Below are positions 1 through 64,000 of a DNA stretch of 64,000 nucleotides, piece after piece. The notes under the pieces were generated by a model. That model was not told where the DNA came from, made no database searches, and saw only the letters and a list, made by a program, of their open reading frames with translations. This DNA is from a virus: positions 1-64,000 of the IMG/VR virus record IMGVR_UViG_3300042868_013845; one strand, written 5' to 3'. Numbering within the stretch: the stretch's first letter is position 1; every line of letters starts with the position of its first letter. The translations under genes and the position numbers were made by a program.

Positions 1-29
1 TATTTTAGGGCCCCCCTGGGGGGGGGGGG
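1..29 (-). terminator. G/C-tract hairpin after the CobT-like gene
   Basis: On the minus strand, directly after the stop codon of the CobT-like gene, a run of C pairs with a run of G (plus strand C11-16, T17, G18-29) and is followed by CCCTAAAATA. The same arrangement, with a G/C hairpin flanked by TAAATATTTT, recurs after gp46 at 2494-2526. I read it as the end of the early transcript. The 12-G homopolymer could also contain a sequencing length error. Confidence 0.45.
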
Positions 30-39
30 TGGCCTCAGA

Positions 40-2394
40 TTAGGCAATCAAGTCCATGAACTTGCTCAGAAAGACTCTGCTTTGCTTTTTGTTAGCAGTA
101 TGCTTCGTGAACTCCTTGGCGAGCTTATTACGACCTGCGCGGCTTTCAGTATCAAGATCATTGATGCTAAAGTCATCATCAGAGAGTTTAACTCCAGCAC
201 GAGCATCTCTCATTACGAAATAGCCGTCAAAGCCAAAGCCGCCGGGGATGTAGATCACTCGATCGTTTGAGCTTCGCGAAGCCTTCATAGTCTTTTCATA
301 GGCAGCATAGCCTTCGCCCCAAGTTTTGATATTTGGAAAAGCTGCGCTGCTGATATATGCATTAGAGCATTTGGCAACAAGATCTTTTTTGCCGCTAGTT
401 GGCAAGAAGAAGCAAAGAGTGTTACTACCAGTGATTGCTTTAAAGTCGAGCATCAATTGACTTGCCATTGCTGCTTTATCTGTAGCTTCGCGGACAAAAA
501 GCTTAATCTCTTTCTTATGCCAAACAAAGTTGCGGTGAGTGCTATAATTACGTGGGTCTTTGTTATGCATTGCATCATTGCCGTTTCTAATAACACTGAG
601 ACAGCCACCATCGCCATCGCTGATGAAAATTGTGTTCATTTTTTGCACTCCAGTTTTTGCTCTAAAGGCATTGACAAGATGTGCAGCAATGATTGTTGTT
701 TCATAGAGAGGTGTGCCGCTCATAGTTTCGATTTGGCTGCCAAAGATATTGCTACGACCACATGCATAGTTAAGAAAAAGCTCTTTGCTTGCAGTTTCAA
801 ATTCGACTTTATTGAGTTCACTATTAAGCAGCTCATTGACCGTCGCCCAGCGAAAATCAATATTTTCACCAATGCGAGATTCACGATAGTCAAAATTTTC
901 ATTGATCGAAGTAAAGCCATAGACAACAAATGGAACACCAACTGCTTTGCAAAACCATACAAGCTCAAATGTTTGTTTGACAACATCAGATATTACTCCA
1001 TCCATGCTTTGGCTGCAATCGAGAAAGAATGCCATGCCGTGGCTTTTGCTTTGGGCGAGGCGAGATACGCTCTTGAAGATTTGATCGTCATAGCGATAAG
1101 CATGCAATTTGTTAACATTGATCTGACCAGTTGTGGCAAGAGTAGCTCTGCTATATTCAAAGGCACTCTTTTTGCGTTCGAACTCTTTGACAAAGCTTGC
1201 TACACTTGACTTGCTGCTCTTTTTGAATTCGTTCCAACGCTCATTCAGTATGGAATCAGTCATAGCATCGTTATAGCGACTCAAGCGTTTTTGACGCTCA
1301 GCGCGAACTTTCTTGAGATCATTGACACATTTTGCAAAGTCAGATGGGATTGGAGTATTGATTGCGCTATAGTCATTGCCTTCATGAAGCTTATTCAATT
1401 CATTGTCAAAGCTTTGTTGTGTAGAACAGCTATAGTCAGCTTCTTTAGATTCTTTGGCTTGAGTTTGAGATTTGACACTTTTGCCAGCGCCTGAGATTTC
1501 GGACTTATCATCTTGAGGCTGAGTAACTTGATTTTGATCTTTTGAATCATCTTGAGAATCTTCAGTAGTAGAGTCAGCTTCAGTGCCATCATCGGCCTCG
1601 TCAGAATTCTCAGAGCTTTCAGATTTTTCGCTCTTGGATTCTTCAGAAGCTTTATCACTCTCAGAGCTTTGGCTATCTTCATCAGCAGGACTGCTATGGC
1701 TTAGATTTTGAGTGTCGTCGTCACCTTCTTCGTTGCTTTGTTCATCGCAGCTTGGAGATGGCATATCGTCTTGAGAGTCTTGCTGCTGAGCAATTTGAGG
1801 ATTGACGTTTTTGTCACTCTCGATAAATTCAATGATGCGACCGCAAACTTCAAGCACATCGCTCCATGTTTGTGTAGCGTCACACGCTTCAAAGAGAGCT
1901 TGCTCTTCAGCAGAGAATGCAACGCTTACTTGATCGCGCAGCTTGCCTTTAAGATTAAGGCGATCGAGAAAGCTCATTTGAGAAAGATCTTTGCCTGCGA
2001 TCTTGAAAAAGTCTTGTTTCAAGAAGTAGCTATAACCATTGCGAAATGGACTAATAAGTCCTGGGAAATTTTCTTGCACAAGACGCTCGATGCGAATATC
2101 TTCGACAATATTTGCAATGTCAAAGGGTGCATCAGGATAGCTCTTCATAAACTCAGTGTGTGCATCTACTGGAGTATGCAGCGCATGGCCAACTTCGTGG
2201 CCTACTAGCAAGTCAGCTACATTCTTATCAGAGATGTTCCAACTTGGCAGGCCGAGGATTCGGTTTTTGACATCAAAGAAAGCGGTGCTATAATTGCCTA
2301 CGCGAATCATGATGTTTTCTTTAGCCAAGAGACGAGCGAGTTGCTTTTGGCTCTCGAAGTTGAAGGCTGGTTGTTTTGAGGTGGTGTTGCTCAC
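40..2394 (-). CDS. CobT-like metallopeptidase/VWA-domain protein
   Basis: A 784-residue protein with a GTG start. Residues 66-70 read HEVGH (HExxH zinc-peptidase motif), and E98 in the following NIVED helix could be the third zinc ligand. Residues about 205-320 are an acidic Ser/Glu/Asp-rich linker. The C-terminal third is a von Willebrand A domain with a MIDAS motif D459-x-S461-x-S463 and a later SDGDG. Acidic linker plus VWA resembles CobT, the cobaltochelatase subunit that works with the AAA+ ATPase CobS; related cobS-like genes occur in marine T4-like phages, but no CobS is inside this window. A MoxR/CobS-type ATPase with a VWA-peptidase partner acting in protein remodelling or proteolysis is as plausible as cobalamin chemistry. 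Substrate unknown. It is the last gene of the minus-strand run and has its own early-type promoter. Confidence 0.65.
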   Translation of the reverse strand: MSNTTSKQPAFNFESQKQLARLLAKENIMIRVGNYSTAFFDVKNRILGLPSWNISDKNVADLLVGHEVGHALHTPVDAHTEFMKSYPDAPFDIANIVEDIRIERLVQENFPGLISPFRNGYSYFLKQDFFKIAGKDLSQMSFLDRLNLKGKLRDQVSVAFSAEEQALFEACDATQTWSDVLEVCGRIIEFIESDKNVNPQIAQQQDSQDDMPSPSCDEQSNEEGDDDTQNLSHSSPADEDSQSSESDKASEESKSEKSESSENSDEADDGTEADSTTEDSQDDSKDQNQVTQPQDDKSEISGAGKSVKSQTQAKESKEADYSCSTQQSFDNELNKLHEGNDYSAINTPIPSDFAKCVNDLKKVRAERQKRLSRYNDAMTDSILNERWNEFKKSSKSSVASFVKEFERKKSAFEYSRATLATTGQINVNKLHAYRYDDQIFKSVSRLAQSKSHGMAFFLDCSQSMDGVISDVVKQTFELVWFCKAVGVPFVVYGFTSINENFDYRESRIGENIDFRWATVNELLNSELNKVEFETASKELFLNYACGRSNIFGSQIETMSGTPLYETTIIAAHLVNAFRAKTGVQKMNTIFISDGDGGCLSVIRNGNDAMHNKDPRNYSTHRNFVWHKKEIKLFVREATDKAAMASQLMLDFKAITGSNTLCFFLPTSGKKDLVAKCSNAYISSAAFPNIKTWGEGYAAYEKTMKASRSSNDRVIYIPGGFGFDGYFVMRDARAGVKLSDDDFSINDLDTESRAGRNKLAKEFTKHTANKKQSRVFLSKFMDLIA

Positions 2395-2400
2395 AAGGAA

Positions 2401-2429
2401 ATAGTACCATATTTTGAGTGGAAAGTAAA
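2401..2429 (-). promoter_or_regulatory. Early-type promoter of the CobT-like gene
   Basis: Minus strand: -35 TTTACT (2424-2429), 17-bp spacer, -10 TACTAT (2401-2406). Only 6 bp separate the -10 box from the GTG start at 2394, so transcription would begin at or next to the start codon. Upstream lie three T-runs on the plus strand (A-tracts on the template of interest) at 2443-2449, 2453-2459 and 2463-2468, exactly 10 bp apart, resembling an UP element or a phased bend. Confidence 0.6.
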
Positions 2430-2503
2430 CAAAAAAGTGATATTTTTTTCACTTTTTTTCACTTTTTTCTCCAAGCTATGATGGGCATGAGAGAAAATAT
2501 TTA

Positions 2504-2535
2504 GGGGCCCCCTGCCGGGAGGCCCCTTGGTTTTT
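2504..2535. terminator. Bidirectional intrinsic terminator between gp46 and the CobT-like gene
   Basis: GGGGCC (2504-2509) pairs with GGCCCC (2521-2526); CCC/GGG extends the stem inside, leaving loop TGCC and one bulged A. On the plus strand it is followed by TTGGTTTTTAT; on the minus strand by TAAATATTTT. It lies just past the gp46 stop codon, so it should end the gp55-gp47-gp46 transcript. Confidence 0.6.
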
Positions 2536-2567
2536 ATAAAAGCGCGCACCCAGGCGGGGGGAGACAC

Positions 2568-4292
2568 CTACTCAGTCTCAGACTTGAGCCTCGTGAAGTT
2601 TTTCACCTTTTCAAACTCAAGCTTACGCTCAAATTTGCCATCTTGCATCTCAGCATTGTGTGAGATAACAAAGACTCGTGTGCTCGGATCAAGTGTCTCC
2701 ATAATCTTAAAGAGATTCTCGATGCCCTCACCATCCAAACTGCCATCAAATACCTCATCAAGCATGAGTAGATTGGTGTTTGCACTATTCTTCATCTTTG
2801 AGATTTGTCTCCAGGCAAAAAGCAAGCTTAGATCAATACGTGCTCTCTCGCCTTCACTAAAGCTTGCATAGCTAAAGTCATCGCGATAGCGACTACGCAG
2901 AGTCTCGGTAAAATTCTCATCAAGCTCAAAGCTTACGAAAAAGTCAAGAACTTGCAAATAGTTATTGATCAGCTGATTCATGACTGGCAGATATTGACGA
3001 ATAATCTTGGTTTTAATGCCAGTGTCCTTTAGCATCTCTGCAACTACATCATTATAGTGGCGATTGTCTTGTAGATTACTTTTAAGATCAGAGAGATTAT
3101 CACGTTGACTCTTTAGAGTCTCAAGTTCAGATTGCGAGCTTTCAAGCGCAACAGCATCAGCAATACTATCTCTGGACTTTTTACACTCGGCCAATCTCTT
3201 TTCAAGATTTTGTAAATGCAAACTATTTGCATGAATAGCATTTTGTAATTTAGCCAATTCATTTAATCGATCAGTGAGAGCTCGAGCTCTCTCTGCAGCC
3301 TGTGAAATTGTTTCAGTAATGCTTGTATCACCAGCTTGTAGTTCACTTGCTTTGTGTGTGCATATCTGCAGTGCTTTTTCACGAGTCTCAGTAGAGATGT
3401 CCTGAGTGCAAGTAGGGCAATGTGTATGTTCAGAATAAAATGTGCTTTGCTCTTGCAGATCATTGTATTTTATTTTGATTTGAGTTTTTAAACCCTGCAA
3501 CTCTGCAAGCTTTTCACGCTGCTTATCAAGTTTGATCTTTACACTGGGAGCATGAAGATTATATGTTTGTAGCTTGCTTGAGTTTTCCTCCAGCACACGA
3601 GCTATTTCGGAGTCGATATCTGCAATCTCAATATCAAGTTTATCAGAGTTATCACCACTAATCTTTTGTAGCTTTTCAATATGACCATGCTGCAATCGCA
3701 CTCGCTCACGCAAACTCTCTAATTGACTCTCAGTATAGCGCAGCTGCTCTTTAAGCTTGCCTTGATTTTCTTTGAGTAGCGTATTCATTTTACTAAAGAT
3801 GCTAATGTCAAGCAAATCTTCAATAACTGTCCGACGCTGGCCTTGAGGCAGCTGCATAAATGGTATAAAGTTACCACTGCCAAGAACAATGACCTGGTGA
3901 AAGCTCTTATGATTAAGTTTCAAGATGTTTGTCTCAAGAATCTTTTGATAATCACGATTATGTGATTCCTGATTAAGCATCTCTCCGTCAAGCCAGATCT
4001 CAAAGATATTTGGTTTTTGCCCTCTTAGAATTCGATATTGTTTGGTGCCGCAACGAAACCATATTTCAACGAGCAGACCTTTGCCATTGATGCTATTCAC
4101 AAGCTGAGTTTTGTTAATGCCTCGGTGAGGCTTGCCAAAAAGTACAAAGCTAATTGCATCCAACAGCAAACTCTTGCCACTGCCATTTTTTCCAACAATA
4201 AGCGTTGATCTATATCCCTCAAGATCAACCTCGATAGGAGAAGTACCAACGCTTAGGAAATTTACATATTTAATTTTTTCGAAAATGATCAT
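2568..4292 (-). CDS. gp46: gp46 recombination endonuclease subunit (Rad50/SbcC-like ATPase)
   Basis: A 574-residue SMC/Rad50-type ATPase close to T4 gp46 in length. Visible are an N-terminal Walker A (GKNGSGKS), long coiled-coil arms, a zinc hook C292-P-T-C295 at the arm apex, an ABC signature (FSEGERARIDLS) and a Walker B (LLMLDEVFDGSLDGEG) near the C terminus. With gp47 it forms the Mre11-Rad50-like complex that resects DNA ends for recombination-dependent replication and host DNA degradation. It overlaps gp47 by 4 bp, indicating translational coupling. Confidence 0.96.
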   Translation of the reverse strand: MIIFEKIKYVNFLSVGTSPIEVDLEGYRSTLIVGKNGSGKSLLLDAISFVLFGKPHRGINKTQLVNSINGKGLLVEIWFRCGTKQYRILRGQKPNIFEIWLDGEMLNQESHNRDYQKILETNILKLNHKSFHQVIVLGSGNFIPFMQLPQGQRRTVIEDLLDISIFSKMNTLLKENQGKLKEQLRYTESQLESLRERVRLQHGHIEKLQKISGDNSDKLDIEIADIDSEIARVLEENSSKLQTYNLHAPSVKIKLDKQREKLAELQGLKTQIKIKYNDLQEQSTFYSEHTHCPTCTQDISTETREKALQICTHKASELQAGDTSITETISQAAERARALTDRLNELAKLQNAIHANSLHLQNLEKRLAECKKSRDSIADAVALESSQSELETLKSQRDNLSDLKSNLQDNRHYNDVVAEMLKDTGIKTKIIRQYLPVMNQLINNYLQVLDFFVSFELDENFTETLRSRYRDDFSYASFSEGERARIDLSLLFAWRQISKMKNSANTNLLMLDEVFDGSLDGEGIENLFKIMETLDPSTRVFVISHNAEMQDGKFERKLEFEKVKNFTRLKSETE

Positions 4293-5374
4293 AGACTATC
4301 AAGGGCTTGGGCTTCAACGTAAAGTTCTTGCAATAATGTTTTAATTCGATCTCTATCAAGATCTGTTTCAACAGCATCTACATAGTTATTAAGTAGACTA
4401 ACTGTGTCTGTTGCAACAGTAGATTCATCGATCGTTACATTGCTTGCATTATATTCATCAAAATTTTCAACTGTCTTTACTTCAAATGGATTTGCAGCTT
4501 GTATTGCATCAACGAATTTATCAAAGAGATATGGATTCTTTTTAACTCGCACAACAAGCTTAACATAAGTTGATGTTAGTGCACTAAAATCATATTCAGC
4601 AAGATCAGCATAGATGTTATCATCTGCATCGCTATCATCATAAACAAGCTTATTGAAAAGAGTAATTGGATTGCGAATTGCATGCAACTCTCGAGTCTCA
4701 CTGTCAAGAATGTGAAAATATTTTGGATCATCACAATCTGCCCATGTTAATTCATAGGGTGTGCCAAGATAATGTATATTGCCTTTGTCACTCTTTGTGT
4801 GATAGTGTCCACTTAACACACTCTCATAGCGAGAGAAAAGTTCTGCATTCATGCCATGACTCGCAGCTGGCATGCCTTTCATCATTTCAAATCCAGCTAG
4901 CTCAAGATGTGCACCAATTATTGGAGCTTGGGCAGTTTGTATAAACTCAATGCTGCTAGCATAATTCTCTGGGTTAATCCATGGCAGCAAGGCAATCTTT
5001 AAGCCATCATAATCCAAAATTGTTGGATTCATGTGTAGCTTAATAACATCGGCATGAAGCATGACAATCTCTTGCAAACTACAAACATCGTTCGTACTCT
5101 TGTAATAGACATCATGATTACCTGGAATGATATTCATAGTCATGCCATATTCACGAAGTTTTTCAACGAAATTGGCTTTGTTTGCAGCCAATGCTTTGAT
5201 ATTCGTAAATTTACGATGATCATAATAATCACCTAGATGCAGGATTTCAGTGATGCCTTGTTTTTTACATTCAGGAAAAAAGACTTCATTATAGAATCTC
5301 TTTTCATTATTGATAAAGACATCACTGCCGTTTTTAATACCACTATGGGTATCTGTGATAATTGCGATTTTCAT
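4289..5374 (-). CDS. gp47: gp47 recombination endonuclease subunit (Mre11/SbcD-like)
   Basis: A 361-residue calcineurin-like phosphoesterase. The metal-binding motifs are all present: D8-x-H10 at the N terminus, HLGDYYDHR (D49, D52), GNHD (85-88), GAHLE and GHYH further on. It is the nuclease partner of gp46. Its stop overlaps the gp46 start and its own start overlaps the gp55 stop, so gp55-gp47-gp46 form one coupled operon, putting recombination nuclease and late sigma factor under one early-type promoter. Confidence 0.96.
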   Translation of the reverse strand: MKIAIITDTHSGIKNGSDVFINNEKRFYNEVFFPECKKQGITEILHLGDYYDHRKFTNIKALAANKANFVEKLREYGMTMNIIPGNHDVYYKSTNDVCSLQEIVMLHADVIKLHMNPTILDYDGLKIALLPWINPENYASSIEFIQTAQAPIIGAHLELAGFEMMKGMPAASHGMNAELFSRYESVLSGHYHTKSDKGNIHYLGTPYELTWADCDDPKYFHILDSETRELHAIRNPITLFNKLVYDDSDADDNIYADLAEYDFSALTSTYVKLVVRVKKNPYLFDKFVDAIQAANPFEVKTVENFDEYNASNVTIDESTVATDTVSLLNNYVDAVETDLDRDRIKTLLQELYVEAQALDSL

Positions 5375-6015
5375 AGGGCTGCAAAAAAGTCACTCAATGG
5401 ACCAAGTTCTGGAGTTTTTTTAGCTGGTCGACCTCTTTTCTTTTTAGTAGGCAATGGCTCATGATCCTTAACACTGCAAAGATCATCTTTATAAAATGCT
5501 CCATCAAGTTTATGACGAGCGCGTTCAATCATGCTTTCTCCGATCTGACCGCTGTCATCACCAAAGTCCGCAAATGATTCGAGACTTGAACCTTCAATGA
5601 GTTTTTGTTTAATCTCCGTTTGTTTTTTCTCTTTTTCAATGCGTCTTAAAAAGGCATAATAGCTGATTTGTGTAAAATAGCTAAATGCATTTGGTGTGCC
5701 TGTTCGAGTAGGAGCATCAATATTAAAGTTATTGACAACCTTAATACAATTTTCTACTGCATCCATAACCATATCATCGCGATAGCTATAGTTCATGAAG
5801 TTTGGACTTCGTGATAACCCGCTAGCAATCTGATAAATCCCCAATGCAATATAGTCTGTAACTACAGGATCCTCCAAGCCAGTTGCTCGGGCAGTTTTAA
5901 CACTTTGAACATATGAGGCCAAAGCCAAACTAAGTTCTTTATTGTTAATGTAATCAGATCCTTCTTTTCTTTTACGTGTACTTTTTACTTTTTTTGGTTG
6001 ATCTTCTTCAATCAT
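5371..6015 (-). CDS. gp55: gp55 late-transcription sigma factor
   Basis: A 214-residue protein matching the gp55 family, the divergent sigma subunit that recognises the TATAAATA late box. The core region shows an aromatic/acidic helix (YSYRDDMVMDAVENCIK) and FSYFTQISYYAFLRRIEKEKKQ, typical of sigma region 2. The ORF is open to an ATG at 6039, but the promoter -10 box (6023-6028) lies inside that extension, so I choose the ATG at 6015, which starts MIEEDQPKK. The C terminus has basic KKKRGRPAKK followed by a hydrophobic tail, LSDFFAAL, like the sliding-clamp-binding end of gp55. Confidence 0.92.
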   Translation of the reverse strand: MIEEDQPKKVKSTRKRKEGSDYINNKELSLALASYVQSVKTARATGLEDPVVTDYIALGIYQIASGLSRSPNFMNYSYRDDMVMDAVENCIKVVNNFNIDAPTRTGTPNAFSYFTQISYYAFLRRIEKEKKQTEIKQKLIEGSSLESFADFGDDSGQIGESMIERARHKLDGAFYKDDLCSVKDHEPLPTKKKRGRPAKKTPELGPLSDFFAAL

Positions 6016-6022
6016 GCTATCT

Positions 6023-6050
6023 AGTATACCACAAAACAAAAGTTTGTAAA
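6023..6050 (-). promoter_or_regulatory. Early-type promoter of gp55-gp47-gp46
   Basis: Minus strand: -35 TTTACA (6045-6050), 16-bp spacer, -10 TATACT (6023-6028) preceded by GTGG, as at the 60.87-kb promoter. Seven bases separate the -10 box from ATG 6015, so +1 falls at the start codon and the message should be leaderless. No Shine-Dalgarno sequence is present. Confidence 0.65.
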
Positions 6051-6074
6051 CAATTATTTTTATGAATTTTTTGG

Positions 6075-6102
6075 TTTACAAACAATCAGATTCATGTATA
6101 AT
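6075..6102 (+). promoter_or_regulatory. Plus-strand sigma70-like promoter, cassette copy 1
   Basis: TTTACA (6075-6080), 16-bp spacer, TATAAT (6097-6102). It fires opposite to gp55 and toward the 3' end of uvsW, where no ordinary plus-strand gene exists. The same boxes with the same spacing occur at 18472-18499, while only 9 of 16 spacer bases match between the copies. Confidence 0.6.
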
Positions 6103-6143
6103 AGGTGCCATGCACCTTCGGCTGAATGAAATGAAGCCGATAG
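6095..6143 (+). repeat. Promoter-proximal repeat cassette, copy 1
   Basis: A 49-bp segment identical at 48 of 49 positions to 18492-18540. It contains the -10 box, the palindrome GGTGCCATGCACC (6104-6116) spanning the expected start site, and an inverted repeat TCGGCT (6118-6123)/AGCCGA (6135-6140). It fills the short gap between the gp55 start and the uvsW stop. It could be an operator, a small RNA, or the start of the micro-ORF listed next. Confidence 0.8.
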
Positions 6144-6178
6144 ATGATGCTGATTGTTTGCTCTTAAAATATCTATAA
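6110..6178 (+). CDS. Possible leaderless 22-residue micro-ORF, copy 1
   Basis: ATG lies 7 bp after the TATAAT box and opens a 22-codon frame that begins MHLRLNEMK and ends at TAA 6176-6178. The second cassette opens a frame with the same first nine residues at the same distance from its -10 box. No ribosome binding site exists; the case rests on the leaderless layout seen elsewhere in the window. A non-coding RNA is equally possible. Confidence 0.3.
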   Translation: MHLRLNEMKPIDDADCLLLKYL

Positions 6179-6229
6179 GAATAATTCTTATAACCAATAA
6201 AGCTTTTCTTTAAGAAAGCCGAATTAGGT

Positions 6230-7738
6230 TTAGATCTTAACTGTATATATTTTGTAATTAAAGCCTTCTTTGTCATAGATGCCAACACGCTCTGCTCCAT
6301 GCTTTAAACTAAAGTTTTTCTTTTTCTTCCATGAGAAGTTATCGCTAATATCATAGACTGTAGTAGCTTGACCATTATCGCTCAACCGCAAGCCTCGGCC
6401 AATACTTTGTAGGATTTTAATTTGACTTTTAGTGGGAGCAGCAAAAATAATATTATGCAGATTGCGTATATTAATGCCTGTACTAAATGTAGCACTACTT
6501 GCGACAATAATTGCATTTGATTCGCTCTCTACTTCTCCACGTATGCTTTCGCGAACATCAGTATCTGTTTCGCCACTGACATAATAGATCTTGCGATCTG
6601 GCTCTGCTGCAACCAATGCGGCATGCAATGGCTTGCCATGTTTTACAACATAGTTGAAAATTACAAGTGTATTGCCTTTTAAGCCTCTAGCTAGATTAAC
6701 AATAAACCTATTGCGAGCAGAGTGGGAAATAATGACATCAATCTCACTAGCATAATCCAGTTTGCTTACCGCCTTTTTAACTTCATCATCATAATCAAGC
6801 ACAATGCAATGTATAGTCAACTCTGCAAGTGTTTTGCTCTCCATAAGAGCCTTTGTTGTTGTGACTTTAAATATTGGTCCAAAATGTCCAACAAGAACTC
6901 GCTCATTGCATTTGCTGCCATCAAGTGTGCCCGTTGTGCCAATGCGATAGCTTGCATTGGTTAGCGTATTCATAATGCTATTGAGACTCTTTGCTTTAAA
7001 CTGATGTGCTTCATCTCCAACAATCATGCCATATTTTTTGAACCAACTCTCAGGACATGTAATTGCGCTCTGCCATGTTGTGATGGTTACGCGAGTTCCA
7101 GCAACTTCTTTTTCTTTGCCGCTATAGATGCGATGCACTAATTTTTCAGAATCAAATTCAGAGTCATGAGTGCTATAGTCAGAGAAATCACTGGCGAGCT
7201 GTTCAACAAGACTAGTAGTTGGCACAACAACAAGTGCTTTTTCACTTTCATGATCAATATACCAACGAAGCAGCATATAGATGATCAAGCTCTTACCGCT
7301 GCCAGTCGGACTTAAGACAAGTGTTCTTCCGCTAGTCAAGCTTTGTACAACTGCTTCAATTTGATAATCATGAGGAGTTATGCTATTTCCTCGAGCAGAC
7401 AGATTTAATTTTGAAATATAGTCAATCACCTCTTGTCGAGAAGGCAATGGTGCTCGCAAACTATCATCATATTCGATTTTATAATTACGCTCTTTTGCAA
7501 ATTTTGCAACCTCTCCAATTAAACCATAAGGCAGTGTATGCGATCTCAAATTAAATAGTCTAATTTTTCCATCCCATAGTTTGTTACGATACGCAGGTAT
7601 GAACTTATAGCCCTCAGCATAAAATGTAAAATGCTCAGCGAGCTCCATAAGTGCGCCAGTATCAGCGCATCTGACAAAGATCTCTGCTTCATTCTTTTTA
7701 GTTAGCTTAAACACCTGCTTGGAATTTCTTAAAGTCAA
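6230..7738 (-). CDS. uvsW: UvsW recombination/replication helicase
   Basis: A 502-residue superfamily 2 helicase, the same length class as T4 UvsW (about 500). Motifs: LSPTGSGKS (Walker A), GDEAH (DExH), a TGTLDGSK segment and GRGLRLS (motif VI). In T4 this enzyme unwinds R-loops and branched DNA and helps switch from origin to recombination-dependent replication. Its start overlaps the 3' end of uvsY by 32 bp, so the two are probably co-translated. Confidence 0.95.
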   Translation of the reverse strand: MTLRNSKQVFKLTKKNEAEIFVRCADTGALMELAEHFTFYAEGYKFIPAYRNKLWDGKIRLFNLRSHTLPYGLIGEVAKFAKERNYKIEYDDSLRAPLPSRQEVIDYISKLNLSARGNSITPHDYQIEAVVQSLTSGRTLVLSPTGSGKSLIIYMLLRWYIDHESEKALVVVPTTSLVEQLASDFSDYSTHDSEFDSEKLVHRIYSGKEKEVAGTRVTITTWQSAITCPESWFKKYGMIVGDEAHQFKAKSLNSIMNTLTNASYRIGTTGTLDGSKCNERVLVGHFGPIFKVTTTKALMESKTLAELTIHCIVLDYDDEVKKAVSKLDYASEIDVIISHSARNRFIVNLARGLKGNTLVIFNYVVKHGKPLHAALVAAEPDRKIYYVSGETDTDVRESIRGEVESESNAIIVASSATFSTGINIRNLHNIIFAAPTKSQIKILQSIGRGLRLSDNGQATTVYDISDNFSWKKKKNFSLKHGAERVGIYDKEGFNYKIYTVKI

Positions 7739-8153
7739 TTATGTTCTTGATCGTCTGGTGTCTCCAGCGTAGCGTATCAAGTATTTCTTTGCATGTATCA
7801 ACATACACACCTATATATTCACATGCCATTTTACACTCGCTGATATCAGTGTCTGTATTATAATACATATCCATATCACCCTTAAGTGGCTTTGACATGC
7901 CATGAAACGGATCATATATCCATCCTCTAGCATCCATTTCATCTTTTGTCATTTTGCCGTTATAATATAACCACTTGTCTTTTTTAAGTATAGCGAGATC
8001 GAGCTCTTTCTTTTTTAATCGTAGTTTAGCAATTGTATAGAATTCAAGATATTTGCTATGCAGCATTGCACATCGTAAGGTTGTTTCATCAAGTGCATGC
8101 TCACTAATCTTTGAATCATTTGCCCATTGTTTTAATAGCTCTTCAACATCCAT
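7707..8153 (-). CDS. uvsY: UvsY recombination mediator
   Basis: A 148-residue protein matching UvsY in length (T4: 137) and pattern: an N-terminal helical segment, a central KKDKWLYYNGKMTKDEMDARGW block, and GWIYDPFHG-type aromatic residues. It loads the UvsX recombinase onto gp32-coated single-stranded DNA. It lies directly upstream of uvsW in the same transcript and downstream of the gp3-like gene; no terminator separates these genes. Confidence 0.9.
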   Translation of the reverse strand: MDVEELLKQWANDSKISEHALDETTLRCAMLHSKYLEFYTIAKLRLKKKELDLAILKKDKWLYYNGKMTKDEMDARGWIYDPFHGMSKPLKGDMDMYYNTDTDISECKMACEYIGVYVDTCKEILDTLRWRHQTIKNIIDFKKFQAGV

Positions 8154-8161
8154 GAAGTTAT

Positions 8162-8620
8162 CTATATAAGATCAAATTCGTCATAACTAAAGTTTATGTC
8201 GAAACTAGCATATCCAGGTTCACCGCTGCTATTAAATTCGATTGAACTCAAACTGGTTGGAAATGCATTAATAAAACGAAAGCCACGACTAATATTAAAA
8301 TGACTTGTTAGTGTTTCAATAGTAATGTCGGTTGTTTTAATATCAGATCCATCTTTTGCATTATGTTTAAGCCATGAGAAGCATTCAAGATATGCTGTCA
8401 TCTTTTCATCACAAAGTAGTGTGCAATTAAGAGCATCATATGTTAGACTATTGCCTGAAGTAAATCCTGGCAAATTTCTATATTTAGTTGATAACGCTTC
8501 GCTAGACACACCCGGTAAATTAACAGTGGTTGCAAAAAACGACAACTTTGGAAATTCATTTGTTCCACCAATTACTATTCGAAATTGTGAATTGGCTAAT
8601 AAACTATTATCAATGCTCAT
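8162..8620 (-). CDS. Tail-tube-fold protein, probably gp3-like tail completion protein
   Basis: A 152-residue protein. Its C-terminal pattern FRFINAFPTSLSSIEF followed by a hydrophobic strand FDINFSYDEF matches the tail tube gp19 (RFVDAFPVNVNAIEL...FEVEFAYQYW) and the gp54-like protein at 53 kb (LILDAYPISISSIEY...FDVGFAF), so it belongs to the tube-fold family. Its place between gp23 and uvsY is where marine T4-like phages often carry gene 3, the tube-terminating tail completion protein; the gp3 assignment is inference. It has its own late box 5 bp before the ATG. Confidence 0.6.
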   Translation of the reverse strand: MSIDNSLLANSQFRIVIGGTNEFPKLSFFATTVNLPGVSSEALSTKYRNLPGFTSGNSLTYDALNCTLLCDEKMTAYLECFSWLKHNAKDGSDIKTTDITIETLTSHFNISRGFRFINAFPTSLSSIEFNSSGEPGYASFDINFSYDEFDLI

Positions 8621-8625
8621 GATAG

Positions 8626-8633
8626 TATTTATG
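8626..8633 (-). promoter_or_regulatory. Late promoter box, gp3-like gene
   Basis: CATAAATA on the minus strand followed by CTATC and then the ATG: only 5 bp, so +1 coincides with the start codon. The extended match CATAAATACTAT fits the T4 late consensus TATAAATACTATT. Confidence 0.65.
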
Positions 8634-8641
8634 CAAAATAA

Positions 8642-8668
8642 AGCAGGGGAGCTTTAAGCTCCCCTGCT
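8642..8668 (-). terminator. Intrinsic terminator after the major capsid gene
   Basis: A perfect 13-bp inverted repeat, AGCAGGGGAGCTT / AAGCTCCCCTGCT, followed on the minus strand by TTTATTTTGC. It separates the heavily expressed capsid gene from the downstream late and recombination genes and makes the separate late promoter of the gp3-like gene meaningful. Confidence 0.85.
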
Positions 8669-8700
8669 GGGTTCGTCCTAAGGTAAAGGGACGTTAAGGA

Positions 8701-10020
8701 TTATGGGGTAGGATTACCGTTGTAGAATCCGTATTGATTATTAAAGACAGCTTCACCAGCGTTAATGTTGGTTACAGTGAAGTTACGGAAGTAAACGTTT
8801 GTATTTTCAGTAATTGCACCTGTAGTGTTTGTAGCACCTGCACCTGCGCTGAATGGGTTAGCAACTAGACCGTAACGAGTCTTGAAGCCAATTTTTGGCT
8901 GGAAGCTCATTTGATCAACTGCACGAACCATAGTAAGTGGTACATATGGGCAGTAGTAGATACCTGCGTCATAAGCATTCGAACCTTTGAAACCAACAGT
9001 GATATAATCAGCTGTGCTGTAAGGGTCGATAAACACTTTCAAGCGACCATTGATGATACCAGCAAATGTGTTGCCAGTGTCGTCAACGTTAAGGCTTGTT
9101 GACAATGCTGGAGCATAGTCAAGTACACCTGCTGCTGCAAGAGCGCTAGCTACGTTGCTGGAGCAGATAACAAAGTTACCTTTACCGCGACGTGTTGCTT
9201 TAGCAATCGCGTTAGCTTCTTTTTCAATTTGGAAAAGAAGAGACTTGAATTTTTCAACAGCCCAACGACCATCTGCATCAACTGCAAGGTCAAAGTCACC
9301 GCCGATACCACCTGTGCTTGCAGACCAGTTGATTTTGCCAATAACCTCACGGTTAATTTCAGCAAGAATTTCTGTGCTCAAGATGTTAGCAAGTTCAGTT
9401 TCAGCGTCAAGGCCGTGAACACTCTTAAGGTCTTGTGCAAGCTCCATTGAGTATTCAGCTTTAAGCTGACGAGTTTTAGCTTCAACAATGCATTTTTCGA
9501 TTGTGAAACCCATTTCGCCGGAAATGTTACCTTCACCAGCAGAACGGGAAAGACCTTCACCTGTTGGTGTGCCAGCTGTACCAGCGAATGCAGTATTTGC
9601 TTCGTTGAAGAGAGCTTCTGGGTTAGCTGTGCCTTGAGTTGCGTCAAGACCATCACCTTTTACTGCTGAGTCATGGCTATTGTAACGAGACTTCATCGCA
9701 AAGATAAGACCAGTTGGTCCTGTCATTGGCTGAACACCTGCTACGTCATAAGCGATGAGGTTAGGCATCGCACGGCGTACAAGGCTGATGAGAACTGGAT
9801 CCCAGCGATCAACACCTGCACCTTGATAGTTACCGCCTTGGGCGCTAACATCGGTCTCAGTTAGGTATTGTGCTTGTTCACGAGCTTCACGAGCCGCTTT
9901 TTGTTGGTTTTCCAAAAGAACTGCAGTTACACTCTTACGATATGTGTCTGCGAATTTTGGTGCGTCGGCAGCCTCAAGAATAGGTGCCCATTTTTTTTCT
10001 AGTGCTTCTGATTTAAACAT
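8701..10020 (-). CDS. gp23: gp23 major capsid protein
   Basis: A 439-residue HK97-fold capsid protein of the gp23 family. The N-terminal delta domain ends at QYLTE55/TDVSAQGG, fitting the (L/I)xE cleavage rule of the gp21 prohead protease; cleavage would leave a mature chain of about 384 residues. Downstream runs GVDRWDPVLISLVRRAMPNLIAYDVAGVQPMTGPTG, a strongly conserved family segment. Only 30 bp separate it from gp22, with no late box, so it is probably read from upstream promoters. No Shine-Dalgarno is visible in the A-rich leader. A strong terminator follows. Confidence 0.97.
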   Translation of the reverse strand: MFKSEALEKKWAPILEAADAPKFADTYRKSVTAVLLENQQKAAREAREQAQYLTETDVSAQGGNYQGAGVDRWDPVLISLVRRAMPNLIAYDVAGVQPMTGPTGLIFAMKSRYNSHDSAVKGDGLDATQGTANPEALFNEANTAFAGTAGTPTGEGLSRSAGEGNISGEMGFTIEKCIVEAKTRQLKAEYSMELAQDLKSVHGLDAETELANILSTEILAEINREVIGKINWSASTGGIGGDFDLAVDADGRWAVEKFKSLLFQIEKEANAIAKATRRGKGNFVICSSNVASALAAAGVLDYAPALSTSLNVDDTGNTFAGIINGRLKVFIDPYSTADYITVGFKGSNAYDAGIYYCPYVPLTMVRAVDQMSFQPKIGFKTRYGLVANPFSAGAGATNTTGAITENTNVYFRNFTVTNINAGEAVFNNQYGFYNGNPTP

Positions 10021-10050
10021 AGTAGTTATTTTGTTTTTTTAGTTTGGGAA

Positions 10051-11814
10051 TTAGTAAGTAACGCTTTTATTCATTGCGTTAAGTGCTTTTAGGTATTGTG
10101 ACATCTCAGGGTCAAGTTTAGTTTTTTCTAAAATTTGTCCTTCGACGATTGTTTCAATTTCAGAATCTTCATAAGAATATGAAGCTTCTTCGGTTAGAGT
10201 TTTCGTTGTTTTATTCTTTGAACTCTTGTTCGTAAAATAAAACTCTTTGAGGGTTTTAACCTTATCTGCAAATGTGTTTTCATTTGTAAATTCAACGCTC
10301 TCTGCAAGCTTCTTCAAACGAAGTGCTTCAGTTTGTGTCAAATCTGCACATGCTTCTTCAATTGCTTTTTCGCGAGATAGATCTTCTACTTTTTCAACAA
10401 GACCGCCGAGTAGTTCAAGTGATCGACCGAGTTTGGTTTCAACCTCTTGTTTTTCCTCTTCAAGTTTTGTGAATAGGTCGAGTTTGCTAGCTGGAACTTC
10501 AACATAGCTTTCAGTGAAGAGAGTCTTCAATGAGCCCATGAAATTTTCAGCAATCTCTGTACGAAGGCTGCTTTCAATCGCAACTTGATTTTCTTTCATC
10601 CATTGCTGTACAGCATAGGTGAGATAGCCATCAATTTGCTCTGTAAGAGATTCTTCAACAGTTGCAACTGCTTCTTCAAGACGACGAGTATAATTCTTTT
10701 TAAGACCTTCTCTGATAGTATGAAGTTGTGATTTAACCTCAGCTTCGAAAATAAGTGCAGCTTTGCTCTTAAATTCTTCAGTAAGACCTTCTTCACTTTC
10801 AATTAGATTGCTGACGTTGGTAAGATCAACTTTGAAGTTTTCACTACGACCTTCGTTCAAGCTTTCAGAATAGATATCATTCAATACTTCATATTGCTCT
10901 TTAGAAAGAATTGCTTTAAGATGAGCTTTATAAGGTTTGATGAGTTTATTTCTTTCGGTATTACTTCCAGTTTTGCTATATGGATTTGCGTTAATTTGTG
11001 CAATCATATCTTGAGCTTTTGAATCTTTTTTAATTTTTTCAATAGCGTCTTTGATAAGTTTAGCTGATTGTTTAGCATCTGCTGCATCTTTTTTATCGGC
11101 AAACCAATCTTTAATTTTTTGTTTTGTTTTAGCAATACCTAAAACACCAAATGCTGCACCAGCAGCGGCAAAGGAAGCACCTGCAAAGGGAACAACAACA
11201 TAATTAATTAAATCTTTTATAGTTATTGCTTGATCCCAATCTATGGCTTCGTTTACAGACTCATCTTCGTCTTCATCTTCGTCTTCTTCAGAGTCAGCAG
11301 CTTCTTCCATATCATCTTCATCAGAATAATTGGATTCTTCCATATCATCTTCATAAGCGGATTCTTCTACTTCATCTTCATCTTCATCAGCCTCTTTTAT
11401 GATTTCAATGCTGTCGACTTGACTTTTGCTAGGATTAAAACGATAAGTGTTTCCTTTTTCATCAGTAATGTCAAGCGTTTCACGATTAACTTTATCGATT
11501 GTATAGGTCTTAACAAGTTGATCATTACCGCCACGACCGTCATGACGACTGGTAGTAATCTCGATTTTTTGACCAGCTTTGAACTTATTATTCAAATTAG
11601 CTTTAACGAGTTCAGCACTTTTGATTAATTTCATTTCATCCATCTCTTCAGATTCTTCGTCAGCAGATTCCTCTACTTCTTCTTCATCTTCATCCTCATC
11701 CTCATCTTCATCGCGCGATTCTTCATGAGACTGATACTCTGACTCATCAAGAGCGAGCAAATCAGAATCAACAATATCTTCGATAAGATCTTTTAGTTTT
11801 GATTTTTGTTTCAT
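10051..11814 (-). CDS. gp22: gp22 prohead core scaffold with a long acidic N-terminal extension
   Basis: A 587-residue protein. Residues about 320-587 resemble T4 gp22 (269 residues): charged, helical and coiled-coil, rich in (L/I)xE sites for gp21. The N-terminal 320 residues are extra: acidic Asp/Glu runs (24-60 and 142-187) flank a small beta-rich segment (about 78-130), then a hydrophobic Ala/Gly segment (203-228) and a basic helix (229-262). Scaffold protein fills the prohead and is degraded before packaging. A small hairpin (GAGGA/TCCTC, 11839-11853) lies in its leader. The hydrophobic segment is odd for a soluble scaffold and may be a helical hairpin rather than a membrane span. Confidence 0.85.
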   Translation of the reverse strand: MKQKSKLKDLIEDIVDSDLLALDESEYQSHEESRDEDEDEDEDEEEVEESADEESEEMDEMKLIKSAELVKANLNNKFKAGQKIEITTSRHDGRGGNDQLVKTYTIDKVNRETLDITDEKGNTYRFNPSKSQVDSIEIIKEADEDEDEVEESAYEDDMEESNYSDEDDMEEAADSEEDEDEDEDESVNEAIDWDQAITIKDLINYVVVPFAGASFAAAGAAFGVLGIAKTKQKIKDWFADKKDAADAKQSAKLIKDAIEKIKKDSKAQDMIAQINANPYSKTGSNTERNKLIKPYKAHLKAILSKEQYEVLNDIYSESLNEGRSENFKVDLTNVSNLIESEEGLTEEFKSKAALIFEAEVKSQLHTIREGLKKNYTRRLEEAVATVEESLTEQIDGYLTYAVQQWMKENQVAIESSLRTEIAENFMGSLKTLFTESYVEVPASKLDLFTKLEEEKQEVETKLGRSLELLGGLVEKVEDLSREKAIEEACADLTQTEALRLKKLAESVEFTNENTFADKVKTLKEFYFTNKSSKNKTTKTLTEEASYSYEDSEIETIVEGQILEKTKLDPEMSQYLKALNAMNKSVTY

Positions 11815-11904
11815 CCTTTTTGTTTTTGCTTTATTGAGAGGAGGGTTATCCTCAGTCTCATAGTTTCACCTTTCCCATACTAAATTCAAATATTCCATAA
11901 TATA

Positions 11905-12558
11905 TTAAAACTTAACTGAAATTTCAGTTAAGAAATCTTTGAAAATTTTAGCTTGTTGTTCAACAAGTTTTTTCTTAGAAAGCTTTTTAATTTTTTCAAC
12001 TGCTTGTTCTGCAGCAACTGCAACAATTTCGTTGCCTTTGTAAAAATATTCAACACCTTCCATAATGCCATTAACAAATGCACTAGGTGCGCTTGGATCC
12101 TGCACAATATCAACTGTAGCAAGAATAAAGTCGTCATTTACTTTTGATGTGCCTTCAGTTTGACTAACACTGCCCATACCGCGGCTTGATACACCTAGCT
12201 GACAACCACCTTCAAGCAAACCTTTTGCAATGTTACCCATAGGTGTGTTTAGGATAAGAGCTTTGCCATAGACATCGTTTTTATCCCAACGCAATTCAGT
12301 GATACGGTGACTGACTTTATCGAGGTTAATTGCTGGACCTTCTGGGTGATTAAGTTCACCAACAGCGCGGCCTTTTGAAACATACTCTTTTACATAGCGA
12401 TCAACCGCACTTTCAAGAACGTTCTTAGGATAGATACGTCCATTGCGATTTTTTTGCTCTGCTTGCATGAAAATACCTTCGATGATATATTTCTTATCAC
12501 CCTTCTCACCTTCAGTAAGAAATTTAATATTTTCGTTATGTTCAGTAATTAACTTCAT
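11905..12558 (-). CDS. gp21: gp21 prohead maturation protease
   Basis: A 217-residue protein of the herpes-assemblin-like phage protease family (T4 gp21: 212). The conserved core is present: NRNGRIYPKNVL, GELNHPEGP with the catalytic histidine, and GVSSRGMGS with the catalytic serine. It cuts gp23, gp22 and other core proteins after (L/I)xE. The gene follows the small core protein and precedes the scaffold as in T4, with its own late box 10 bp upstream. Confidence 0.95.
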   Translation of the reverse strand: MKLITEHNENIKFLTEGEKGDKKYIIEGIFMQAEQKNRNGRIYPKNVLESAVDRYVKEYVSKGRAVGELNHPEGPAINLDKVSHRITELRWDKNDVYGKALILNTPMGNIAKGLLEGGCQLGVSSRGMGSVSQTEGTSKVNDDFILATVDIVQDPSAPSAFVNGIMEGVEYFYKGNEIVAVAAEQAVEKIKKLSKKKLVEQQAKIFKDFLTEISVKF

Positions 12559-12568
12559 CTCTGATCTT

Positions 12569-12576
12569 TATTTATA
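12569..12576 (-). promoter_or_regulatory. Late promoter box, gp21
   Basis: TATAAATA on the minus strand, 10 bp upstream of the gp21 ATG. The intervening AAGATCAGAG has at most a weak ribosome binding site. Confidence 0.65.
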
Positions 12577-12588
12577 TAAAATCACTTT

Positions 12589-12744
12589 TCAACTTTCACT
12601 GTTGAAAACTTTATTTGCAACTTCAACCCTTTGTTGATCAATCGCAACTGCAATTTTATCCTTTAGGATTTGATCAAGACGCAAATTTGCAATCTCCATT
12701 TTATTATCCCTTACATCATGTATTAGACTCTTTACTTCGCTCAT
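12589..12744 (-). CDS. Small prohead core protein candidate (gp67/gp68 position)
   Basis: A 51-residue ORF, starting MSEVKSLIHDV and ending KVFNSES, that fills the gap between portal and protease. T4 carries the prohead core genes 67 and 68 exactly here. The protein is charged and predicted helical throughout, as expected for a core component, but no specific family can be claimed at this length. A variant late box, AATAAATA, lies 7 bp upstream. Confidence 0.6.
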   Translation of the reverse strand: MSEVKSLIHDVRDNKMEIANLRLDQILKDKIAVAIDQQRVEVANKVFNSES

Positions 12745-12751
12745 AACTTTT

Positions 12752-12759
12752 TATTTATT
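12752..12759 (-). promoter_or_regulatory. Variant late promoter box, small core protein
   Basis: AATAAATA on the minus strand, 7 bp before the ATG at 12744, inside the 3' end region of gp20. It has one mismatch to TATAAATA. Confidence 0.4.
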
Positions 12760-12767
12760 TGTTTAAT

Positions 12768-14375
12768 TTATGCTTCTTCTGGAGGAGCTTCATCCGCCGG
12801 TTCTTCTTCAGCACCAGCATCAATTTCGGGCTCAGGAGATTCATCAGGTGCTCCGAAATCCATGTTACTATCTCCTCCGAAATCATCAGCAGGTGGTTCT
12901 TCTTTTTTACCTCCAACTTTTGCTTCAGCATTTTCGCTATCCATGCGCTCAATATCTTCATCGCTTTGATTGAGAATATTACTGCGTACCCATTTTTCAC
13001 TATAATATTTTCCAATATATTGTTCAATGCTGCTCAATACTTCAAGACGATCTTTGATGATCTCAAACTCTTTGATCTCACTAAAATAGTTGTCTTCAAT
13101 AAAGTCAACACTAATATTCTCACGAATAATTTTCCATTCTTCAGCTGTACAAACATTTTTTAGAATACATTGTACACGCAGTGCATTAATAAAGAGCAAG
13201 CTAAATTTGCGGCGCAATTTATTAATGAATTTTTGAAACTTAACCTCTTCGCGAGTAATCTCAGAGACACGACCAATATTATAGGCATTGTCACTATCAA
13301 GACGACCAGCTGGTACGTTAAGCGCTCTATAGAGTTTTTTCTGGAAAAAGATAATATCTTCAATCTGACCTAGGTTTTCTCCGCCTGGCAATGTTTGAAT
13401 CTCTGTGCCTCTGCCACCTTCACGACGTGGCAACCAGAAATCCTCCATGATGTTCATGCTCTTACGATCTTCTCGAACTTCACCGCTGCTAGCATCATAT
13501 ACAAGCTTATTTTTATATTTGCCCATGATGCCTTGCACATATTCTTCAGCTTTTCCCTTTGGCAAGTTACCTACGTCAATATAAAAGATACGACGTTCTG
13601 GTGCACGAGAGATACGATAGATAACCAAGCTATCCTCCATGATACGCAACTGATTCACCAGCTTAATGCACTTATGCAAATAGCTAATTGAAAACGCGCC
13701 GCTTTCATCAAGTATGCCGCTTGGCACATAGCATATACTATCAGGATGGATTTTTAACGCATCGCTGCTAGTATGAATATCTTCAGTGTAGAGATAATAT
13801 TCATCACTAATAAACTTAACACGAGTGCCAGTTTCTTTGTTTGTTCGAGTCGTTACCTCTTTAACCTTTTTCATTTTAAGAGGATCAATAAGACGCATCT
13901 CTTGAACACCCTTTTCAATTTTTTCATTATCAACAACAAGGTGATAATAGAGTTTGCCGTCAATATACCAACGGCGGAAAATATCATGGCCATCAAAGTT
14001 GAAGTTCAACATCTTAACGATGTTATCAAACTCATCGCGTAGCCTTCTTTTAATTTCATCTGGATAGTCAAGACTATCAAGTGTTAGTGTAACAGGTGTT
14101 TTATCATTGTCACTAATAATTGATGCATTAACAATATCGCTAACAGCAAGGTCGCACTCAGGCTGAGCTGCTGCCATACGATATTTTAGGATAAGACCTT
14201 TTTCATCGTTGACGTTAATGTCATCCATATTCAGCACATGCCCATAATAGGCACTAGTCATGCTGCCATTGATTTCAATGGTGCCGTCAGTTGAAATTGG
14301 GGTGGAAAAGCCTTCGATTGTTTTTGACTTTCCAGTGTCTACAGCTTTACCTATTTCGAATCCAAAAATCTTCAT
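12768..14375 (-). CDS. gp20: gp20 portal vertex protein
   Basis: A 535-residue portal of the T4 gp20 family (T4: 524). Recognisable stretches include LKYRMAAAQPECDLAVSDIVNASI, RRWYIDGKLYYHLVV, EDSLVIYRISRAPERRIFYIDVGNLPKGKAEEYV and WLPRREGGRGTEI. The dodecameric portal starts prohead assembly and is the DNA channel and gp17 docking site. The C terminus is a Pro/Glu/Asp-rich acidic tail (about residues 485-535), longer than in T4. Confidence 0.96.
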   Translation of the reverse strand: MKIFGFEIGKAVDTGKSKTIEGFSTPISTDGTIEINGSMTSAYYGHVLNMDDINVNDEKGLILKYRMAAAQPECDLAVSDIVNASIISDNDKTPVTLTLDSLDYPDEIKRRLRDEFDNIVKMLNFNFDGHDIFRRWYIDGKLYYHLVVDNEKIEKGVQEMRLIDPLKMKKVKEVTTRTNKETGTRVKFISDEYYLYTEDIHTSSDALKIHPDSICYVPSGILDESGAFSISYLHKCIKLVNQLRIMEDSLVIYRISRAPERRIFYIDVGNLPKGKAEEYVQGIMGKYKNKLVYDASSGEVREDRKSMNIMEDFWLPRREGGRGTEIQTLPGGENLGQIEDIIFFQKKLYRALNVPAGRLDSDNAYNIGRVSEITREEVKFQKFINKLRRKFSLLFINALRVQCILKNVCTAEEWKIIRENISVDFIEDNYFSEIKEFEIIKDRLEVLSSIEQYIGKYYSEKWVRSNILNQSDEDIERMDSENAEAKVGGKKEEPPADDFGGDSNMDFGAPDESPEPEIDAGAEEEPADEAPPEEA

Positions 14376-14388
14376 AAACTATATATAC

Positions 14389-14409
14389 GCGGGGGTTTTT
14401 CACCCCCGC
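14389..14409. other. Stable hairpin between gp19 and gp20
   Basis: GCGGGGG (14389-14395) pairs with CCCCCGC (14403-14409), loop TTTTTCA. Neither strand has a proper U-tract after it (GTATATATAG on the minus strand), so it may be a weak terminator, a processing site or a 3' stabiliser of the abundant tube message. TATATATA, one mismatch from a late box, follows 4 bp before the gp20 ATG. Confidence 0.55.
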
Positions 14410-14425
14410 TAAAATACATTACTGA

Positions 14426-14986
14426 TTAGTCAGTAATAACTTCGTTACCAACTCTTTCCCAGTATTGATATGCAAATTCAACTTCGAAACTTTCGACTTC
14501 GTCAGTTTCATAGCTGAGCTCAATTGCATTAACATTAACAGGAAATGCGTCGACAAAACGATATTGTGCAATGCCAATATCTTCACTGCGACCGCTCTTG
14601 TCAAGTTGAACTACTTGCAAATCGCGCATATAATTTAATGGTGCACCAACTGCAGCATCAGCCGCAAAGTTACGACTGTGAGAGTTAATGCTATTCATCC
14701 ATTTTTCAAATGCGTTACGCAAATCAAAACTTGTGTCATTATAGACTGTAACAGTCCAGTTGTCTTCAAATGTACGTTCACCTGCAACCTTTAAATTACG
14801 ACCACGATATGGTACGTCAATCTTTGTGATTGTACTAGCAGGAATACTAGCAGCTTTAATCATAAAGCTAGCTTTACGTGTTGTATTTGTATTTCCAGCT
14901 ATACTTGGAAAATCAACTACACACTTGAATAGGTTTGGTCTTGCGCCTCCGGCAAAATTACTTTTAAATTGAGAAATATTACTCAT
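14426..14986 (-). CDS. gp19: gp19 tail tube protein
   Basis: A 186-residue tube protein (T4 gp19: 163). The family pattern is clear: N-terminal GGARPNLFKCVVDFPSI, central VPYRGRNLKVAGERTFEDNWTVTVYND, and C-terminal RFVDAFPVNVNAIELSYE...FEVEFAYQYWE. It polymerises inside the sheath through which DNA passes. A late box lies 23 bp upstream, inside the 3' end of the sheath gene. Confidence 0.95.
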   Translation of the reverse strand: MSNISQFKSNFAGGARPNLFKCVVDFPSIAGNTNTTRKASFMIKAASIPASTITKIDVPYRGRNLKVAGERTFEDNWTVTVYNDTSFDLRNAFEKWMNSINSHSRNFAADAAVGAPLNYMRDLQVVQLDKSGRSEDIGIAQYRFVDAFPVNVNAIELSYETDEVESFEVEFAYQYWERVGNEVITD

Positions 14987-15009
14987 AGTATTTTATTGTT
15001 ATTCTTTAT

Positions 15010-15017
15010 TATTTATA
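15010..15017 (-). promoter_or_regulatory. Late promoter box, gp19
   Basis: TATAAATA on the minus strand, 23 bp upstream of the gp19 ATG, overlapping the sheath stop codon. This gives tail tube its own transcript start, unlike the very short spacing at many other late genes. Confidence 0.65.
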
Positions 15018-16803
15018 GTATGTTTGTGCCAATAACTTCTTCAAACGATACACCTGTACGAACAGCTACAAAGTTTAGAGTGATATAGTTGATGCTCTTA
15101 GATGGCTTGATAAAGATCGTACCAACAAATCTATTAGTATCAATAACTTCAGGAGTATTGTTACTTTCGTCACAAACTACTCTAAAGTCAATGATACCTC
15201 TACGACCTTGAACTTCACGAAGATATGGCTCAACCGCATTTCTAAATGCTGCACGAGTAAATTCGTCGTTAAGTTCAAATAGCAAGAATTTACTTGCAGT
15301 AGCAATTGCTTTTTCAATTGTAATAAAGAGACGGCGAACGTTGATGCGGTCAAACGCACCAGGTTTAGCTTGTGCAGTTTTATCACCAAAGAGAATAATG
15401 CCATTGCCTGGGCTGCTAATAAGTGGATTAATACGAGCAGTATACAAATCATCGCGATCAGCTTGTTTTGGATTATAAGCAAGTTTTGTTACACCCAATA
15501 GATTGCCGCGATTAAAGCCCGCAGGACTAAACCAAGGATCAGCTAAACGATCTGTCTTAGCGCAAAGACCAGCCATATGTCCGCAAGCAGGAATCCATGC
15601 AAATGCGTCACGATAGCGATTATAAACATAAACTGGAGTGCTATCAAACACAACATAACTACTTGATGCATTGGAAAGATTAGAGAACTTGGCTTTAACA
15701 TCAGTAAGCTTTGTAGAATCAACTGAAACAGTTGAAATTGATAATGGCGCACTAATAAAAGCTAAGCAGTCTTTTCGTGTTGTATCTGCAAGCTCAATAA
15801 GCTTATCATCAACTACTTTTTGTGTAGTATTATTTGCAAAATTATGTGCAAAAACAAAGTTAATATCAATCGACTCTGTATTTTCAAATTGTCCCAGAGC
15901 TGTAACTAAATCATCTTCGTCAAAACTTGATGCATCAGTTCCACCTTCAAATTGATATTCTCCGCCAAATAGTTCAGCTGTCCAATAATTTGCATATTCC
16001 GCATTGGTTAAGCCACTCTTATCACCGCTGAAGTTTACACCCCAAACATAGCTTGAGCTGTTGTTAAGTACATCTGCCCAATAGATTGATTGGCCTGAAG
16101 AATTTTTGGCACCAGTAAAATAAGAAAGACCTTGATAAACTTCAAGAATTTCACCAGCAGAGCCAGTAATAAGACCAAGTCTATCATAAACAATAATTGT
16201 TACTTCATCATTTTCTACTGTTTTGTTCAATAAAGCTGCCTTAGCAACGCTCCAGTCTGTAGATGTTGGATTATATGTTTTTGCAGATCTAACAGCTAAT
16301 GGTATTTCATTAGCGGCAGTATTAGAATCAATAGCAACAACACCAATAGAATTTCCAATTTCACCAGTATAGCGTGCAACAAATCTTACACGCGCTGTAC
16401 GTAATGCAGTTTGACTATTTGAAAGGTCACCAATATTATTAATATTAAGAGCTGGGCTAATACCTGTACCATTTGCATTATAACCATAACCATAATCAGC
16501 TGTAAAGTCATTTCCGCTATGAGCATTTGTGCTGCTATCATCTGCGCGAACAACACGTAATGTGTTGCTATACTTCAAATAGCTTGCAGCAGTTAAGAAG
16601 CTTCTTTCAAGATCATCAACCTTTGTGGTTGGTGCTCCGAATAAGAGAGCTAGGTCGGTTTCAGAACCAACGTTAACTGGTGTGTTAACTGGTCCCCATC
16701 TAAAAAACCCTGCAAAACCACCAACGCTTGTTGCTAGTGCGGGTATGATATTTGTCAAATCTGTTTCTTTGACTTCTACTCCAGGTGATATTAAAAATCC
16801 CAT
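15013..16803 (-). CDS. gp18: gp18 contractile tail sheath protein
   Basis: A 596-residue sheath (T4 gp18: 659). Characteristic segments: N-terminal SPGVEVKETDLTNIIPA, a Gly-rich SVGGFAGFFRWGPVN, and a C-terminal domain with NVRRLFITIEKAI and LLFELNDEFTR, the most conserved sheath motif. It is shorter than T4 gp18 in the variable middle domains. It has the clearest Shine-Dalgarno in the head-tail region (GAAAGGAAAC, about 4-8 bp before ATG) and a late box 63 bp upstream, so this abundant message has a conventional leader. Confidence 0.97.
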   Translation of the reverse strand: MGFLISPGVEVKETDLTNIIPALATSVGGFAGFFRWGPVNTPVNVGSETDLALLFGAPTTKVDDLERSFLTAASYLKYSNTLRVVRADDSSTNAHSGNDFTADYGYGYNANGTGISPALNINNIGDLSNSQTALRTARVRFVARYTGEIGNSIGVVAIDSNTAANEIPLAVRSAKTYNPTSTDWSVAKAALLNKTVENDEVTIIVYDRLGLITGSAGEILEVYQGLSYFTGAKNSSGQSIYWADVLNNSSSYVWGVNFSGDKSGLTNAEYANYWTAELFGGEYQFEGGTDASSFDEDDLVTALGQFENTESIDINFVFAHNFANNTTQKVVDDKLIELADTTRKDCLAFISAPLSISTVSVDSTKLTDVKAKFSNLSNASSSYVVFDSTPVYVYNRYRDAFAWIPACGHMAGLCAKTDRLADPWFSPAGFNRGNLLGVTKLAYNPKQADRDDLYTARINPLISSPGNGIILFGDKTAQAKPGAFDRINVRRLFITIEKAIATASKFLLFELNDEFTRAAFRNAVEPYLREVQGRRGIIDFRVVCDESNNTPEVIDTNRFVGTIFIKPSKSINYITLNFVAVRTGVSFEEVIGTNIL

Positions 16804-16866
16804 ATTTGTTTCCTTTCAGTTGTTGTTAATAAGTTTATTGCATACTAAGTTTATGACTCACAAGCT

Positions 16867-16874
16867 TATTTATA
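16867..16874 (-). promoter_or_regulatory. Late promoter box, gp18
   Basis: TATAAATA on the minus strand in the 83-bp gap between gp17 and gp18, leaving a leader of about 57 nt that contains AAGGAAA near the ATG. Confidence 0.7.
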
Positions 16875-16886
16875 AATTATACACTT

Positions 16887-18464
16887 TCAAAGTGTATGCC
16901 ACTCTCTTGCATTATCTATTAGTTGGTCATATGCACTGCCCATTGATGTTGTCGTTGAAACATAACCAAATGGTGGCAAATCCTCTTCCATCTCAAGCAT
17001 CTTTTCACTATATAGTAATTCGCGCAGGTCAGTATCACTCATGCCATTAAATACATCTGTACTCACAAACCAAGAGAAGAGTACGAAATTCATAACACTA
17101 TCATCATGTGCACCTTCACTTGCGGCAAAGCTATCACCCTTTGGTACAAAATTTGCGAGCTCACTGATTGTATAGGCATCAACAATGTGTAGTTTATTGC
17201 CTTCTAACAAATCCTTTAGATTGCTGCAACCAACGCGTTTAACCTTTTTTGTCATGACAACGCCAATGCCGTTACTCTTAACAGCACTTGTTGTAAACAT
17301 ATTTTCATATTCATAGTCATAATAAACAGCGTTGCACACAACCTGACCAACATCATTGTTTTCAATAATAACAAGTGCCTGATTATATTGTGTTGCTGCG
17401 CGAACAATAAGATTAGGAAATAGCAACGGTGAAATAGTATTGTTGCGATAGGTACAAACCTGCTTAAACGGTTTTGATGATATGTCAATTACTGAGAAGG
17501 TACTATAATCCTGTCCACGACCTTTACTAACATCAGCTACAAGTATATAGGCATGATCTTCTTGCGGCGCCTCATAATAAGCAATATCATGCTGCATATT
17601 AATTGGACTTTGTGCTTGCATGCCAAGCAAGCATGTGCTATTTACTAGTGTATCTGCACTGCCGACAAATTCGCAACTAAACTCTTGTCGAAACTGTGCT
17701 TCACTTGTATTTGCAATTGTCTTAGCACGCCAATCGTCATCTCGACCAGGCACATCTCGCCAATTAATAGTAAATGGTTTAAATTCATTGCTGTTACTAA
17801 TTGCGCCTTGCCATAGTTTATAAAACATATTGCTGACACCATTTGGTGTACTTGTAATAATAACCTTTGTATCACTACCAGAGCTAATTACAGGATATGT
17901 ACTTGTATAAAATTCTTCAGCTTTATGCACAAAGGCAAACTCATCAAGAAAAATAATGTTTGCACTTATGCCTCGAATACTACTGCTGCTTGTTGCAGCG
18001 GCAATAATCTCGCTATTATGTGCAAATACAATATTACCTTTATTAAGCACTCTCACACCGGGCTGCAAAAAGAATGGCAGATTTTCAAGCATAAGAGTAA
18101 AGCGGCTTAACATCTCGCGGGCAGTTGCCCCTTTATTTGCGAGTACTGCAACCTTTTTATCTGCGTTGAAAACCATATAGTGTAATAGCCATGCAACACT
18201 AGTCACACTCTTACCACTTTGTCTTGGAGCCAAAACAATACTAAATCGATTAGCACTATAGTGTTTTACAAGATTGCTTTGATAGCCACGTAATTCAAAT
18301 GGCACGAGCCCATGATCCAGACTAATGACCTTTACATAATTCTTACAAAAATATTCGACATCATCACGACAGCGAATATATTCACTCACTTCATGTGCTG
18401 TAAAATTTTGTTGTACCCCATCTGCTTTTATTTTGGGGTTTCCATTATATGAATTATTTTGCAT
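16887..18464 (-). CDS. gp17: gp17 terminase large subunit
   Basis: A 525-residue packaging ATPase/nuclease (T4 gp17: 610). Walker A APRQSGKS lies at about residues 79-86, Walker B NIIFLDE with the catalytic pair at about 174-175, followed by the coupling ITSTPNG. The RNase H-fold nuclease half has VADVSKGRGQDYST, ENNDVGQ and HDDSVMNF, supplying the acidic metal ligands. It cuts concatemers and pumps DNA through the portal. The start is only 6 bp from the -35 box of the plus-strand cassette copy 2, so its control region is shared with that element. Confidence 0.96.
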   Translation of the reverse strand: MQNNSYNGNPKIKADGVQQNFTAHEVSEYIRCRDDVEYFCKNYVKVISLDHGLVPFELRGYQSNLVKHYSANRFSIVLAPRQSGKSVTSVAWLLHYMVFNADKKVAVLANKGATAREMLSRFTLMLENLPFFLQPGVRVLNKGNIVFAHNSEIIAAATSSSSIRGISANIIFLDEFAFVHKAEEFYTSTYPVISSGSDTKVIITSTPNGVSNMFYKLWQGAISNSNEFKPFTINWRDVPGRDDDWRAKTIANTSEAQFRQEFSCEFVGSADTLVNSTCLLGMQAQSPINMQHDIAYYEAPQEDHAYILVADVSKGRGQDYSTFSVIDISSKPFKQVCTYRNNTISPLLFPNLIVRAATQYNQALVIIENNDVGQVVCNAVYYDYEYENMFTTSAVKSNGIGVVMTKKVKRVGCSNLKDLLEGNKLHIVDAYTISELANFVPKGDSFAASEGAHDDSVMNFVLFSWFVSTDVFNGMSDTDLRELLYSEKMLEMEEDLPPFGYVSTTTSMGSAYDQLIDNAREWHTL

Positions 18465-18471
18465 TTTTTTG

Positions 18472-18499
18472 TTTACAAACTTTCAACATTGTGTATAAT
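18472..18499 (+). promoter_or_regulatory. Plus-strand sigma70-like promoter, cassette copy 2
   Basis: TTTACA (18472-18477), 16-bp spacer, TATAAT (18494-18499), matching copy 1 in boxes, spacing and downstream sequence. It points away from gp17 and into the 3' end of gp16 in antisense. Confidence 0.6.
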
Positions 18500-18540
18500 A
18501 GGTGCCATGCACCTTCGGCTGAATGAAATGAAGACGATAG
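18492..18540 (+). repeat. Promoter-proximal repeat cassette, copy 2
   Basis: It matches 6095-6143 at 48 of 49 positions. The single difference (C to A at 18534) breaks one pair in the TCGGCT/AGCCGA inverted repeat, while GGTGCCATGCACC is intact. Like copy 1, it fills a gap between two minus-strand genes (gp16 and gp17). Confidence 0.8.
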
Positions 18541-18578
18541 CTGCAGCTTATCTATGCCTGTTGATTTTGATTACTTAA
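18507..18578 (+). CDS. Possible leaderless 23-residue micro-ORF, copy 2
   Basis: ATG lies 7 bp after TATAAT. The frame starts MHLRLNEMK like copy 1, then becomes hydrophobic (Ala/Leu/Ile-rich) and ends at TAA 18576-18578. Its last codons overlap the gp16 3' end in antisense. Coding status is unproven. Confidence 0.25.
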   Translation: MHLRLNEMKTIAAAYLCLLILIT

Positions 18579-18992
18579 GAATTTTTGAAGTTCAGTAGTT
18601 GTACCAACAAAAATTGCATTGTTTGTTGTACTATTTGCCTCATTAGGCTTATTGCCTTTGATCAAAGTTTTACGCTGCTTTTGAAGATCAAGCAGCTGCT
18701 GATTCATTTCAGCACTTTGTTTGATCATATTGCCAAGCACCTCATATGCTCTAGGATGTTCAGCATCAGTAGCAAGTGCATGTAAGTTACTTATAACCTC
18801 ATCGCTTGTCTCGAGAAGTTTTTTCATGCGTACTCGAGCATATTCAAAATCATCTTGCGCATCACTTATTAGTGCTTCATCACTTGGCTCAGGCGTTAAA
18901 ATCTTTGGAGGAGCTGGAGCTGGCATCATAATCTCAAGCTGACCAGTCAAGTTTTTCATTAACTCACTTTTATGGGATTGGTCGGTTTTCAT
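18552..18992 (-). CDS. gp16: gp16 terminase small subunit
   Basis: A 146-residue protein (T4 gp16: 164) at the gp16 position between gp15 and gp17. A central helical/coiled-coil region reads DFEYARVRMKKLLETSDEVISNLHALA and continues with EHPRAYEVLGNMIKQSAEMNQQLLDLQKQRKTL, the typical gp16 oligomerisation core. The N terminus is Pro-rich and the C terminus Asn/Thr-rich. It regulates the gp17 motor and recognises packaging DNA. It overlaps gp15 by 23 bp. Confidence 0.92.
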   Translation of the reverse strand: MKTDQSHKSELMKNLTGQLEIMMPAPAPPKILTPEPSDEALISDAQDDFEYARVRMKKLLETSDEVISNLHALATDAEHPRAYEVLGNMIKQSAEMNQQLLDLQKQRKTLIKGNKPNEANSTTNNAIFVGTTTELQKFLSNQNQQA

Positions 18993-19776
18993 AAATTACA
19001 GGTATAGGAGGAAATTGTTCTCCAAAATATTCAATCTCAAAGCTTTCATCAAGAGATGTTTGATCCTCATAATGTGCACGTGTTCGTGTTGACTCTAGGG
19101 GATTTGCACTAGACTCACTATCAATATCAAAATAGCTAACATCAACTGCGGTAATTAATCCACCTCCACTGAGATTAACGGGTGAGCTAATGAATTTAAC
19201 ACGCACATCAAAGTCAAGTGTATAAATGACGGTTCGTCGACTATTTTCATAATCACCTTCATATGAGTCATCTTTGTTAACAGCAGTTAGACTAACAGGT
19301 ATATCAGTCAAACTATCGGGACCTTCTAGACCCTTTGCAGTAACACTATATGTTGGATTGAAATATGGCAGAATCTGTTCAACAATTTGCATTGCTTCGT
19401 CATGACCACGACTTATAATGCTAAGACTAAAGTTTAAGATATATGGCACAGCTTGCCATATTTTAACATTATTGCCATCGCCATCCTGCTGTACAGTGCG
19501 ATTCATACGATTAAGCTTTGTCTCTGTGTCGAGATTCATGCTTGTTATTTCAAAACTCATGCGAGGCAATTTGATACTAATAGCATCGCTTGGACCTTTA
19601 GCATTAATACGTGAGAGATAGCGTTCAATTGGTGCATAGGTTAATGGCACACGAACTGTACCAGAACCACCACCATTTTCGGCAGGACGTACAATCTTTA
19701 TATCATTAAAAAGTGTGCCAAAAATAGCTACAGTCTTTTTAATGGTTTTATTATAATAATATTCGCGACTCATCAT
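18970..19776 (-). CDS. gp15: gp15 tail sheath terminator/stabiliser
   Basis: A 268-residue protein matching T4 gp15 (272). The N terminus SREYYYNKTIKKTVAIFGTLFNDI and the block YAPIERYLSRINA are diagnostic for the family. It forms the hexameric ring capping the tail at the head-proximal end and joins gp13/gp14. Two adjacent ATGs (19776 and 19773) are possible starts. It follows gp14 after 3 bp. Confidence 0.95.
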   Translation of the reverse strand: MMSREYYYNKTIKKTVAIFGTLFNDIKIVRPAENGGGSGTVRVPLTYAPIERYLSRINAKGPSDAISIKLPRMSFEITSMNLDTETKLNRMNRTVQQDGDGNNVKIWQAVPYILNFSLSIISRGHDEAMQIVEQILPYFNPTYSVTAKGLEGPDSLTDIPVSLTAVNKDDSYEGDYENSRRTVIYTLDFDVRVKFISSPVNLSGGGLITAVDVSYFDIDSESSANPLESTRTRAHYEDQTSLDESFEIEYFGEQFPPIPVIYENRPIP

Positions 19777-19779
19777 GGC

Positions 19780-20700
19780 TTAACTGGGCTCCCCAAATGG
19801 ATTATCTTCAGAGAAATCAATAAAATCCTCTTCAATTGCTGTTTGTTTGAATTTGCTATTTTGGCTCATGCGATCATTAGTGAATAGCAAATCATTATTG
19901 TCACCAATGACATAGCTATCTATAACTGTTGCAGTAGCACCTGATTTTGTGCCAGTAAAGACTGTGCCAACACCAAGTTGTGTGGGTGCACCGCTCATAA
20001 AGGTTGGCACACCAACAACTATTTGATTCTTATCTTCATCAAGTTTATATTTGTAGAATTTAACAAGACCGCTTGTTGTAAGATATGTGAATGTTAGACT
20101 TTCACCAGCAAGAAACTCACCAGTTGCAGTTGTAGAGTTATATTCAAAAATATTGCTATCGCTGTTATTATATTCAATGCTGTCAATCTCGTGCACACCT
20201 GTGTTTATGTTTTGACTTTCATATTCGAAAAGTTCACATGTGAGTGTCCAGATCGGTGCATCCTTTAGTTGTAAAAAGGGTTTTTCATTTGCCACATATT
20301 TGATTTCAAATAGTTTCTTAATTGGACTAAGCGGAAAGAATATCAAATCGCCTTCAGTTGGTCGATTGTTATTAGCTGCCATGCCATAGCGCCCAACGTC
20401 TTGAGTCCAACGACGTTTGCTAACTATAAGATTCATTTGATCTCTTATCTCAAGACCAAATTTACCAAGTAACTTGCCATCACCCTCATAGCCATCAATA
20501 CTTTCAACATACATTTCAATCTTAAAACTATGGCTGAAATTGCTTAGCAGATCTTCATTTAAGATATTATCCTTTGTTACAATATGACGTGGTATGTAAT
20601 AGACGTCCGTGCCATAGATCTTAATAGCCTCAATGATTAAATTTTCATAGAGTTCCTTTTCTGATCTCTGACCATTCTGGAAATATTGATTAGTAGGCAT
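19780..20700 (-). CDS. gp14: gp14 neck protein
   Basis: A 306-residue protein (T4 gp14: 256) of the neck/connector family: NQYFQNGQRSEKELYENLIIEAIKIYGTDVYYIPR at the N terminus, then GLEIRDQMNLIVSKRRW and PTEGDLIFFPLSPIKKLFEIKYV. With gp13 it seals the filled head and joins the tail. The extra length lies in the C-terminal beta-rich region (about 200-290). It starts 4 bp after the gp13 stop. Confidence 0.94.
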   Translation of the reverse strand: MPTNQYFQNGQRSEKELYENLIIEAIKIYGTDVYYIPRHIVTKDNILNEDLLSNFSHSFKIEMYVESIDGYEGDGKLLGKFGLEIRDQMNLIVSKRRWTQDVGRYGMAANNNRPTEGDLIFFPLSPIKKLFEIKYVANEKPFLQLKDAPIWTLTCELFEYESQNINTGVHEIDSIEYNNSDSNIFEYNSTTATGEFLAGESLTFTYLTTSGLVKFYKYKLDEDKNQIVVGVPTFMSGAPTQLGVGTVFTGTKSGATATVIDSYVIGDNNDLLFTNDRMSQNSKFKQTAIEEDFIDFSEDNPFGEPS

Positions 20701-20703
20701 AAT

Positions 20704-21453
20704 TTATCCAACAAAAAAGTCAACAGGATTGCTATAGAAAAGATCAAATCTTTCTTTAAGTTCTTTAAGATCTGTGACAGCATCGTCATAAATCTGACGA
20801 CCACTAATTGTCACACCACCTGGTAATTGCATGCCTTCAAACTTGCTAAGATTCTGACCCCATTGTTTTTTAATTAGCAGCGTTAATAGCTCTTTAAGAG
20901 CCATGTCATTATAAACATCTGGATAGCTATTAGGATCAACGCTTGTATAGCATTCAATAATAATAAAGTCACCAACCTTTGTTTTATCTCGCAATAGACC
21001 ATGAAATTCAATAGTGTCCATATGGCGAGCATAGCTTAATTGACCAGTATGACCAGTAATAATATTCTGCACAAGACTAATATATTGACTTGTCATCTCA
21101 TAGTTAATAATGCCGCCTGGATTTCTTAGGCCATATACGTCATTAAGAAACATCTGATATTTAGCACTAAACATACTTGCGCTGCTAGTATCATTAAAAC
21201 TAAGTATTCGTGTGACACTTAGTATATTCTCTGGCAAATTGCTAATCTTATTATTATCAAGATCAGGCTGAGTTATCTCGTGTTTAAGTAATGTACGCAC
21301 AACTGCATCACTATGATATTCTTGCCAGAATTGAATCGCTTCATCAATGCGATCTTCTAATTGATCATCATCAATATTAATCTCCATAACTGGTGCACCG
21401 AGTGCTCGCAAACAATAGTCGGCCAGTTCTTGTCTTGTACTAGGTCTTGCCAT
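20704..21453 (-). CDS. gp13: gp13 neck protein
   Basis: A 249-residue protein matching gp13 (T4: 309, so shorter). The N-terminal STRQELADYCLRALGAPVMEINIDDDQLEDRIDEAIQFWQEYH is characteristic. It binds the portal after packaging. The first gene of the neck-terminase block, it has a late box 5 bp before its ATG. Confidence 0.94.
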   Translation of the reverse strand: MARPSTRQELADYCLRALGAPVMEINIDDDQLEDRIDEAIQFWQEYHSDAVVRTLLKHEITQPDLDNNKISNLPENILSVTRILSFNDTSSASMFSAKYQMFLNDVYGLRNPGGIINYEMTSQYISLVQNIITGHTGQLSYARHMDTIEFHGLLRDKTKVGDFIIIECYTSVDPNSYPDVYNDMALKELLTLLIKKQWGQNLSKFEGMQLPGGVTISGRQIYDDAVTDLKELKERFDLFYSNPVDFFVG

Positions 21454-21458
21454 AAGAC

Positions 21459-21466
21459 TATTTATG
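21459..21466 (-). promoter_or_regulatory. Late promoter box, gp13
   Basis: CATAAATA on the minus strand, followed by GTCTT and the ATG: 5 bp, leaderless geometry. Confidence 0.65.
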
Positions 21467-21468
21467 CC

Positions 21469-21783
21469 TTATTTAATAAACTTTTCAGGATCTTTCTGAA
21501 ACATTTTGCCAAGCTTAACAATGCCTGCAATGATCTCTGGTGTTATAACACCAATGATGCCATAGATAAGTGCTTTATGAAAACTACTAAGATCAGTGTG
21601 CTCTAATATAGTCCAGGCAATACTAGTAGTAACACTCGCACTGAATACACGTTTAAGCTGTTCAAATAGACTTAGCTTAACAGTACTACTCATAAGACGA
21701 GCAGCCATGGCCGCCGCACCAATCAATGCGATAATCCAACCGCGCTCAACAAATTCTTTGGCCAAAGCTTTAATATCTTCCAT
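21469..21783 (-). CDS. Holin candidate, small membrane protein
   Basis: A 104-residue protein with three hydrophobic segments: GWIIALIGAAAMAARLM (about 15-31), VFSASVTTSIAWTIL (about 46-60) and ALIYGIIGVITPEIIAGIV (about 71-89), then a basic tail, KLGKMFQKDPEKFIK. Length, three-span layout and charged C terminus fit class I or LydA-like holins, which open the inner membrane at lysis. No endolysin gene is adjacent, and T4 holin t is unrelated in sequence, so the function is inference. It has its own late promoter. Confidence 0.55.
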   Translation of the reverse strand: MEDIKALAKEFVERGWIIALIGAAAMAARLMSSTVKLSLFEQLKRVFSASVTTSIAWTILEHTDLSSFHKALIYGIIGVITPEIIAGIVKLGKMFQKDPEKFIK

Positions 21784-21799
21784 ATAAATACTATTTATA
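21783..21799. promoter_or_regulatory. Palindromic bidirectional late promoter
   Basis: TATAAATA-C-TATTTATA is a perfect palindrome around C21791 and gives a full late box on each strand. The minus box (21792-21799) is 8 bp from the ATG of the holin candidate; the plus box (21783-21790) is 29 bp from the ATG of the 55-residue plus-strand gene at 21820. Confidence 0.65.
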
Positions 21800-21819
21800 A
21801 AAATAACAATATTAAGATT

Positions 21820-21987
21820 ATGAAACGTATATCTATCAATGACAATTACAAACAGCTATTCTGGAAACTCGGTTGTGGAACAGTTGAATATATCGAAATT
21901 TATAATGAGGATGGAGATAAACTATATTTTAAAGCCGGCTCAGGTCGGTTTCATATGTTAAGGGGGGAGCTAGCAGATTATCAATAA
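21820..21987 (+). CDS. 55-residue protein on the plus strand, unknown
   Basis: A complete ORF starting MKRISINDNYKQLFW and ending LADYQ. It exactly fills the gap between the holin candidate and the next minus-strand gene, whose stop it overlaps by 7 bp. The plus half of the palindromic late promoter sits just upstream. The sequence has balanced, protein-like composition (aromatic and charged residues in alternation, probably a small beta-rich domain). No family recognised. Confidence 0.55.
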   Translation: MKRISINDNYKQLFWKLGCGTVEYIEIYNEDGDKLYFKAGSGRFHMLRGELADYQ

Positions 21988-22349
21988 GCTAGCTCAATTT
22001 TTTTCCAGGCACGGCCACCATTCTCAGCAAAATCTGCTGGCACAACATAGTCAGTATCATAAAGAATATCTTCAAGAATAACTGGCACTAATTGATAAAA
22101 CTCAAGTGCCGGAGTTGATCCTAATCCAGCTATTGCATTTAAAATGCTTATAACAGCATTTGTTGGAAACTCAGTGCTAATAATAGAACTTACACCAGAT
22201 ACAGTTGTTACTGCTAAGAAAAAAACAATCGGATATGCAAGCGGACTATAATCAATAGTATATGCTCCTAATTGGTTTAAAGCATTACGCGACTCGCTGA
22301 GAGTCGATGCTGTCATAAAATTATCAATATTTTGAGTTACTTGAGGCAT
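21981..22349 (-). CDS. Small structural-region protein, unknown
   Basis: A 122-residue protein with an N-terminal soluble stretch (MPQVTQNIDNFMTASTLSESRNALNQLG), a hydrophobic centre (YPIVFFLAVTTVSGVSSII, about 38-57) and a mixed C terminus. The STLSESRNALNQLGA segment resembles short stem motifs found in phage tail fibres, so it may be a fibre or tail accessory. No signal peptide is obvious. A late box 5 bp upstream suggests late, leaderless expression. Confidence 0.6.
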   Translation of the reverse strand: MPQVTQNIDNFMTASTLSESRNALNQLGAYTIDYSPLAYPIVFFLAVTTVSGVSSIISTEFPTNAVISILNAIAGLGSTPALEFYQLVPVILEDILYDTDYVVPADFAENGGRAWKKIELAY

Positions 22350-22354
22350 AATGT

Positions 22355-22362
22355 TATTTATG
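22355..22362 (-). promoter_or_regulatory. Late promoter box for the 122-residue gene
   Basis: CATAAATA on the minus strand, then ACATT and the ATG: 5 bp. Confidence 0.6.
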
Positions 22363-22384
22363 TTTTTAATTTATTAGTAATTAC

Positions 22385-22810
22385 TTATGGAACTGCAGGA
22401 TAATTTGTTGTCTTTACATATGCAGCGGTAATTTTTGCTGCAGAGAAACTATTATTCCAGGTTGTTGCCAACCAAGGATATTGCTCATAACTATAAGCTC
22501 GTGCAATTTCTCCAAGAGTCGTATTTAAATATAGCCAAACACCTGTTTCATATCTTACAACTTCATCACCGTAAACATATGTTTCATTGCCATATGGCGC
22601 ATATCCAATAGGAGCCATTTTTCTCCAACTTTGACCACCGATAAATCCAGAATTTGGCTCACCTGGTGTATTATACCATGGTCCGTCCATTAGTACCCAC
22701 GCTGTAGCATCCGGTTCGGCAGCATTTGCAGGATTATCACTGCCAATTCCAAATGCACCCGAGCTAACATTATAGCCAGTTGAACTAGATTTTGTTGATC
22801 GTAATCGCAT
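22385..22810 (-). CDS. Small virion-type protein, unknown
   Basis: A 141-residue protein rich in Gly, Tyr, Trp, Asn and Pro (for example PWYNTPGEPNSGFIGGQSW and YGNETYVYGDEVVRYETGVWLYLN), the composition of beta-structured receptor-binding or fibre-tip domains. No catalytic motif is seen and no family is recognised. It follows the next upstream gene with a 1-bp gap and shares its late promoter. Confidence 0.6.
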   Translation of the reverse strand: MRLRSTKSSSTGYNVSSGAFGIGSDNPANAAEPDATAWVLMDGPWYNTPGEPNSGFIGGQSWRKMAPIGYAPYGNETYVYGDEVVRYETGVWLYLNTTLGEIARAYSYEQYPWLATTWNNSFSAAKITAAYVKTTNYPAVP

Positions 22811-22811
22811 C

Positions 22812-23123
22812 TTAGTCCAATTCGCTTACTTCAAGAACTGCATCAGAACCTCCCCCACGTATAATTGCAATTTGTGCATTAAGTGGTACACGTAGATCGA
22901 GACGTTCATCTTGTGCAATAAAATGACTTGCTGATGTTGCAGTTTGAGTTACTATACCAATAAGATAACGTACACTACCACCTGTTGCACGAATACTAAT
23001 ACGTCGGCAAGTTGGTGTTAGAAAAGTATTTGAACTGCTTGCACCAGCTGTAAGCTGACGCGAAATAACAGGTTGACCTAAAAGATCTCTAACAGCTTTT
23101 TGAAGATAGTCTAATGATTCCAT
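22812..23123 (-). CDS. Small beta-rich structural protein, unknown
   Basis: A 103-residue protein. After an N-terminal helix (MESLDYLQKAVRDLLGQP) come alternating short hydrophobic strands (RRISIRATGGSVRYLIGIV, LRVPLNAQIAIIRGG, AVLEVSELD), a small beta-sandwich pattern common in fibre-adjacent phage proteins. Function unknown. It is the first gene of a two-gene late unit. Confidence 0.6.
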   Translation of the reverse strand: MESLDYLQKAVRDLLGQPVISRQLTAGASSSNTFLTPTCRRISIRATGGSVRYLIGIVTQTATSASHFIAQDERLDLRVPLNAQIAIIRGGGSDAVLEVSELD

Positions 23124-23129
23124 ATATGC

Positions 23130-23137
23130 TATTTATA
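23130..23137 (-). promoter_or_regulatory. Late promoter box for the 103/141-residue pair
   Basis: TATAAATA on the minus strand, then GCATAT and the ATG: 6 bp. Confidence 0.65.
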
Positions 23138-23140
23138 AAA

Positions 23141-23554
23141 TTATATCGGCTCACTCATATCTGGCAACGGAGGCTCTGGGTTTACAACCTCTTCAATTAC
23201 TTGAGACTCAACAATAAGTTCAGGCTCAACTACAGGCTGTGTAATTACTACTACTCCATCATCAATACTAAATGCCTTTAATGCACCAGTTTTGCAAACA
23301 GGAGAAACACCATATCTTTGTAGAATAGAGTTAGTCATAGTCGCATAATATTCATGATCTTCAAACAGAGTTGCCAAATTGCCATCATCCAACAGCGCTT
23401 GTAAGAACTCTTGAAGTTCGTTATCAGGCTTAGACCAAAAGTCGGCATGAGCGCGATTAAGACATTCTGCAAATGAAATCAAAGAGCGTACACATGTATC
23501 TCCATGCGCCTCGACTGCTGCTAATTGTTTTTGTGTTTTAGTTGTTAGGTTCAT
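23141..23554 (-). CDS. Fibre-adjacent protein of unknown function
   Basis: A 137-residue protein. The N-terminal two thirds are helical (TKTQKQLAAVEAHGDTCVRSLISFAECLNRAHADFWS, then ELQEFLQALLDDGN); the last 40 residues are Val/Glu/Pro-rich (VVEPELIVESQVIEEVV), probably disordered. It lies directly after the 1749-residue fibre and shares its transcript, so a fibre chaperone or accessory role is possible but not shown. Confidence 0.55.
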   Translation of the reverse strand: MNLTTKTQKQLAAVEAHGDTCVRSLISFAECLNRAHADFWSKPDNELQEFLQALLDDGNLATLFEDHEYYATMTNSILQRYGVSPVCKTGALKAFSIDDGVVVITQPVVEPELIVESQVIEEVVNPEPPLPDMSEPI

Positions 23555-23559
23555 ATCTT

Positions 23560-26500
23560 TTAATCTATAAATGTTTGAAATGGGAAGTAATCTAATTGTC
23601 TTACATCAAATCTTGCTATTGTCGTAGTTGCTAGAGTATTAACACTATTTCCGTAAATATGAGTTCCAAAATAAATGTTAGTAAATTTATCATTTAATGT
23701 TGATACTCCAGTCATTGTAATTGTTGGAGTTGATGGTGGTTTTGGTACATCTTTAGGATTGCCAAATGTAACTATATCACCATTTCTATCGACGAATAAT
23801 CTTAATTTATCAGTTGCCGCATTATAGTCAATGACTGCTTGAAAAAAGTTATTATATGAAGATATAATATTGCCCTTTGGAAAGCTTGTCCACGCTGAAT
23901 AGGTAATCAATCCATTGTTCATATATCCAAGCCTAACTTTCAAATAGCCATCACTTGGATCAGCCCCAAAATCCATAAATATGCAATTGTTTAATGCGGT
24001 AGGGCTATTAGCTAAGTTTATCGCAATAGGCACACCAGCTACATAAGCTTTTGTTAGAGCATTACTTATGACTAAGTTAAATCCACTTATAGGTCCATTT
24101 ATAATGTTAGTGATTGTTGTTCCTCCTGTAATTCCGCGACCATATGCATAGGAGCTTAATACATTTTTTGCAATAAATCCACAGCCCTGACCTGTTGCAG
24201 TAGCTGTCGCATTTTGATCAACATAAATTCTTTGATACCCAAAATAAAGAGCAACACCAGAACCAGAACTTGTAATCATTTGATTCAATGTAATGGTTGT
24301 TCCAGATACAGACTGCACAGTTGTATTTTGTGGAATGCCTAGTCCACTTACAGTTTGACCTGCAATAATATTGTTTGCAACGCCAACGACGATTTGATTT
24401 GTTCCTGGTCCAGTCCATGTGCCAGTGGTAGTGGTAGGTGTTCCTGTTGCGTTATCACATCTTAAAACACTTAAAGCGGTAGCACTAACTGGAAAATTTG
24501 CACATGCTGCATAAAATGTAGTGCCATTTGCGTTGCTAATACTAGCATTTGTAGTAGTGAGAATAAAATACGGCTGACCGCTCCACATATTAACAACACC
24601 TGTGCTTACAATGTTAGAGTTTATTTGTAAAGATGTAGCACCAATAGATGCCCCAACTGGGGTATTAAACGACTCTCTAGCATTTGGGCATTCTAATGTA
24701 TAGTTTGCAACTAAGTTGCTTGTGCCGAGAACTACTCTTGCTATTTGATCAGGTGAAAATACAACAGTATGAGGAGTGGTTGGAGTAGATGAAGCTGCTT
24801 GTGTAGCAGTCACACTTGTGCCGCTGACTGCGCTTACATAAGTTTCTTCTGGAAAAGCGGAAGACCAAATTCTATGACCTACTGAAATTGCATGATTAGA
24901 AGTAGAAATTGTAAAAGTAGTGCTGCCACTGGTAATATTATTTGATGTAAGCGTATTGTTAACCATTAAACTGTAAAAACCAAAAGAAACAGCAAAAGAA
25001 GATGGAATACTCCAAGAAGCTCCTTGACCTGGATTCGAAGTCATGCCAGTTTCACCAAATGAACCAGCCCTGCCTATAGCAGAAGTTCCACATGCAACAC
25101 TATACAACATTCCAGAGTTACCGCCCGAAGCACTAAAAGAAGTTCCAACGGCAGAGGAAAGGTTATATGGGATTCGACGTTTTTGCCATACACTCCACAT
25201 ATCGTCTCTTGCACTTGTTTTTTGTGTAAGGATTCGAGTGTTGTCAGCAACTGAAAGAGTTTGGTTTGGTAATGAATTAGTTGTACCAGATGCAGTTAAA
25301 TCGCCTGTTATATTAAGCGAAGCTCCAGTTGCTGCTCCAATATTTGGCGTTACAAGTGTCGGCGTATTTGCAAAAACTAATGCGCCTGTTCCCGTTTCAT
25401 CTGTAACAGCAGCAGCTAAGTTCGCGCTTGTGGGAGTTGCAAGAAATGTTGCAACATTTGATGCTGGATTATAATTACTAGTAATGATGGTTCCAGATGC
25501 ACTTATGTTTCCAGATACTGTTAGTTTTTCAGCAGGTGATGTCGTACCAATCCCAACATTGCCACCATTAGCTTGCAAAGATAAGTTATAAAATACTACA
25601 CTATCATTTCTACCAGCTTGTAACCACGACCACCCAGAACCATTAACTCCACCATATAACCCGTAAAGTCTATCTACAGAAGTTATAGCAAACGCTCCAG
25701 TAGCACTACCATTTAAAGGAGTAGAATTATTTACTAATGGTGTAACCTGTAAATTAACACCTGGTGATGTTGTTCCAATGCCAACTTTACCAGCAGCAAA
25801 ATTATGAACTGTTGTTGAAGCGTTACCATAATTGATTGTTGTAAAATATGTAGCCGCTCCTAGTGTTAATGAATTAGTTCCTTGAGTGAGAACTTGCTGT
25901 GCGTTTAAATATAATATGCTACCATTACATAGTATATTACCACTAATTTTAGCAGCTCCAACTACATCCAGTGTGTAGCCAGCTGTAGGTGTTATCGTAC
26001 CAATACCGACACTGCCTGTATTTGAAATTACGGCTCTATCAATATTATTAGTTCTAAAAATAATACCATTATTTGTTGTAACATCTAATGCAACGTTTCC
26101 TAAGCCTGTATAGTTTGGTGTTATGTCAAATACAACACCGCTTCTGTCAAATCTTGATATTCCTTCACTAACGTGGAATTTTGTCGCAGGTGATGCAGTA
26201 CCAATACCAACATTACCTCCATTTAAAAATGAATTACCATTTGTATTTAAAGCTAATTCTGGGGAACCTAATGACGTTCCATTTCTATAACCGTTCCAAA
26301 CAAAATCACCTGCTCCATTTTGAGTGAATAATGAATTTGTATTTCCATTATCATTTTGTGTTTGTAAAAGCCAATTTACACTGTCATTATCATTTCTAAT
26401 AACCAATTTAGCAGTACCTGGAGTTGCGGTTCCAATCCCAACTCTATTATTAGCGCTATCTACAAACAATGTATTTGTATCAACTGTTAAATTTCCAGAG

Positions 26501-28809
26501 AGTGATAGTGAAGTTCCAGTTGCTGCTCCAATGTTAGGCGCCACAAGAGTCTTATTTGTTAATGTAGCATTCCCATCAACAGTAACCAATCCACTGCCTG
26601 TATTTGTTGTTGTAGATAATGCAGACGACACCCCTGTTCCAAGACCAGTAATGCTGCCAACAGCGGGAGTAATTGTTGAACTGCTTGCACTCGTAACAAG
26701 TCCTTTATCATTTACTGTTACTATTGCACTTTGTGTTGAGCTGCCATATGTGTTGGGTGTTACACCACTGGCTACAAGATTTATGCCGTTACTGTCAGCA
26801 ACGATTGCTCCACCAACTGGTGTCTTAACACTAAAGAGTGTGCCATCACGTTGTAAACCAACGCCTGCATCATATGCTCCACTGCCGCTAAATTGTACAA
26901 AGATAACAGGACTAACACCTACACTTGTTACAGGCTCGCTGCATATCCATCCAGTGTCGGCGTGTATTGTGCCGTGAGTAACAAATACAAAATCTCCACC
27001 ATTCATTTTGGCTGGAGTATCGGCATCGGTTGCACGTGTTAATTCACGTGTTGCGCTGATTGTATATATGCCATTCCATGCGGCATTAGTTTCACCTGCT
27101 ATAATTACACGCCCGCCAATTGTCAAGTCAGGATCATTTCCGCATGCAGTATTTAATGCATCAACAACACTCGTTCCTCCTGTCACTATAAGTTTTGCAC
27201 CAACTCCATCGTTTCCATTTGTGTAGGCGACAGTGCCACCAGTTGCAGCTGCTAGTGTGCTGTTTTTAAGTATAACATGAACTTCAGCGTGAACGTGAAT
27301 GCCTGCTGCAGTATTATCAACATATGCTTTATTTACTGCAGCTGAACTTGAAGAGTCGACTGTTAAGTTTGGAACAAGTGGTGAACTGCTAAAAGTTTTA
27401 ACACCGTCGATGTGTTGGGCTCCACTTGTTGCTACCGCATCAGTTATGTTATATCCTGCGACTGTGCTCGGCTTATTTAAGATCTGTGCATCTCCACTTG
27501 TTGCACTCCAATCTGCATTTACATTGACTTCTGCTCCTGCTGCAATTCCATCTAATTTTGACTTTTCAGTTAAAGTATAATTTTCATCAGACAGACCTTT
27601 GCCAGTGACGACATCAACTTTATTATTTAATGCAGTTTGTGCTGCGCTGCTAATTGGTTTATTAGCATCGCTTGTATTATCAACATTGTCTAATCCAACA
27701 TCGCTCTTACTTAATGTAATATCACCAACACGAGTATTAATGCTTTGTATTGGTGCAGCAGCGCTTGCAGCACTACTAAAATCGGTTATATCTGATGAGG
27801 CATGAGAGTGTCCAACATTTGATTTATTGTTTAATGTAGTTTGTACATATAAGTCATATGCTGGAGAACCAATCTCTGGTTCAAATTCTGTCCAATAGCT
27901 AGTGCCTGGTGGATAACCTGGATTTGCTCCTAGTACTCTTATATAGAGAATTCCAGCATAGAGCACAACATCACCTGGATTATAATCAGCTCCATTATTA
28001 TATGTGCCAAGATAATTTACACTCTCAGGTTGTAATGCACTATCAGCAAGATCACCTTGTGCAGCTGTTGCAAAATCACTAGTTGAGGCTGCAGCAGCAG
28101 TTCCAAGAGTTGGCTTATTTAAGATTGCAGAGTCTCCACTTGTAGCAGTCCAATCTGCATTTACATTGACTTCTGCACCTGCAGCAATGCCCGCTAATTT
28201 TGACTTTTCGACTGACGTATAATTTTCGTCAGATAGACCTTTGCCAACAACTATATCAACTTTATTATTTAGCGCAGTTTGTGTTGCGCTACTAATCGGT
28301 TTATTGGCATCACTCGTGTTATCAACATTACCTAATCCAACATCGCTCTTAGTTAAGACAATTGCACCACCACGAGTATTAACACTTTGAACAGGAGCAG
28401 CTGCGCTTGCAGCTGCATTAAAATCTGTTATATTTGATGCACTATGAGTATGACCTACATTGCTTTTATTATTTAGTGCAGTTTGAGTCGCTGTACTTAT
28501 TGGTTTTTCTGCATCACTTGTATTATTAAGTCTGTCAATATTTAAAGCAGTACGATGAGCAAGCAATGAATTTGCACTATAGCTATAGTTTTGTGCGTTT
28601 AATGTTAAACTATTACCAATAGTTAATCCTGATATCGAAATAATTGCAGTACCATCACTTTGTGTTAACGAAGTAATAGTGTTTGGACCAGGAGGACCTT
28701 GTGTGCCATTTTGAAATAATGGACCAATATAATTTCCAGCCTGTTGTAATGCTGGCGTAATCAAATTAGGATTATTATTAATTAAAACTGGTGGTAATAT
28801 TTCAGGCAT
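23560..28809 (-). CDS. Large modular tail fibre protein (1749 residues)
   Basis: The N terminus carries a short collagen-like GPPGP stretch (about 37-41), then a duplicated stem module at about residues 108-232 and 322-446 with TALNNKSNVGH, SASNITDF, KSDVGLGNVDNTSDANKPISSATQTALNNK and VNADW motifs. The centre has at least five VGIGT-x-x-P repeats (VGIGTATP, VGIGTASP, VGIGTITP, VGIGTTSP twice), a common beta-prism signature of long phage fibres and S74-type proteins. The C-terminal region (about 1580-1749) is beta-rich and lectin-like (FFQAVIDYNAATDKLRLFVDRNG). No S74 autoprotease is evident. It is probably the main adhesin or long tail fibre. Confidence 0.85.
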   Translation of the reverse strand: MPEILPPVLINNNPNLITPALQQAGNYIGPLFQNGTQGPPGPNTITSLTQSDGTAIISISGLTIGNSLTLNAQNYSYSANSLLAHRTALNIDRLNNTSDAEKPISTATQTALNNKSNVGHTHSASNITDFNAAASAAAPVQSVNTRGGAIVLTKSDVGLGNVDNTSDANKPISSATQTALNNKVDIVVGKGLSDENYTSVEKSKLAGIAAGAEVNVNADWTATSGDSAILNKPTLGTAAAASTSDFATAAQGDLADSALQPESVNYLGTYNNGADYNPGDVVLYAGILYIRVLGANPGYPPGTSYWTEFEPEIGSPAYDLYVQTTLNNKSNVGHSHASSDITDFSSAASAAAPIQSINTRVGDITLSKSDVGLDNVDNTSDANKPISSAAQTALNNKVDVVTGKGLSDENYTLTEKSKLDGIAAGAEVNVNADWSATSGDAQILNKPSTVAGYNITDAVATSGAQHIDGVKTFSSSPLVPNLTVDSSSSAAVNKAYVDNTAAGIHVHAEVHVILKNSTLAAATGGTVAYTNGNDGVGAKLIVTGGTSVVDALNTACGNDPDLTIGGRVIIAGETNAAWNGIYTISATRELTRATDADTPAKMNGGDFVFVTHGTIHADTGWICSEPVTSVGVSPVIFVQFSGSGAYDAGVGLQRDGTLFSVKTPVGGAIVADSNGINLVASGVTPNTYGSSTQSAIVTVNDKGLVTSASSSTITPAVGSITGLGTGVSSALSTTTNTGSGLVTVDGNATLTNKTLVAPNIGAATGTSLSLSGNLTVDTNTLFVDSANNRVGIGTATPGTAKLVIRNDNDSVNWLLQTQNDNGNTNSLFTQNGAGDFVWNGYRNGTSLGSPELALNTNGNSFLNGGNVGIGTASPATKFHVSEGISRFDRSGVVFDITPNYTGLGNVALDVTTNNGIIFRTNNIDRAVISNTGSVGIGTITPTAGYTLDVVGAAKISGNILCNGSILYLNAQQVLTQGTNSLTLGAATYFTTINYGNASTTVHNFAAGKVGIGTTSPGVNLQVTPLVNNSTPLNGSATGAFAITSVDRLYGLYGGVNGSGWSWLQAGRNDSVVFYNLSLQANGGNVGIGTTSPAEKLTVSGNISASGTIITSNYNPASNVATFLATPTSANLAAAVTDETGTGALVFANTPTLVTPNIGAATGASLNITGDLTASGTTNSLPNQTLSVADNTRILTQKTSARDDMWSVWQKRRIPYNLSSAVGTSFSASGGNSGMLYSVACGTSAIGRAGSFGETGMTSNPGQGASWSIPSSFAVSFGFYSLMVNNTLTSNNITSGSTTFTISTSNHAISVGHRIWSSAFPEETYVSAVSGTSVTATQAASSTPTTPHTVVFSPDQIARVVLGTSNLVANYTLECPNARESFNTPVGASIGATSLQINSNIVSTGVVNMWSGQPYFILTTTNASISNANGTTFYAACANFPVSATALSVLRCDNATGTPTTTTGTWTGPGTNQIVVGVANNIIAGQTVSGLGIPQNTTVQSVSGTTITLNQMITSSGSGVALYFGYQRIYVDQNATATATGQGCGFIAKNVLSSYAYGRGITGGTTITNIINGPISGFNLVISNALTKAYVAGVPIAINLANSPTALNNCIFMDFGADPSDGYLKVRLGYMNNGLITYSAWTSFPKGNIISSYNNFFQAVIDYNAATDKLRLFVDRNGDIVTFGNPKDVPKPPSTPTITMTGVSTLNDKFTNIYFGTHIYGNSVNTLATTTIARFDVRQLDYFPFQTFID
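27471..28487 (-). repeat. Duplicated stem module in the large fibre gene
   Basis: Two direct copies of about 375 bp, 27471-27845 and 28113-28487, are offset by 642 bp and remain clearly alignable in DNA. They encode the same series of stem motifs (ALNNK, VGLxNVDNTSDANKPIS, AGAEVNVNADW). The unit between them (YNNGADYNPGDVVLYAGILYIR) resembles a small carbohydrate-binding-like insertion. Recombination between the copies would shorten the fibre. Confidence 0.8.
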
Positions 28810-28821
28810 AACTTTTTAGTT

Positions 28822-29169
28822 TCAACTAGATGGTTGTGTTGCTCGCGGTGTGATTGTAACTTGACCTTCAATAACGCGCATAACGTCATTGTTATTTGCA
28901 GTATAAACTTCAATGTCAAAAACATATCGTCCTGCTTTCATAGCTGCAGTTTGAGTCGGCGTTAGACTAATTCTCACAAGTCCATCCTCGGGATCGCCAT
29001 ATACCTCAACAAGAAAGTTAACCGCAAGAGTCGCTTTATAATTGCGACGAATCTGACCTCGACCAGAATAAGTGGTGAGATCTAGCGGCAAATTATTTAA
29101 TGTCAATACCGGCAGCGTTGCATTATATGCAGAGCCTTGATCAATAATAATATCTGTATAGAAAGCCAT
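28822..29169 (-). CDS. Small beta-sandwich fibre-associated protein
   Basis: A 115-residue protein: DIIIDQGSAYNATLPVLTLNNLPLDLTTYSGRGQIRRNY, then GLVRISLTPTQTAAMKAGRYVFDIEV and VIEGQVTITPRAT. This is the recurrent small beta-sandwich pattern of phage tail or baseplate decoration proteins, with an N-terminal domain like those of BppU-type proteins. Exact role unknown. A late box lies 5 bp upstream; the fibre gene follows 12 bp downstream, so it probably leads that transcript. Confidence 0.6.
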   Translation of the reverse strand: MAFYTDIIIDQGSAYNATLPVLTLNNLPLDLTTYSGRGQIRRNYKATLAVNFLVEVYGDPEDGLVRISLTPTQTAAMKAGRYVFDIEVYTANNNDVMRVIEGQVTITPRATQPSS

Positions 29170-29174
29170 GTTTC

Positions 29175-29182
29175 TATTTATA
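29175..29182 (-). promoter_or_regulatory. Late promoter box, fibre transcript
   Basis: TATAAATA on the minus strand, then GAAAC and the ATG: 5 bp. It probably drives the 115-residue gene, the 1749-residue fibre and the 137-residue gene together. Confidence 0.65.
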
Positions 29183-29197
29183 TAGATTTTACATCAA

Positions 29198-29518
29198 TCA
29201 GTCTGTGATATTTGCTGCAAGCCAAAGTGTTCTATAGTTTAGTCCATATTGTACAAGTAACTCACGCAATTCAGTTACACTCAACGTATGAGGCACGCCA
29301 TTAATGTCAGCGATAGTTTGCTGACTAGTCCTGAATGCAATCTTTTCAGCTTCTGTTGTCAAAAGATCTTCTGCTTCACGTAAGAGTACAAGTGTTTGTG
29401 CAAACAACGAACGATCACGCTCACCGGCTGCCAGTCTTACATCTCCAACCGCTACACCACCAATTCTTTCAGTCCAAGCGAGCGTATCCTTATTCCATTT
29501 TAGTTCTTTGTCTGTCAT
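29198..29518 (-). CDS. Possible fibre assembly/DUF4376-like protein
   Basis: A 106-residue mostly helical protein: WNKDTLAWTERIGGVAVGDVRLAAGERDRSLFAQTLVLLREAEDLL, then FRTSQQTIADINGVPHTLSVTELRELLVQYG. The order (gln/ser-rich helix, then a short VxL strand, then TxxELxxLL helix) resembles the DUF4376 domain found beside or inside phage fibre genes. A tail-fibre chaperone role is inference. It follows the 613-residue fibre by 2 bp. Confidence 0.5.
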   Translation of the reverse strand: MTDKELKWNKDTLAWTERIGGVAVGDVRLAAGERDRSLFAQTLVLLREAEDLLTTEAEKIAFRTSQQTIADINGVPHTLSVTELRELLVQYGLNYRTLWLAANITD

Positions 29519-29520
29519 GC

Positions 29521-31362
29521 TTATTCAAATGTTACTGTTATATCGACCGTATCTCCTTCATTTGGTAAATTTCCTTCTAAATAAAATTCTGTTTCTTCAG
29601 TAACTGTTACACTAATAGTACCACTTTGATTTGGCCAACTAGATGGATTGGCTAATGCAAACTGAGCACTTAAGTTTTCATTTGAAGTATCAGGCTGAAG
29701 AAGATACAGCGTGTCTGGTGTGCCTCCTGAAAATGTAGCACCGTAGTTAGGAGTCCCTTTTAAATTAATATTATGAGATCCCCATGACTGTGTGATGAAA
29801 TTGGAAGCTGAAATAGTTACAGTGTATGTTCCAGCAGGAACCGTAACGGTATTTGATCCAGTAAATGCACCGTAAGTTCCTCCAACAATACTTTCAGATA
29901 ATGTATAGGTGCCGCCACCTTGATCTCCAGATCCAGCTAAAAGAATGCTAATATCGTTATTGTCTTTAAACCATACAGAATCGCCATATTGCAATAATAA
30001 TACACGCCCTTCATCCGCAGGCTCTAATTGATTTGGAGCAGTATTTAAACGAGCTTGTAGTGCAGCCGTATCAATACCACTTCGTGAAGCTGTGGTTAAT
30101 ACTCCACCAGGTCCTGTAGTTACAACTTGATCTGCAGTACTGCCAATTGCACCCGCCGCTGTAATATTACCATGACTGTGTGATGCAGCTGCAAATGCCG
30201 TTGATGCTGAAGTTGCTGCAGTGCCTAAGCCTAATGCGGTGCGGTGAGCTGCTGCTGCTCCAGTGCCATATGTATAGCTCATAGAGTTAATTGTAAGAGT
30301 TCCTGCAACAGTTCCATTTGTAAGCTTGTCGGGAACTCCTGTCATACTTGCAGTTAATGCAACAGTACCGCTTGCATTTGGAAAACCTATACTCCTAGAA
30401 TCAGTTGCTAATTGTCCGTTAAGCAATACTACACCACCTGAATTTGTGCTTGCTAGAGTGATTGATCCGTTAGGATAGACTCCAAGTAATGCGACATTTA
30501 TTGTTGCAGTTCCGCTACTTAAACCTAATGCAGTACGATGTGCTGTTGCTACACCTGATCCATAATTAAATGTTTCATTATTAAATGTTACTGCATCAGC
30601 AATTGTTATATCATTTGTTTCTACTGAGTCAATATCCAATACGGCAGTACCATCTGAAGTCGTAGAAACTGTTAAACTATTTGGACCTTTTAAACTAACA
30701 CCGGGTGATGGCCAATCTCCAGCACTTTTTGGTCCAAATAATACATAATTAATTCTATCAAGATAATAATCACCATCAGCACCCCCAGATGGTGTTGATA
30801 TCGTACCACTAATTATTGTATTACCATCTGCACCGTTTGCACCGCTTGCGGCAACAGTTGCTCCAACCAATTCAGTCCATGTTCCGCTGCCAGAGGTACT
30901 ATAGCTATAGATTCGTGGTCCAGTTGGAGAAAATAATGATACGCTGCTTACACCCAAACGAACAATAAAGAGTGTGCCATTTTTATTTAAAATATTGGCT
31001 ATAGGCGGTGATGTTGACGATGTAGGCAATTGATTAACATAATCAACTACACCATCAATAGCAAGACCTCGTCCAGCTGGTCCCTTAACATTACCAAGCG
31101 GCTTGTCATTATTGTCAGAATAGATTGCGATCAAGTCACCATCTGGTGTTAAATTAACATCGCGAACATGTAGCAAATCATCTGATGTTGTTAAATTTAT
31201 TTCAACAATCGGATTAACAAGATCATCACGATTTTTATAATAGAGTTTATTATCAGGAATGTTAATGAAGCATTCTCCAAGCAATAAATCACTATCAACT
31301 GGTTTTGCTCCAGGAACATTGCTATGGCGTAATATAATTCGAGATGGTGTTAGACTAGGCAT
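29521..31362 (-). CDS. Tail fibre protein (613 residues)
   Basis: The N terminus, SRIILRHSNVPGAKPVDSDLLLGECFINIPDNKLYYKN, is the attachment head commonly found on marine T4-like fibres. Short collagen-like GPAGRG and GPTGP follow, then repeated stem modules with the motif YGxGxAxAHRTALGL (two copies). The same HRTAL motif occurs near residue 75 of the 1749-residue fibre, so the two share a stem module. The C-terminal 120 residues form a beta-rich tip (GGTYTLSESIVGGTYGAF... and VTVTEETEFYLEGNLP). A late box is 7 bp upstream. Confidence 0.8.
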   Translation of the reverse strand: MPSLTPSRIILRHSNVPGAKPVDSDLLLGECFINIPDNKLYYKNRDDLVNPIVEINLTTSDDLLHVRDVNLTPDGDLIAIYSDNNDKPLGNVKGPAGRGLAIDGVVDYVNQLPTSSTSPPIANILNKNGTLFIVRLGVSSVSLFSPTGPRIYSYSTSGSGTWTELVGATVAASGANGADGNTIISGTISTPSGGADGDYYLDRINYVLFGPKSAGDWPSPGVSLKGPNSLTVSTTSDGTAVLDIDSVETNDITIADAVTFNNETFNYGSGVATAHRTALGLSSGTATINVALLGVYPNGSITLASTNSGGVVLLNGQLATDSRSIGFPNASGTVALTASMTGVPDKLTNGTVAGTLTINSMSYTYGTGAAAAHRTALGLGTAATSASTAFAAASHSHGNITAAGAIGSTADQVVTTGPGGVLTTASRSGIDTAALQARLNTAPNQLEPADEGRVLLLQYGDSVWFKDNNDISILLAGSGDQGGGTYTLSESIVGGTYGAFTGSNTVTVPAGTYTVTISASNFITQSWGSHNINLKGTPNYGATFSGGTPDTLYLLQPDTSNENLSAQFALANPSSWPNQSGTISVTVTEETEFYLEGNLPNEGDTVDITVTFE

Positions 31363-31369
31363 ATGAGTT

Positions 31370-31377
31370 TATTTATC
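31370..31377 (-). promoter_or_regulatory. Late promoter box, 613-residue fibre
   Basis: GATAAATA on the minus strand, 7 bp before the ATG, overlapping the end of the upstream fibre gene. One mismatch to consensus. Confidence 0.5.
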
Positions 31378-34300
31378 TTATAGAATATCACGATCAATCT
31401 TCTTAAATTGAGGAAATGTTTTGAGTACAGTTGAAACTGGGAAATATGATCGTGTTACTTCTGTGCCTGTAACATAGACTCTTCCAATATCTTCACCCTC
31501 ATCTTTACATAATATATATGTTTGATTCATCGCACCAGCTATATTAACAATATTATCTGGATTTTCTGGAAAGATAAGTTTAGCATATTTTGGTGTTGCT
31601 GCATTTAAAGATACACTTGTACCAAGCACATAACCAGTATTTACTCCTCCAGCATAAATTTCAAAAATACCACTATTTGTAGCTGTTTCAGTAATTACAA
31701 ATATGCGAGTAAGATTTGCATCATCAATAATGAAAAAGTCATGTACTCTGCCTTGCAGACCAACATTTGTCCATACTAAAGTATTACCAGCGCTTGCACT
31801 TCCACTATTTGCGCAACCACTTGCACGATTACCAGCAAAATATAATACTCCATTGCTTGATAATAGAAATGAAATTGCACTATAATTACATGTTTGTATT
31901 TTACTTATCTTATTAGATTCTAAACCTGAACCAGCAAATGCAGCTGCTCTCGGCAGAGTTGGATTATCTAAATTGTTTATAGCTAAACGACCATTTGTAT
32001 TTAATCCACCAACAAGAAGTTTGTCAGTTAGAATATCAGATTCAGGCAAACGATCAAGTAATCCTGTTGGAAGAGGAGATGTGAAAGTAAAACCTTTTCT
32101 TAATATAATGCCATCACCTGAAGCAACTGCAGCACCACCACGAGAAACACTAATATCAACAATGCCCTTTAATCGGCCTCGATATGTGTTAAGAGCTCCA
32201 ATACCATCAGTCGTATTATTTTTTAATGATACAATTTTTTCTGTACTATTGCTAATAAATGCAAGTCGCGCACCATCTTCTAGAGTACTAAATAATCTAA
32301 ATTGAGTTGATCGATTTGCACCAGATGCATCTCCTAAAATAATATAACGATTTGTTGTTTTAAATGTCAATACATCAAAGTCAGATAGACCATGCGGTGG
32401 TACTTGACCATTAACAGGTGTGCGTTCAAAAATAGTACCAGATTGTGTAGGTAATGTTGCATTTAACACTCTAAATGTGCTTGTCGCATTATTTGACGAT
32501 TGATCACTTAGCATTGGAACAAAGTCAGTAATTGATCCAGTTGTCAAATTACCAAATGCACCTTTGCGATTTATACCTGCACACCATATCTCATTATCTG
32601 CTTCATTTCCTGGTTTTCCAACAATTACATAATGAGCATCATATGTACGTACTACCTTTTTAATATACCAATTATAATCGGAAAAACTTTCAGTTGATAA
32701 TCCAGTTTGTGTTCTCCATGCAGCTATTGCATCATTTTCAGTTGTTGCGAGACCTCCTGCTGTTATTGCATTTGGTTTAAACCAGTTAAATCTCTTACGA
32801 ATCTTTTCACCAGATTCGCTTGCTAGCAGTGTGCTTAATGCACTAGTACTTGCTTTAATTGCAGTTTTTTCTGCAGAGGTTAATGCAAAATTATACCAAA
32901 GATTTCTTCCAGGTGAATCAAATCCTGGTCCCCAAACAAGTGGACCAGTTGTTGCCGAGGTTGGTGTTGTATTTCCTCGACCAAATTGACCTTCTGCATT
33001 ACGTCCAGCACTTATATAATAGCCGCGAGTATATGGTACAGTTCCATTAAAATAATTAACTAATCCAGATGATGGATTAATATTCACATAAGCATTACCA
33101 TAACCATCTTTTGTTTTGATTGTTATATTTGTATTCTCATCATCAGAACCAGCTATACCTGTTACACTATCAACCAATACTGCATTTGCTGGCCAAGAAG
33201 CTTGAAGCGGTAAAAATGCAGGCAATAATTGTCGAATTTGTGTTGTATTGCTATATGGATTAGTTGGAAAAAATGCACTATTGTAATAGCTACTAAATTC
33301 AGTAAGACCACGACTATTTGCCGCAATATCACCTCTTTTGTTTTCACCATAACCATAAATGACATCATTATGATCAGTGAAAAAGAATTGATCGGGTGTT
33401 GCAAATGTACTTTTTAGTGATGTAACTTTTCCAAAATTAGATCCAAATGGGCTAATAGCATTTAATGTAACATCGGAGTCAATTGAACCTGAAGCAAGAG
33501 TGGCTGTTGCAACTGTTCTCCATGCTCGACCTGCTCCACTTTTATCAACAATACTAAATGAATTTTTAGCATCGCTATAACCTGAACCATCAACTGATTG
33601 CATTAGATCATAGCAACTGCCTTCAACTCCGCCTGCTAATACACGTGTATCAACATAAAGTTTATTTGCAGCATCAGTATCATCTACAGGAGTTGCTGTT
33701 GTTAAACGATTATTAGTATAACGAGGAATATTTGTTTTTAGTTCAAGTTTCTTCGTATCTGTATTAAATTGAAAAACATTAGTATCAGCATTAAGTCCAA
33801 TTTGAGTAATACCATTTGTTAAACTTGAATTAGTTTTTGGAGTAGTGCCATTTGATTCAAAAAATGATATGCCATTGCCTTTAGTTAAACCAAATGTAGA
33901 AACCGGATCGGCCAAAAATTTTATAAGTTTAACTGTATTAGGAGAACCACTTGTTGAATTAGGTGATAATGTAGCGGATATCGGAAATGTAGGTGGAATA
34001 GGTGGAGTAACTACGTTATTAAGTAAATAAATAAGATTTAGAAATGGACTATTTGCATTAGTTGCAGTAATCGTTCCTCCATTTAAGATAAGCCAACCAT
34101 AGAAGTTTGTATCATCAGGTATATGTCCATATGCAATTCCTCCAGGTGTACCTTCAGCTTCCCATTCTTCAGCCTTTGTAGTATCAATATCAATGATTGT
34201 ACCAATCGGTAATATTTCTTTTGTTGGTGTCACAGTTAATAATGCATCTTGCACGTGCAAAGCAATTTCTTCTGCAAGATTCTGATCTGTCACCCATGAT

Positions 34301-34848
34301 ATAGTTCCACCACTAGAAGTTAGATATGAAGTTCCACCTGGTAAAGATGGAAAATTCCATATATTATTAGTACCAAACTTAATTTGTGAATTTGCAACTT
34401 CTAAATTAACATTATTAGCAATCCTAAAAATTCCACCTGATACTGCATAATCAAGAATTAAAGTATTAGATGTTGAAGCAGTTGGAAAACTTAAACTAAA
34501 TTCATTTGCTGTTGGATTTGATAATAGGTTAATGCCATTTTCTCCAATAAAATTGATATTACCATCAATGCCATATTTAAAATTTAACCTTTCAAGAGCA
34601 ATATCTCCATTAATAAGATTATTTTGATTTAAATCACCAGATAATGTAACGGCTGCATTAAAAACAGTAGTATTATTAAATGTTTTAGCTCCAGTAATAG
34701 ATTGAGCTAAAACAACATTAACATATTCGTCATCAATAGCAAACTCGGTAGTTTTCAATTCAGTAACAATATTATTGAATCGATCAATCCACACTTTAAA
34801 ATTATCGCTATATGCGATAGGCTCAATACTGTTTAGTATATTACTCAT
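31378..34848 (-). CDS. Tail fibre with collar domain and RCC1-like repeats (1156 residues)
   Basis: The N-terminal 200 residues are fibre stem. Around 215-270 lies a tail-collar-like segment (LPIGTIIDI...FYGWLILNGGTITATNANSPF). The rest contains repeated RCC1-type blade motifs: YYISAGRNAEGQFGRGN, EIWCAGINRKGAFGN, LLVGGLNTNGRLAINN, YFAGNRASGCANSG, with FFTDHNDVIYGYGENKRGDI. RCC1 propellers bind diverse partners, so this would be a propeller-type receptor-binding tip. The blade assignment is by pattern only. The late box is 7 bp upstream. Confidence 0.75.
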   Translation of the reverse strand: MSNILNSIEPIAYSDNFKVWIDRFNNIVTELKTTEFAIDDEYVNVVLAQSITGAKTFNNTTVFNAAVTLSGDLNQNNLINGDIALERLNFKYGIDGNINFIGENGINLLSNPTANEFSLSFPTASTSNTLILDYAVSGGIFRIANNVNLEVANSQIKFGTNNIWNFPSLPGGTSYLTSSGGTISWVTDQNLAEEIALHVQDALLTVTPTKEILPIGTIIDIDTTKAEEWEAEGTPGGIAYGHIPDDTNFYGWLILNGGTITATNANSPFLNLIYLLNNVVTPPIPPTFPISATLSPNSTSGSPNTVKLIKFLADPVSTFGLTKGNGISFFESNGTTPKTNSSLTNGITQIGLNADTNVFQFNTDTKKLELKTNIPRYTNNRLTTATPVDDTDAANKLYVDTRVLAGGVEGSCYDLMQSVDGSGYSDAKNSFSIVDKSGAGRAWRTVATATLASGSIDSDVTLNAISPFGSNFGKVTSLKSTFATPDQFFFTDHNDVIYGYGENKRGDIAANSRGLTEFSSYYNSAFFPTNPYSNTTQIRQLLPAFLPLQASWPANAVLVDSVTGIAGSDDENTNITIKTKDGYGNAYVNINPSSGLVNYFNGTVPYTRGYYISAGRNAEGQFGRGNTTPTSATTGPLVWGPGFDSPGRNLWYNFALTSAEKTAIKASTSALSTLLASESGEKIRKRFNWFKPNAITAGGLATTENDAIAAWRTQTGLSTESFSDYNWYIKKVVRTYDAHYVIVGKPGNEADNEIWCAGINRKGAFGNLTTGSITDFVPMLSDQSSNNATSTFRVLNATLPTQSGTIFERTPVNGQVPPHGLSDFDVLTFKTTNRYIILGDASGANRSTQFRLFSTLEDGARLAFISNSTEKIVSLKNNTTDGIGALNTYRGRLKGIVDISVSRGGAAVASGDGIILRKGFTFTSPLPTGLLDRLPESDILTDKLLVGGLNTNGRLAINNLDNPTLPRAAAFAGSGLESNKISKIQTCNYSAISFLLSSNGVLYFAGNRASGCANSGSASAGNTLVWTNVGLQGRVHDFFIIDDANLTRIFVITETATNSGIFEIYAGGVNTGYVLGTSVSLNAATPKYAKLIFPENPDNIVNIAGAMNQTYILCKDEGEDIGRVYVTGTEVTRSYFPVSTVLKTFPQFKKIDRDIL

Positions 34849-34855
34849 ATATTGT

Positions 34856-34863
34856 TATTTATG
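34856..34863 (-). promoter_or_regulatory. Late promoter box, RCC1-like fibre
   Basis: CATAAATA on the minus strand, then ACAATAT and the ATG: 7 bp. It overlaps the stop of the 68-residue gene. Confidence 0.6.
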
Positions 34864-35065
34864 CTAGTAAAGTTTGTATTTTTTTCTCTAATTCATGCAC
34901 CCGCATCTCAAGACTATCAATTCTTTCTAATAGTTTTTTCTCATGAGTTGCACGTTTTTTTCGAGCTAATGCTGCTGCATATGCATCATTATCAACATTA
35001 ATTACTGCTCCAGATCGCGGGTCTTTTGCAAGACCCGCATTGCCCTGAACTTTAACTAAACTCAT
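34859..35065 (-). CDS. Small coiled-coil virion-associated protein
   Basis: A 68-residue protein. N-terminal KVQGNAGLAKDPRSGAVINVDNDAYAAALARKK is followed by a heptad-like helix, ERIDSLEMRVHELEKKIQTL, a likely trimeric or dimeric coiled coil. Small proteins with this organisation are common beside DUF4815-type baseplate proteins in marine T4-like phages. Function unknown. Its start overlaps the stop of the 1850-residue gene by 4 bp. Confidence 0.65.
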   Translation of the reverse strand: MSLVKVQGNAGLAKDPRSGAVINVDNDAYAAALARKKRATHEKKLLERIDSLEMRVHELEKKIQTLLA

Positions 35066-38000
35066 AGTGTTGCAATTGCTCTAAAGTTTCTTATTGTTGG
35101 AACGTCAATATAATCTTTTCCTCTAAATTCAATCTTAACTGCAAATTGTTTGAAATCAACATCTTCTTCGGGAAAATTAATATTGAATTTTACTTCACTA
35201 TATTTAGCTCTGTCACTATTAACAGGTATAACTGTTGGGCTTGTTGGTTTTAATTCAATCCAGTCAGATTCTGTTGGAACAGATAGAGCAAGATTATTTG
35301 AACCAATAATAACCTGATGTGTTGCAGCTAATGGTGTTGTTGATAGTGGTAATGTTACAGATGGTGCAATCAAATCATATGGTGTTTCAACATCAATCGC
35401 TGTTGTTTCATTATAATAATAACGCCAAATGCCTTCAACATGTTGAACGTCAGTAATAATTGCAACCACATTTGCACCTACAGTTGTTCCATTAGCTACT
35501 AATCTCCAACCAGGAACAACATTAGCATATTTCAATCCAGAATTTGGTGATTTTCTTGTGAAATATTTGTTACTAATAGAATTATTATTCTCATCAAAGA
35601 ATTGTCCAAAGACTTTAATATTTGATGATTTTGTAGGCAAATTAATATCAACTATAACATCAAGCTGATCTGCTGGTTCAGCGAGATATACTGGTTTTGA
35701 AAAATATCGGCTAGTTGCACCAGACTCTCTTATCGCATATTCTCTTGTCTCAAGACTAAGTGATTCGAGATCAATGACTGGACTAATACGACTATCAGTT
35801 GTTGTTAAAGTTGTAGACAATCTAACATCATTTGTTGTATCAGTACCAATTGCAAAATTGCTATTAACTAGATTTTCAACTGGCTCTCCTGATTCAACAC
35901 TATATGTTCTAGCGTTAGCGCCAGTATCAAGTTCAAGAATATTTGAAATTTGTGTTTTTCCACTAAGTTCAATAAACTTCTGATTAAGATTAAATGCGCC
36001 AATTCGATATTGTGGACGTTTGCCTTGGAATGTTGCGCTTCGCGCATTATCTCCGATTTGAGTAACTGTAATCTCTGGATCACTTGCGTAGCCAGTTCCG
36101 GGCTCAGTAATATTAAATCCAACAATGGCTGTATTGATGCTATTGAATACTGGACTAACAACTGCAGTGCGACCACCAGCTGGAGCAGCTGTAACAGCCA
36201 CAGTTACATTAGCTGTTTCCCAACCAATGTTTTCAAAATCACCAGTTGTGGCAAATGATGAAATATCAACTCTATGTAAACCGCTGCCAATAACAGGATT
36301 AACAGCTAGTGTTCCGCTCGTCACATTGAAGCTAGCACGATTAATCTTGAATTTAAGATCTCGGTTTTGTGATGCTGACCATGTTGTTTTATTTGCACTA
36401 GTGAAAAATACACCAACTGCAGGCTGTTCAGAAATGATTGCTCCATTAGATGTAATATCAACTGCACCTAAATCTGCAATATATGCTTTATAACCATATG
36501 AACCGCTAAAGGCAACAACTGCATATTCAACGTTTGGCTCAAGATAAATCGGATTAGCAAATTCAAAGCGAGTCATAAGTGATGAATCGTCGCTTACATT
36601 AATTTGACTGTTTGTCAAACTTGTTTCGCTGCCCGGTACAATAGTATCTGTTGGATAGCCATTAGCGACTGTCACAAGATATACCTGTACTTGAGCACTT
36701 CCTGCTGGAGGTTTCTGTGCAAATGCAAGTTCTACACTGCTTGCGAATATACCACAATCATCTTCAATTCTAAATGTTTGTGCAATCGGATCATTTTTAC
36801 GTACGCAAATTCTGTTGCGTTGAACTTCTTGACGTTTTACACGTGGAACTTGTGTTGAAATTACAGTTTCACTGCTATCAATATCAAGACCATTTGATAT
36901 AAAGCGTGCTTCAGCAAAACTATCCTCTTCGTCTTTAATATTACGAGGACTATTTGTTAAGCGAAGTAATTTTTCTCCAGTTGAGAATTTAAAGTTTGAA
37001 TCATTTGGTATGATAAACATAGCAACAATATTGCCATCGGCATCACTTACCAATTCAGAAGCCGTTGAATATTTCGCTAAGAGTTCTGTTTGTGATTTGC
37101 CTTCATCAACTGTCAAGTTATAGGTTGCACTATTAAATGTAGTTGGCAATAATTTTACAAATTGTGTAACATCTTTACCATCGAAAAATGCATAGAATCG
37201 TGTATTTGGTTTTACACTTGCCACATCAACAAGAACAGATCGTGTTCTCATATATGTTGAGATCTTTACATCTTTGACATAATCACCTAAACTTTGTTCA
37301 ACGTCTTCAAAAGCAAGATCAGTTTGTACTCCACTTGCTACTTGGTTTTGAATAGTAATTCTCTTTTTCTTTTTACCGAAAAGACCACCGAAAAGACCAC
37401 CAAATTTATTAGAAAATTTACCAATATCAACACCTGTTGCGCCATTAGCCTGTAAGAATTTAAGAGCAGCTTTTTTGTTTTTAACTTTCTTAGAAACACT
37501 TGATGTTGTTACCCATGAATTCCATTGTGTGCCAGTAAAACCAGCTTCATTTGCGAAATCTCGCAACACACTATCAAATCCATCATAGAGCTCAACTGAT
37601 GTTTGAGCTTGTTCTGTTTTTTCAGACCAGGTATCAACTTCTGGAGTCAGATTTATAATACCAACATCAGCGCTCTGCTCATGCGGTTGTAGATCAATAA
37701 ATTGACTAGCTGAAGATTGTGTCAAATAATCAACATCTGTTTCACCATATGATAAAAATGCTTTATTATTTTTAATAGTAATTCCATTTACTTTCGCATT
37801 TGGATTAAATGGTATGCTATATCCAGTATGATACGGATAGAGTATGCCTCGTTCACTATCGATTGAGCATAAAAACTCTGGTTGAGAACTATCGCTAACA
37901 TCTAGGTTTCTAAAACCATCTGTGATAAATCCATTTTTGAATTTTTCACCATCTGTGCCAAAAATACTACGTTCATTTGCATCTCTTTCTAATAGAGATA

Positions 38001-40614
38001 AACTTGTATAATATTCAATAGCGCCAATTCGTTTTTCGATATTTCCAATATCTTGCATTGTATAACGACGATTTTCAATAAATCGAACATCTACATCAGT
38101 TGCATTTGCAGTAAATTGTGGCACATAGAGTGCATATATTGCCATGCCATCATCTGGTATATTTGGCAATTTAGGATCAAGATCTGCTTGACCACTAATA
38201 ACTCTTAGACTATTATCACTGTTAACAGAAATTAAATCAATACGTGGCAAATAAAAGTCAATTTGTGCAGTGATTGCACTATAAGGATCAAGACTCAAAC
38301 GTAATTGGTTTGGCAAAGATCTACAATCAATACTGTCACTTAAAACGATATCACCATATGTTGGAATTTCATCAAGTGGCGCCTGTGTTGAAGTTGCAAT
38401 ATTCCCGACCTTATAGCTATTAACCGTATAATATTTTCCTCCTGCATTTCTAAATTCCCAATAAGTAACTTCAAGAGTCGTAGCAGTTCCACCGCCGATT
38501 TTTCTGACCTTTGCATTAACATATACATTATCACGTTGACCATCATCAACTAAAACCCAATTTGCAGTATCAGTAATACTAATTGCATGATATACACCAT
38601 CGAGTTTATAAATGTCACCTTCATCTGCTATTAAATTAACCGATTTAGTAGTTTTTAATTTTATACCAAAATCAGCTCCATCAATATTTCCAGTTTCTGT
38701 TACAATAACCGAAACTGTAGTACCAGCTAACAATGTAGTATCAAAGACAATTCGAATGCCATTTCCATTTGGTATAATATAATAACCAGATGTTATAATT
38801 TCTCCATTCTTTGCAACGACTATATTATTTCGACTCGCATCATATGATCTTCCTGAAGGTCCTTCTTCTGAAGGAGAAAAGTCAACAAAATTAGTATTTG
38901 TCAACAATGTGTTTGTATCAGACAGACGGCGACTAACAACCAAATTCTCAACACTAGTAATTGCCTCATGCGGAAATTGAAAGATTGAATCGGTATTGTT
39001 AATATCATTAAGAGCAACACCATTTGGTTTTTCGACCGTAAAACTAAATTTTCCATAGCTGGCGATGGGAACATCTGACGCTATTACTACAACATCGTTA
39101 AAGCGAGCACCATCATCTAAAACTATATCATAGAGATATAGTTTTGCATTAATCTGATCTGCGTCTTTTATACCTTCCGGTTCAATGCCTGATATTTTTG
39201 TAGTGCCAATGTCAAGTCCCTTTGAATCATATAGTACATAACTGACATTATCATTTTCAAAAACTGGCAAACCGCTGCTGCCATTATCAATGTTTCCAGC
39301 ACCATAACCATAACCATTATATTGATTATAGCTGCTATTATAATAACCAGTATAACCCGTGACATAATTGCCATATAATGCACTCGTCGCAGCATTATAT
39401 TTTGTTCTTTGACCTCGTTCAAATGTCAAATCGGTATATGTTTTTTTGGCTTTAGGAATAACTAAATTACTAGGAGCAAGAGTCTCAACTCTTTTTCCTT
39501 TTACATAAGCAACTCCAGGAGAAAGCTTTGCAACGAAATAATCAGATGCATCAGTTGAAGATATGCCTGTAAAATCAAGCACATCTTGAGGAGAGGTATA
39601 GATCGCATTATAATCTGAACCGAATAATTCTTTGAGCTCAAGCTCGAAATTCTTTACAGTATAATTACCAGATTCTTCATAAGTTCTACGAGCAAGAGTA
39701 TCTTCAAGAGCAGCGCCGCTTTGATCAATGCCATTATATTGAATATAAATTTCGTTTGATCGTATATCAGCGAGCTTAATAGCATTTTCAGCAATACTTA
39801 ATTCTTCTGCTGTTAAAAGTTTTAATGTTAAAACGATTTGATAACGATCTGCACCAGATTCTAAAAAGTTACTTGTATTTGATGCATTATCATTTAATGT
39901 AGAATCATCAATTGAATCAATATAATTCTCTTCGACCAAGAAATAAGCAAATCCGTTGAAATTATCACTAGCTGTGTCGAGTGGTCTTGCCGCATATTGT
40001 CTTTGTGAGGCAACCATGCTGCCTCTTACAAAATAAATGCCAGCATCTGCTGTTAAACCAACTGCTTTTTTATAAGCAAGAGGAGTTAGCGTATATTCAT
40101 CAGTAATAAAATCACCATATGATAGTGTTAACTCTTCGTTTGATGAAATGACATTTTCAATTGGAGTGCCTTCAATGTTTTTATAATAGATGCGATGAGT
40201 TGCTCCTTCAGTTGAATTGCTAACAGACTCAATGGCAGTAACTGATGCTTTACTAATAGCATTAGTAGAATCAGTTGTTTGTCGCGTAATTTTAAGAAGA
40301 GTTAAATCCTCTTGAAATTGAGTAAGCAGTGATTCTGTTATTTGACTATCTGTTGAAAATTCAATACAACCAATAGCTGAATCAAATGTAATTTGTCCAC
40401 CGACAACTTGGCTATTAGGTTTAAATAGTCCAGATCCAAGACGATCAATCTGAGCTTGTAACATGCTCTGAGCCTGGTTAAGTTCACGTGTTTGAACATT
40501 AACTCCTGGCTTAAAAAGAACTCGCAAATAGTTTTTATCGATGGGAGATTTCCCATTAACATCTGGAATATTTAGATCGTCAAAATAATCTTGGTTTTTG
40601 GTAGTAATTGCCAT
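35062..40614 (-). CDS. Giant baseplate/fibre connector protein, DUF4815-like (gp9/gp10 region)
   Basis: An 1850-residue protein. The N terminus, QDYFDDLNIPDVNGKSPIDKNYLRVLFKPGVNVQTRELNQAQSMLQAQIDRLGSGLFKPNSQVVGG, is the hallmark of the DUF4815 family of T4-like baseplate wedge/fibre-attachment proteins. The long body is beta-rich with many Tyr/Asn/Gly turns; near residue 1080-1100 a short basic KKKKRITIQN follows a Gly/Phe-rich GGLFGGLFG. It sits immediately downstream of gp8, where T4 has gp9/gp10. It probably links fibres to the wedge. Confidence 0.75.
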   Translation of the reverse strand: MAITTKNQDYFDDLNIPDVNGKSPIDKNYLRVLFKPGVNVQTRELNQAQSMLQAQIDRLGSGLFKPNSQVVGGQITFDSAIGCIEFSTDSQITESLLTQFQEDLTLLKITRQTTDSTNAISKASVTAIESVSNSTEGATHRIYYKNIEGTPIENVISSNEELTLSYGDFITDEYTLTPLAYKKAVGLTADAGIYFVRGSMVASQRQYAARPLDTASDNFNGFAYFLVEENYIDSIDDSTLNDNASNTSNFLESGADRYQIVLTLKLLTAEELSIAENAIKLADIRSNEIYIQYNGIDQSGAALEDTLARRTYEESGNYTVKNFELELKELFGSDYNAIYTSPQDVLDFTGISSTDASDYFVAKLSPGVAYVKGKRVETLAPSNLVIPKAKKTYTDLTFERGQRTKYNAATSALYGNYVTGYTGYYNSSYNQYNGYGYGAGNIDNGSSGLPVFENDNVSYVLYDSKGLDIGTTKISGIEPEGIKDADQINAKLYLYDIVLDDGARFNDVVVIASDVPIASYGKFSFTVEKPNGVALNDINNTDSIFQFPHEAITSVENLVVSRRLSDTNTLLTNTNFVDFSPSEEGPSGRSYDASRNNIVVAKNGEIITSGYYIIPNGNGIRIVFDTTLLAGTTVSVIVTETGNIDGADFGIKLKTTKSVNLIADEGDIYKLDGVYHAISITDTANWVLVDDGQRDNVYVNAKVRKIGGGTATTLEVTYWEFRNAGGKYYTVNSYKVGNIATSTQAPLDEIPTYGDIVLSDSIDCRSLPNQLRLSLDPYSAITAQIDFYLPRIDLISVNSDNSLRVISGQADLDPKLPNIPDDGMAIYALYVPQFTANATDVDVRFIENRRYTMQDIGNIEKRIGAIEYYTSLSLLERDANERSIFGTDGEKFKNGFITDGFRNLDVSDSSQPEFLCSIDSERGILYPYHTGYSIPFNPNAKVNGITIKNNKAFLSYGETDVDYLTQSSASQFIDLQPHEQSADVGIINLTPEVDTWSEKTEQAQTSVELYDGFDSVLRDFANEAGFTGTQWNSWVTTSSVSKKVKNKKAALKFLQANGATGVDIGKFSNKFGGLFGGLFGKKKKRITIQNQVASGVQTDLAFEDVEQSLGDYVKDVKISTYMRTRSVLVDVASVKPNTRFYAFFDGKDVTQFVKLLPTTFNSATYNLTVDEGKSQTELLAKYSTASELVSDADGNIVAMFIIPNDSNFKFSTGEKLLRLTNSPRNIKDEEDSFAEARFISNGLDIDSSETVISTQVPRVKRQEVQRNRICVRKNDPIAQTFRIEDDCGIFASSVELAFAQKPPAGSAQVQVYLVTVANGYPTDTIVPGSETSLTNSQINVSDDSSLMTRFEFANPIYLEPNVEYAVVAFSGSYGYKAYIADLGAVDITSNGAIISEQPAVGVFFTSANKTTWSASQNRDLKFKINRASFNVTSGTLAVNPVIGSGLHRVDISSFATTGDFENIGWETANVTVAVTAAPAGGRTAVVSPVFNSINTAIVGFNITEPGTGYASDPEITVTQIGDNARSATFQGKRPQYRIGAFNLNQKFIELSGKTQISNILELDTGANARTYSVESGEPVENLVNSNFAIGTDTTNDVRLSTTLTTTDSRISPVIDLESLSLETREYAIRESGATSRYFSKPVYLAEPADQLDVIVDINLPTKSSNIKVFGQFFDENNNSISNKYFTRKSPNSGLKYANVVPGWRLVANGTTVGANVVAIITDVQHVEGIWRYYYNETTAIDVETPYDLIAPSVTLPLSTTPLAATHQVIIGSNNLALSVPTESDWIELKPTSPTVIPVNSDRAKYSEVKFNINFPEEDVDFKQFAVKIEFRGKDYIDVPTIRNFRAIATL

Positions 40615-42110
40615 TATAGTTGAATTATGATTTTGATTTCTTCGTTTTGACCTGCTTCGCGAGTAACCGCACCTCTATTATCTATAAAGAGAATTTCACC
40701 AGTTGATGTATTAAATAGTGTTGAGCTAGCGTTTAGCTCATATTGATTATCCAATAATGTCAATTCCCTATTGACGATCTCAATATCATCAGGTGCGACT
40801 ATAGTTAATGACTGTGTATGGTCAATGTTAAACAATCCAGCCTGAATGCTATTATAATAATAGTAATACCATACATTGTCTTTAAACTCAACTGCACTTA
40901 TTGTCGCAACTAAATAATTACCTTGTTTAATTTTCCAACCGGTATCAACATTATTACCACTAAGAACCAATCTTTCATTAGCAGGATAACCATTTTCACT
41001 CGTAGAAAATGATTTATGAACGCGATCAACTGTTGCATCATCCAGATTATTATTATTATTTCTCTTTGGATTTTTAATAATTGAAATTTGGCGATAAGAT
41101 GTTCCGCTTGGTACAAATTGACTATTAACAGTATCTGCTCCAACACCAATATACCAACTTGGCAATGTTGTTTCAAGCTTGCTTTCATAACCACCAATTG
41201 GGGCAATAATCGGAACAATTTGTGTTGTTGTATAACCACTTGTTGTTATGCGAGCGGTTGCAGATGACCATAGTTTATATGTTGTTCCAACTGTAATATC
41301 GGCATTCAGTGTTATTTTAGTGATTTTTCCATTTACTATTTTAAGTAAAGCAGGAACGGTCATTGTTGTTTTAGATCCATCTCGTAAACCAGTAATTTCT
41401 ACATTAACTGCAGTACTGGGTCCAGTTGCTAAATTAACACCAGCATTAATAATATGAAAGCCGTGTATTAAACCGGATGAAAATGGTGTAGCTGTAACAG
41501 TCTGACCAAAATCATATGAAACAAATGCTCCATTATTTACTGATGTATTTGCCGCTTCATAAGTTCCTATATAAAGCCAAATATAACCATCACCGCCATT
41601 AGAAATTGAATATTTATAAAGACCCGGAACAGTTGTTGATGGAACTTCTGAAGGTGAACCAATGCGATTATAACTATTGCTTGCAAAGGTTGCATCATGA
41701 TCTTTTGCGACGCATAAAAATACATGATTACCACTACCACCACCGAGACTGTCAAGGCGTGAAATTACAAAGCATGGAAATTGTGTTGAACTTGCATAAA
41801 AACAAGTAGGATCATATGGATTATAAACTTTATAATCACGATCAGATTGAATGATATTATTTGGCAACATTGTAGAGACACTGCTGCCTGAAATTTTAAA
41901 TAGTGCTGAAATATTTTTTCTAACTTCAGCTGCATCGCCTGGTGTGCCAGCTGGAAATGGACTAGTTGGAACTGTTTGACTTGGGTTTAATTCTGCCCAA
42001 CCATCTTGTTTACCAATACCAATATAATAATTATTGGCATTATTTGTAATGTCATCAAATAGTCTTTTTCTAGAATTGATTCTAAATTGTTCGGTTATAA
42101 TCGCGGCCAT
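40614..42110 (-). CDS. gp8: gp8 baseplate wedge protein
   Basis: A 498-residue protein whose N-terminal part matches gp8: AAIITEQFRINSRKRLFDDITNNANNYYIGIGKQDGW, then YDPTCFYASSTQFPCFVISR, HVFLCVAKD and GGDGYIWLYIGTYE. T4 gp8 is 334 residues, so this one has an added C-terminal beta-rich part. It belongs to the outer wedge with gp6/gp7/gp10. A late box is 9 bp upstream; it shares one base with the 1850-residue gene (stop/start overlap). Confidence 0.85.
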   Translation of the reverse strand: MAAIITEQFRINSRKRLFDDITNNANNYYIGIGKQDGWAELNPSQTVPTSPFPAGTPGDAAEVRKNISALFKISGSSVSTMLPNNIIQSDRDYKVYNPYDPTCFYASSTQFPCFVISRLDSLGGGSGNHVFLCVAKDHDATFASNSYNRIGSPSEVPSTTVPGLYKYSISNGGDGYIWLYIGTYEAANTSVNNGAFVSYDFGQTVTATPFSSGLIHGFHIINAGVNLATGPSTAVNVEITGLRDGSKTTMTVPALLKIVNGKITKITLNADITVGTTYKLWSSATARITTSGYTTTQIVPIIAPIGGYESKLETTLPSWYIGVGADTVNSQFVPSGTSYRQISIIKNPKRNNNNNLDDATVDRVHKSFSTSENGYPANERLVLSGNNVDTGWKIKQGNYLVATISAVEFKDNVWYYYYYNSIQAGLFNIDHTQSLTIVAPDDIEIVNRELTLLDNQYELNASSTLFNTSTGEILFIDNRGAVTREAGQNEEIKIIIQL

Positions 42111-42119
42111 AGTTATTTG

Positions 42120-42127
42120 TATTTATA
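42120..42127 (-). promoter_or_regulatory. Late promoter box, gp8
   Basis: TATAAATA on the minus strand, 9 bp before the gp8 ATG, in the 27-bp gap after the preceding gene. Confidence 0.65.
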
Positions 42128-42137
42128 TTGATTTGTT

Positions 42138-43481
42138 TTAAAAAATAATTGCTCCTTCTTCAATCAAGGGCAGAATAATTGCTCCTTCTTCACTAAGAGC
42201 AGAAGCTTCGTCATCAGTGCTATAGTTTGCTGGTGCACCAAATTCGTCATAGCCTGAATTGTAATTTCCATCAAATATAAAATATGAATTTAGACTATTG
42301 AATTGTGGGCCAGAACCAGTTAATGGTGGATTAGCAAATGCATCTGATAATGTTAGATCTGCATATTCACCAATACTTGAATTATCAATTACCTTATCAT
42401 AACCATTCCAACCTTCTCTAAAGATTGACAATGGTGTATTAGAATTTTTAGAGCTTATGCCATAGGTAATATAAAATGCATGAAGCGCTTCATCAAAAAC
42501 ATATGAGCCATTATTGCTTTTAATCGGTCTTAGATTTCTAATAAAATGATAACCTCCATCAGGCAACAATGACAGGATTGTGATAAAGTCATAGATGTAT
42601 GCCGCACTTTGATTAGTCGGTGTATGTTTGCCTCGAGCAGTTGTTTCCCAGTCGATACTGCGCCAACAATTATCATCGGCTATAGGATCAATCTTATCTC
42701 CGCTGAAAATTGCTTCATTATAATAATAGTAATCAGCAGCATCTTCAGAGTAATAAATGCCATAACCATCAGGCTCGACATAAACATCATCTAAAAATCT
42801 ATTTGGAAATTCACTCCAATCAATATCTAAACAGCCAACATTTGTCCAGTCATTGTTATTTGCAAGCTCAAGTATAAGTGACGCAAAAAACTTTAAACCG
42901 GCCGGATGAATATACTTTGCATATTCAAGACCCCACTCGCTTTTAGCTAATTGTGTGTAAATGACATATGAATAGTTCTGCCAACGCTGATTATCATTCA
43001 AGCGATAAACATCAGATGTCTTTGATCTATTGATATCACTAGTTGTAAACAAAAAGTTTTTAGGATAAAACAAACTAACTACTTCATTGAAAAACAATCG
43101 AAAGAAACTAAAGATACTCTCTTCACTACCACGATTTGTATAATAGTTTGCAATAATCTTATAAAGACGAACGCGGTCAATAGATTGACTTGGTGGTATA
43201 TAAGAACCAATAAGTCTTTCAATAGCATCAAGATAACGATCATCTGTCGCCATATCAATATCATGATTTCGCATGATATTGTTTATCTCAAAGCTTGGTC
43301 CAGTACCACCACTTATCTCTGATGTATATTTTTTATTAAGAAATCGATAATAAGCTTCCAGCAATTTTACCAATTCACTTGCTTCATTTTCAAAATGATA
43401 TGGCAAACTGCTTAAAGCCTTTGCTGGCTCAACAATTTCAGAATATTCAACTCGGGCATTGGCTGTTACTAAGTCACTCAT
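42138..43481 (-). CDS. Baseplate wedge structural protein in the gp7 position
   Basis: A 447-residue protein between gp6 and gp8. N-terminal LPYHFENEASELVKLLEAYYRFLNKKY, DRYLDAIERLIGSYIPPSQSIDRVRLYKIIANYYTNRGSEESIFSFFRLFFNEVVSLFYP is a conserved pattern in marine T4-like phages, usually annotated as a virion structural or wedge protein. It is far shorter than T4 gp7 (1032), so I name it by position only. The C terminus ends in a repeated EEGAII motif. It overlaps gp6 by 4 bp. Confidence 0.6.
   Translation of the reverse strand: MSDLVTANARVEYSEIVEPAKALSSLPYHFENEASELVKLLEAYYRFLNKKYTSEISGGTGPSFEINNIMRNHDIDMATDDRYLDAIERLIGSYIPPSQSIDRVRLYKIIANYYTNRGSEESIFSFFRLFFNEVVSLFYPKNFLFTTSDINRSKTSDVYRLNDNQRWQNYSYVIYTQLAKSEWGLEYAKYIHPAGLKFFASLILELANNNDWTNVGCLDIDWSEFPNRFLDDVYVEPDGYGIYYSEDAADYYYYNEAIFSGDKIDPIADDNCWRSIDWETTARGKHTPTNQSAAYIYDFITILSLLPDGGYHFIRNLRPIKSNNGSYVFDEALHAFYITYGISSKNSNTPLSIFREGWNGYDKVIDNSSIGEYADLTLSDAFANPPLTGSGPQFNSLNSYFIFDGNYNSGYDEFGAPANYSTDDEASALSEEGAIILPLIEEGAIIF
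42144..42192 (-). repeat. Tandem repeat encoding EEGAII at the protein C terminus
   Basis: Two copies of AATAATTGCTCCTTCTTCA (42144-42162 and 42174-42192), period 30 bp, encode two EEGAII blocks ten residues apart at the C terminus of the wedge protein. It looks like a recent in-frame slippage duplication. Confidence 0.75.
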
Positions 43482-45394
43482 CTATCTTTGGGAAATGTTT
43501 TATAATCAACGCTACGACTATTGCCACCTCGGGCAATTTCATCAATAAAGATATTAGTTGTTGTAAGAGTTTGGTCAATTTCTAATAGCGCATTTCTTTT
43601 TGCAACAACATCATTTGAAAAACTATTAACAATAAACTTAAATTGCACATCACTATCACTATAAAGTGTATTTAGTGTCATTATGCCTGTTTCAATATTG
43701 AAAGTTCCGGCATCTGCATATTTAACATTCTTATTGTCTTTGATATAATAGCTATAGATGTTTATAATATTGCGGTCAGATGTTTGTTCTTCACCAAAAT
43801 AAAGTTGAAGATCGCCTAAAGTCCACGGTACATCGCTAATAATATTAACAAAAACTTTACCATCATCTGTTGCACATCTTGCTCCAAAATTCAATCTAAT
43901 ATTATTAACACCAGTTGAACTTAGATTAAATGCTTGGCTAAGATAAACACGAACAAGACTATTTAATATAGCGCTTGAACTATCTTCAATTGCTCTAACA
44001 AATTGACTATGTCTAAAAACACTATTAAATTCATTGATGCGATTAATATTATAATCAGTTATAATGTCACTAATTCGTGAAGAAATATCAGAACGTGATA
44101 ATGTAGTAACATTTGGATTATATTTTACCAAAATATCAAGTACAATCTTGCATCGTTGCGCATCAACCATTTCGGGAAAAATACTCAATATCTTTTTAGA
44201 TTGTAGATAAGCTAGTATCTCTGCTTTATCGTTATCACTAAGATTTACACTTGTTGATTGATCGCTAATCTTATTAGCGCTAATAAAAACTTTTCCATAA
44301 ACAGGAGGAACATTATCCTCACCTCCCCATACACTAATGCTATTAATATAACCAAAATTTGCTTTGATTAGATTAGCATAATCATCGCTTGTAACTGCAC
44401 GATTTTGTGTTGCAAAACTTGATATTGCATTATTTTTTAATGCAGATATGCTTTCTTTTTCTTGACCACCACTTGAACGACCATTTATTGTTAAACCACT
44501 TGTTGATATTAAACCTATCATTGATGGCTCTGAAACTATCAAATTCTGATTAATAATTCGCGAACAATTATTTGCAACTACACCATTTGTTACAATATAT
44601 TCGAGTTCAATAATATTTCCAGGATCAAGTTTTTTACCAAAGACACCATCACCAAAACTAATTTCATATTTTCCAAAGATATTTTCGTTGATAAAATATA
44701 CTGGTGTTTTATCAGTTATTGTTAAACTGTTATTAAATGGTTGAAATAATGAATTACTGCCTGAACTTGAATCTTTTTGTACACGCACCTTTAATGACGA
44801 TATGTCAATATTATCATCAATGATTTCATATGTGGCGCTTGTATCATAAGCGATCGCGGCATAACTTCGAGTAACCAAATTGCCCTGATAAGCAATTGCT
44901 GGCTCGGAATCGGTTGAAACATAGTTATTTCCGCTTAATGTTAGTTTCACATCATCTCGCAAAACAAAACTATAATCACCTGATTCATTTTGTGATTGCA
45001 ATGATGAAACAGATCCATTAAATAATCCGCCTCTAACTGTTATTTCAGGTGAATGATTAACTATATTAGGATTTTTCGGTATACTAATATTAAAACTAAG
45101 TTGTGATGCACTACGACTACGTGGTATATAACCCAATAGTTTGGCTGCAGATACAACGCTGCTTCGTAATTGTGCACTATCAATATAACTTTCATTGACT
45201 GCCATATGTGCAAGCATCGCGTTATAGTGAGTATTATATGCTAATACATCAATTATAGTATTTAGATTGCTGCCTTCAAAATTCCAATCTGAAAATTTAC
45301 CATTTTCTTCTTCTTTAAAATAGCTAATAAGATTAGCCTTGATTTGATCAAAATCAAGAGTTGTAACATCGATCTGTTTGCCTAGATTTGCCAT
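43478..45394 (-). CDS. gp6: gp6 baseplate wedge protein
   Basis: A 638-residue gp6 family member (T4: 660). Conserved features: FKEEENGKFSDWNFEGSNLNTIIDVLAYNTHYNAMLAHMAVNESYIDSAQLRSSVVSAAKLLGY near the N terminus, YEISFGDGVFGKKLDPGN, and AVTSDDYANLIKANFGYINSISVWGGEDN in the J-like domain. gp6 dimers form the inner baseplate ring that triggers sheath contraction. It overlaps the gp25 stop by one base. Confidence 0.96.
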   Translation of the reverse strand: MANLGKQIDVTTLDFDQIKANLISYFKEEENGKFSDWNFEGSNLNTIIDVLAYNTHYNAMLAHMAVNESYIDSAQLRSSVVSAAKLLGYIPRSRSASQLSFNISIPKNPNIVNHSPEITVRGGLFNGSVSSLQSQNESGDYSFVLRDDVKLTLSGNNYVSTDSEPAIAYQGNLVTRSYAAIAYDTSATYEIIDDNIDISSLKVRVQKDSSSGSNSLFQPFNNSLTITDKTPVYFINENIFGKYEISFGDGVFGKKLDPGNIIELEYIVTNGVVANNCSRIINQNLIVSEPSMIGLISTSGLTINGRSSGGQEKESISALKNNAISSFATQNRAVTSDDYANLIKANFGYINSISVWGGEDNVPPVYGKVFISANKISDQSTSVNLSDNDKAEILAYLQSKKILSIFPEMVDAQRCKIVLDILVKYNPNVTTLSRSDISSRISDIITDYNINRINEFNSVFRHSQFVRAIEDSSSAILNSLVRVYLSQAFNLSSTGVNNIRLNFGARCATDDGKVFVNIISDVPWTLGDLQLYFGEEQTSDRNIINIYSYYIKDNKNVKYADAGTFNIETGIMTLNTLYSDSDVQFKFIVNSFSNDVVAKRNALLEIDQTLTTTNIFIDEIARGGNSRSVDYKTFPKDR

Positions 45395-45831
45395 TATCGT
45401 ATTTTGTTAAGTATAAATTTAATTTCTCCGTTTTGAGAATATATGGTTTGAAACATGATACTAATATCATAACTATTGCGATCATTATTTGCGACAACTT
45501 TTACGTTATATTCTGAAATTCGTGGCTCAAATTTTGTTATGCCATTTTCAATTTCAAGTGTTATTTGTCGTTGTGTTATAGGATCAATATTTTCAAATAA
45601 CATACTAGTTACTTGTGTGCCAAATTCTGGATTAAATGGTCTTGATCCAACTTCGGTCAAAATAATATTTTTAACACTATTTTTAATAGCGTCAATATCA
45701 CTAGCTATCATAACATCCCCTGTTATAGGATGAATAAATCGAGTATGAATATCGCGATATATCCCACCTGAAGCAATAATCGGTTGATATTGTTCAGTGT
45801 TATAGTCATTGAGATTAAGAACTCTACTCAT
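45394..45831 (-). CDS. gp25: gp25 baseplate wedge/sheath initiator
   Basis: A 145-residue gp25 family protein (T4: 132). The core IYRDIHTRFIHPITGDVMIASDIDAIKNSVKNIILTEVGSRPFNPEFGTQV contains the EVGSRPFNPEFG signature shared with type VI secretion TssE. It nucleates sheath assembly on gp53/gp6. I choose ATG 45831 rather than the TTG one codon upstream, because the ATG is 6 bp from a perfect late box. Confidence 0.96.
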   Translation of the reverse strand: MSRVLNLNDYNTEQYQPIIASGGIYRDIHTRFIHPITGDVMIASDIDAIKNSVKNIILTEVGSRPFNPEFGTQVTSMLFENIDPITQRQITLEIENGITKFEPRISEYNVKVVANNDRNSYDISIMFQTIYSQNGEIKFILNKIR

Positions 45832-45836
45832 CAAAT

Positions 45837-47432
45837 CTATTTATATCCATCCCATTTTTTCATCTTGGCGAATGCATGCGCATCATTATATTTTTTACTA
45901 GTTTTTGTACCCATCTCAACCAAATAAACTTCAACTCCAGCCAGTGTTGAATTTCTGTATTTTGCAGCATCTGATGGTTCTTTAATATAAACGTCAATTT
46001 TATTCCAAGTTTCTTTTTTCTTTGCTGGACCAGTATCAACAACAGTAACAATTCCACTTGGATTTAGTCCAGCTGGATCATAAATTGAACCATCTGGATT
46101 TTTCAATTGTAATTTAGTTCCTCCGGGCCATCGCGATGTTGCACATGAATAACCACTAACTAATATTTGACCACCATACTCGCCGTTACCAGTATATGAA
46201 TCTGATATATCTGTTAACGTTCTAGGCGGATAATCTCGTGCAATCATACTAGCTTCTTGACTTGCAATATATTGAGGAGTCCAAGCGGTTGGATATCCTA
46301 TAACTTTTGCTCTTTCACTGGGCACAAGATCAATAAATGTTGTAAGATCCCATCGCGGATCACCATATTTAGAAATACCGGTTGAAACTCTTTGACCAGG
46401 CTGATAATTATTATTCTTTACAATATTCCATTCGCTTAATGTTTTATGTTCAGATTCAGCAATCAATATTGCATATTGCGCCTTTTGTTTATAAAACTCA
46501 CGAGTCTCTGGAGACCACTCATAGCTATATTCACTAATTTTTCGGTCAATTTCAGCATTAAAAAGAGCTCGTAATTTTGTAACCTCATCATCGCTTGCCA
46601 CACCATAACGATTAATAACTGCACGAGAGAAATTTTGCAAATGACTTAATGCATCATTTACTGCAGGCGGTGTTTGAGGAGCTCTATTTAAAACACCAGC
46701 GAGTTGATTAGGCACAAAATCAATTACATTTGTAATTTCAAATCCAATTCTACTAATCACATCTTCATATTTTTGTTTCTTTTCAAGTGATGCTGTATCA
46801 ACTTTAATAAAGCTACCAAAATCTGGTAAAGCTTCGGGCTTCATATTTTTAACACCACTTGGCACTGGTCCTCCGCCTAGACCCATCATAGTACATATAT
46901 TTAAGTTATCAATATTAGCCAAAATCTCATTAAGATTGTTAATTGTGCTGCCATACTTTTCTTGTATTTGTCGAAATATTTCGCTTCTTTCAAGTATGCC
47001 TGCATCCTTTGCAAGTATGAGCAGCTCTAAAAACGATTTGTCAAGCAAGCTTTGTACAAATGCAATATAACCATTCACTGTATTAATTACTGCCATAACA
47101 TTAGTCGCAGTAGCAAGAGCAGCAGAAACTGTACTATTTTGCAATAACAATGATGTTAACTTTTTAGTTAATCGATCAATAATAATATCATCAATATTTT
47201 TAATACAATCAGACAATCTGGTAATAGAACCAAAATCAAGACTTTCTCCACCAAGAACTTGACTAATATCTGATTGAGTTTTACCAATGCGTATAAGATC
47301 GGCACTATTAATAGCGCTGCTAATATTTGCTTCTTTAAGCAATTTATTTGCTGTTAATTCATCAATTGGATTATTTGATTGTAATGAACCCAGTGCTTGT
47401 TGTATTTTTGCTAGATCTTCTAAATTTGACAT
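45837..47432 (-). CDS. Hub-associated structural protein with C-terminal 3D/double-psi-barrel-like domain
   Basis: A 531-residue protein. The N-terminal half is helical (AALATATNVMAVINTVNGYIAFVQSLLDKSFLELLILAKDAGI). The C-terminal ~100 residues (GQILVSGYSCATSRWPGGTKLQL...SGIVTVVDTGPAKKKETWNKIDVYI) look like a 3D-domain/RlpA-type double-psi barrel with aspartates near 465 and 480, a fold used by MltA-like lytic transglycosylases. It may cut or bind peptidoglycan during injection. It lies between gp25 and the spike. Enzyme activity is inference. Confidence 0.6.
   Translation of the reverse strand: MSNLEDLAKIQQALGSLQSNNPIDELTANKLLKEANISSAINSADLIRIGKTQSDISQVLGGESLDFGSITRLSDCIKNIDDIIIDRLTKKLTSLLLQNSTVSAALATATNVMAVINTVNGYIAFVQSLLDKSFLELLILAKDAGILERSEIFRQIQEKYGSTINNLNEILANIDNLNICTMMGLGGGPVPSGVKNMKPEALPDFGSFIKVDTASLEKKQKYEDVISRIGFEITNVIDFVPNQLAGVLNRAPQTPPAVNDALSHLQNFSRAVINRYGVASDDEVTKLRALFNAEIDRKISEYSYEWSPETREFYKQKAQYAILIAESEHKTLSEWNIVKNNNYQPGQRVSTGISKYGDPRWDLTTFIDLVPSERAKVIGYPTAWTPQYIASQEASMIARDYPPRTLTDISDSYTGNGEYGGQILVSGYSCATSRWPGGTKLQLKNPDGSIYDPAGLNPSGIVTVVDTGPAKKKETWNKIDVYIKEPSDAAKYRNSTLAGVEVYLVEMGTKTSKKYNDAHAFAKMKKWDGYK
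45838..45845 (-). promoter_or_regulatory. Late promoter box, gp25
   Basis: TATAAATA on the minus strand, then GATTTG and ATG 45831: 6 bp. It overlaps the stop region of the upstream gene. Confidence 0.65.
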
Positions 47433-47441
47433 AACTTAAGT

Positions 47442-48272
47442 TTATGGTATAGGTGTGCTAGTTGGTGAACCTGATGCCGCACTAATATGTTTATGATTAG
47501 CTAGACTAATTGCTCCAGAAATAAAATCTTGACCGCTGACAATGCCTGTTGCTGTTATAGAAGGTGAATTAATATTTGTAATTGGACTATCGCTATTAAT
47601 CGATGCAATACTTTGCAGATTTATACTTGATGTTCCTGCTAGATTTAAACTTGTACTGCTAATCACAGTAGAAACACCTGATGCTAAACTAATAACATTT
47701 GATGCACCACAAACAAAATTATTTCCAAAAAAGCTAGTTGTAATTGCATTAAAATTTGCATTCTTTGTTATGCGGCAATCATATTCGCCGCCACATCGTG
47801 TTACCATATCAGCAACACTATGATGTTGCAATTGACTGCCACTATTATGAATAATATCGCCTTTTGTTGTTTCAGTAACAAATGCGCCATCACATTTTTG
47901 AACAATATTACCTGTAACTGAAACATTCATATCCCCAGTTATATTTAGATTATAATTGCCGTCAACTTTAGTATTGCACTCACCAATTACTGTAATATCA
48001 ACTTTACCATATACTGTTACTTTTTCATGACCAAAAACCATTGTAAAATTTTCACCAAATATAGTAAGATCGCGTCCTTTTTGAGTCCAAACTTCGCGAT
48101 GACCCTTTGGATGAAACCTTAATCGGCGTTCCGCCCCAAGCGTATCATCAAGTTCATCAATATGTCCGCCTATTGTTTGTGAAGTTTTTACTAACCCATC
48201 AATAGAACTATCCGAATATATTGGAAATGCGGAATTTTGATTTGAAATATTATTAAAACCTGTAGTGTCCAT
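47442..48272 (-). CDS. Central spike beta-helix protein (gp5 C-terminal-like)
   Basis: A 276-residue protein. After an N-terminal adaptor comes RLRFHPKGHREVWTQKGRDLTIFGENFTM, then many short strands of octad type (VTVYGKVDITVIGECNTKV, YNLNITGDMNVSVTGNIV), the signature of the triple-stranded beta-helix needle of T4 gp5 and VgrG. The C terminus has H260-x-H262 (LANHKHISA), matching the iron-binding HxH of P2 gpV-type spike tips. In T4 this needle is the C-terminal part of gp5; here it is a separate gene next to the OB/CHAP protein. Confidence 0.8.
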   Translation of the reverse strand: MDTTGFNNISNQNSAFPIYSDSSIDGLVKTSQTIGGHIDELDDTLGAERRLRFHPKGHREVWTQKGRDLTIFGENFTMVFGHEKVTVYGKVDITVIGECNTKVDGNYNLNITGDMNVSVTGNIVQKCDGAFVTETTKGDIIHNSGSQLQHHSVADMVTRCGGEYDCRITKNANFNAITTSFFGNNFVCGASNVISLASGVSTVISSTSLNLAGTSSINLQSIASINSDSPITNINSPSITATGIVSGQDFISGAISLANHKHISAASGSPTSTPIP

Positions 48273-48282
48273 ATTTTATATA

Positions 48283-49236
48283 TTATTTAACTATTCGAAC
48301 TGAATATATTACTTGTGAACTTGACCGAGGGTTTATGGCAACATTTCCTCCTCCAGTATTACCTTCAATTGATTTAAACTTATTATTAACTAAAGGTTCA
48401 ATTGCAATACCAACATGACTATGAGTAAAAACAACAATATCTCCTGGTTTTATATCTTCTGGATTATAATATATATCAGCGCGAGGATGCACTTTTTCTT
48501 CTTGGGCCCATTTATCAAAATCAAATGCTCTTGTGATTTTAGGTCGAGTAGCTTCATCAAATAGTCCAGATTGTTTTATAGCCCAACAAACAAACGCTGC
48601 ACACCAATGGTTTTTTCCAGCTGCACCATTAGGCAGATTTGTTGATCTAAAATATTCAGCAATAGGTCCAGCATTTCTGGTATATGATATATTTTTATTG
48701 AGTTGACTTAAAGCTGGTTGTATAATTCGATTAGCAATAGCCGAATCATAACCATTACCTGGTACTGTTTGATCAAATGATTTTAATAGACCATTTTCAC
48801 TATGTGCTGCGGTAGATGGTATATAACCACCACTTACAATATTTGTTACAAAATTCGATGATCCATTTATAGTACTAACATATTGATTAGCACTTGGATT
48901 AGCAATAGAATAACCATTGCCATTGACTGTTGGATTAAATCCACCAAGCTGTGATTGATTCCATTCGCCTATGCCATATAGACCAATTACAACCGCATCT
49001 TGCATATCATCACCATCTCTAAAAAAACCAAATGCGCATCTGCCAATTAATTCAGAAATATTAGGAGTGCTTGCTGTTTCAATATTAACTGGTAATATTA
49101 GTGTTGACCACGGCAAATCAGTTGTAAGAAGTTCATTACGCTCAAAGCTATGCAAACCAAACATGCGAACACGTACGCGATTTGTTGTGGGATCACATTC
49201 TTCAATTATTCCAGTAAACCAATTATCTATTTTCAT
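48283..49236 (-). CDS. gp5: gp5-like hub protein with OB fold and CHAP peptidoglycan hydrolase
   Basis: A 317-residue protein. Residues 1-95 resemble the gp5/VgrG OB domain (NWFTGIIEECDPTTNRVRVRMFGLHS, ELIGRCAFGFFRDGDDMQDAVVIGLYG). Residues about 160-317 form a CHAP-type (NlpC/P60-like) domain: HWCAAFVCWAIKQSG with C212, GDIVVFTHSHVGIAIE with H274, and IEGNT with N293. T4 gp5 has a lysozyme domain in this place, so the wall-cutting activity is changed from glycosidase to amidase/peptidase. The needle is encoded by the next gene. It overlaps the gp27-like gene by 4 bp. Confidence 0.8.
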   Translation of the reverse strand: MKIDNWFTGIIEECDPTTNRVRVRMFGLHSFERNELLTTDLPWSTLILPVNIETASTPNISELIGRCAFGFFRDGDDMQDAVVIGLYGIGEWNQSQLGGFNPTVNGNGYSIANPSANQYVSTINGSSNFVTNIVSGGYIPSTAAHSENGLLKSFDQTVPGNGYDSAIANRIIQPALSQLNKNISYTRNAGPIAEYFRSTNLPNGAAGKNHWCAAFVCWAIKQSGLFDEATRPKITRAFDFDKWAQEEKVHPRADIYYNPEDIKPGDIVVFTHSHVGIAIEPLVNNKFKSIEGNTGGGNVAINPRSSSQVIYSVRIVK

Positions 49237-50675
49237 TGTTTTGGTAATTGTACAAGTCTTAAACGATTAATATATCGGCCATCCATAAAACTATGAACGC
49301 TTGCAATGATTATATAATAACCATTTCGCGATGATTTTTCTTCATCTTTATCAACTATAATTTCTAAAATTTTTCCAGGATTCAAATTAATATCGCCATA
49401 AACAACAATCTCGCTTTGTTCGTTATCAACCTTTGCTGAGAAAAAACGAGTCGCGCGACTATGCCAATTTCTGACTTGTGATGAATCTGTTAAATCAGAT
49501 AATGTATTATCAATATTATCATATAATGGTAAAGGTTTATGTGAAATTATTGCAGGAGCAGATAGTTCTATATTCTCTCGACTCAAATTTAAAGTCTTAA
49601 GATAATTATTCTTGAGTCTTTCATTTGCATTAAATCTTTTTATATATTGATCTATATTTGTAGTAGCTTCTAATGTTTGTTTAAGCGCCGGCACTGCATT
49701 ACTACTATCGTTATAATCAAAAGCGCTAGCGGCATAATCAATTGTTTTGACTATTGTATCATATTCACCTTGTAAAAATTTACTCAATTCATTTTTTGTA
49801 GAGTTTGTTGTAAATTCTAATAATCTTTTTCTTTCAACTTCATAACGAGCCCTATCGTCGCTATATTCTTCATCATTATATTTTTTTACAAATTTACGAA
49901 TCGGAATATTAACTTTGTCATTTATAAGCCAATTCCAGCTTCTTGCCATTATTTTTCGTATTGGCTTATCATTTAAATTGTTGAATATGCTATATATGAA
50001 AAATGGAGATTTATCATTATCATATGATTTTGTTCGTAGCCATTCTATAGCTTGCAACGGTGTAGTATATGGTATAATACCTCTTATTCTTTTACTGCAT
50101 GACGTTTGTTGATAAGAAGCGTCATAATCAAAAGCATTGTCATCGAGTTTTAGATATTTACTAAAAATTAATTTAATATGATCAATTGTAGTTTTACCTC
50201 GTTTTGAATCATCATGAGGTTGACCAACACCAAATGATATTTGTTGCAATCGACTAAGTATTGCAAAATTGTCAATTGCAGTTATAACAAAAGTACCAGT
50301 ATATAGACCTTCATTATCAAGTTCAAATTCGCTATAATCACGAACACCTAATTGAAATTTTATTGTTTTGTCATCTTCAATATCAATGAAACGTAGACTT
50401 ATCTCTATTACTTCATGACCTTGAAAATATTCTGCCTTTGTTTTAAAGATTTTATTTTTATCATCTGCAGTATCACTAACTGTTAATTTAGCAACCATAA
50501 CTGGAGAAAATAATTCTTCAGTAAATGATATATCTGTAATTAACCGGGTAATGTCCAATTCACTTGTCAGATCAGCTCTCTTAAGAGTTATCTTTATTAT
50601 TTCATATGTACCAGGTACAAGTGGTTTGCCATCGGCATTAAGAACCTTTGGACTATTTTTGGTATATTCAGCCAT
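49233..50675 (-). CDS. gp27-like baseplate hub protein
   Basis: A 480-residue protein directly upstream of the gp5-like gene. Its first domains (IIKITLKRADLTSELDITRLITDISFTEELFSPVMVAKLTVSD, QGHEVIEISLRFIDIEDDKTIKFQLGVRDYSEFE) and IIPYTTPLQAIEWLRTKSYDNDKSPFFIYSIFN follow the gp27/gpD hub pattern of tube-like domains. T4 gp27 is 391 residues. Expected to form the trimeric hub clasping the spike. It overlaps gp53 by 8 bp. Confidence 0.75.
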   Translation of the reverse strand: MAEYTKNSPKVLNADGKPLVPGTYEIIKITLKRADLTSELDITRLITDISFTEELFSPVMVAKLTVSDTADDKNKIFKTKAEYFQGHEVIEISLRFIDIEDDKTIKFQLGVRDYSEFELDNEGLYTGTFVITAIDNFAILSRLQQISFGVGQPHDDSKRGKTTIDHIKLIFSKYLKLDDNAFDYDASYQQTSCSKRIRGIIPYTTPLQAIEWLRTKSYDNDKSPFFIYSIFNNLNDKPIRKIMARSWNWLINDKVNIPIRKFVKKYNDEEYSDDRARYEVERKRLLEFTTNSTKNELSKFLQGEYDTIVKTIDYAASAFDYNDSSNAVPALKQTLEATTNIDQYIKRFNANERLKNNYLKTLNLSRENIELSAPAIISHKPLPLYDNIDNTLSDLTDSSQVRNWHSRATRFFSAKVDNEQSEIVVYGDINLNPGKILEIIVDKDEEKSSRNGYYIIIASVHSFMDGRYINRLRLVQLPKQ

Positions 50676-51495
50676 CTTCTAATATCTGAAAATATTGTTG
50701 TGAAACTCTTTCTGCATCAGAACTATTTAATACGCGAATAAATTTCTTACTTTCATTTTTATCATATTCATATTGTTCAAAGCTTGTTGCATACTGTATG
50801 CTATCACCATTTAATAGTGCATCTCTATATGATTTAAAGTCATAGCTATATGCAGCATTTTTCATAAGATAATGGCAATTGTCAGGATTAACACTTAATT
50901 CAATAGTTGATCCAACTTGAACTCTATCAGAGCCCTCACCATTAAAAAACTTAATAAAGATCGTCTCAAGATCTTTCATCCATTCAGTATCATTTGGCTT
51001 TTGGGATATTATAAGCGTTCTTCGAGTATAATCGAACTGATGAAACGTTACATCCAATGCTTCATCATCTGGATCCAAATAAATTTTTACACTATCGGCT
51101 ATACTAAAATCAATCGAGCGCGGCGTTTCATTTGGATCGTTTTTATTAGTTTTATATGCATAAACATCTTCATTAGCCAAAGATAGAAAACTATATGCTC
51201 CATATTTACTTTCGATCAATCTTTCTAACTCTACATCGCTATATGGCCAACCCTTTTTTAAATCTGGATTTAGCAAATATAATATCCAATGTTTTGTCGG
51301 ATCACCATACAATTTATATGCTAGACTATCTGGTGTTTCACCATCTGTAATATAATATTTGTCATATCTTACAAAATTTCCAATATCTTTAAATTGAATG
51401 CTGCGAGTAATGTCAGTTATAACTCTTTCTGATTTATAATCTTTAGTATCAAAATTATAAATTGCTCCTGTGAAATTTCTAAAAAATCCTTTCAT
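50668..51495 (-). CDS. gp53: gp53 baseplate wedge protein
   Basis: A 275-residue gp53 family protein (T4: 196). Recognisable: KGFFRNFTGAIYNF, DIGNFVRYDKYYITDGETPDSLAYKLYGDPTKHWILYLLNPDLKKGWPYSDVELERLIESKYG. The central YGDPTKHWILYLLN region is LysM-like. It completes the wedge and joins it to gp25 and gp6. The longer C-terminal part is unique relative to T4. Confidence 0.93.
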   Translation of the reverse strand: MKGFFRNFTGAIYNFDTKDYKSERVITDITRSIQFKDIGNFVRYDKYYITDGETPDSLAYKLYGDPTKHWILYLLNPDLKKGWPYSDVELERLIESKYGAYSFLSLANEDVYAYKTNKNDPNETPRSIDFSIADSVKIYLDPDDEALDVTFHQFDYTRRTLIISQKPNDTEWMKDLETIFIKFFNGEGSDRVQVGSTIELSVNPDNCHYLMKNAAYSYDFKSYRDALLNGDSIQYATSFEQYEYDKNESKKFIRVLNSSDAERVSQQYFQILEDG

Positions 51496-51497
51496 AA

Positions 51498-52490
51498 TTA
51501 TTGTATTAATAGTTTAGCAACTTCATTTGCATGTAATGCCTTTGTTTCTTTAAATGTCAAACTAATGTCCGTTTCGAACGGAGAATTATCACGAAAATAT
51601 GAATTGTTTGATGCATTATATGTTACATTACAACCTTGTAAATAACATTCATAAAATGAACTAAGGGGCTTTAATGCCTTTCCTGTTCCCGCTTTATTAT
51701 CTGGCACAAGAATAGTTAATTTCCATTTTGGTGGATATTTTAAAAGAAATCCTCCGTCAATTTCTCCGTATACTGCGATTTGAAATAATTGTGTTATTTT
51801 TTTAATAGTCGCCGCTTCTTCCGCTGATGATGGTATTAGTTTATATTCAAAAGTATATTCGCGAGTATCTGTACCATCAAATGATGTTACAACATATGGA
51901 TTAAACCTAGCACCCGCAGCAACTCCAACTGCAGCTTTAATACCAGTGTCTTGAACGAATCCAGAAGCTGCAGCCAAAATTAAATTTTTTGGATTAACTC
52001 CCTTTGCTGCTTCAAAGGCAGAAGTCCCCTTTCGTATTAAATCTTCACCAATTTCATTTAACTTTTTAGTGGGGTCAATACTATTAAGACCACCTAATAT
52101 CGCACCCCCAAATACTCCAAGTTCAGAGTCATTATATGTAGAAGAGTTACTATATGACAATCCTTCGGGTGCAGGCAAATATATTGTTGTTCCTGCTTTA
52201 AGTATACTGTGATCCTGTAAACAGCGAAATTCAATAATTGGTCGATTTGTTGATATCAATTCTGATGGAAATGTATTAACCTTTCCTAATGTTCCAGTAT
52301 TTCTAGTTTTAAATTTTTCATTTGCCCTGTTTATGGCTTTACCTTCTTCAAGAGCTTTATCAACATCAAGTTTATCCCATGCCTCTTTGACAGTATCAAC
52401 TAATGTTGTTTTTGCCTCAGTTACGGGTTTCGAAAGAGGAGCAAATGTGTTTCTGTTTAACCAATAATTTGGATCGATATAACCTGGCAT
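51498..52490 (-). CDS. gp48: gp48-like baseplate tail-tube cap/initiator
   Basis: A 330-residue protein (T4 gp48: 364). The N-terminal region has a hydrophobic Gly/Ala helix (about 175-192). The C-terminal half reads FNPYVVTSFDGTDTREYTFEYKLIPSSAEEAATIKKITQLFQ...LLKYPPKWKLTIL, then FYECYLQGCNVTYN...TDISLTFKETKALH, the tube-like gp48 pattern. It sits between hub and tube. The start is 6 bp from the minus half of a palindromic late promoter, which also serves gp4. Confidence 0.8.
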   Translation of the reverse strand: MPGYIDPNYWLNRNTFAPLSKPVTEAKTTLVDTVKEAWDKLDVDKALEEGKAINRANEKFKTRNTGTLGKVNTFPSELISTNRPIIEFRCLQDHSILKAGTTIYLPAPEGLSYSNSSTYNDSELGVFGGAILGGLNSIDPTKKLNEIGEDLIRKGTSAFEAAKGVNPKNLILAAASGFVQDTGIKAAVGVAAGARFNPYVVTSFDGTDTREYTFEYKLIPSSAEEAATIKKITQLFQIAVYGEIDGGFLLKYPPKWKLTILVPDNKAGTGKALKPLSSFYECYLQGCNVTYNASNNSYFRDNSPFETDISLTFKETKALHANEVAKLLIQ

Positions 52491-52504
52491 AAATACTATT
52501 TATA
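52488..52504. promoter_or_regulatory. Bidirectional late promoter between gp48 and gp4
   Basis: CATAAATACTATTTATA, palindromic but for the first base. The minus box TATAAATA (52497-52504) is 6 bp from the gp48 ATG; the plus box CATAAATA (52488-52495) is 13 bp from the gp4 ATG and overlaps the gp48 start codon. This is the divergence point of the tail gene strands. Confidence 0.7.
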
Positions 52505-52508
52505 CATC

Positions 52509-52958
52509 ATGTCAAAATATTATAAAGGAAAATATCGACCTCAAAACATAGCAAAATATAGAGGTGATTTTTCAAATATTGTTTATCGCAGTCTTTGGGA
52601 AAGACAAGTCTTTAAGTGGTGTGACACTAATCCAAATGTAAAGAGCTGGAGCAGTGAAGAGATAGTCATACCATATCGTTGCAGAACTGATGGCAAGATG
52701 CATCGTTATTTTGTTGATATGCTTATTGAGTTTGTTTCGGGTCAGAAATATTTGATTGAAATAAAACCAAAAAAACAAACGATACAGCCTCAGCCTAAAA
52801 AAATCAAAACAAAAAAGTATCTAACTGAGGTAATGACATATGCTAAAAACCTATCAAAATGGGAAGCAGCACAAAGTTATTGTGAAGATCGAGGCATAAC
52901 CTTTGAAGTCTGGCACGAAGATACATTGAAGGCTCTTGGCATCAAGCTACTAACATAA
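52509..52958 (+). CDS. gp4: gp4 head completion protein (nuclease-like)
   Basis: A 149-residue protein (T4 gp4/gp50: 150). The pattern KYRPQNIAKYRGDFSNIVYRSLWERQVFKWCDTNPNVKSWSSEEIVIPYRCRTDGKMHRYFVDMLIEF...YLIEIKPKKQ includes the FVDMLIEF and EIKPK motifs of the TnsA/PD-(D/E)XK fold. In T4 it prepares filled heads for tail joining, possibly trimming DNA ends. It is the first gene of the plus-strand tail operon. Confidence 0.94.
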   Translation: MSKYYKGKYRPQNIAKYRGDFSNIVYRSLWERQVFKWCDTNPNVKSWSSEEIVIPYRCRTDGKMHRYFVDMLIEFVSGQKYLIEIKPKKQTIQPQPKKIKTKKYLTEVMTYAKNLSKWEAAQSYCEDRGITFEVWHEDTLKALGIKLLT

Positions 52959-52961
52959 ATA
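52954..52961 (+). promoter_or_regulatory. Late promoter box, gp54-like gene
   Basis: CATAAATA, then CTATT and ATG 52967: 5 bp, matching the full T4 late consensus ATAAATACTATT with the ATG immediately after. It overlaps the gp4 stop codon. Confidence 0.7.
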
Positions 52962-52966
52962 CTATT

Positions 52967-53755
52967 ATGTCTATGCTCAATGATTTAAAGGCTGCAATTA
53001 AAAAACACGGCAGCCTCGCACGCACCAATCGTTTTAAAGTTGATTTTAGTGTCATGAGCGCTTATTCTTCCAACTGGCGTGATCTTGAATATTTTTTAGA
53101 AGATGTTAATATACCAAGTAAAGATATAGAAACGGTTGATTATAGTCCATATCGTAATCCTATAGCATATGCAACAGGTTATAAACACGGAGATTTTAAT
53201 ATGAAATTTAGGGCTCCAACAAATATGTTTGTTAAACGCATATTTGATCGTTGGATAGAAAAAATCATGCCGCGCGAAGATTATAAATTAAGCTATCGCA
53301 AAGAAAACGTTGTTAATTTTAGGATTACTCAAGAATCAGAACGAACACCGGGGCATGACAAATATCTTGGCATTAATTATTATAATGTTTTGATACTAGA
53401 TGCCTATCCAATAAGTATCAGTTCTATTGAATATAGCAACACACAAGAGGGTGAATATGTAACATTTGATGTAGGTTTTGCATTTAGCGATGTTCAATAT
53501 TTTAAACCAAAAAGAAATACTGATATTCGTCAACTTGAAGAACCTCTTGATTTAGGTGATGGTACAGTTCCAACGGCATCAATACCATATGGATTCGTTC
53601 CAGCTCAATCTCCAATTGAGAATGCAACTTCTATTAGTGATTTTATAAGAAACCAATCAACTGTTCCAGTACAAGAACCAACACCTTTAGCGCGACCTAT
53701 AAATGTAAATTCATTATTAACTCCTATACGAGATAATACATCAATTGGACAATAA
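52967..53755 (+). CDS. gp54: gp54-like baseplate tail-tube initiator
   Basis: A 262-residue tube-fold protein: LARTNRFKVDFSVMSAYS, EYFLEDVNIPSKDIETVDYSPYRNPIAYATGYKHGDFNMKFRAPTNMFVKRIFDRWIEKIM, and LILDAYPISISSIEYSNTQEGEYVTFDVGFAFSDVQYF. The tube-like domain ends near residue 185; the remaining 75 residues are Pro/Ser/Thr-rich and probably flexible. T4 gp54 (320) caps the baseplate and starts the tube. The gp54 name is by fold and position, so another tube-related role is possible. Confidence 0.7.
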   Translation: MSMLNDLKAAIKKHGSLARTNRFKVDFSVMSAYSSNWRDLEYFLEDVNIPSKDIETVDYSPYRNPIAYATGYKHGDFNMKFRAPTNMFVKRIFDRWIEKIMPREDYKLSYRKENVVNFRITQESERTPGHDKYLGINYYNVLILDAYPISISSIEYSNTQEGEYVTFDVGFAFSDVQYFKPKRNTDIRQLEEPLDLGDGTVPTASIPYGFVPAQSPIENATSISDFIRNQSTVPVQEPTPLARPINVNSLLTPIRDNTSIGQ

Positions 53756-53796
53756 TTTTAAACTAGTTAGTAAAATTTACATATAGATAACTTATT

Positions 53797-54504
53797 ATGA
53801 AATTACCTACATTAAACACTCCGAAATATACTCTTAAAGTACCAAGCACAGGTCAGACTATTGAATATCGTCCATTTCTTGTTAAAGAAGAAAAAGTTCT
53901 TATGCTTGCCCAAGAAAGTGGTAAGCCTGAAGATATGACTCGAGCAATGCTTGATATTATTCATGCATGTACCTTTGGTGCCGTTGATCCACAAAAACTT
54001 GCAAGTTTTGATCTTGAATATATCTTTGTTAAACTTCGTACAAAAAGTGTCGGTGAAGATGTTGAAGTTGGATTAAAGTGTGATAGCTGTGGTGCATTAA
54101 ATCATGTCAGTATTAATCTTGAACAGATTGATATGATTGGTGAAACAAAGCTGCCAAAGAAAATCATGCTTACTGATACAATTGGCATTGTGCCAAAATA
54201 TATTTCAATTAAAGATGTTGAAGTTATTAGTGCACACTCTGATGATAAAGCAAAAAGTCTAGTGTTGACAATTGCAGCAAGCATCGCTAGTATTTTTGAT
54301 GAAAATAACGTTTATGATATGTCAGAAGCTGGTTATGAAGAAGTTGATAACTTTATTAGTAGTCTTAATCGTCAACAGCTGAGCAAGATTGAAGAGCTTA
54401 TTCAAAACTCTCCTAAGTTTGAAAAAGATGTGACATTTGAATGTATTAGTTGTAATCATGAAAATAGTCACAAACTTAGTGGCATACAGAGTTTTTTCGA
54501 ATAG
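53797..54504 (+). CDS. gp26: gp26-like protein, probable tail assembly chaperone
   Basis: A 235-residue protein of the T4 gp26 baseplate-hub family: TLKVPSTGQTIEYRPFLVKEEKVLMLAQESGKPEDMTRAMLDIIHACTFG, DLEYIFVKLRTKSVGE. It has two CxxC pairs, C95/C98 and C216/C219, which could form a zinc ribbon. It ends QSFFE with TAG at 54502-54504, right after a slippery heptamer; a -1 shift would replace the last residue (E235) with 63 residues of gp51. Position just before gp51 and the tape measure parallels lambda G/GT. No late box is visible in the 41-bp gap upstream. Confidence 0.85.
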   Translation: MKLPTLNTPKYTLKVPSTGQTIEYRPFLVKEEKVLMLAQESGKPEDMTRAMLDIIHACTFGAVDPQKLASFDLEYIFVKLRTKSVGEDVEVGLKCDSCGALNHVSINLEQIDMIGETKLPKKIMLTDTIGIVPKYISIKDVEVISAHSDDKAKSLVLTIAASIASIFDENNVYDMSEAGYEEVDNFISSLNRQQLSKIEELIQNSPKFEKDVTFECISCNHENSHKLSGIQSFFE

Positions 54505-54612
54505 CTCTCTCCCATGATAGTCTTTTAAATCATTATAAGACTAATTTTTCAATGATGCAGCATCATAAATACAGTTTGACGGAACTTGATAATATGATGC
54601 CTTGGGAGAGAG
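54492..54612 (+). promoter_or_regulatory. Predicted programmed -1 ribosomal frameshift element (gp26 to gp51)
   Basis: Slippery heptamer T TTT TTC at 54492-54498, in the gp26 frame. After 6 nt (54499-54504, containing the gp26 stop) a 10-bp stem begins: CTCTCTCCCA (54505-54514) pairs perfectly with TGGGAGAGAG (54603-54612). A second stem AGTCTT (54519-54524)/AAGACT (54537-54542) lies in the loop. Spacing and geometry match known -1 frameshift stimulators. The -1 frame is open through gp51 to TAA 54687-54689. Confidence 0.7.
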
Positions 54613-54689
54613 AAATCTATGTTTCGTTGCTTGTTAAATGGATAAAGGAAGAAGAAGCAAGACAAAAATCTAAATCAAATGGACGATAA
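54498..54689 (+). CDS. gp51: gp51-like hub assembly protein, probably made as a gp26-gp51 frameshift product
   Basis: In the -1 frame relative to gp26 the sequence reads RIALSHDSLLNHYKTNFSM, then MQHHKYSLTELDNMMPWER and IYVSLLVKWIKEEEAR, which fits the conserved gp51 block HHKYSL...MPWEREIY. The first in-frame ATG is at 54552 (45 residues); no ATG, GTG or TTG occurs between the shift site and it, so the coding-like segment before the ATG can only be translated through frameshifting. The fusion would have 297 residues. T4 gp51 is a catalyst of hub assembly. The 3' end overlaps the tape measure start by 11 bp. Confidence 0.75.
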   Translation, partial: RIALSHDSLLNHYKTNFSMMQHHKYSLTELDNMMPWEREIYVSLLVKWIKEEEARQKSKSNGR

Positions 54690-56991
54690 AACCCTATTGC
54701 AAAGTCTAATCAACGAAATAAAAAATCTTAACGCACGAGGTGTAACAGATTCAAAAGTCTTGCGGGATAGTCTCTCGCAAGACTCTCTTATTTCTCAGGG
54801 CATAACTGATTTAAATAAGAAATTTGAAAAATCATCAAAAGATAACAAACAAATTCTTGATGATTCAAAATCAGTGCTCGAAGAAATACGTGATGAAATT
54901 AAGAATAATTCAGGTGGCAATCAGGGCGGTGGTATAGTTCAAGCGGCTAATCTTCAAAATCTATCAACATTGTTTTTTAAAATGGTTGATAGCACAAAGG
55001 ATTTAATTGCTATTAATACAAAGCTTAATAAAAATATTGAAGATCTTATAAAATCAAATAATGGTTTACGTAGTTTTAGAATAAATAGAAGACAAAGCCC
55101 AACCGACTCCACAACAGTAAATACAACACAAGAATCTGAGACGACTACTACTAGTACTAGTACTAATGAAAGTTCACAACCTTTACTTAAAAGATATAAT
55201 GATGTGGCAAAAGCTCTTGGATCGTTTATTGGTGCTATTAATGGCATTAAAATTATACCTGCATTAAAAGCAAGTTTTTTCTTGCCAATGATTGTTAGCA
55301 ATATGGCCAATGCCATGAAGAAATTTGATGAAGCAAATTTCTTCGGTAAATTGAGACGAAATAGTCAAACTATTACAACTGACAAACAAGAGGTTGAAAA
55401 TGTTTTTGACTATAGTTCAGATATATTTACTGCGATGAAATCACTTGCTGAAAGTTTGAAAACGATTCAAGACTTAAAATTAGTAAAAACGTGGGCCCAA
55501 ATAAAACTTTTATCAATTTTTATCATACCAAGTATGATAAAAGCTATTAGTAAATTTGAGAGAGTTAATGAAAAAACAGCAACAAAATTTGAAAAAATTG
55601 GCGAAAGTATTGGTAAGTTTTTAGAACCAATTAGTAATTTTATGGGTTCATTTGTAAAAATGGGATTAGGTTTAATTGCAATCGCTGCAGGAGTTTTAGC
55701 AATCGCCGGAGCAGCAATTATTGTATCTAAAATTGATACAGCAGCTTTACTTAAAGGTGGAATTGCTATTGGTGTATTTCTTACGACTGCTATATTAACA
55801 AGTTCAATTGCTGGAAAGGCAAATAAAACAAGTATTGCTCTTATTGTTTTAGGTGCAGCTATGATACCATTCGCGTATGGTATATCATTATTAAAAGACA
55901 TTGGTTGGGAACAAATCGCAGCAGCAGGAGCATCATTAGTATCATTAATAGGAACTTTGACTATAGCATCAAAATTTTCAACTAAAAGCAGTATAGCATT
56001 AATTGCATTCGGTGCAGCTATGATACCATTCGCTTATGGTTTATCACTACTTGGTGCAGTTAGTTGGCAACAAATTGCTGCAGTAGGAACATCATTAGTA
56101 GCTTTAATTGCATCGTTAACTGTAGCAGGAACTTTCTTAGCTAATCCAAAGGCTATGTTAGCTCTCGGATTAATAACAGCAGCAATTGCTGCTATAAGTT
56201 GGTCAATGAAAATGTTAGGTGAAGCTGCAAATATTTTTAATGCAGTTGATCCAGCAAAATTAGGTCTAGTGGCTCTATCGATGCTCGGTTTGAGTCTAAG
56301 TATATTACCACTTGTGCCATTTGCACCATTCGTTGGTATATTATCAATATCAATGGCAGTACTCGCCGCAACTTTAATGGCGCTATCTAAAGTTGGATTA
56401 CAGCTTGAACCTGTTACTAACTTTTTCAATGATTTTAAATCATTTATAAAAGAAATTGAAATAAGTAAAATTCTTGGTTTAAGTGCAGCGATTGGCACAT
56501 TAGGTCTCGCTATAAGTGCATTTGCTGCATCTAATTTTAGTGTAGGCATTTCTGATGCATTTAGCGGTATAATCGGATTTTTCACAGGAGAAAAAAGTAT
56601 AATTGAAAAACTTAAAGAATTGTCATCATTAACTGGTTTATCAGCAGTTGGAATGGGAGTAAAAGATCTTGCTGAAGGCATGAATATGCTAGCTCAAATA
56701 CAAAGCGGATCATTTGCTGGATTTAATGAATTTCCATGGGATAAAGTAAAGGAAATTTCAAAAGAATTACAAGATGGTGCTACACTGCAAATCATACCTG
56801 TTCTTAATGCTAATAGTCTTAATGGTCAAAAATTAGAAACAACAGGTGCAACAATGACAGGTGGCAACCAAGTTATTATAACAAATGTTACAAATACTGG
56901 TGGAAATGTAAGCACAACGAATGTATCGAACAACAATCGAAATGTTCGTGTTGCTCCAAGTATTGAAACTGGCAGTGCTAAAGGTTATTAA
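54679..56991 (+). CDS. gp29: gp29 tape measure protein
   Basis: A 770-residue protein (T4 gp29: 590). The N-terminal third is charged and helical (residues 1-140), then a Ser/Thr/Gln-rich stretch (about 141-172), then a long series of hydrophobic helices (about 180-630), typical of tape measures that lie in the tube and insert into the host membrane. An internal 53-residue tandem repeat occupies residues 383-488. The Asn/Thr-rich C terminus is probably flexible. Position after gp26/gp51 supports the assignment. The larger size predicts a longer tail than T4. Confidence 0.85.
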   Translation: MDDKTLLQSLINEIKNLNARGVTDSKVLRDSLSQDSLISQGITDLNKKFEKSSKDNKQILDDSKSVLEEIRDEIKNNSGGNQGGGIVQAANLQNLSTLFFKMVDSTKDLIAINTKLNKNIEDLIKSNNGLRSFRINRRQSPTDSTTVNTTQESETTTTSTSTNESSQPLLKRYNDVAKALGSFIGAINGIKIIPALKASFFLPMIVSNMANAMKKFDEANFFGKLRRNSQTITTDKQEVENVFDYSSDIFTAMKSLAESLKTIQDLKLVKTWAQIKLLSIFIIPSMIKAISKFERVNEKTATKFEKIGESIGKFLEPISNFMGSFVKMGLGLIAIAAGVLAIAGAAIIVSKIDTAALLKGGIAIGVFLTTAILTSSIAGKANKTSIALIVLGAAMIPFAYGISLLKDIGWEQIAAAGASLVSLIGTLTIASKFSTKSSIALIAFGAAMIPFAYGLSLLGAVSWQQIAAVGTSLVALIASLTVAGTFLANPKAMLALGLITAAIAAISWSMKMLGEAANIFNAVDPAKLGLVALSMLGLSLSILPLVPFAPFVGILSISMAVLAATLMALSKVGLQLEPVTNFFNDFKSFIKEIEISKILGLSAAIGTLGLAISAFAASNFSVGISDAFSGIIGFFTGEKSIIEKLKELSSLTGLSAVGMGVKDLAEGMNMLAQIQSGSFAGFNEFPWDKVKEISKELQDGATLQIIPVLNANSLNGQKLETTGATMTGGNQVIITNVTNTGGNVSTTNVSNNNRNVRVAPSIETGSAKGY
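55825..56142 (+). repeat. 53-codon tandem repeat in the tape measure gene
   Basis: Two 159-bp units (55825-55983 and 55984-56142). Both encode K-[TS]-SIALI-x-x-GAAMIPFAYG, then WxQIAAxGxSLVxLI. A 22-bp stretch (GGTGCAGCTATGATACCATTCG...) is identical in both. A degenerate third unit may follow. A duplication or deletion here would change predicted tail length in one step. Confidence 0.8.
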
Positions 56992-56997
56992 AATAAA

Positions 56998-57025
56998 AAA
57001 GGTCAGAGGTTGCCCTCTGACCTTT
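56998..57025. terminator. Bidirectional terminator between gp29 and gp32
   Basis: AAAGGTCAGAGG (56998-57009) pairs with CCTCTGACCTTT (57014-57025), loop TTGC. On the minus strand it is followed by TTTATTTTAA after an A/T stem base, a good U-tract for ending gp32. On the plus strand the tail is weaker. It separates the convergent tail and replication transcripts. Confidence 0.85.
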
Positions 57026-57046
57026 GAGATAATCTTTATATGACGA

Positions 57047-57967
57047 TTAGCCTTGTGCGGCCAATTTCTTGAAATATTCAAGAGGATCATCGCCGTCTTC
57101 ATCATCTTCATCAAACTTACTTGATGCTACAGCTGGAGCAGGAGCTTCTGCAGTGCGCGACAATCCAGCATGCGCTGGCTCGTTAATCATCTCAACTTGA
57201 GAGATGCTTCGTGCACCATTAACTTCTTCTTCGCCGAGAACTTCAATAAGCTTGCGCTTAAGTTCTTCATAGCTCTTATAATTCTTAGGATCAACAAAGT
57301 CAGAAAGACTATGCAGACTATCATATGCTTCTTTAAGCATATCTTCGTCACCAGTGAAAAGTTGGCTTGAACTATCAAACTCACTCTTATCATAGTTGCG
57401 ATAGCCTTCAACCTTACGAATCTTAAGTTTGAAGTTTGCACCCTCCCAGAAGTCAAATGGATTTACTGGAGTTTCATCTTGAAACTGAGGTTGCATGATA
57501 TCCATGATCTTATCAAAGATCTTTTTACCATATTTGAAGAGCATGACTTTGCCTTCATTTGCTGGATTACCAGGATCTGCAACGACAAGAATGTTGCTGA
57601 CATAATGCAAACGACGTTTGCGATCACGTACAATTTCTTTATCGCTTTCGATTCCGCTATTCCACAAGCGAGCATTAATCTCTGCACATGGATCTTCTTT
57701 ACCGATACTAGTCAAGCTGTTTTCAATATACCAACGGCCAGTTGGTCCTTTAAAACCATGATCCCAGTAACGAACCCATGGAAGATCTTCTCCATCCTTT
57801 TGTGGCAAGAAGCGAATGACTGCATAGCCATTGCCGCTCTTATCAACTGTTGGACTCCAGAAGCGATCATCACCATATGATTTAGTTGCTCCACCTACTT
57901 TTTCAGCAGCTTTGACGAGTTTATCAATAGCGCTTTGACGATTTGCTTTTAGTTTATCGAAACTCAT
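57047..57967 (-). CDS. gp32: gp32 single-stranded DNA-binding protein
   Basis: A 306-residue gp32 homologue (T4: 301). The basic N terminus carries KLKANRQSAIDKL (cooperativity LAST-like region), then AVIRFLPQKDGEDLPWVRYWDHGFKGPTGRWYIENS in the OB core, and the acidic C-terminal tail FDEDDEDGDDPLEYFKKLAA that recruits partners. The T4 zinc module (His plus three Cys) is mostly lost: only the Cys in EDPCAEI remains. It has its own promoter and a CAA-rich leader, fitting gp32 autoregulation by mRNA binding. Confidence 0.96.
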   Translation of the reverse strand: MSFDKLKANRQSAIDKLVKAAEKVGGATKSYGDDRFWSPTVDKSGNGYAVIRFLPQKDGEDLPWVRYWDHGFKGPTGRWYIENSLTSIGKEDPCAEINARLWNSGIESDKEIVRDRKRRLHYVSNILVVADPGNPANEGKVMLFKYGKKIFDKIMDIMQPQFQDETPVNPFDFWEGANFKLKIRKVEGYRNYDKSEFDSSSQLFTGDEDMLKEAYDSLHSLSDFVDPKNYKSYEELKRKLIEVLGEEEVNGARSISQVEMINEPAHAGLSRTAEAPAPAVASSKFDEDDEDGDDPLEYFKKLAAQG

Positions 57968-58001
57968 ATTTTTATGTTGTTGTATTGTTGTTTTTGTTTG
58001 T
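57968..58001 (-). other. Unstructured CAA-rich leader of gp32 mRNA
   Basis: The predicted gp32 leader consists almost entirely of A and C (CAACAAA, AACAACAATACAACAAC), with no Shine-Dalgarno and no possible stable hairpin. T4 gp32 represses its own translation by cooperative binding to an unstructured leader; this one could serve the same purpose, or act as a translational enhancer. Confidence 0.5.
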
Positions 58002-58007
58002 TGTGTT

Positions 58008-58036
58008 ATTGTATACTAGTTTTGTTGTTTTGTAAA
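58008..58036 (-). promoter_or_regulatory. Early-type promoter of gp32
   Basis: Minus strand: TTTACA (58031-58036), 17-bp spacer, TACAAT (58008-58013); TATACA at 58010-58015 is an alternative with 15-bp spacing. It overlaps the gp59 stop, so gp32 can be expressed without the upstream genes. Confidence 0.55.
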
Positions 58037-58648
58037 TAACGAAACGATAATTTCTCTATATTTTTTCTTATTGAATCGAGAACTCAAAAAGGGACTATAG
58101 GCTCTTATCAGGTGTGATAGGTTTCTTGATATCTCAAGAGGATCACTCAATTTTTTATCTAGATCACGAGAAAAACCAAGTAGCGATTCTAAACAAGCTA
58201 GAGTCTCTAGAGATATTTCACCCGATCTATATAATCTATATATGGTTGGAATTTGTGTAGTGTCCTGAGGACATATCGCGATATCGAAGTCTGACTCAAT
58301 ATCACGAACCTTAGACATATCCGACCTAAAGTTGTAATCAAGGTTTTGGAGTTTGCCAAGCCATATTTCATAGTCTTCAGAATTCATATCACCAATCCAG
58401 CTTTTGCCATTGATAATATTAGCAACAACATAATATATTGCGCTATCTCGATTATGAAATTGTTTAGCGAGTCTTTCATAATGGTGCCTTTGACCCATTT
58501 TCATAAAGGTCTCGCGTTTGCATCGAGGACCCTTAAAATTAAACTCAAAGGCATTGTAATTTTTGCCTGGTGTAAAATGTAATTTGCATGCAACAAATAT
58601 ACTCCAAGCATCAATTGGATTTAATTTTTCGCATGATGATAGTTGCAT
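58016..58648 (-). CDS. gp59: gp59 replicative helicase loader
   Basis: A 210-residue protein (T4: 217). Family blocks: LNPIDAWSIFVACKLHFTPGKNYNAFEFNFKGPRCKRETF, FHNRDSAIYYVVANIINGKSWIGDM, and the C-terminal CLESLLGFSRDLDKKLSDP...LSHLIRAYSPFLS. It loads the gp41 helicase on gp32-covered forks and D-loops. It overlaps gp33 by one base (TAATG), with gp32 just downstream, as in T4. Confidence 0.94.
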   Translation of the reverse strand: MQLSSCEKLNPIDAWSIFVACKLHFTPGKNYNAFEFNFKGPRCKRETFMKMGQRHHYERLAKQFHNRDSAIYYVVANIINGKSWIGDMNSEDYEIWLGKLQNLDYNFRSDMSKVRDIESDFDIAICPQDTTQIPTIYRLYRSGEISLETLACLESLLGFSRDLDKKLSDPLEISRNLSHLIRAYSPFLSSRFNKKKYREIIVSLFTKQQN

Positions 58649-58911
58649 TAGGCTGGTAATTCGACAGTGTTATTATTTCTCGGCAATAGATTTGATCGTT
58701 TTGCTTCTTGTTCTAATTTGCTGCGTAATGAACTATCAACTAATTGCCCAATATCCTCAGGATCAATCTTTAACTCTTCACAAATATGCAGCGCAGCTTC
58801 AATATATGTCATATCATCTCTAAAGACGTGTATGCCAACTCTCTTAGCAAATTCCTCTTTAGAAATAGCAAAACCCAATGCGTCAATAACTTCTTTTTCT
58901 ATTTTTTTCAT
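58648..58911 (-). CDS. gp33: gp33 late-transcription co-activator
   Basis: An 87-residue helical protein (T4: 112). AKRVGIHVFRDDMTYIEAALHICEELKIDPEDIGQLVDSSLRSKLEQEAKRSNLLP fits gp33, which binds the RNA polymerase beta flap and the gp45 clamp to activate gp55-dependent late promoters. Its presence here together with gp55 supports the reading of TATAAATA boxes as functional. It overlaps the preceding gene by 29 bp. The short C terminus (ELPA) lacks an obvious acidic clamp motif. Confidence 0.85.
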   Translation of the reverse strand: MKKIEKEVIDALGFAISKEEFAKRVGIHVFRDDMTYIEAALHICEELKIDPEDIGQLVDSSLRSKLEQEAKRSNLLPRNNNTVELPA

Positions 58912-59350
58912 CTATATTATTTTTTAAAATTTGTGAACCAGAAAGACTTCTCATTTGTTTAGCAAGTTCTTTGTCATCTATTGTATGGAGTTTTTTCATA
59001 TCGGCAACATTCCAACCAATCATAGGCACATTATATGATGTAGTATATTTTACATAATCTTTTCGATTTGTACATTCAAAAATGTTAATAGTATCATTAA
59101 TATCATATTCAACAAAGATTAATCGATCAACCTTCATGCACTTTTCAAAATTCGTTTGTTTGTCTGCACGAATCGTGAATAGATTTCGACTATGAAACCG
59201 ATATTGTGTTTTGATTTCAACAGTTTTGCCGTTAATATCAATGCCGTCTTTTTCACTATCAAAAACATCCTCTGACAATTCACAATATTCTAATCTTGCG
59301 AAAAGATCTTCTCCTAATTTACCTAACGTTCTGCGGTTGTCTTGATTCAT
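58883..59350 (-). CDS. PD-(D/E)XK-like nuclease-fold protein
   Basis: A 155-residue protein: LGKLGEDLFARLEYC, then DGIDINGKTVEIKTQYRF. An N-terminal helix with Glu, followed by D-x(n)-E-x-K (D in GIDI, then EIK), matches the PD-(D/E)XK nuclease core; the C terminus is basic (NRKRSY). Could be a small endonuclease or a structural relative. Lies immediately upstream of gp33 in the replication operon. Target unknown. Confidence 0.6.
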   Translation of the reverse strand: MNQDNRRTLGKLGEDLFARLEYCELSEDVFDSEKDGIDINGKTVEIKTQYRFHSRNLFTIRADKQTNFEKCMKVDRLIFVEYDINDTINIFECTNRKDYVKYTTSYNVPMIGWNVADMKKLHTIDDKELAKQMRSLSGSQILKNNIDEKNRKRSY

Positions 59351-60585
59351 CGAGTCTCTGAAGTTTTAATTATAATCATATTTGAATTGATTCGACCATT
59401 GACTGCTTTCTTTTTGGTAGTTAGAGCTTCAAGTGCCTTATCAAGTTTTTTATCAGTCATGCTAATCACATTTGCCAGCACATCCTGCGGCTTACGACAA
59501 CTAATCGCATAGCTTGATGATGGCTCATAGTTGAGTAGAGTGCTGCCTTTAACACTAAAGCCCGAAGCATTTTGTGCATAATAGACAAGCAGCTGTTTGT
59601 TTTTCGTATTAAACAAATAGAGTCTTTGAGCAAAAGGTATGCGCGTTGGATCAACGCTTGCAATATTATATTCTTTACTATCACGTGCATAGTTTAGTTT
59701 ATTAACTTGCGTAGCTGCTGCTTTTGGCTTTTTAACTCGAGGCTTGCGAGTGCCAGCTTTGATCTTGCCATATTGAACCAATGATTCGCTCATGCCTGAA
59801 AAGATTTCAATGATTTTTCTCAATTGAGCGCGTGATAGCCAACTATATGCCTGCACAAGTTGTGGACACTCTTTGTCATAGGCTTCTTGAAATTCTTGAG
59901 CGTGACGTGCTATCCAAGCTTTGATTGGAGATAGACCAGCTGCTGGCACATTATGAGCTCTACATACCGATGCGATGTCACAACCATTGATTTTTGATGG
60001 TGTGATATCGCTAGTGATATCGCAAAGACCATCAAGCCATGACTCAAGCTCGGGCAAGATATTGCCTTCAACAGCACGTATCATGCGTTCATGTGGATTG
60101 ACTGTTACTTTTTTTGGTTTTTCAACAGCAGATAGCATTGTTGCTAATTTTAGATCTGGCAACACGCGATCAATCTCTTCGCGTATAATGTTTGATGCTG
60201 ATCGAGGTTGTGGAGATTGTTCTTCTGTTTCAAACTTTTTCCAATGTGATGCTGCATCAGGATGAAGATCGGGCATGCCGCGTTGCAGCATACGACATAG
60301 CTTGCCAATAGTTGAAGTTAGCGTATAGTTTGGAGCACTAGAAATTGTTGTGACATCAGTTTTACTATAACCATTTTCGGCCATCCACTTTGTTACAAAT
60401 GGCAGCAAACTGCCGCTGTCACAATAATATGCATAAAAGCCAAGAGCTCGTGTGAGTCTTGCATAATAGACATCAACAGCAAGAGAGGAGGCATCAGACC
60501 ATGACGGCTCCTCTCCAGTATATTTTACATCAAAGGCAGCAACATTGCCGCGTTTATCAAGTATCTTATTTTTCATGATCTGCAC
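59347..60585 (-). CDS. Conserved protein of unknown function in the replication cluster
   Basis: A 412-residue protein. N-terminal two thirds are helical (SSLAVDVYYARLTRALGFYAYYCDSGSLLPFVTKWMAENGY, AWIARHAQEFQEAYDKECPQLVQAYSWLSRAQLRKIIEIFSGM), a basic linker (AGTRKPRVKKPKAAA) follows, and the last 130 residues are beta-rich (EYNIASVDPTRIPFAQRLYLFNTKNKQLLVYYAQ, FSVKGSTLLNYE). No catalytic motif recognised. The basic linker suggests nucleic-acid binding. It overlaps the next gene by 4 bp and the previous one by 20 bp. Confidence 0.6.
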   Translation of the reverse strand: MQIMKNKILDKRGNVAAFDVKYTGEEPSWSDASSLAVDVYYARLTRALGFYAYYCDSGSLLPFVTKWMAENGYSKTDVTTISSAPNYTLTSTIGKLCRMLQRGMPDLHPDAASHWKKFETEEQSPQPRSASNIIREEIDRVLPDLKLATMLSAVEKPKKVTVNPHERMIRAVEGNILPELESWLDGLCDITSDITPSKINGCDIASVCRAHNVPAAGLSPIKAWIARHAQEFQEAYDKECPQLVQAYSWLSRAQLRKIIEIFSGMSESLVQYGKIKAGTRKPRVKKPKAAATQVNKLNYARDSKEYNIASVDPTRIPFAQRLYLFNTKNKQLLVYYAQNASGFSVKGSTLLNYEPSSSYAISCRKPQDVLANVISMTDKKLDKALEALTTKKKAVNGRINSNMIIIKTSETR

Positions 60586-60865
60586 TAATTAGACTATCAA
60601 ATTTAAAACTCCGCCAGCCGTTTTTCTCGAGATCGTAAACTCGAATAGGAGAATCATCGTTCTCAGTAATTGTGTTTTTTGGAATTGCATCTTCGGGCAA
60701 GAGTGAGAGGTTTTTAGTAGCTCTCATAGCTCGATGCTCGCCATCCTTTTTAAGGAATGTGATATTGCACACACCGTTTCTTAAACTCTCTAAGAGTTGT
60801 TGTTTGTCCATCATAATAGTTTTTGCTCTTTCAGTTAAGTAGTGTAGATGTTCAACATTTAACAT
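60566..60865 (-). CDS. DUF2693/SH3-barrel-like small protein
   Basis: A 99-residue protein. MDKQQLLESLRNGVCNITFLKKDGEHRAMRATKNL and IRVYDLEKNGWRSFKFDSL match a widespread phage family with an SH3-like barrel (DUF2693 pattern), possibly nucleic-acid binding. ATG 60865 is 6 bp from the -10 box; the family core begins near MM at residues 18-19 (60814), which has GAAAGAG upstream, so the true start may be 60814 with a 50-nt leader. Confidence 0.65.
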   Translation of the reverse strand: MLNVEHLHYLTERAKTIMMDKQQLLESLRNGVCNITFLKKDGEHRAMRATKNLSLLPEDAIPKNTITENDDSPIRVYDLEKNGWRSFKFDSLISADHEK

Positions 60866-60871
60866 GCAGAC

Positions 60872-60900
60872 ATTATACCACAGATTATGCTATTTGTAAA
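60872..60900 (-). promoter_or_regulatory. Early-type promoter before the DUF2693-like gene
   Basis: Minus strand: TTTACA (60895-60900), 17-bp spacer ending TGTGG, TATAAT (60872-60877). The best early-type match in the window. It should drive the DUF2693-like gene through gp59. Confidence 0.7.
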
Positions 60901-60908
60901 TAACTTTT

Positions 60909-61856
60909 TTACTTAAAGGCTCTATTTTTTTCAAAGTCCCCAAAATCATGCCATTCGCGATAGCTATTCACTGAGTCAACATCTACTTTGGAGAGATTAC
61001 GATTAATATGAGCATCAGCTCCAACATTCATGAAGATTGCCCGCTCATTTGCTTTTTCGAAGAATGCTGGCCAAGCTTTGGCATCATATGCTGCAGTAGT
61101 TGGAAATGGCACTCTATTTGCTTGTGGATGAGGCTTTAAGAATGGCATTGTTGCGGTTTCAACAATTGCATCTCCCTTTTCGCCTTTGTGAATATTACGC
61201 GCAACCGCAACACCATATGCACCTGCTTCTGGCCAACCGATTTGACATGCGCGAGTCATTGTGCCTGTTGATACTGCACACCAAATCTCACTTGGTTCAT
61301 AGCCCAATTGAGTGCTAATCTTATCACACATTCTCACTAGACCAGCAGTAACCATACTATTGCCGCTTAATCCAAATGGCAGATATTGTGCATTATTCTC
61401 ACTTGCCCATTGCTTAGCATAGCTGTTTAATACTGGCATTGCTGCAATTCGAACAAATCTCATATCAACATGAGGATATGCAAAGAGCGCCGCTTGGTGA
61501 TCACTTACTCGTTTGCTGCTTGGACAAAAGAAAACAACCTTTTTATTATAGAGCTCAGCAAGCATACTAATAGCATCCATAGCATGACCTTGTCGAGGAG
61601 CACAATAAACAAGTGTATCATATGGACTTTCAGCAACTACTCGCTCTGCACCAAATGCCTTTAATCCACCTAGTGCAAGATCTGCACGTAGAACATGTCT
61701 GCCACCTTCAACTGTTTCAACAACAGGATCGTCGACTTTACTCTTAAAATCTCCCCATAGTTCCCGATAATAGTTGCGAGCTTCTGCTCGATTCATGCCC
61801 ATCGGTATATCTTTATTTTCAATGCTGTCTGTTATGCTAAACATGTTTGTCCCCAA
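60909..61856 (-). CDS. PLP fold-type II (PALP-like) enzyme candidate
   Basis: A 315-residue protein. The segment ADLALGGLKAFGAERVV resembles the GGNKxRK motif around the PLP lysine of D-cysteine desulfhydrase/ACC deaminase (here K66). It is followed by DTLVYCAPRQGHAMDAISMLAELYNKKVVFFCP (like the QSNHA region) and VSTGTMTRA, a Gly/Thr-rich phosphate-loop candidate. Length fits the family (about 320-340). Substrate unknown; it could act on an amino acid used by the adjacent genes. It overlaps the SGNH-like gene by 25 bp. Confidence 0.5.
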   Translation of the reverse strand: MGTNMFSITDSIENKDIPMGMNRAEARNYYRELWGDFKSKVDDPVVETVEGGRHVLRADLALGGLKAFGAERVVAESPYDTLVYCAPRQGHAMDAISMLAELYNKKVVFFCPSSKRVSDHQAALFAYPHVDMRFVRIAAMPVLNSYAKQWASENNAQYLPFGLSGNSMVTAGLVRMCDKISTQLGYEPSEIWCAVSTGTMTRACQIGWPEAGAYGVAVARNIHKGEKGDAIVETATMPFLKPHPQANRVPFPTTAAYDAKAWPAFFEKANERAIFMNVGADAHINRNLSKVDVDSVNSYREWHDFGDFEKNRAFK

Positions 61857-62827
61857 TCCCTTCTTCTGTAATATTCTGGTGATAGATGTACGCTGCTGCT
61901 ATTCTCCATATAGGTTTTTGCAAACTTTTCACCGTCCATGCTATACCATTCATTTGGAGGAGCTATAACTCTTCCGTCTGTTAACTTATTTAGTGTTTCA
62001 ATAAAACGCAGTGTGAGAGCTAGTCTCTGCTCTCGTGTGCCATAAAATGGAGAGCCTTTATAATAGCCAGTTTTTGGCAGCTTTCGCTCTTCATATTCAA
62101 CTGGCACTGGAGCAGTGTAACTTACATTGCAACCATATTCACTGCCAATTGCATCACCTTGTTTGACATATTCTTGCAGTAACTCATCTAGATTAAAGTT
62201 ATCATGACGCAACATATGATGGCGAATATCAATATTGCCAAGACAAAAAGAGATTTCGCCAAAGGGCTTACAGCCTCTAAATTCATGCTTCAAGCCTCGT
62301 TTTAAAGTGCCATATAACGTTTTACCGTTTGCTCGAAAAACAGCATCGCTTTTTCGACTAAAGCTCGGACTATGACTATCACCAATTGTTATGCCATCAA
62401 ATCGATTGGCAAAGACATTTGGCAAATCCTCCTGAGCTAGTTTTTTTACTCTCTGCAGATTTTTACTTAAAGCATCGCACCATTCCTTTGTTATGGCATG
62501 ATATGTCGTTGATGCACCAATTCTTTTTGAGAGCTGTTCTCCCCAATTAGGCATATCAATATCAAGACTAACTACGTTAGGATGTGCAGCTACTCGATTA
62601 ATGCGATCGTAAATTTCCTTTGTTGCTCCTCCGAAAAGATTAAGTGTGCCACCAAAATTGACACCATGTTCAATATAACAGACATCATAGTTAAGAATAT
62701 CTGGAGAACAGTTATGATTAATTGGAGCCTGAAGCTGATCACTCCATACACTGCTCCAGCCTAATACATGACTATTTTTTAGTCGAGGAATATTGCTAAT
62801 TGGATTTGTAATTATTGCGTTTGTCAT
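61832..62827 (-). CDS. SGNH/GDSL hydrolase-like protein
   Basis: A 331-residue protein. GDSHS at 149-153 is a block-I-type motif, GNIDIRHH (197-204) may supply the block-III Gly-Asn, and SSVHLSPEYY (H314) is a block-V-like His. The usual Asp of D-x-x-H is missing. The N-terminal 140 residues have a separate pattern (YIEHGVNFGGTLNLFGGATKEIYDRI and VVSLDIDMPNWGEQL). Could be an esterase/acyl hydrolase or an inactivated relative. It overlaps both neighbours. Confidence 0.5.
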   Translation of the reverse strand: MTNAIITNPISNIPRLKNSHVLGWSSVWSDQLQAPINHNCSPDILNYDVCYIEHGVNFGGTLNLFGGATKEIYDRINRVAAHPNVVSLDIDMPNWGEQLSKRIGASTTYHAITKEWCDALSKNLQRVKKLAQEDLPNVFANRFDGITIGDSHSPSFSRKSDAVFRANGKTLYGTLKRGLKHEFRGCKPFGEISFCLGNIDIRHHMLRHDNFNLDELLQEYVKQGDAIGSEYGCNVSYTAPVPVEYEERKLPKTGYYKGSPFYGTREQRLALTLRFIETLNKLTDGRVIAPPNEWYSMDGEKFAKTYMENSSSVHLSPEYYRRRDWGQTCLA

Positions 62828-63828
62828 CTTGGATATATTTTTACATTATCACTTCGCTTTGCTAGATCAAAACTATCTGGGAAAATCCAGTTATATGGTA
62901 TGCGTTTAGTTGGTCGTTTCTCACCTCGACCAATCGCGAGATGTTTCCATGCGAAGCATGTTTTATCTTCACAATTTAACATCCTTTGACTTGTCATAGG
63001 ATTACGTGGATCCTCACAAAGTATTTTCATTTGATGCAGCCAAAGTTCTGCTTGTTTGTTAAGTGGTATAAATTCACCCTCTTCATCAACATCGTATTTG
63101 ACTTTGCCATTAAGATTATCACCACCAAAGATTTGATGCAAGCCATCAAAGTGTCCAGTGCCACCAAAAAGTAAACTTTCAGGATCAACGAGATGTGGAT
63201 AGCTCATTGCTATATAGCGTGCAGTATTTTTACAAGGATAGAGTGGACTGCGGAAATTTTGAGCTTTCTTAAAATAGGCCTCAAGCTTTTTAGCAAAGCC
63301 CATCATTGTATATGGCTTATCGCGACCTTCAAAAATATCCTTTAAGTCATGAGCAGCTCTTAATGGTCCATCAAGCAACCACTCTTTTACATTAGTGCCC
63401 TTTGGATAATAGATTTGGAAAAGATCATTACGAGCATGTCGATTATGTGCAAAATGTTCGCGTGTTGCATCAACGCCATGATCCTTTAATAGTTTGAAAG
63501 TTCCCCAGTGTTCATTGCTAAAACTAAATACAAGTGTATAGAATAATCGATCAACTGGATCAGTTACCTCTGCCATCTCATAGCAATATGGATGTTCATG
63601 CCAATGCAATCGATGACTAAAGATTTGATAGTCATCGCGTAACAATCGATCATCTCGTTCGTCAAAGACTCGACAAAAATTAAAAAAAGCTTCTAGTCGC
63701 GTATCGAGGCTATGCTCTCTCATCCAACTATCTTTAGGCTTTTTGCCCTTCATTGCCACATCGACAAGTTCTGGCCAAACAATATCAATTGTTGGCTCAT
63801 CAATAAATTCGCTTAAACTGTTTTGCAT
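62824..63828 (-). CDS. Candidate thymine-hypermodification family protein (aGPT-Pplase/HMUDK-helical-like)
   Basis: A 334-residue protein. TRLEAFFNFCRVFDERDDRLL, then FRSPLYPCKNTARYIAMSYP, LLFGGTGHFDGLHQIFGG and RMLNCEDKTCFAWKHLAIGRGEKRPTKRI follow the order seen in the alpha-glutamyl/putrescinyl-thymine pyrophosphorylase and 5-hmdU DNA kinase helical families (F-x-x-F...ER; GP...A; GxG...GL...F; LCExxK...GExRP). These act on hydroxymethyluracil in phage DNA. The match is by eye and distant, and no P-loop kinase domain is attached. Neighbouring genes overlap on both sides. Confidence 0.4.
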   Translation of the reverse strand: MQNSLSEFIDEPTIDIVWPELVDVAMKGKKPKDSWMREHSLDTRLEAFFNFCRVFDERDDRLLRDDYQIFSHRLHWHEHPYCYEMAEVTDPVDRLFYTLVFSFSNEHWGTFKLLKDHGVDATREHFAHNRHARNDLFQIYYPKGTNVKEWLLDGPLRAAHDLKDIFEGRDKPYTMMGFAKKLEAYFKKAQNFRSPLYPCKNTARYIAMSYPHLVDPESLLFGGTGHFDGLHQIFGGDNLNGKVKYDVDEEGEFIPLNKQAELWLHQMKILCEDPRNPMTSQRMLNCEDKTCFAWKHLAIGRGEKRPTKRIPYNWIFPDSFDLAKRSDNVKIYPR

Positions 63829-64000
63829 AGATCTTTATATTGTTGCACGCTCATGCCTGCACTCTTAATTATAGCGTCATCACTTGGATGATTTTTCATG
63901 CCGTTGAATGTTTTGATTAGACCATGTTCTAACATAGCCTTTTGTCGGCCATAAGGATGGTCCTTGATGCGACAGCTACTCCATATTGAGTCAAGATCAA
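63813..64000 (-). CDS. Partial gene running off the right edge, unknown
   Basis: The last 61 codons of a minus-strand ORF, open to the window edge, with TAA at 63813-63815. Visible protein: DLDSIWSSCRIKDHPYGRQK, then AMLEHGLIKTFNGMKNHPSD and IKSAGMSVQQYKDLCKTV, basic and helical. It overlaps the start of the next gene by 16 bp, so it belongs to the same coupled operon. No family recognised from this fragment. Confidence 0.6.
   Translation of the reverse strand, partial: DLDSIWSSCRIKDHPYGRQKAMLEHGLIKTFNGMKNHPSDDAIIKSAGMSVQQYKDLCKTV

Follow-up and report, generated by a model that had tools for sequence, protein, structure and literature searches.

The window analysed here, a stretch of 64,000 nucleotides, covers positions 1-64,000 of an 82,876-base virus record whose source is an uncultured relative of phage T4. 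At the locus under study (Table 1) lies a gp26 gene that matches the Pfam family T4_baseplate (PF12322, E 1.6e-56) and PHROG 150 (E 2.3e-60), and whose 3' end reads AGT TTT TTC GAA TAG. The in-frame slippery heptamer T_TTT_TTC that the initial annotation had placed at the end of gp26 is read there directly, followed by GAA and the TAG stop. From the heptamer on, the -1 frame meets no stop until a TAA at 54687-54689, and the peptide encoded in it begins RIALSHDSLLNHYKTNFSMMQHHKYSLTELDNMMPWER. Residues 2-61 of this peptide match PHROG 634, 'baseplate hub assembly catalyst' (gp51), with an E of 4.5e-30, in agreement with the earlier assignment of the frame to the gp51 block, and residues 3-49 also match positions 235-280 of the gp26 profile PHROG 150 (E 1.9e-6). 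The next ORF matches PHROG 4372 (tail length tape measure, E 3.6e-8), so that the order gp26-gp51-tape measure proposed from the sequence holds with this ORF as tape measure candidate. Together with the tail tube gene upstream, this is the placement of a pair of tail assembly chaperones (TACs).

Table 1. Features of the gp26/gp51 locus, with positions in the window
Feature	Position	Strand	Basis
Tail tube gene, upstream context	52967-53755	+	PHROG 45, E 1.5e-25
gp26, proposed short tail assembly chaperone TAC-N, 235 aa	53797-54504	+	Pfam and PHROG matches; AlphaFold2 model
TAC-NC fusion, predicted	53797-54689	+	0 frame to 54497/54498, then -1 from 54498; inferred
Place of Shine-Dalgarno-like element	54478-54482	+	9 nt 5' of heptamer; weak in the window
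Slippery heptamer T_TTT_TTC	54492-54498	+	Direct reading; X = codon position 3
-1 frame extension TAC-C, 'gp51', 63 aa + stop	54498-54689	+	PHROG 634 and PHROG 150 matches
0-frame stop of TAC-N (TAG)	54502-54504	+	3 nt past heptamer
Long-range stem, 5' arm	54505-54514	+	Exact complement of 54603-54612
Small hairpin within long loop	54573-54586 (54573-54577 with 54582-54586)	+	Pairing above synonymous sampling
Long-range stem, 3' arm	54603-54612	+	PWER motif encoded here
Tape measure candidate, 770 aa	54679-56991	+	PHROG 4372; overlaps end of -1 ORF

Relatives of gp26 were collected from IMG/VR, from GTDB contigs and from 14 named phages chosen by hand, to which the window was added; as the IMG/VR relatives include the best 80 of 593 confirmed matches and the best 80 of a further 99, this is a best-match sample. 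Among the matches listed there are 259 gp26 loci (175 + 84), six of which leave their contig before the stop. All of the 253 loci having a stop carry an in-frame T_TTT_TTN at most 45 bases from it (171/171 and 82/82, among the matches listed), a count that leaves out 22 Vi01-type loci, T4, Aeromonas phage 25, Kosakonia phage 305 and Vibrio phage Va1, as well as ten T4-type loci (L124-L133). The alignment of the junction in related phages, which had been suggested as a check, hence returned a conserved heptamer, and a chance occurrence is ruled out by these 253 in-frame sites among the matches listed. After seven loci with a cut-off -1 ORF and identical loci were dropped, 200 unique relatives remained, in which, among the matches listed, the heptamer is spelled TTTTTTC (168), TTTTTTT (28), TTTTTTA (3) or TTTTTTG (1) and its distance to the stop is 3 nt in 164 cases, with a range of 0-24. 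In four loci (L139, L165, L184 and L199) the heptamer starts 31 bases 5' of the stop; TAC-N is several codons longer there and the heptamer is retained. Further analyses used 79 representatives with gp26 less than 75% identical to each other, or an earlier set of 63.

Conservation of the heptamer is in part driven by the protein, since the Phe-Phe that it encodes is a conserved feature too. The codon that precedes TTT ends in T throughout, whether it encodes Asn, Asp, Ser, Ala, Thr, Arg or His, and the product of the codon-usage expectations for this T is 10^-17.8 when the 63 representatives are taken as independent and their relatedness is ignored. Of 39 Phe-Phe pairs elsewhere in the same genes, only 2 are spelled TTT TTC. 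A natural control is provided by gene 26 of the T4 type, which needs no shift and lacks the slippery spelling: in T4 and Kosakonia phage 305 the Phe-Phe at the same place is spelled GAG TTC TTT, and Aeromonas phage 25 is without Phe-Phe at that place.

Downstream of the heptamer, the two arms of the stem pointed out by the initial annotation are exactly complementary, forming a perfect 10-bp stem that begins after a spacer of 6 nt and closes a loop of 88 nt. This exceeds chance: when the 125 nt downstream were shuffled 200 times with dinucleotides preserved, a stem of at least 10 bp arose four times, and the fold of 120 nt has a z of -4.3 against dinucleotide shuffles. Shorter folds of 60 and 90 nt stop before the far arm and do not stand out (z -1.4 and -0.6). 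The nested stem described for the loop is predicted in the window, with 7 bp (54518-54524 with 54537-54543) instead of the 6 given earlier. As a conserved element this inner stem is not supported, its pairing showing no excess over the synonymous expectation. The small hairpin at 54573-54586 has a paired fraction of 0.694 as compared with 0.508 in synonymous sampling, a value reached in 0 of 200 samples. A search of Rfam with 54300-54900 returned nothing at E up to 1.

In the 62 representatives other than the window, the stem positions are paired at 0.752, as against 0.611 ± 0.014 after synonymous codon resampling and 0.632 ± 0.012 after synonymous permutation within each row, and neither control reached the observed value (0/200 each). 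At least 8 of the 10 pairs are kept in 41 of the 79 representatives of the matches listed, mainly in the window's clade. The other 38 of these 79, with at most 7 pairs, lack the stem, among them KVP40, AS-zj, EniLVp02, RL2RES, ACP17, Ps15, phiM7 and three of the four named cyanophages; the stem therefore cannot be generally required. On a tree of gp26 the stem is found in 37 of 40 rows of the window's branch (support 89, unstarred, midpoint root only), whereas the branch that includes the four named cyanophages lacks it in 14 of its 15 rows; presence or absence of the stem takes 7 changes on the tree, as compared with 26.6 when the labels are shuffled. The minimum-energy fold contains the stem in 37 of the 41 rows with at least 8 pairs and in one of the 38 others, and the mean fold z is -3.25 in stem-keeping rows versus -1.79 in the rest. 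RNAalifold found no consensus on all 63 rows, nor on the 26 non-stem rows; it yields the outer stem on 37 rows that had been preselected for keeping it, which was not taken as proof since the choice of rows makes the result circular.

The compensatory changes that had been named as a further check on the stem take the form of synonymous covariation. At the third bases 54509/54608, the 58 representatives with Leu and Glu codons show C-G in 21, T-A in 21, C-A in 7 and T-G in one, the remaining 8 having G or A at 54509, and the association among the 50 with C or T at 54509 is strong (Fisher 3.6e-7). Because genome composition could cause third-base covariation, rows were matched by GC3, and against this null two of the three third-third stem pairs rank 2 and 3 of 1586. 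The third, 54512/54605, lies opposite a Trp codon that hardly varies and comes only at rank 506; rank 1 is held by 54521/54644, a pair outside the stem. When arms were swapped between GC3-matched rows, pairing fell from the observed 0.731 to 0.686 ± 0.009, and the observed value was never reached (0/200). Composition as the cause of the covariation is thereby ruled out for the whole stem and for two of the three third-third pairs. As the representatives are related, the covariation was also compared across independent lineages on the gp26 tree, where 54509/54608 changed in the same way in 4.5 of 5 comparisons, an underpowered comparison with a median p of 0.125, and pair 54506/54611 found no support (2.6 versus 2.0).

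From these sequence comparisons we conclude that a folded RNA downstream of the slip site is conserved in part of the group, chiefly in the window's clade. A downstream structure as expected of a -1 signal is present at a spacer of 6 nt, with 41 of the 79 representatives (of the matches listed) keeping it, and the stem would presumably act as a stimulator of frameshifting. It is unlikely, though worth considering, that the shift is real and the long stem serves another purpose, either by occluding the start of the tape measure gene or by tuning mRNA decay: the 3' arm ends 67 nt ahead of the tape measure start, and 38 of the 79 representatives (of the matches listed) keep the heptamer without the stem. 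However, the predicted fold keeps the stem at this very place in 37 of the 41 rows with at least 8 pairs, and a spacer of 6 nt, which is within the usual range for -1 stimulators, fits the stimulator role.

A second element lies upstream. A GG ending nine bases 5' of the heptamer is present in 76 of the 79 representatives of the matches listed, mostly within a stretch like GAGGG, AAGGG or AGAGG at a conserved Gly codon. The pairing of this element with the 16S end averages -5.55 over 63 rows, against -4.86 in synonymous permutations within the gene (0/100). The window's own Shine-Dalgarno-like pairing, at -2.5 kcal/mol, corresponds to the 41st percentile of the background. A trade-off between the strength of the stem and that of the Shine-Dalgarno-like element is weak (rho 0.25, p 0.025).

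The first ATG, GTG or TTG in the -1 frame is the ATG at 54552, so that the first 18 residues after the slip are without a start codon. These 18 residues are conserved nearly as well as those after the start (mean 0.62 versus 0.65 in 63 representatives), which upholds the earlier observation of a coding stretch ahead of the first ATG that has no start of its own. In 40 of the 63 representatives there is no -1 frame start codon before the 11th post-slip residue. The conserved sequence of the -1 frame includes a RIALSHDSL segment. Since conserved peptide precedes the start codon, an independent gp51 start would often miss conserved sequence. Architecture and conservation are those expected of a long form in which a C-terminal domain is added to the short form by way of a -1 overlap close to the 3' end of the upstream ORF.

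The genes of T4 bear on the same point. In T4, Aeromonas phage 25 and Kosakonia phage 305, genes 26 and 51 stand on opposite strands. The profile of their three gp51 proteins aligns with the predicted fusion across the junction (hhalign, 241 columns, probability 99.4%, E 1.3e-21), the N-terminal part of the fusion is matched by the three gp26 proteins (99.6%, E 3.9e-24), and T4-type gp26 and gp51 are paralogues of each other (97.6%, E 3.6e-12). As T4-type gp51 matches the whole fusion, T4 seems to use two genes where the window uses a shift. It has to be weighed whether gp51 is a separate small protein made from the ATG at 54552 by translational coupling, the heptamer being a by-product of Phe-Phe. 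The Melnitz-1 and S-ShM2 records do annotate gp51 as its own gene with a start past the slip site, the first post-slip start falls at the alignment column of ATG 54552 in 22 of 63 representatives, and 6 of 63 have a -1 frame start upstream of the slip. S-ShM2 and Melnitz both carry the heptamer, and Melnitz has the stem as well. Nevertheless, the conserved coding sequence before the start and the 40 representatives without an early start codon disfavour an independent start, and with the heptamer kept at the level of its bases and T4-type gp51 homologous across the junction we regard this explanation as very improbable. Less credible still is a change of frame by slippage of RNA polymerase on the T run, which reaches 7 or 8 T in 28 of the 200 unique relatives, for just six T, short for known transcriptional slippage, are found in the other 172 (both among the matches listed), the X_XXY_YYZ phase is invariant in all 253 loci among the matches listed, and a stem 6 nt downstream that is conserved in part of the group suits a ribosomal stimulator.

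The initial annotation had suggested that T4-type gp26 and gp51 are frameshift-linked tail assembly chaperones. The link itself is supported by 253 of 253 heptamers among the matches listed, the conserved peptide ahead of the first start codon, the homology of the fusion with gp51 and the stem; the 'T4-type' scope was too wide, as T4 has separate paralogues on opposite strands and no slip site. Vibrio phage Va1 (L100:1311-2653), which lacks the heptamer, has two adjacent genes on the same strand, unlike T4's divergent pair; they match the fusion profile with probabilities of 96.0% and 97.7%, the first being gp26-like and the second ending in the gp51 tail, and perhaps represent a further duplication. 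A different arrangement is seen in the Vi01-type loci (22, of which 15 are unique: L087, L097, L098, L103 and L106-L123), which comprise the Ackermannviridae Vi01, Kuja, MAM1 and SW16-7 and the IMG/VR relatives of Vi01. Here a gp51-like -1 ORF overlaps gp26, and the site is A/G_ATT_TTC, G_GTT_TTC or C_CTT_TTT. With just the tetramer T_TTC or T_TTT present, good re-pairing is open to the A-site codon alone. Among Z_ZZN tetramers compared in E. coli in the presence of a strong stimulator, U_UUC came second and U_UUU third (PMC4066793), and the Vi01-type tetramer is a lead as a possible shift site.

The fold of gp26 was considered as to its chaperone identity. An AlphaFold2 model built with 64 relatives has a pLDDT of 93, and its top named matches in BFVD are other gp26-type proteins. 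Foldseek gave no match in the PDB at E <= 0.001; its hit to the HK97 tail assembly chaperone 2ob9 had an E of 2.8. With a second aligner, 2ob9 was the best PDB match at a Z of 7.3, below the value of 8 under which chance arrangements occur; the alignment takes in 83 residues of 107 and lies over residues 1-85 of gp26, and the next PDB entry scores 5.1. The two proteins share 10% identity, and gp26 has about 150 extra residues. This match between a model and a structure is only suggestive of a chaperone. An NCBIfam search gave nothing above the cut-off. According to a passage in PMC3004832, T4 gp51 is required yet missing from the particle.

Taken by its sequence, the slip site very probably lets some ribosomes shift into the -1 frame and make a longer tail chaperone. 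We hold it highly likely that gp26 is TAC-N, that the shift gives a fusion of TAC-N and gp51, TAC-NC, and that the stem of the window's clade probably raises its rate. The occurrence and rate of the shift, the effect of the stem and the action as chaperones are inferred from the features described above. Most ribosomes would terminate at the TAG at 54502 and release TAC-N. In a minority, the Phe-tRNAs in the P and A sites on TTT TTC would slip back by one base to pair with TTT TTT, after which 54498-54689 would be translated in the -1 frame to give TAC-NC, like lambda gpG and gpGT. In the window's clade, the 10-bp stem with its 88-nt loop would probably increase the slip rate, and the Shine-Dalgarno-like sequence nine bases upstream probably assists in many relatives and little in the window. 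If lambda is a guide, the tape measure would be coated by many copies of TAC-N and few of TAC-NC, which would deliver tail tube subunits to it. More tentatively, and at somewhat less than even chance, we propose that one ratio is set by interchangeable devices: a long-range RNA domain would set the shift in the clade, which is mostly metagenomic and T4-like, local hairpins and a stronger Shine-Dalgarno-like element would do so in stemless relatives, an A-site-only slip on T_TTC or T_TTT in the Vi01 type, and gene duplication would take its place in T4. Part of this proposal is that the 88-nt loop is internally variable and that both arms lie in conserved protein motifs and are kept by synonymous covariation.

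The lambda gpG/gpGT slip sequence presumably differs from that of the window, and we take the E. coli dnaX site to be A_AAA_AAG, as compared with T_TTT_TTC here. Vladimirov, Gautam and Davidson (Virology 2022) reportedly recognised gp26 and gp51 as the tail assembly chaperones of T4-like phages; frameshifting is said to be apparently conserved in several T4-like groups, with T4 using genes 26 and 51. The core idea is thus not new. Parts of later papers credit the same work with poly-T slip signals in T4-like TAC-N genes (PMC12846349) and with a fused long gene that replaces the shift in some T4-like phages (PMC10885494), and an older review describes conservation of the shift among long tailed phages 'except T4' (PMC5009743). 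In lambda, as outlined in a section of that review, gpG and gpGT are likewise a short and a frameshift-extended chaperone acting on the tape measure (PMC5009743). The -1 shift of E. coli dnaX combines a slip site with an upstream Shine-Dalgarno-like element and a downstream structure, as given in portions of PMC5600365 and PMC7282821; unlike dnaX, the stem of the window closes an 88-nt loop. A conserved downstream stem at the gp26/gp51 site was not found among the literature titles and abstracts listed, at most 12 to 30 per search, most subscription papers being outside this coverage. While the shift in T4-like gp26/gp51 is already known, what is new is this genome and a better-supported putative RNA stimulator.

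The arrangement also offers an explanation for the short cyanophage gp51 of the literature. In one part of PMC3037559, cyanophage gp51 is described as having about 20% of the length of other T4-like gp51 proteins, with the first approximately 200 residues missing; what is absent there is very probably gp26, which the frameshift would add. In Synechococcus phage ACG-2014i (L085:3007-3189) and Aeromonas phage AS-zj (L090:2507-2670), the -1 gp51 ORF has been left unannotated. The findings suggest that several of the public genomes covered list gp51 wrongly as a gene of its own, or omit it, and they support gp26 and gp51 of T4 as tail assembly chaperones. The shift with a stem, the shift without one, the tetramer-type shift and the duplicated genes would form a natural series in which the maintenance of a fixed protein ratio may be studied.
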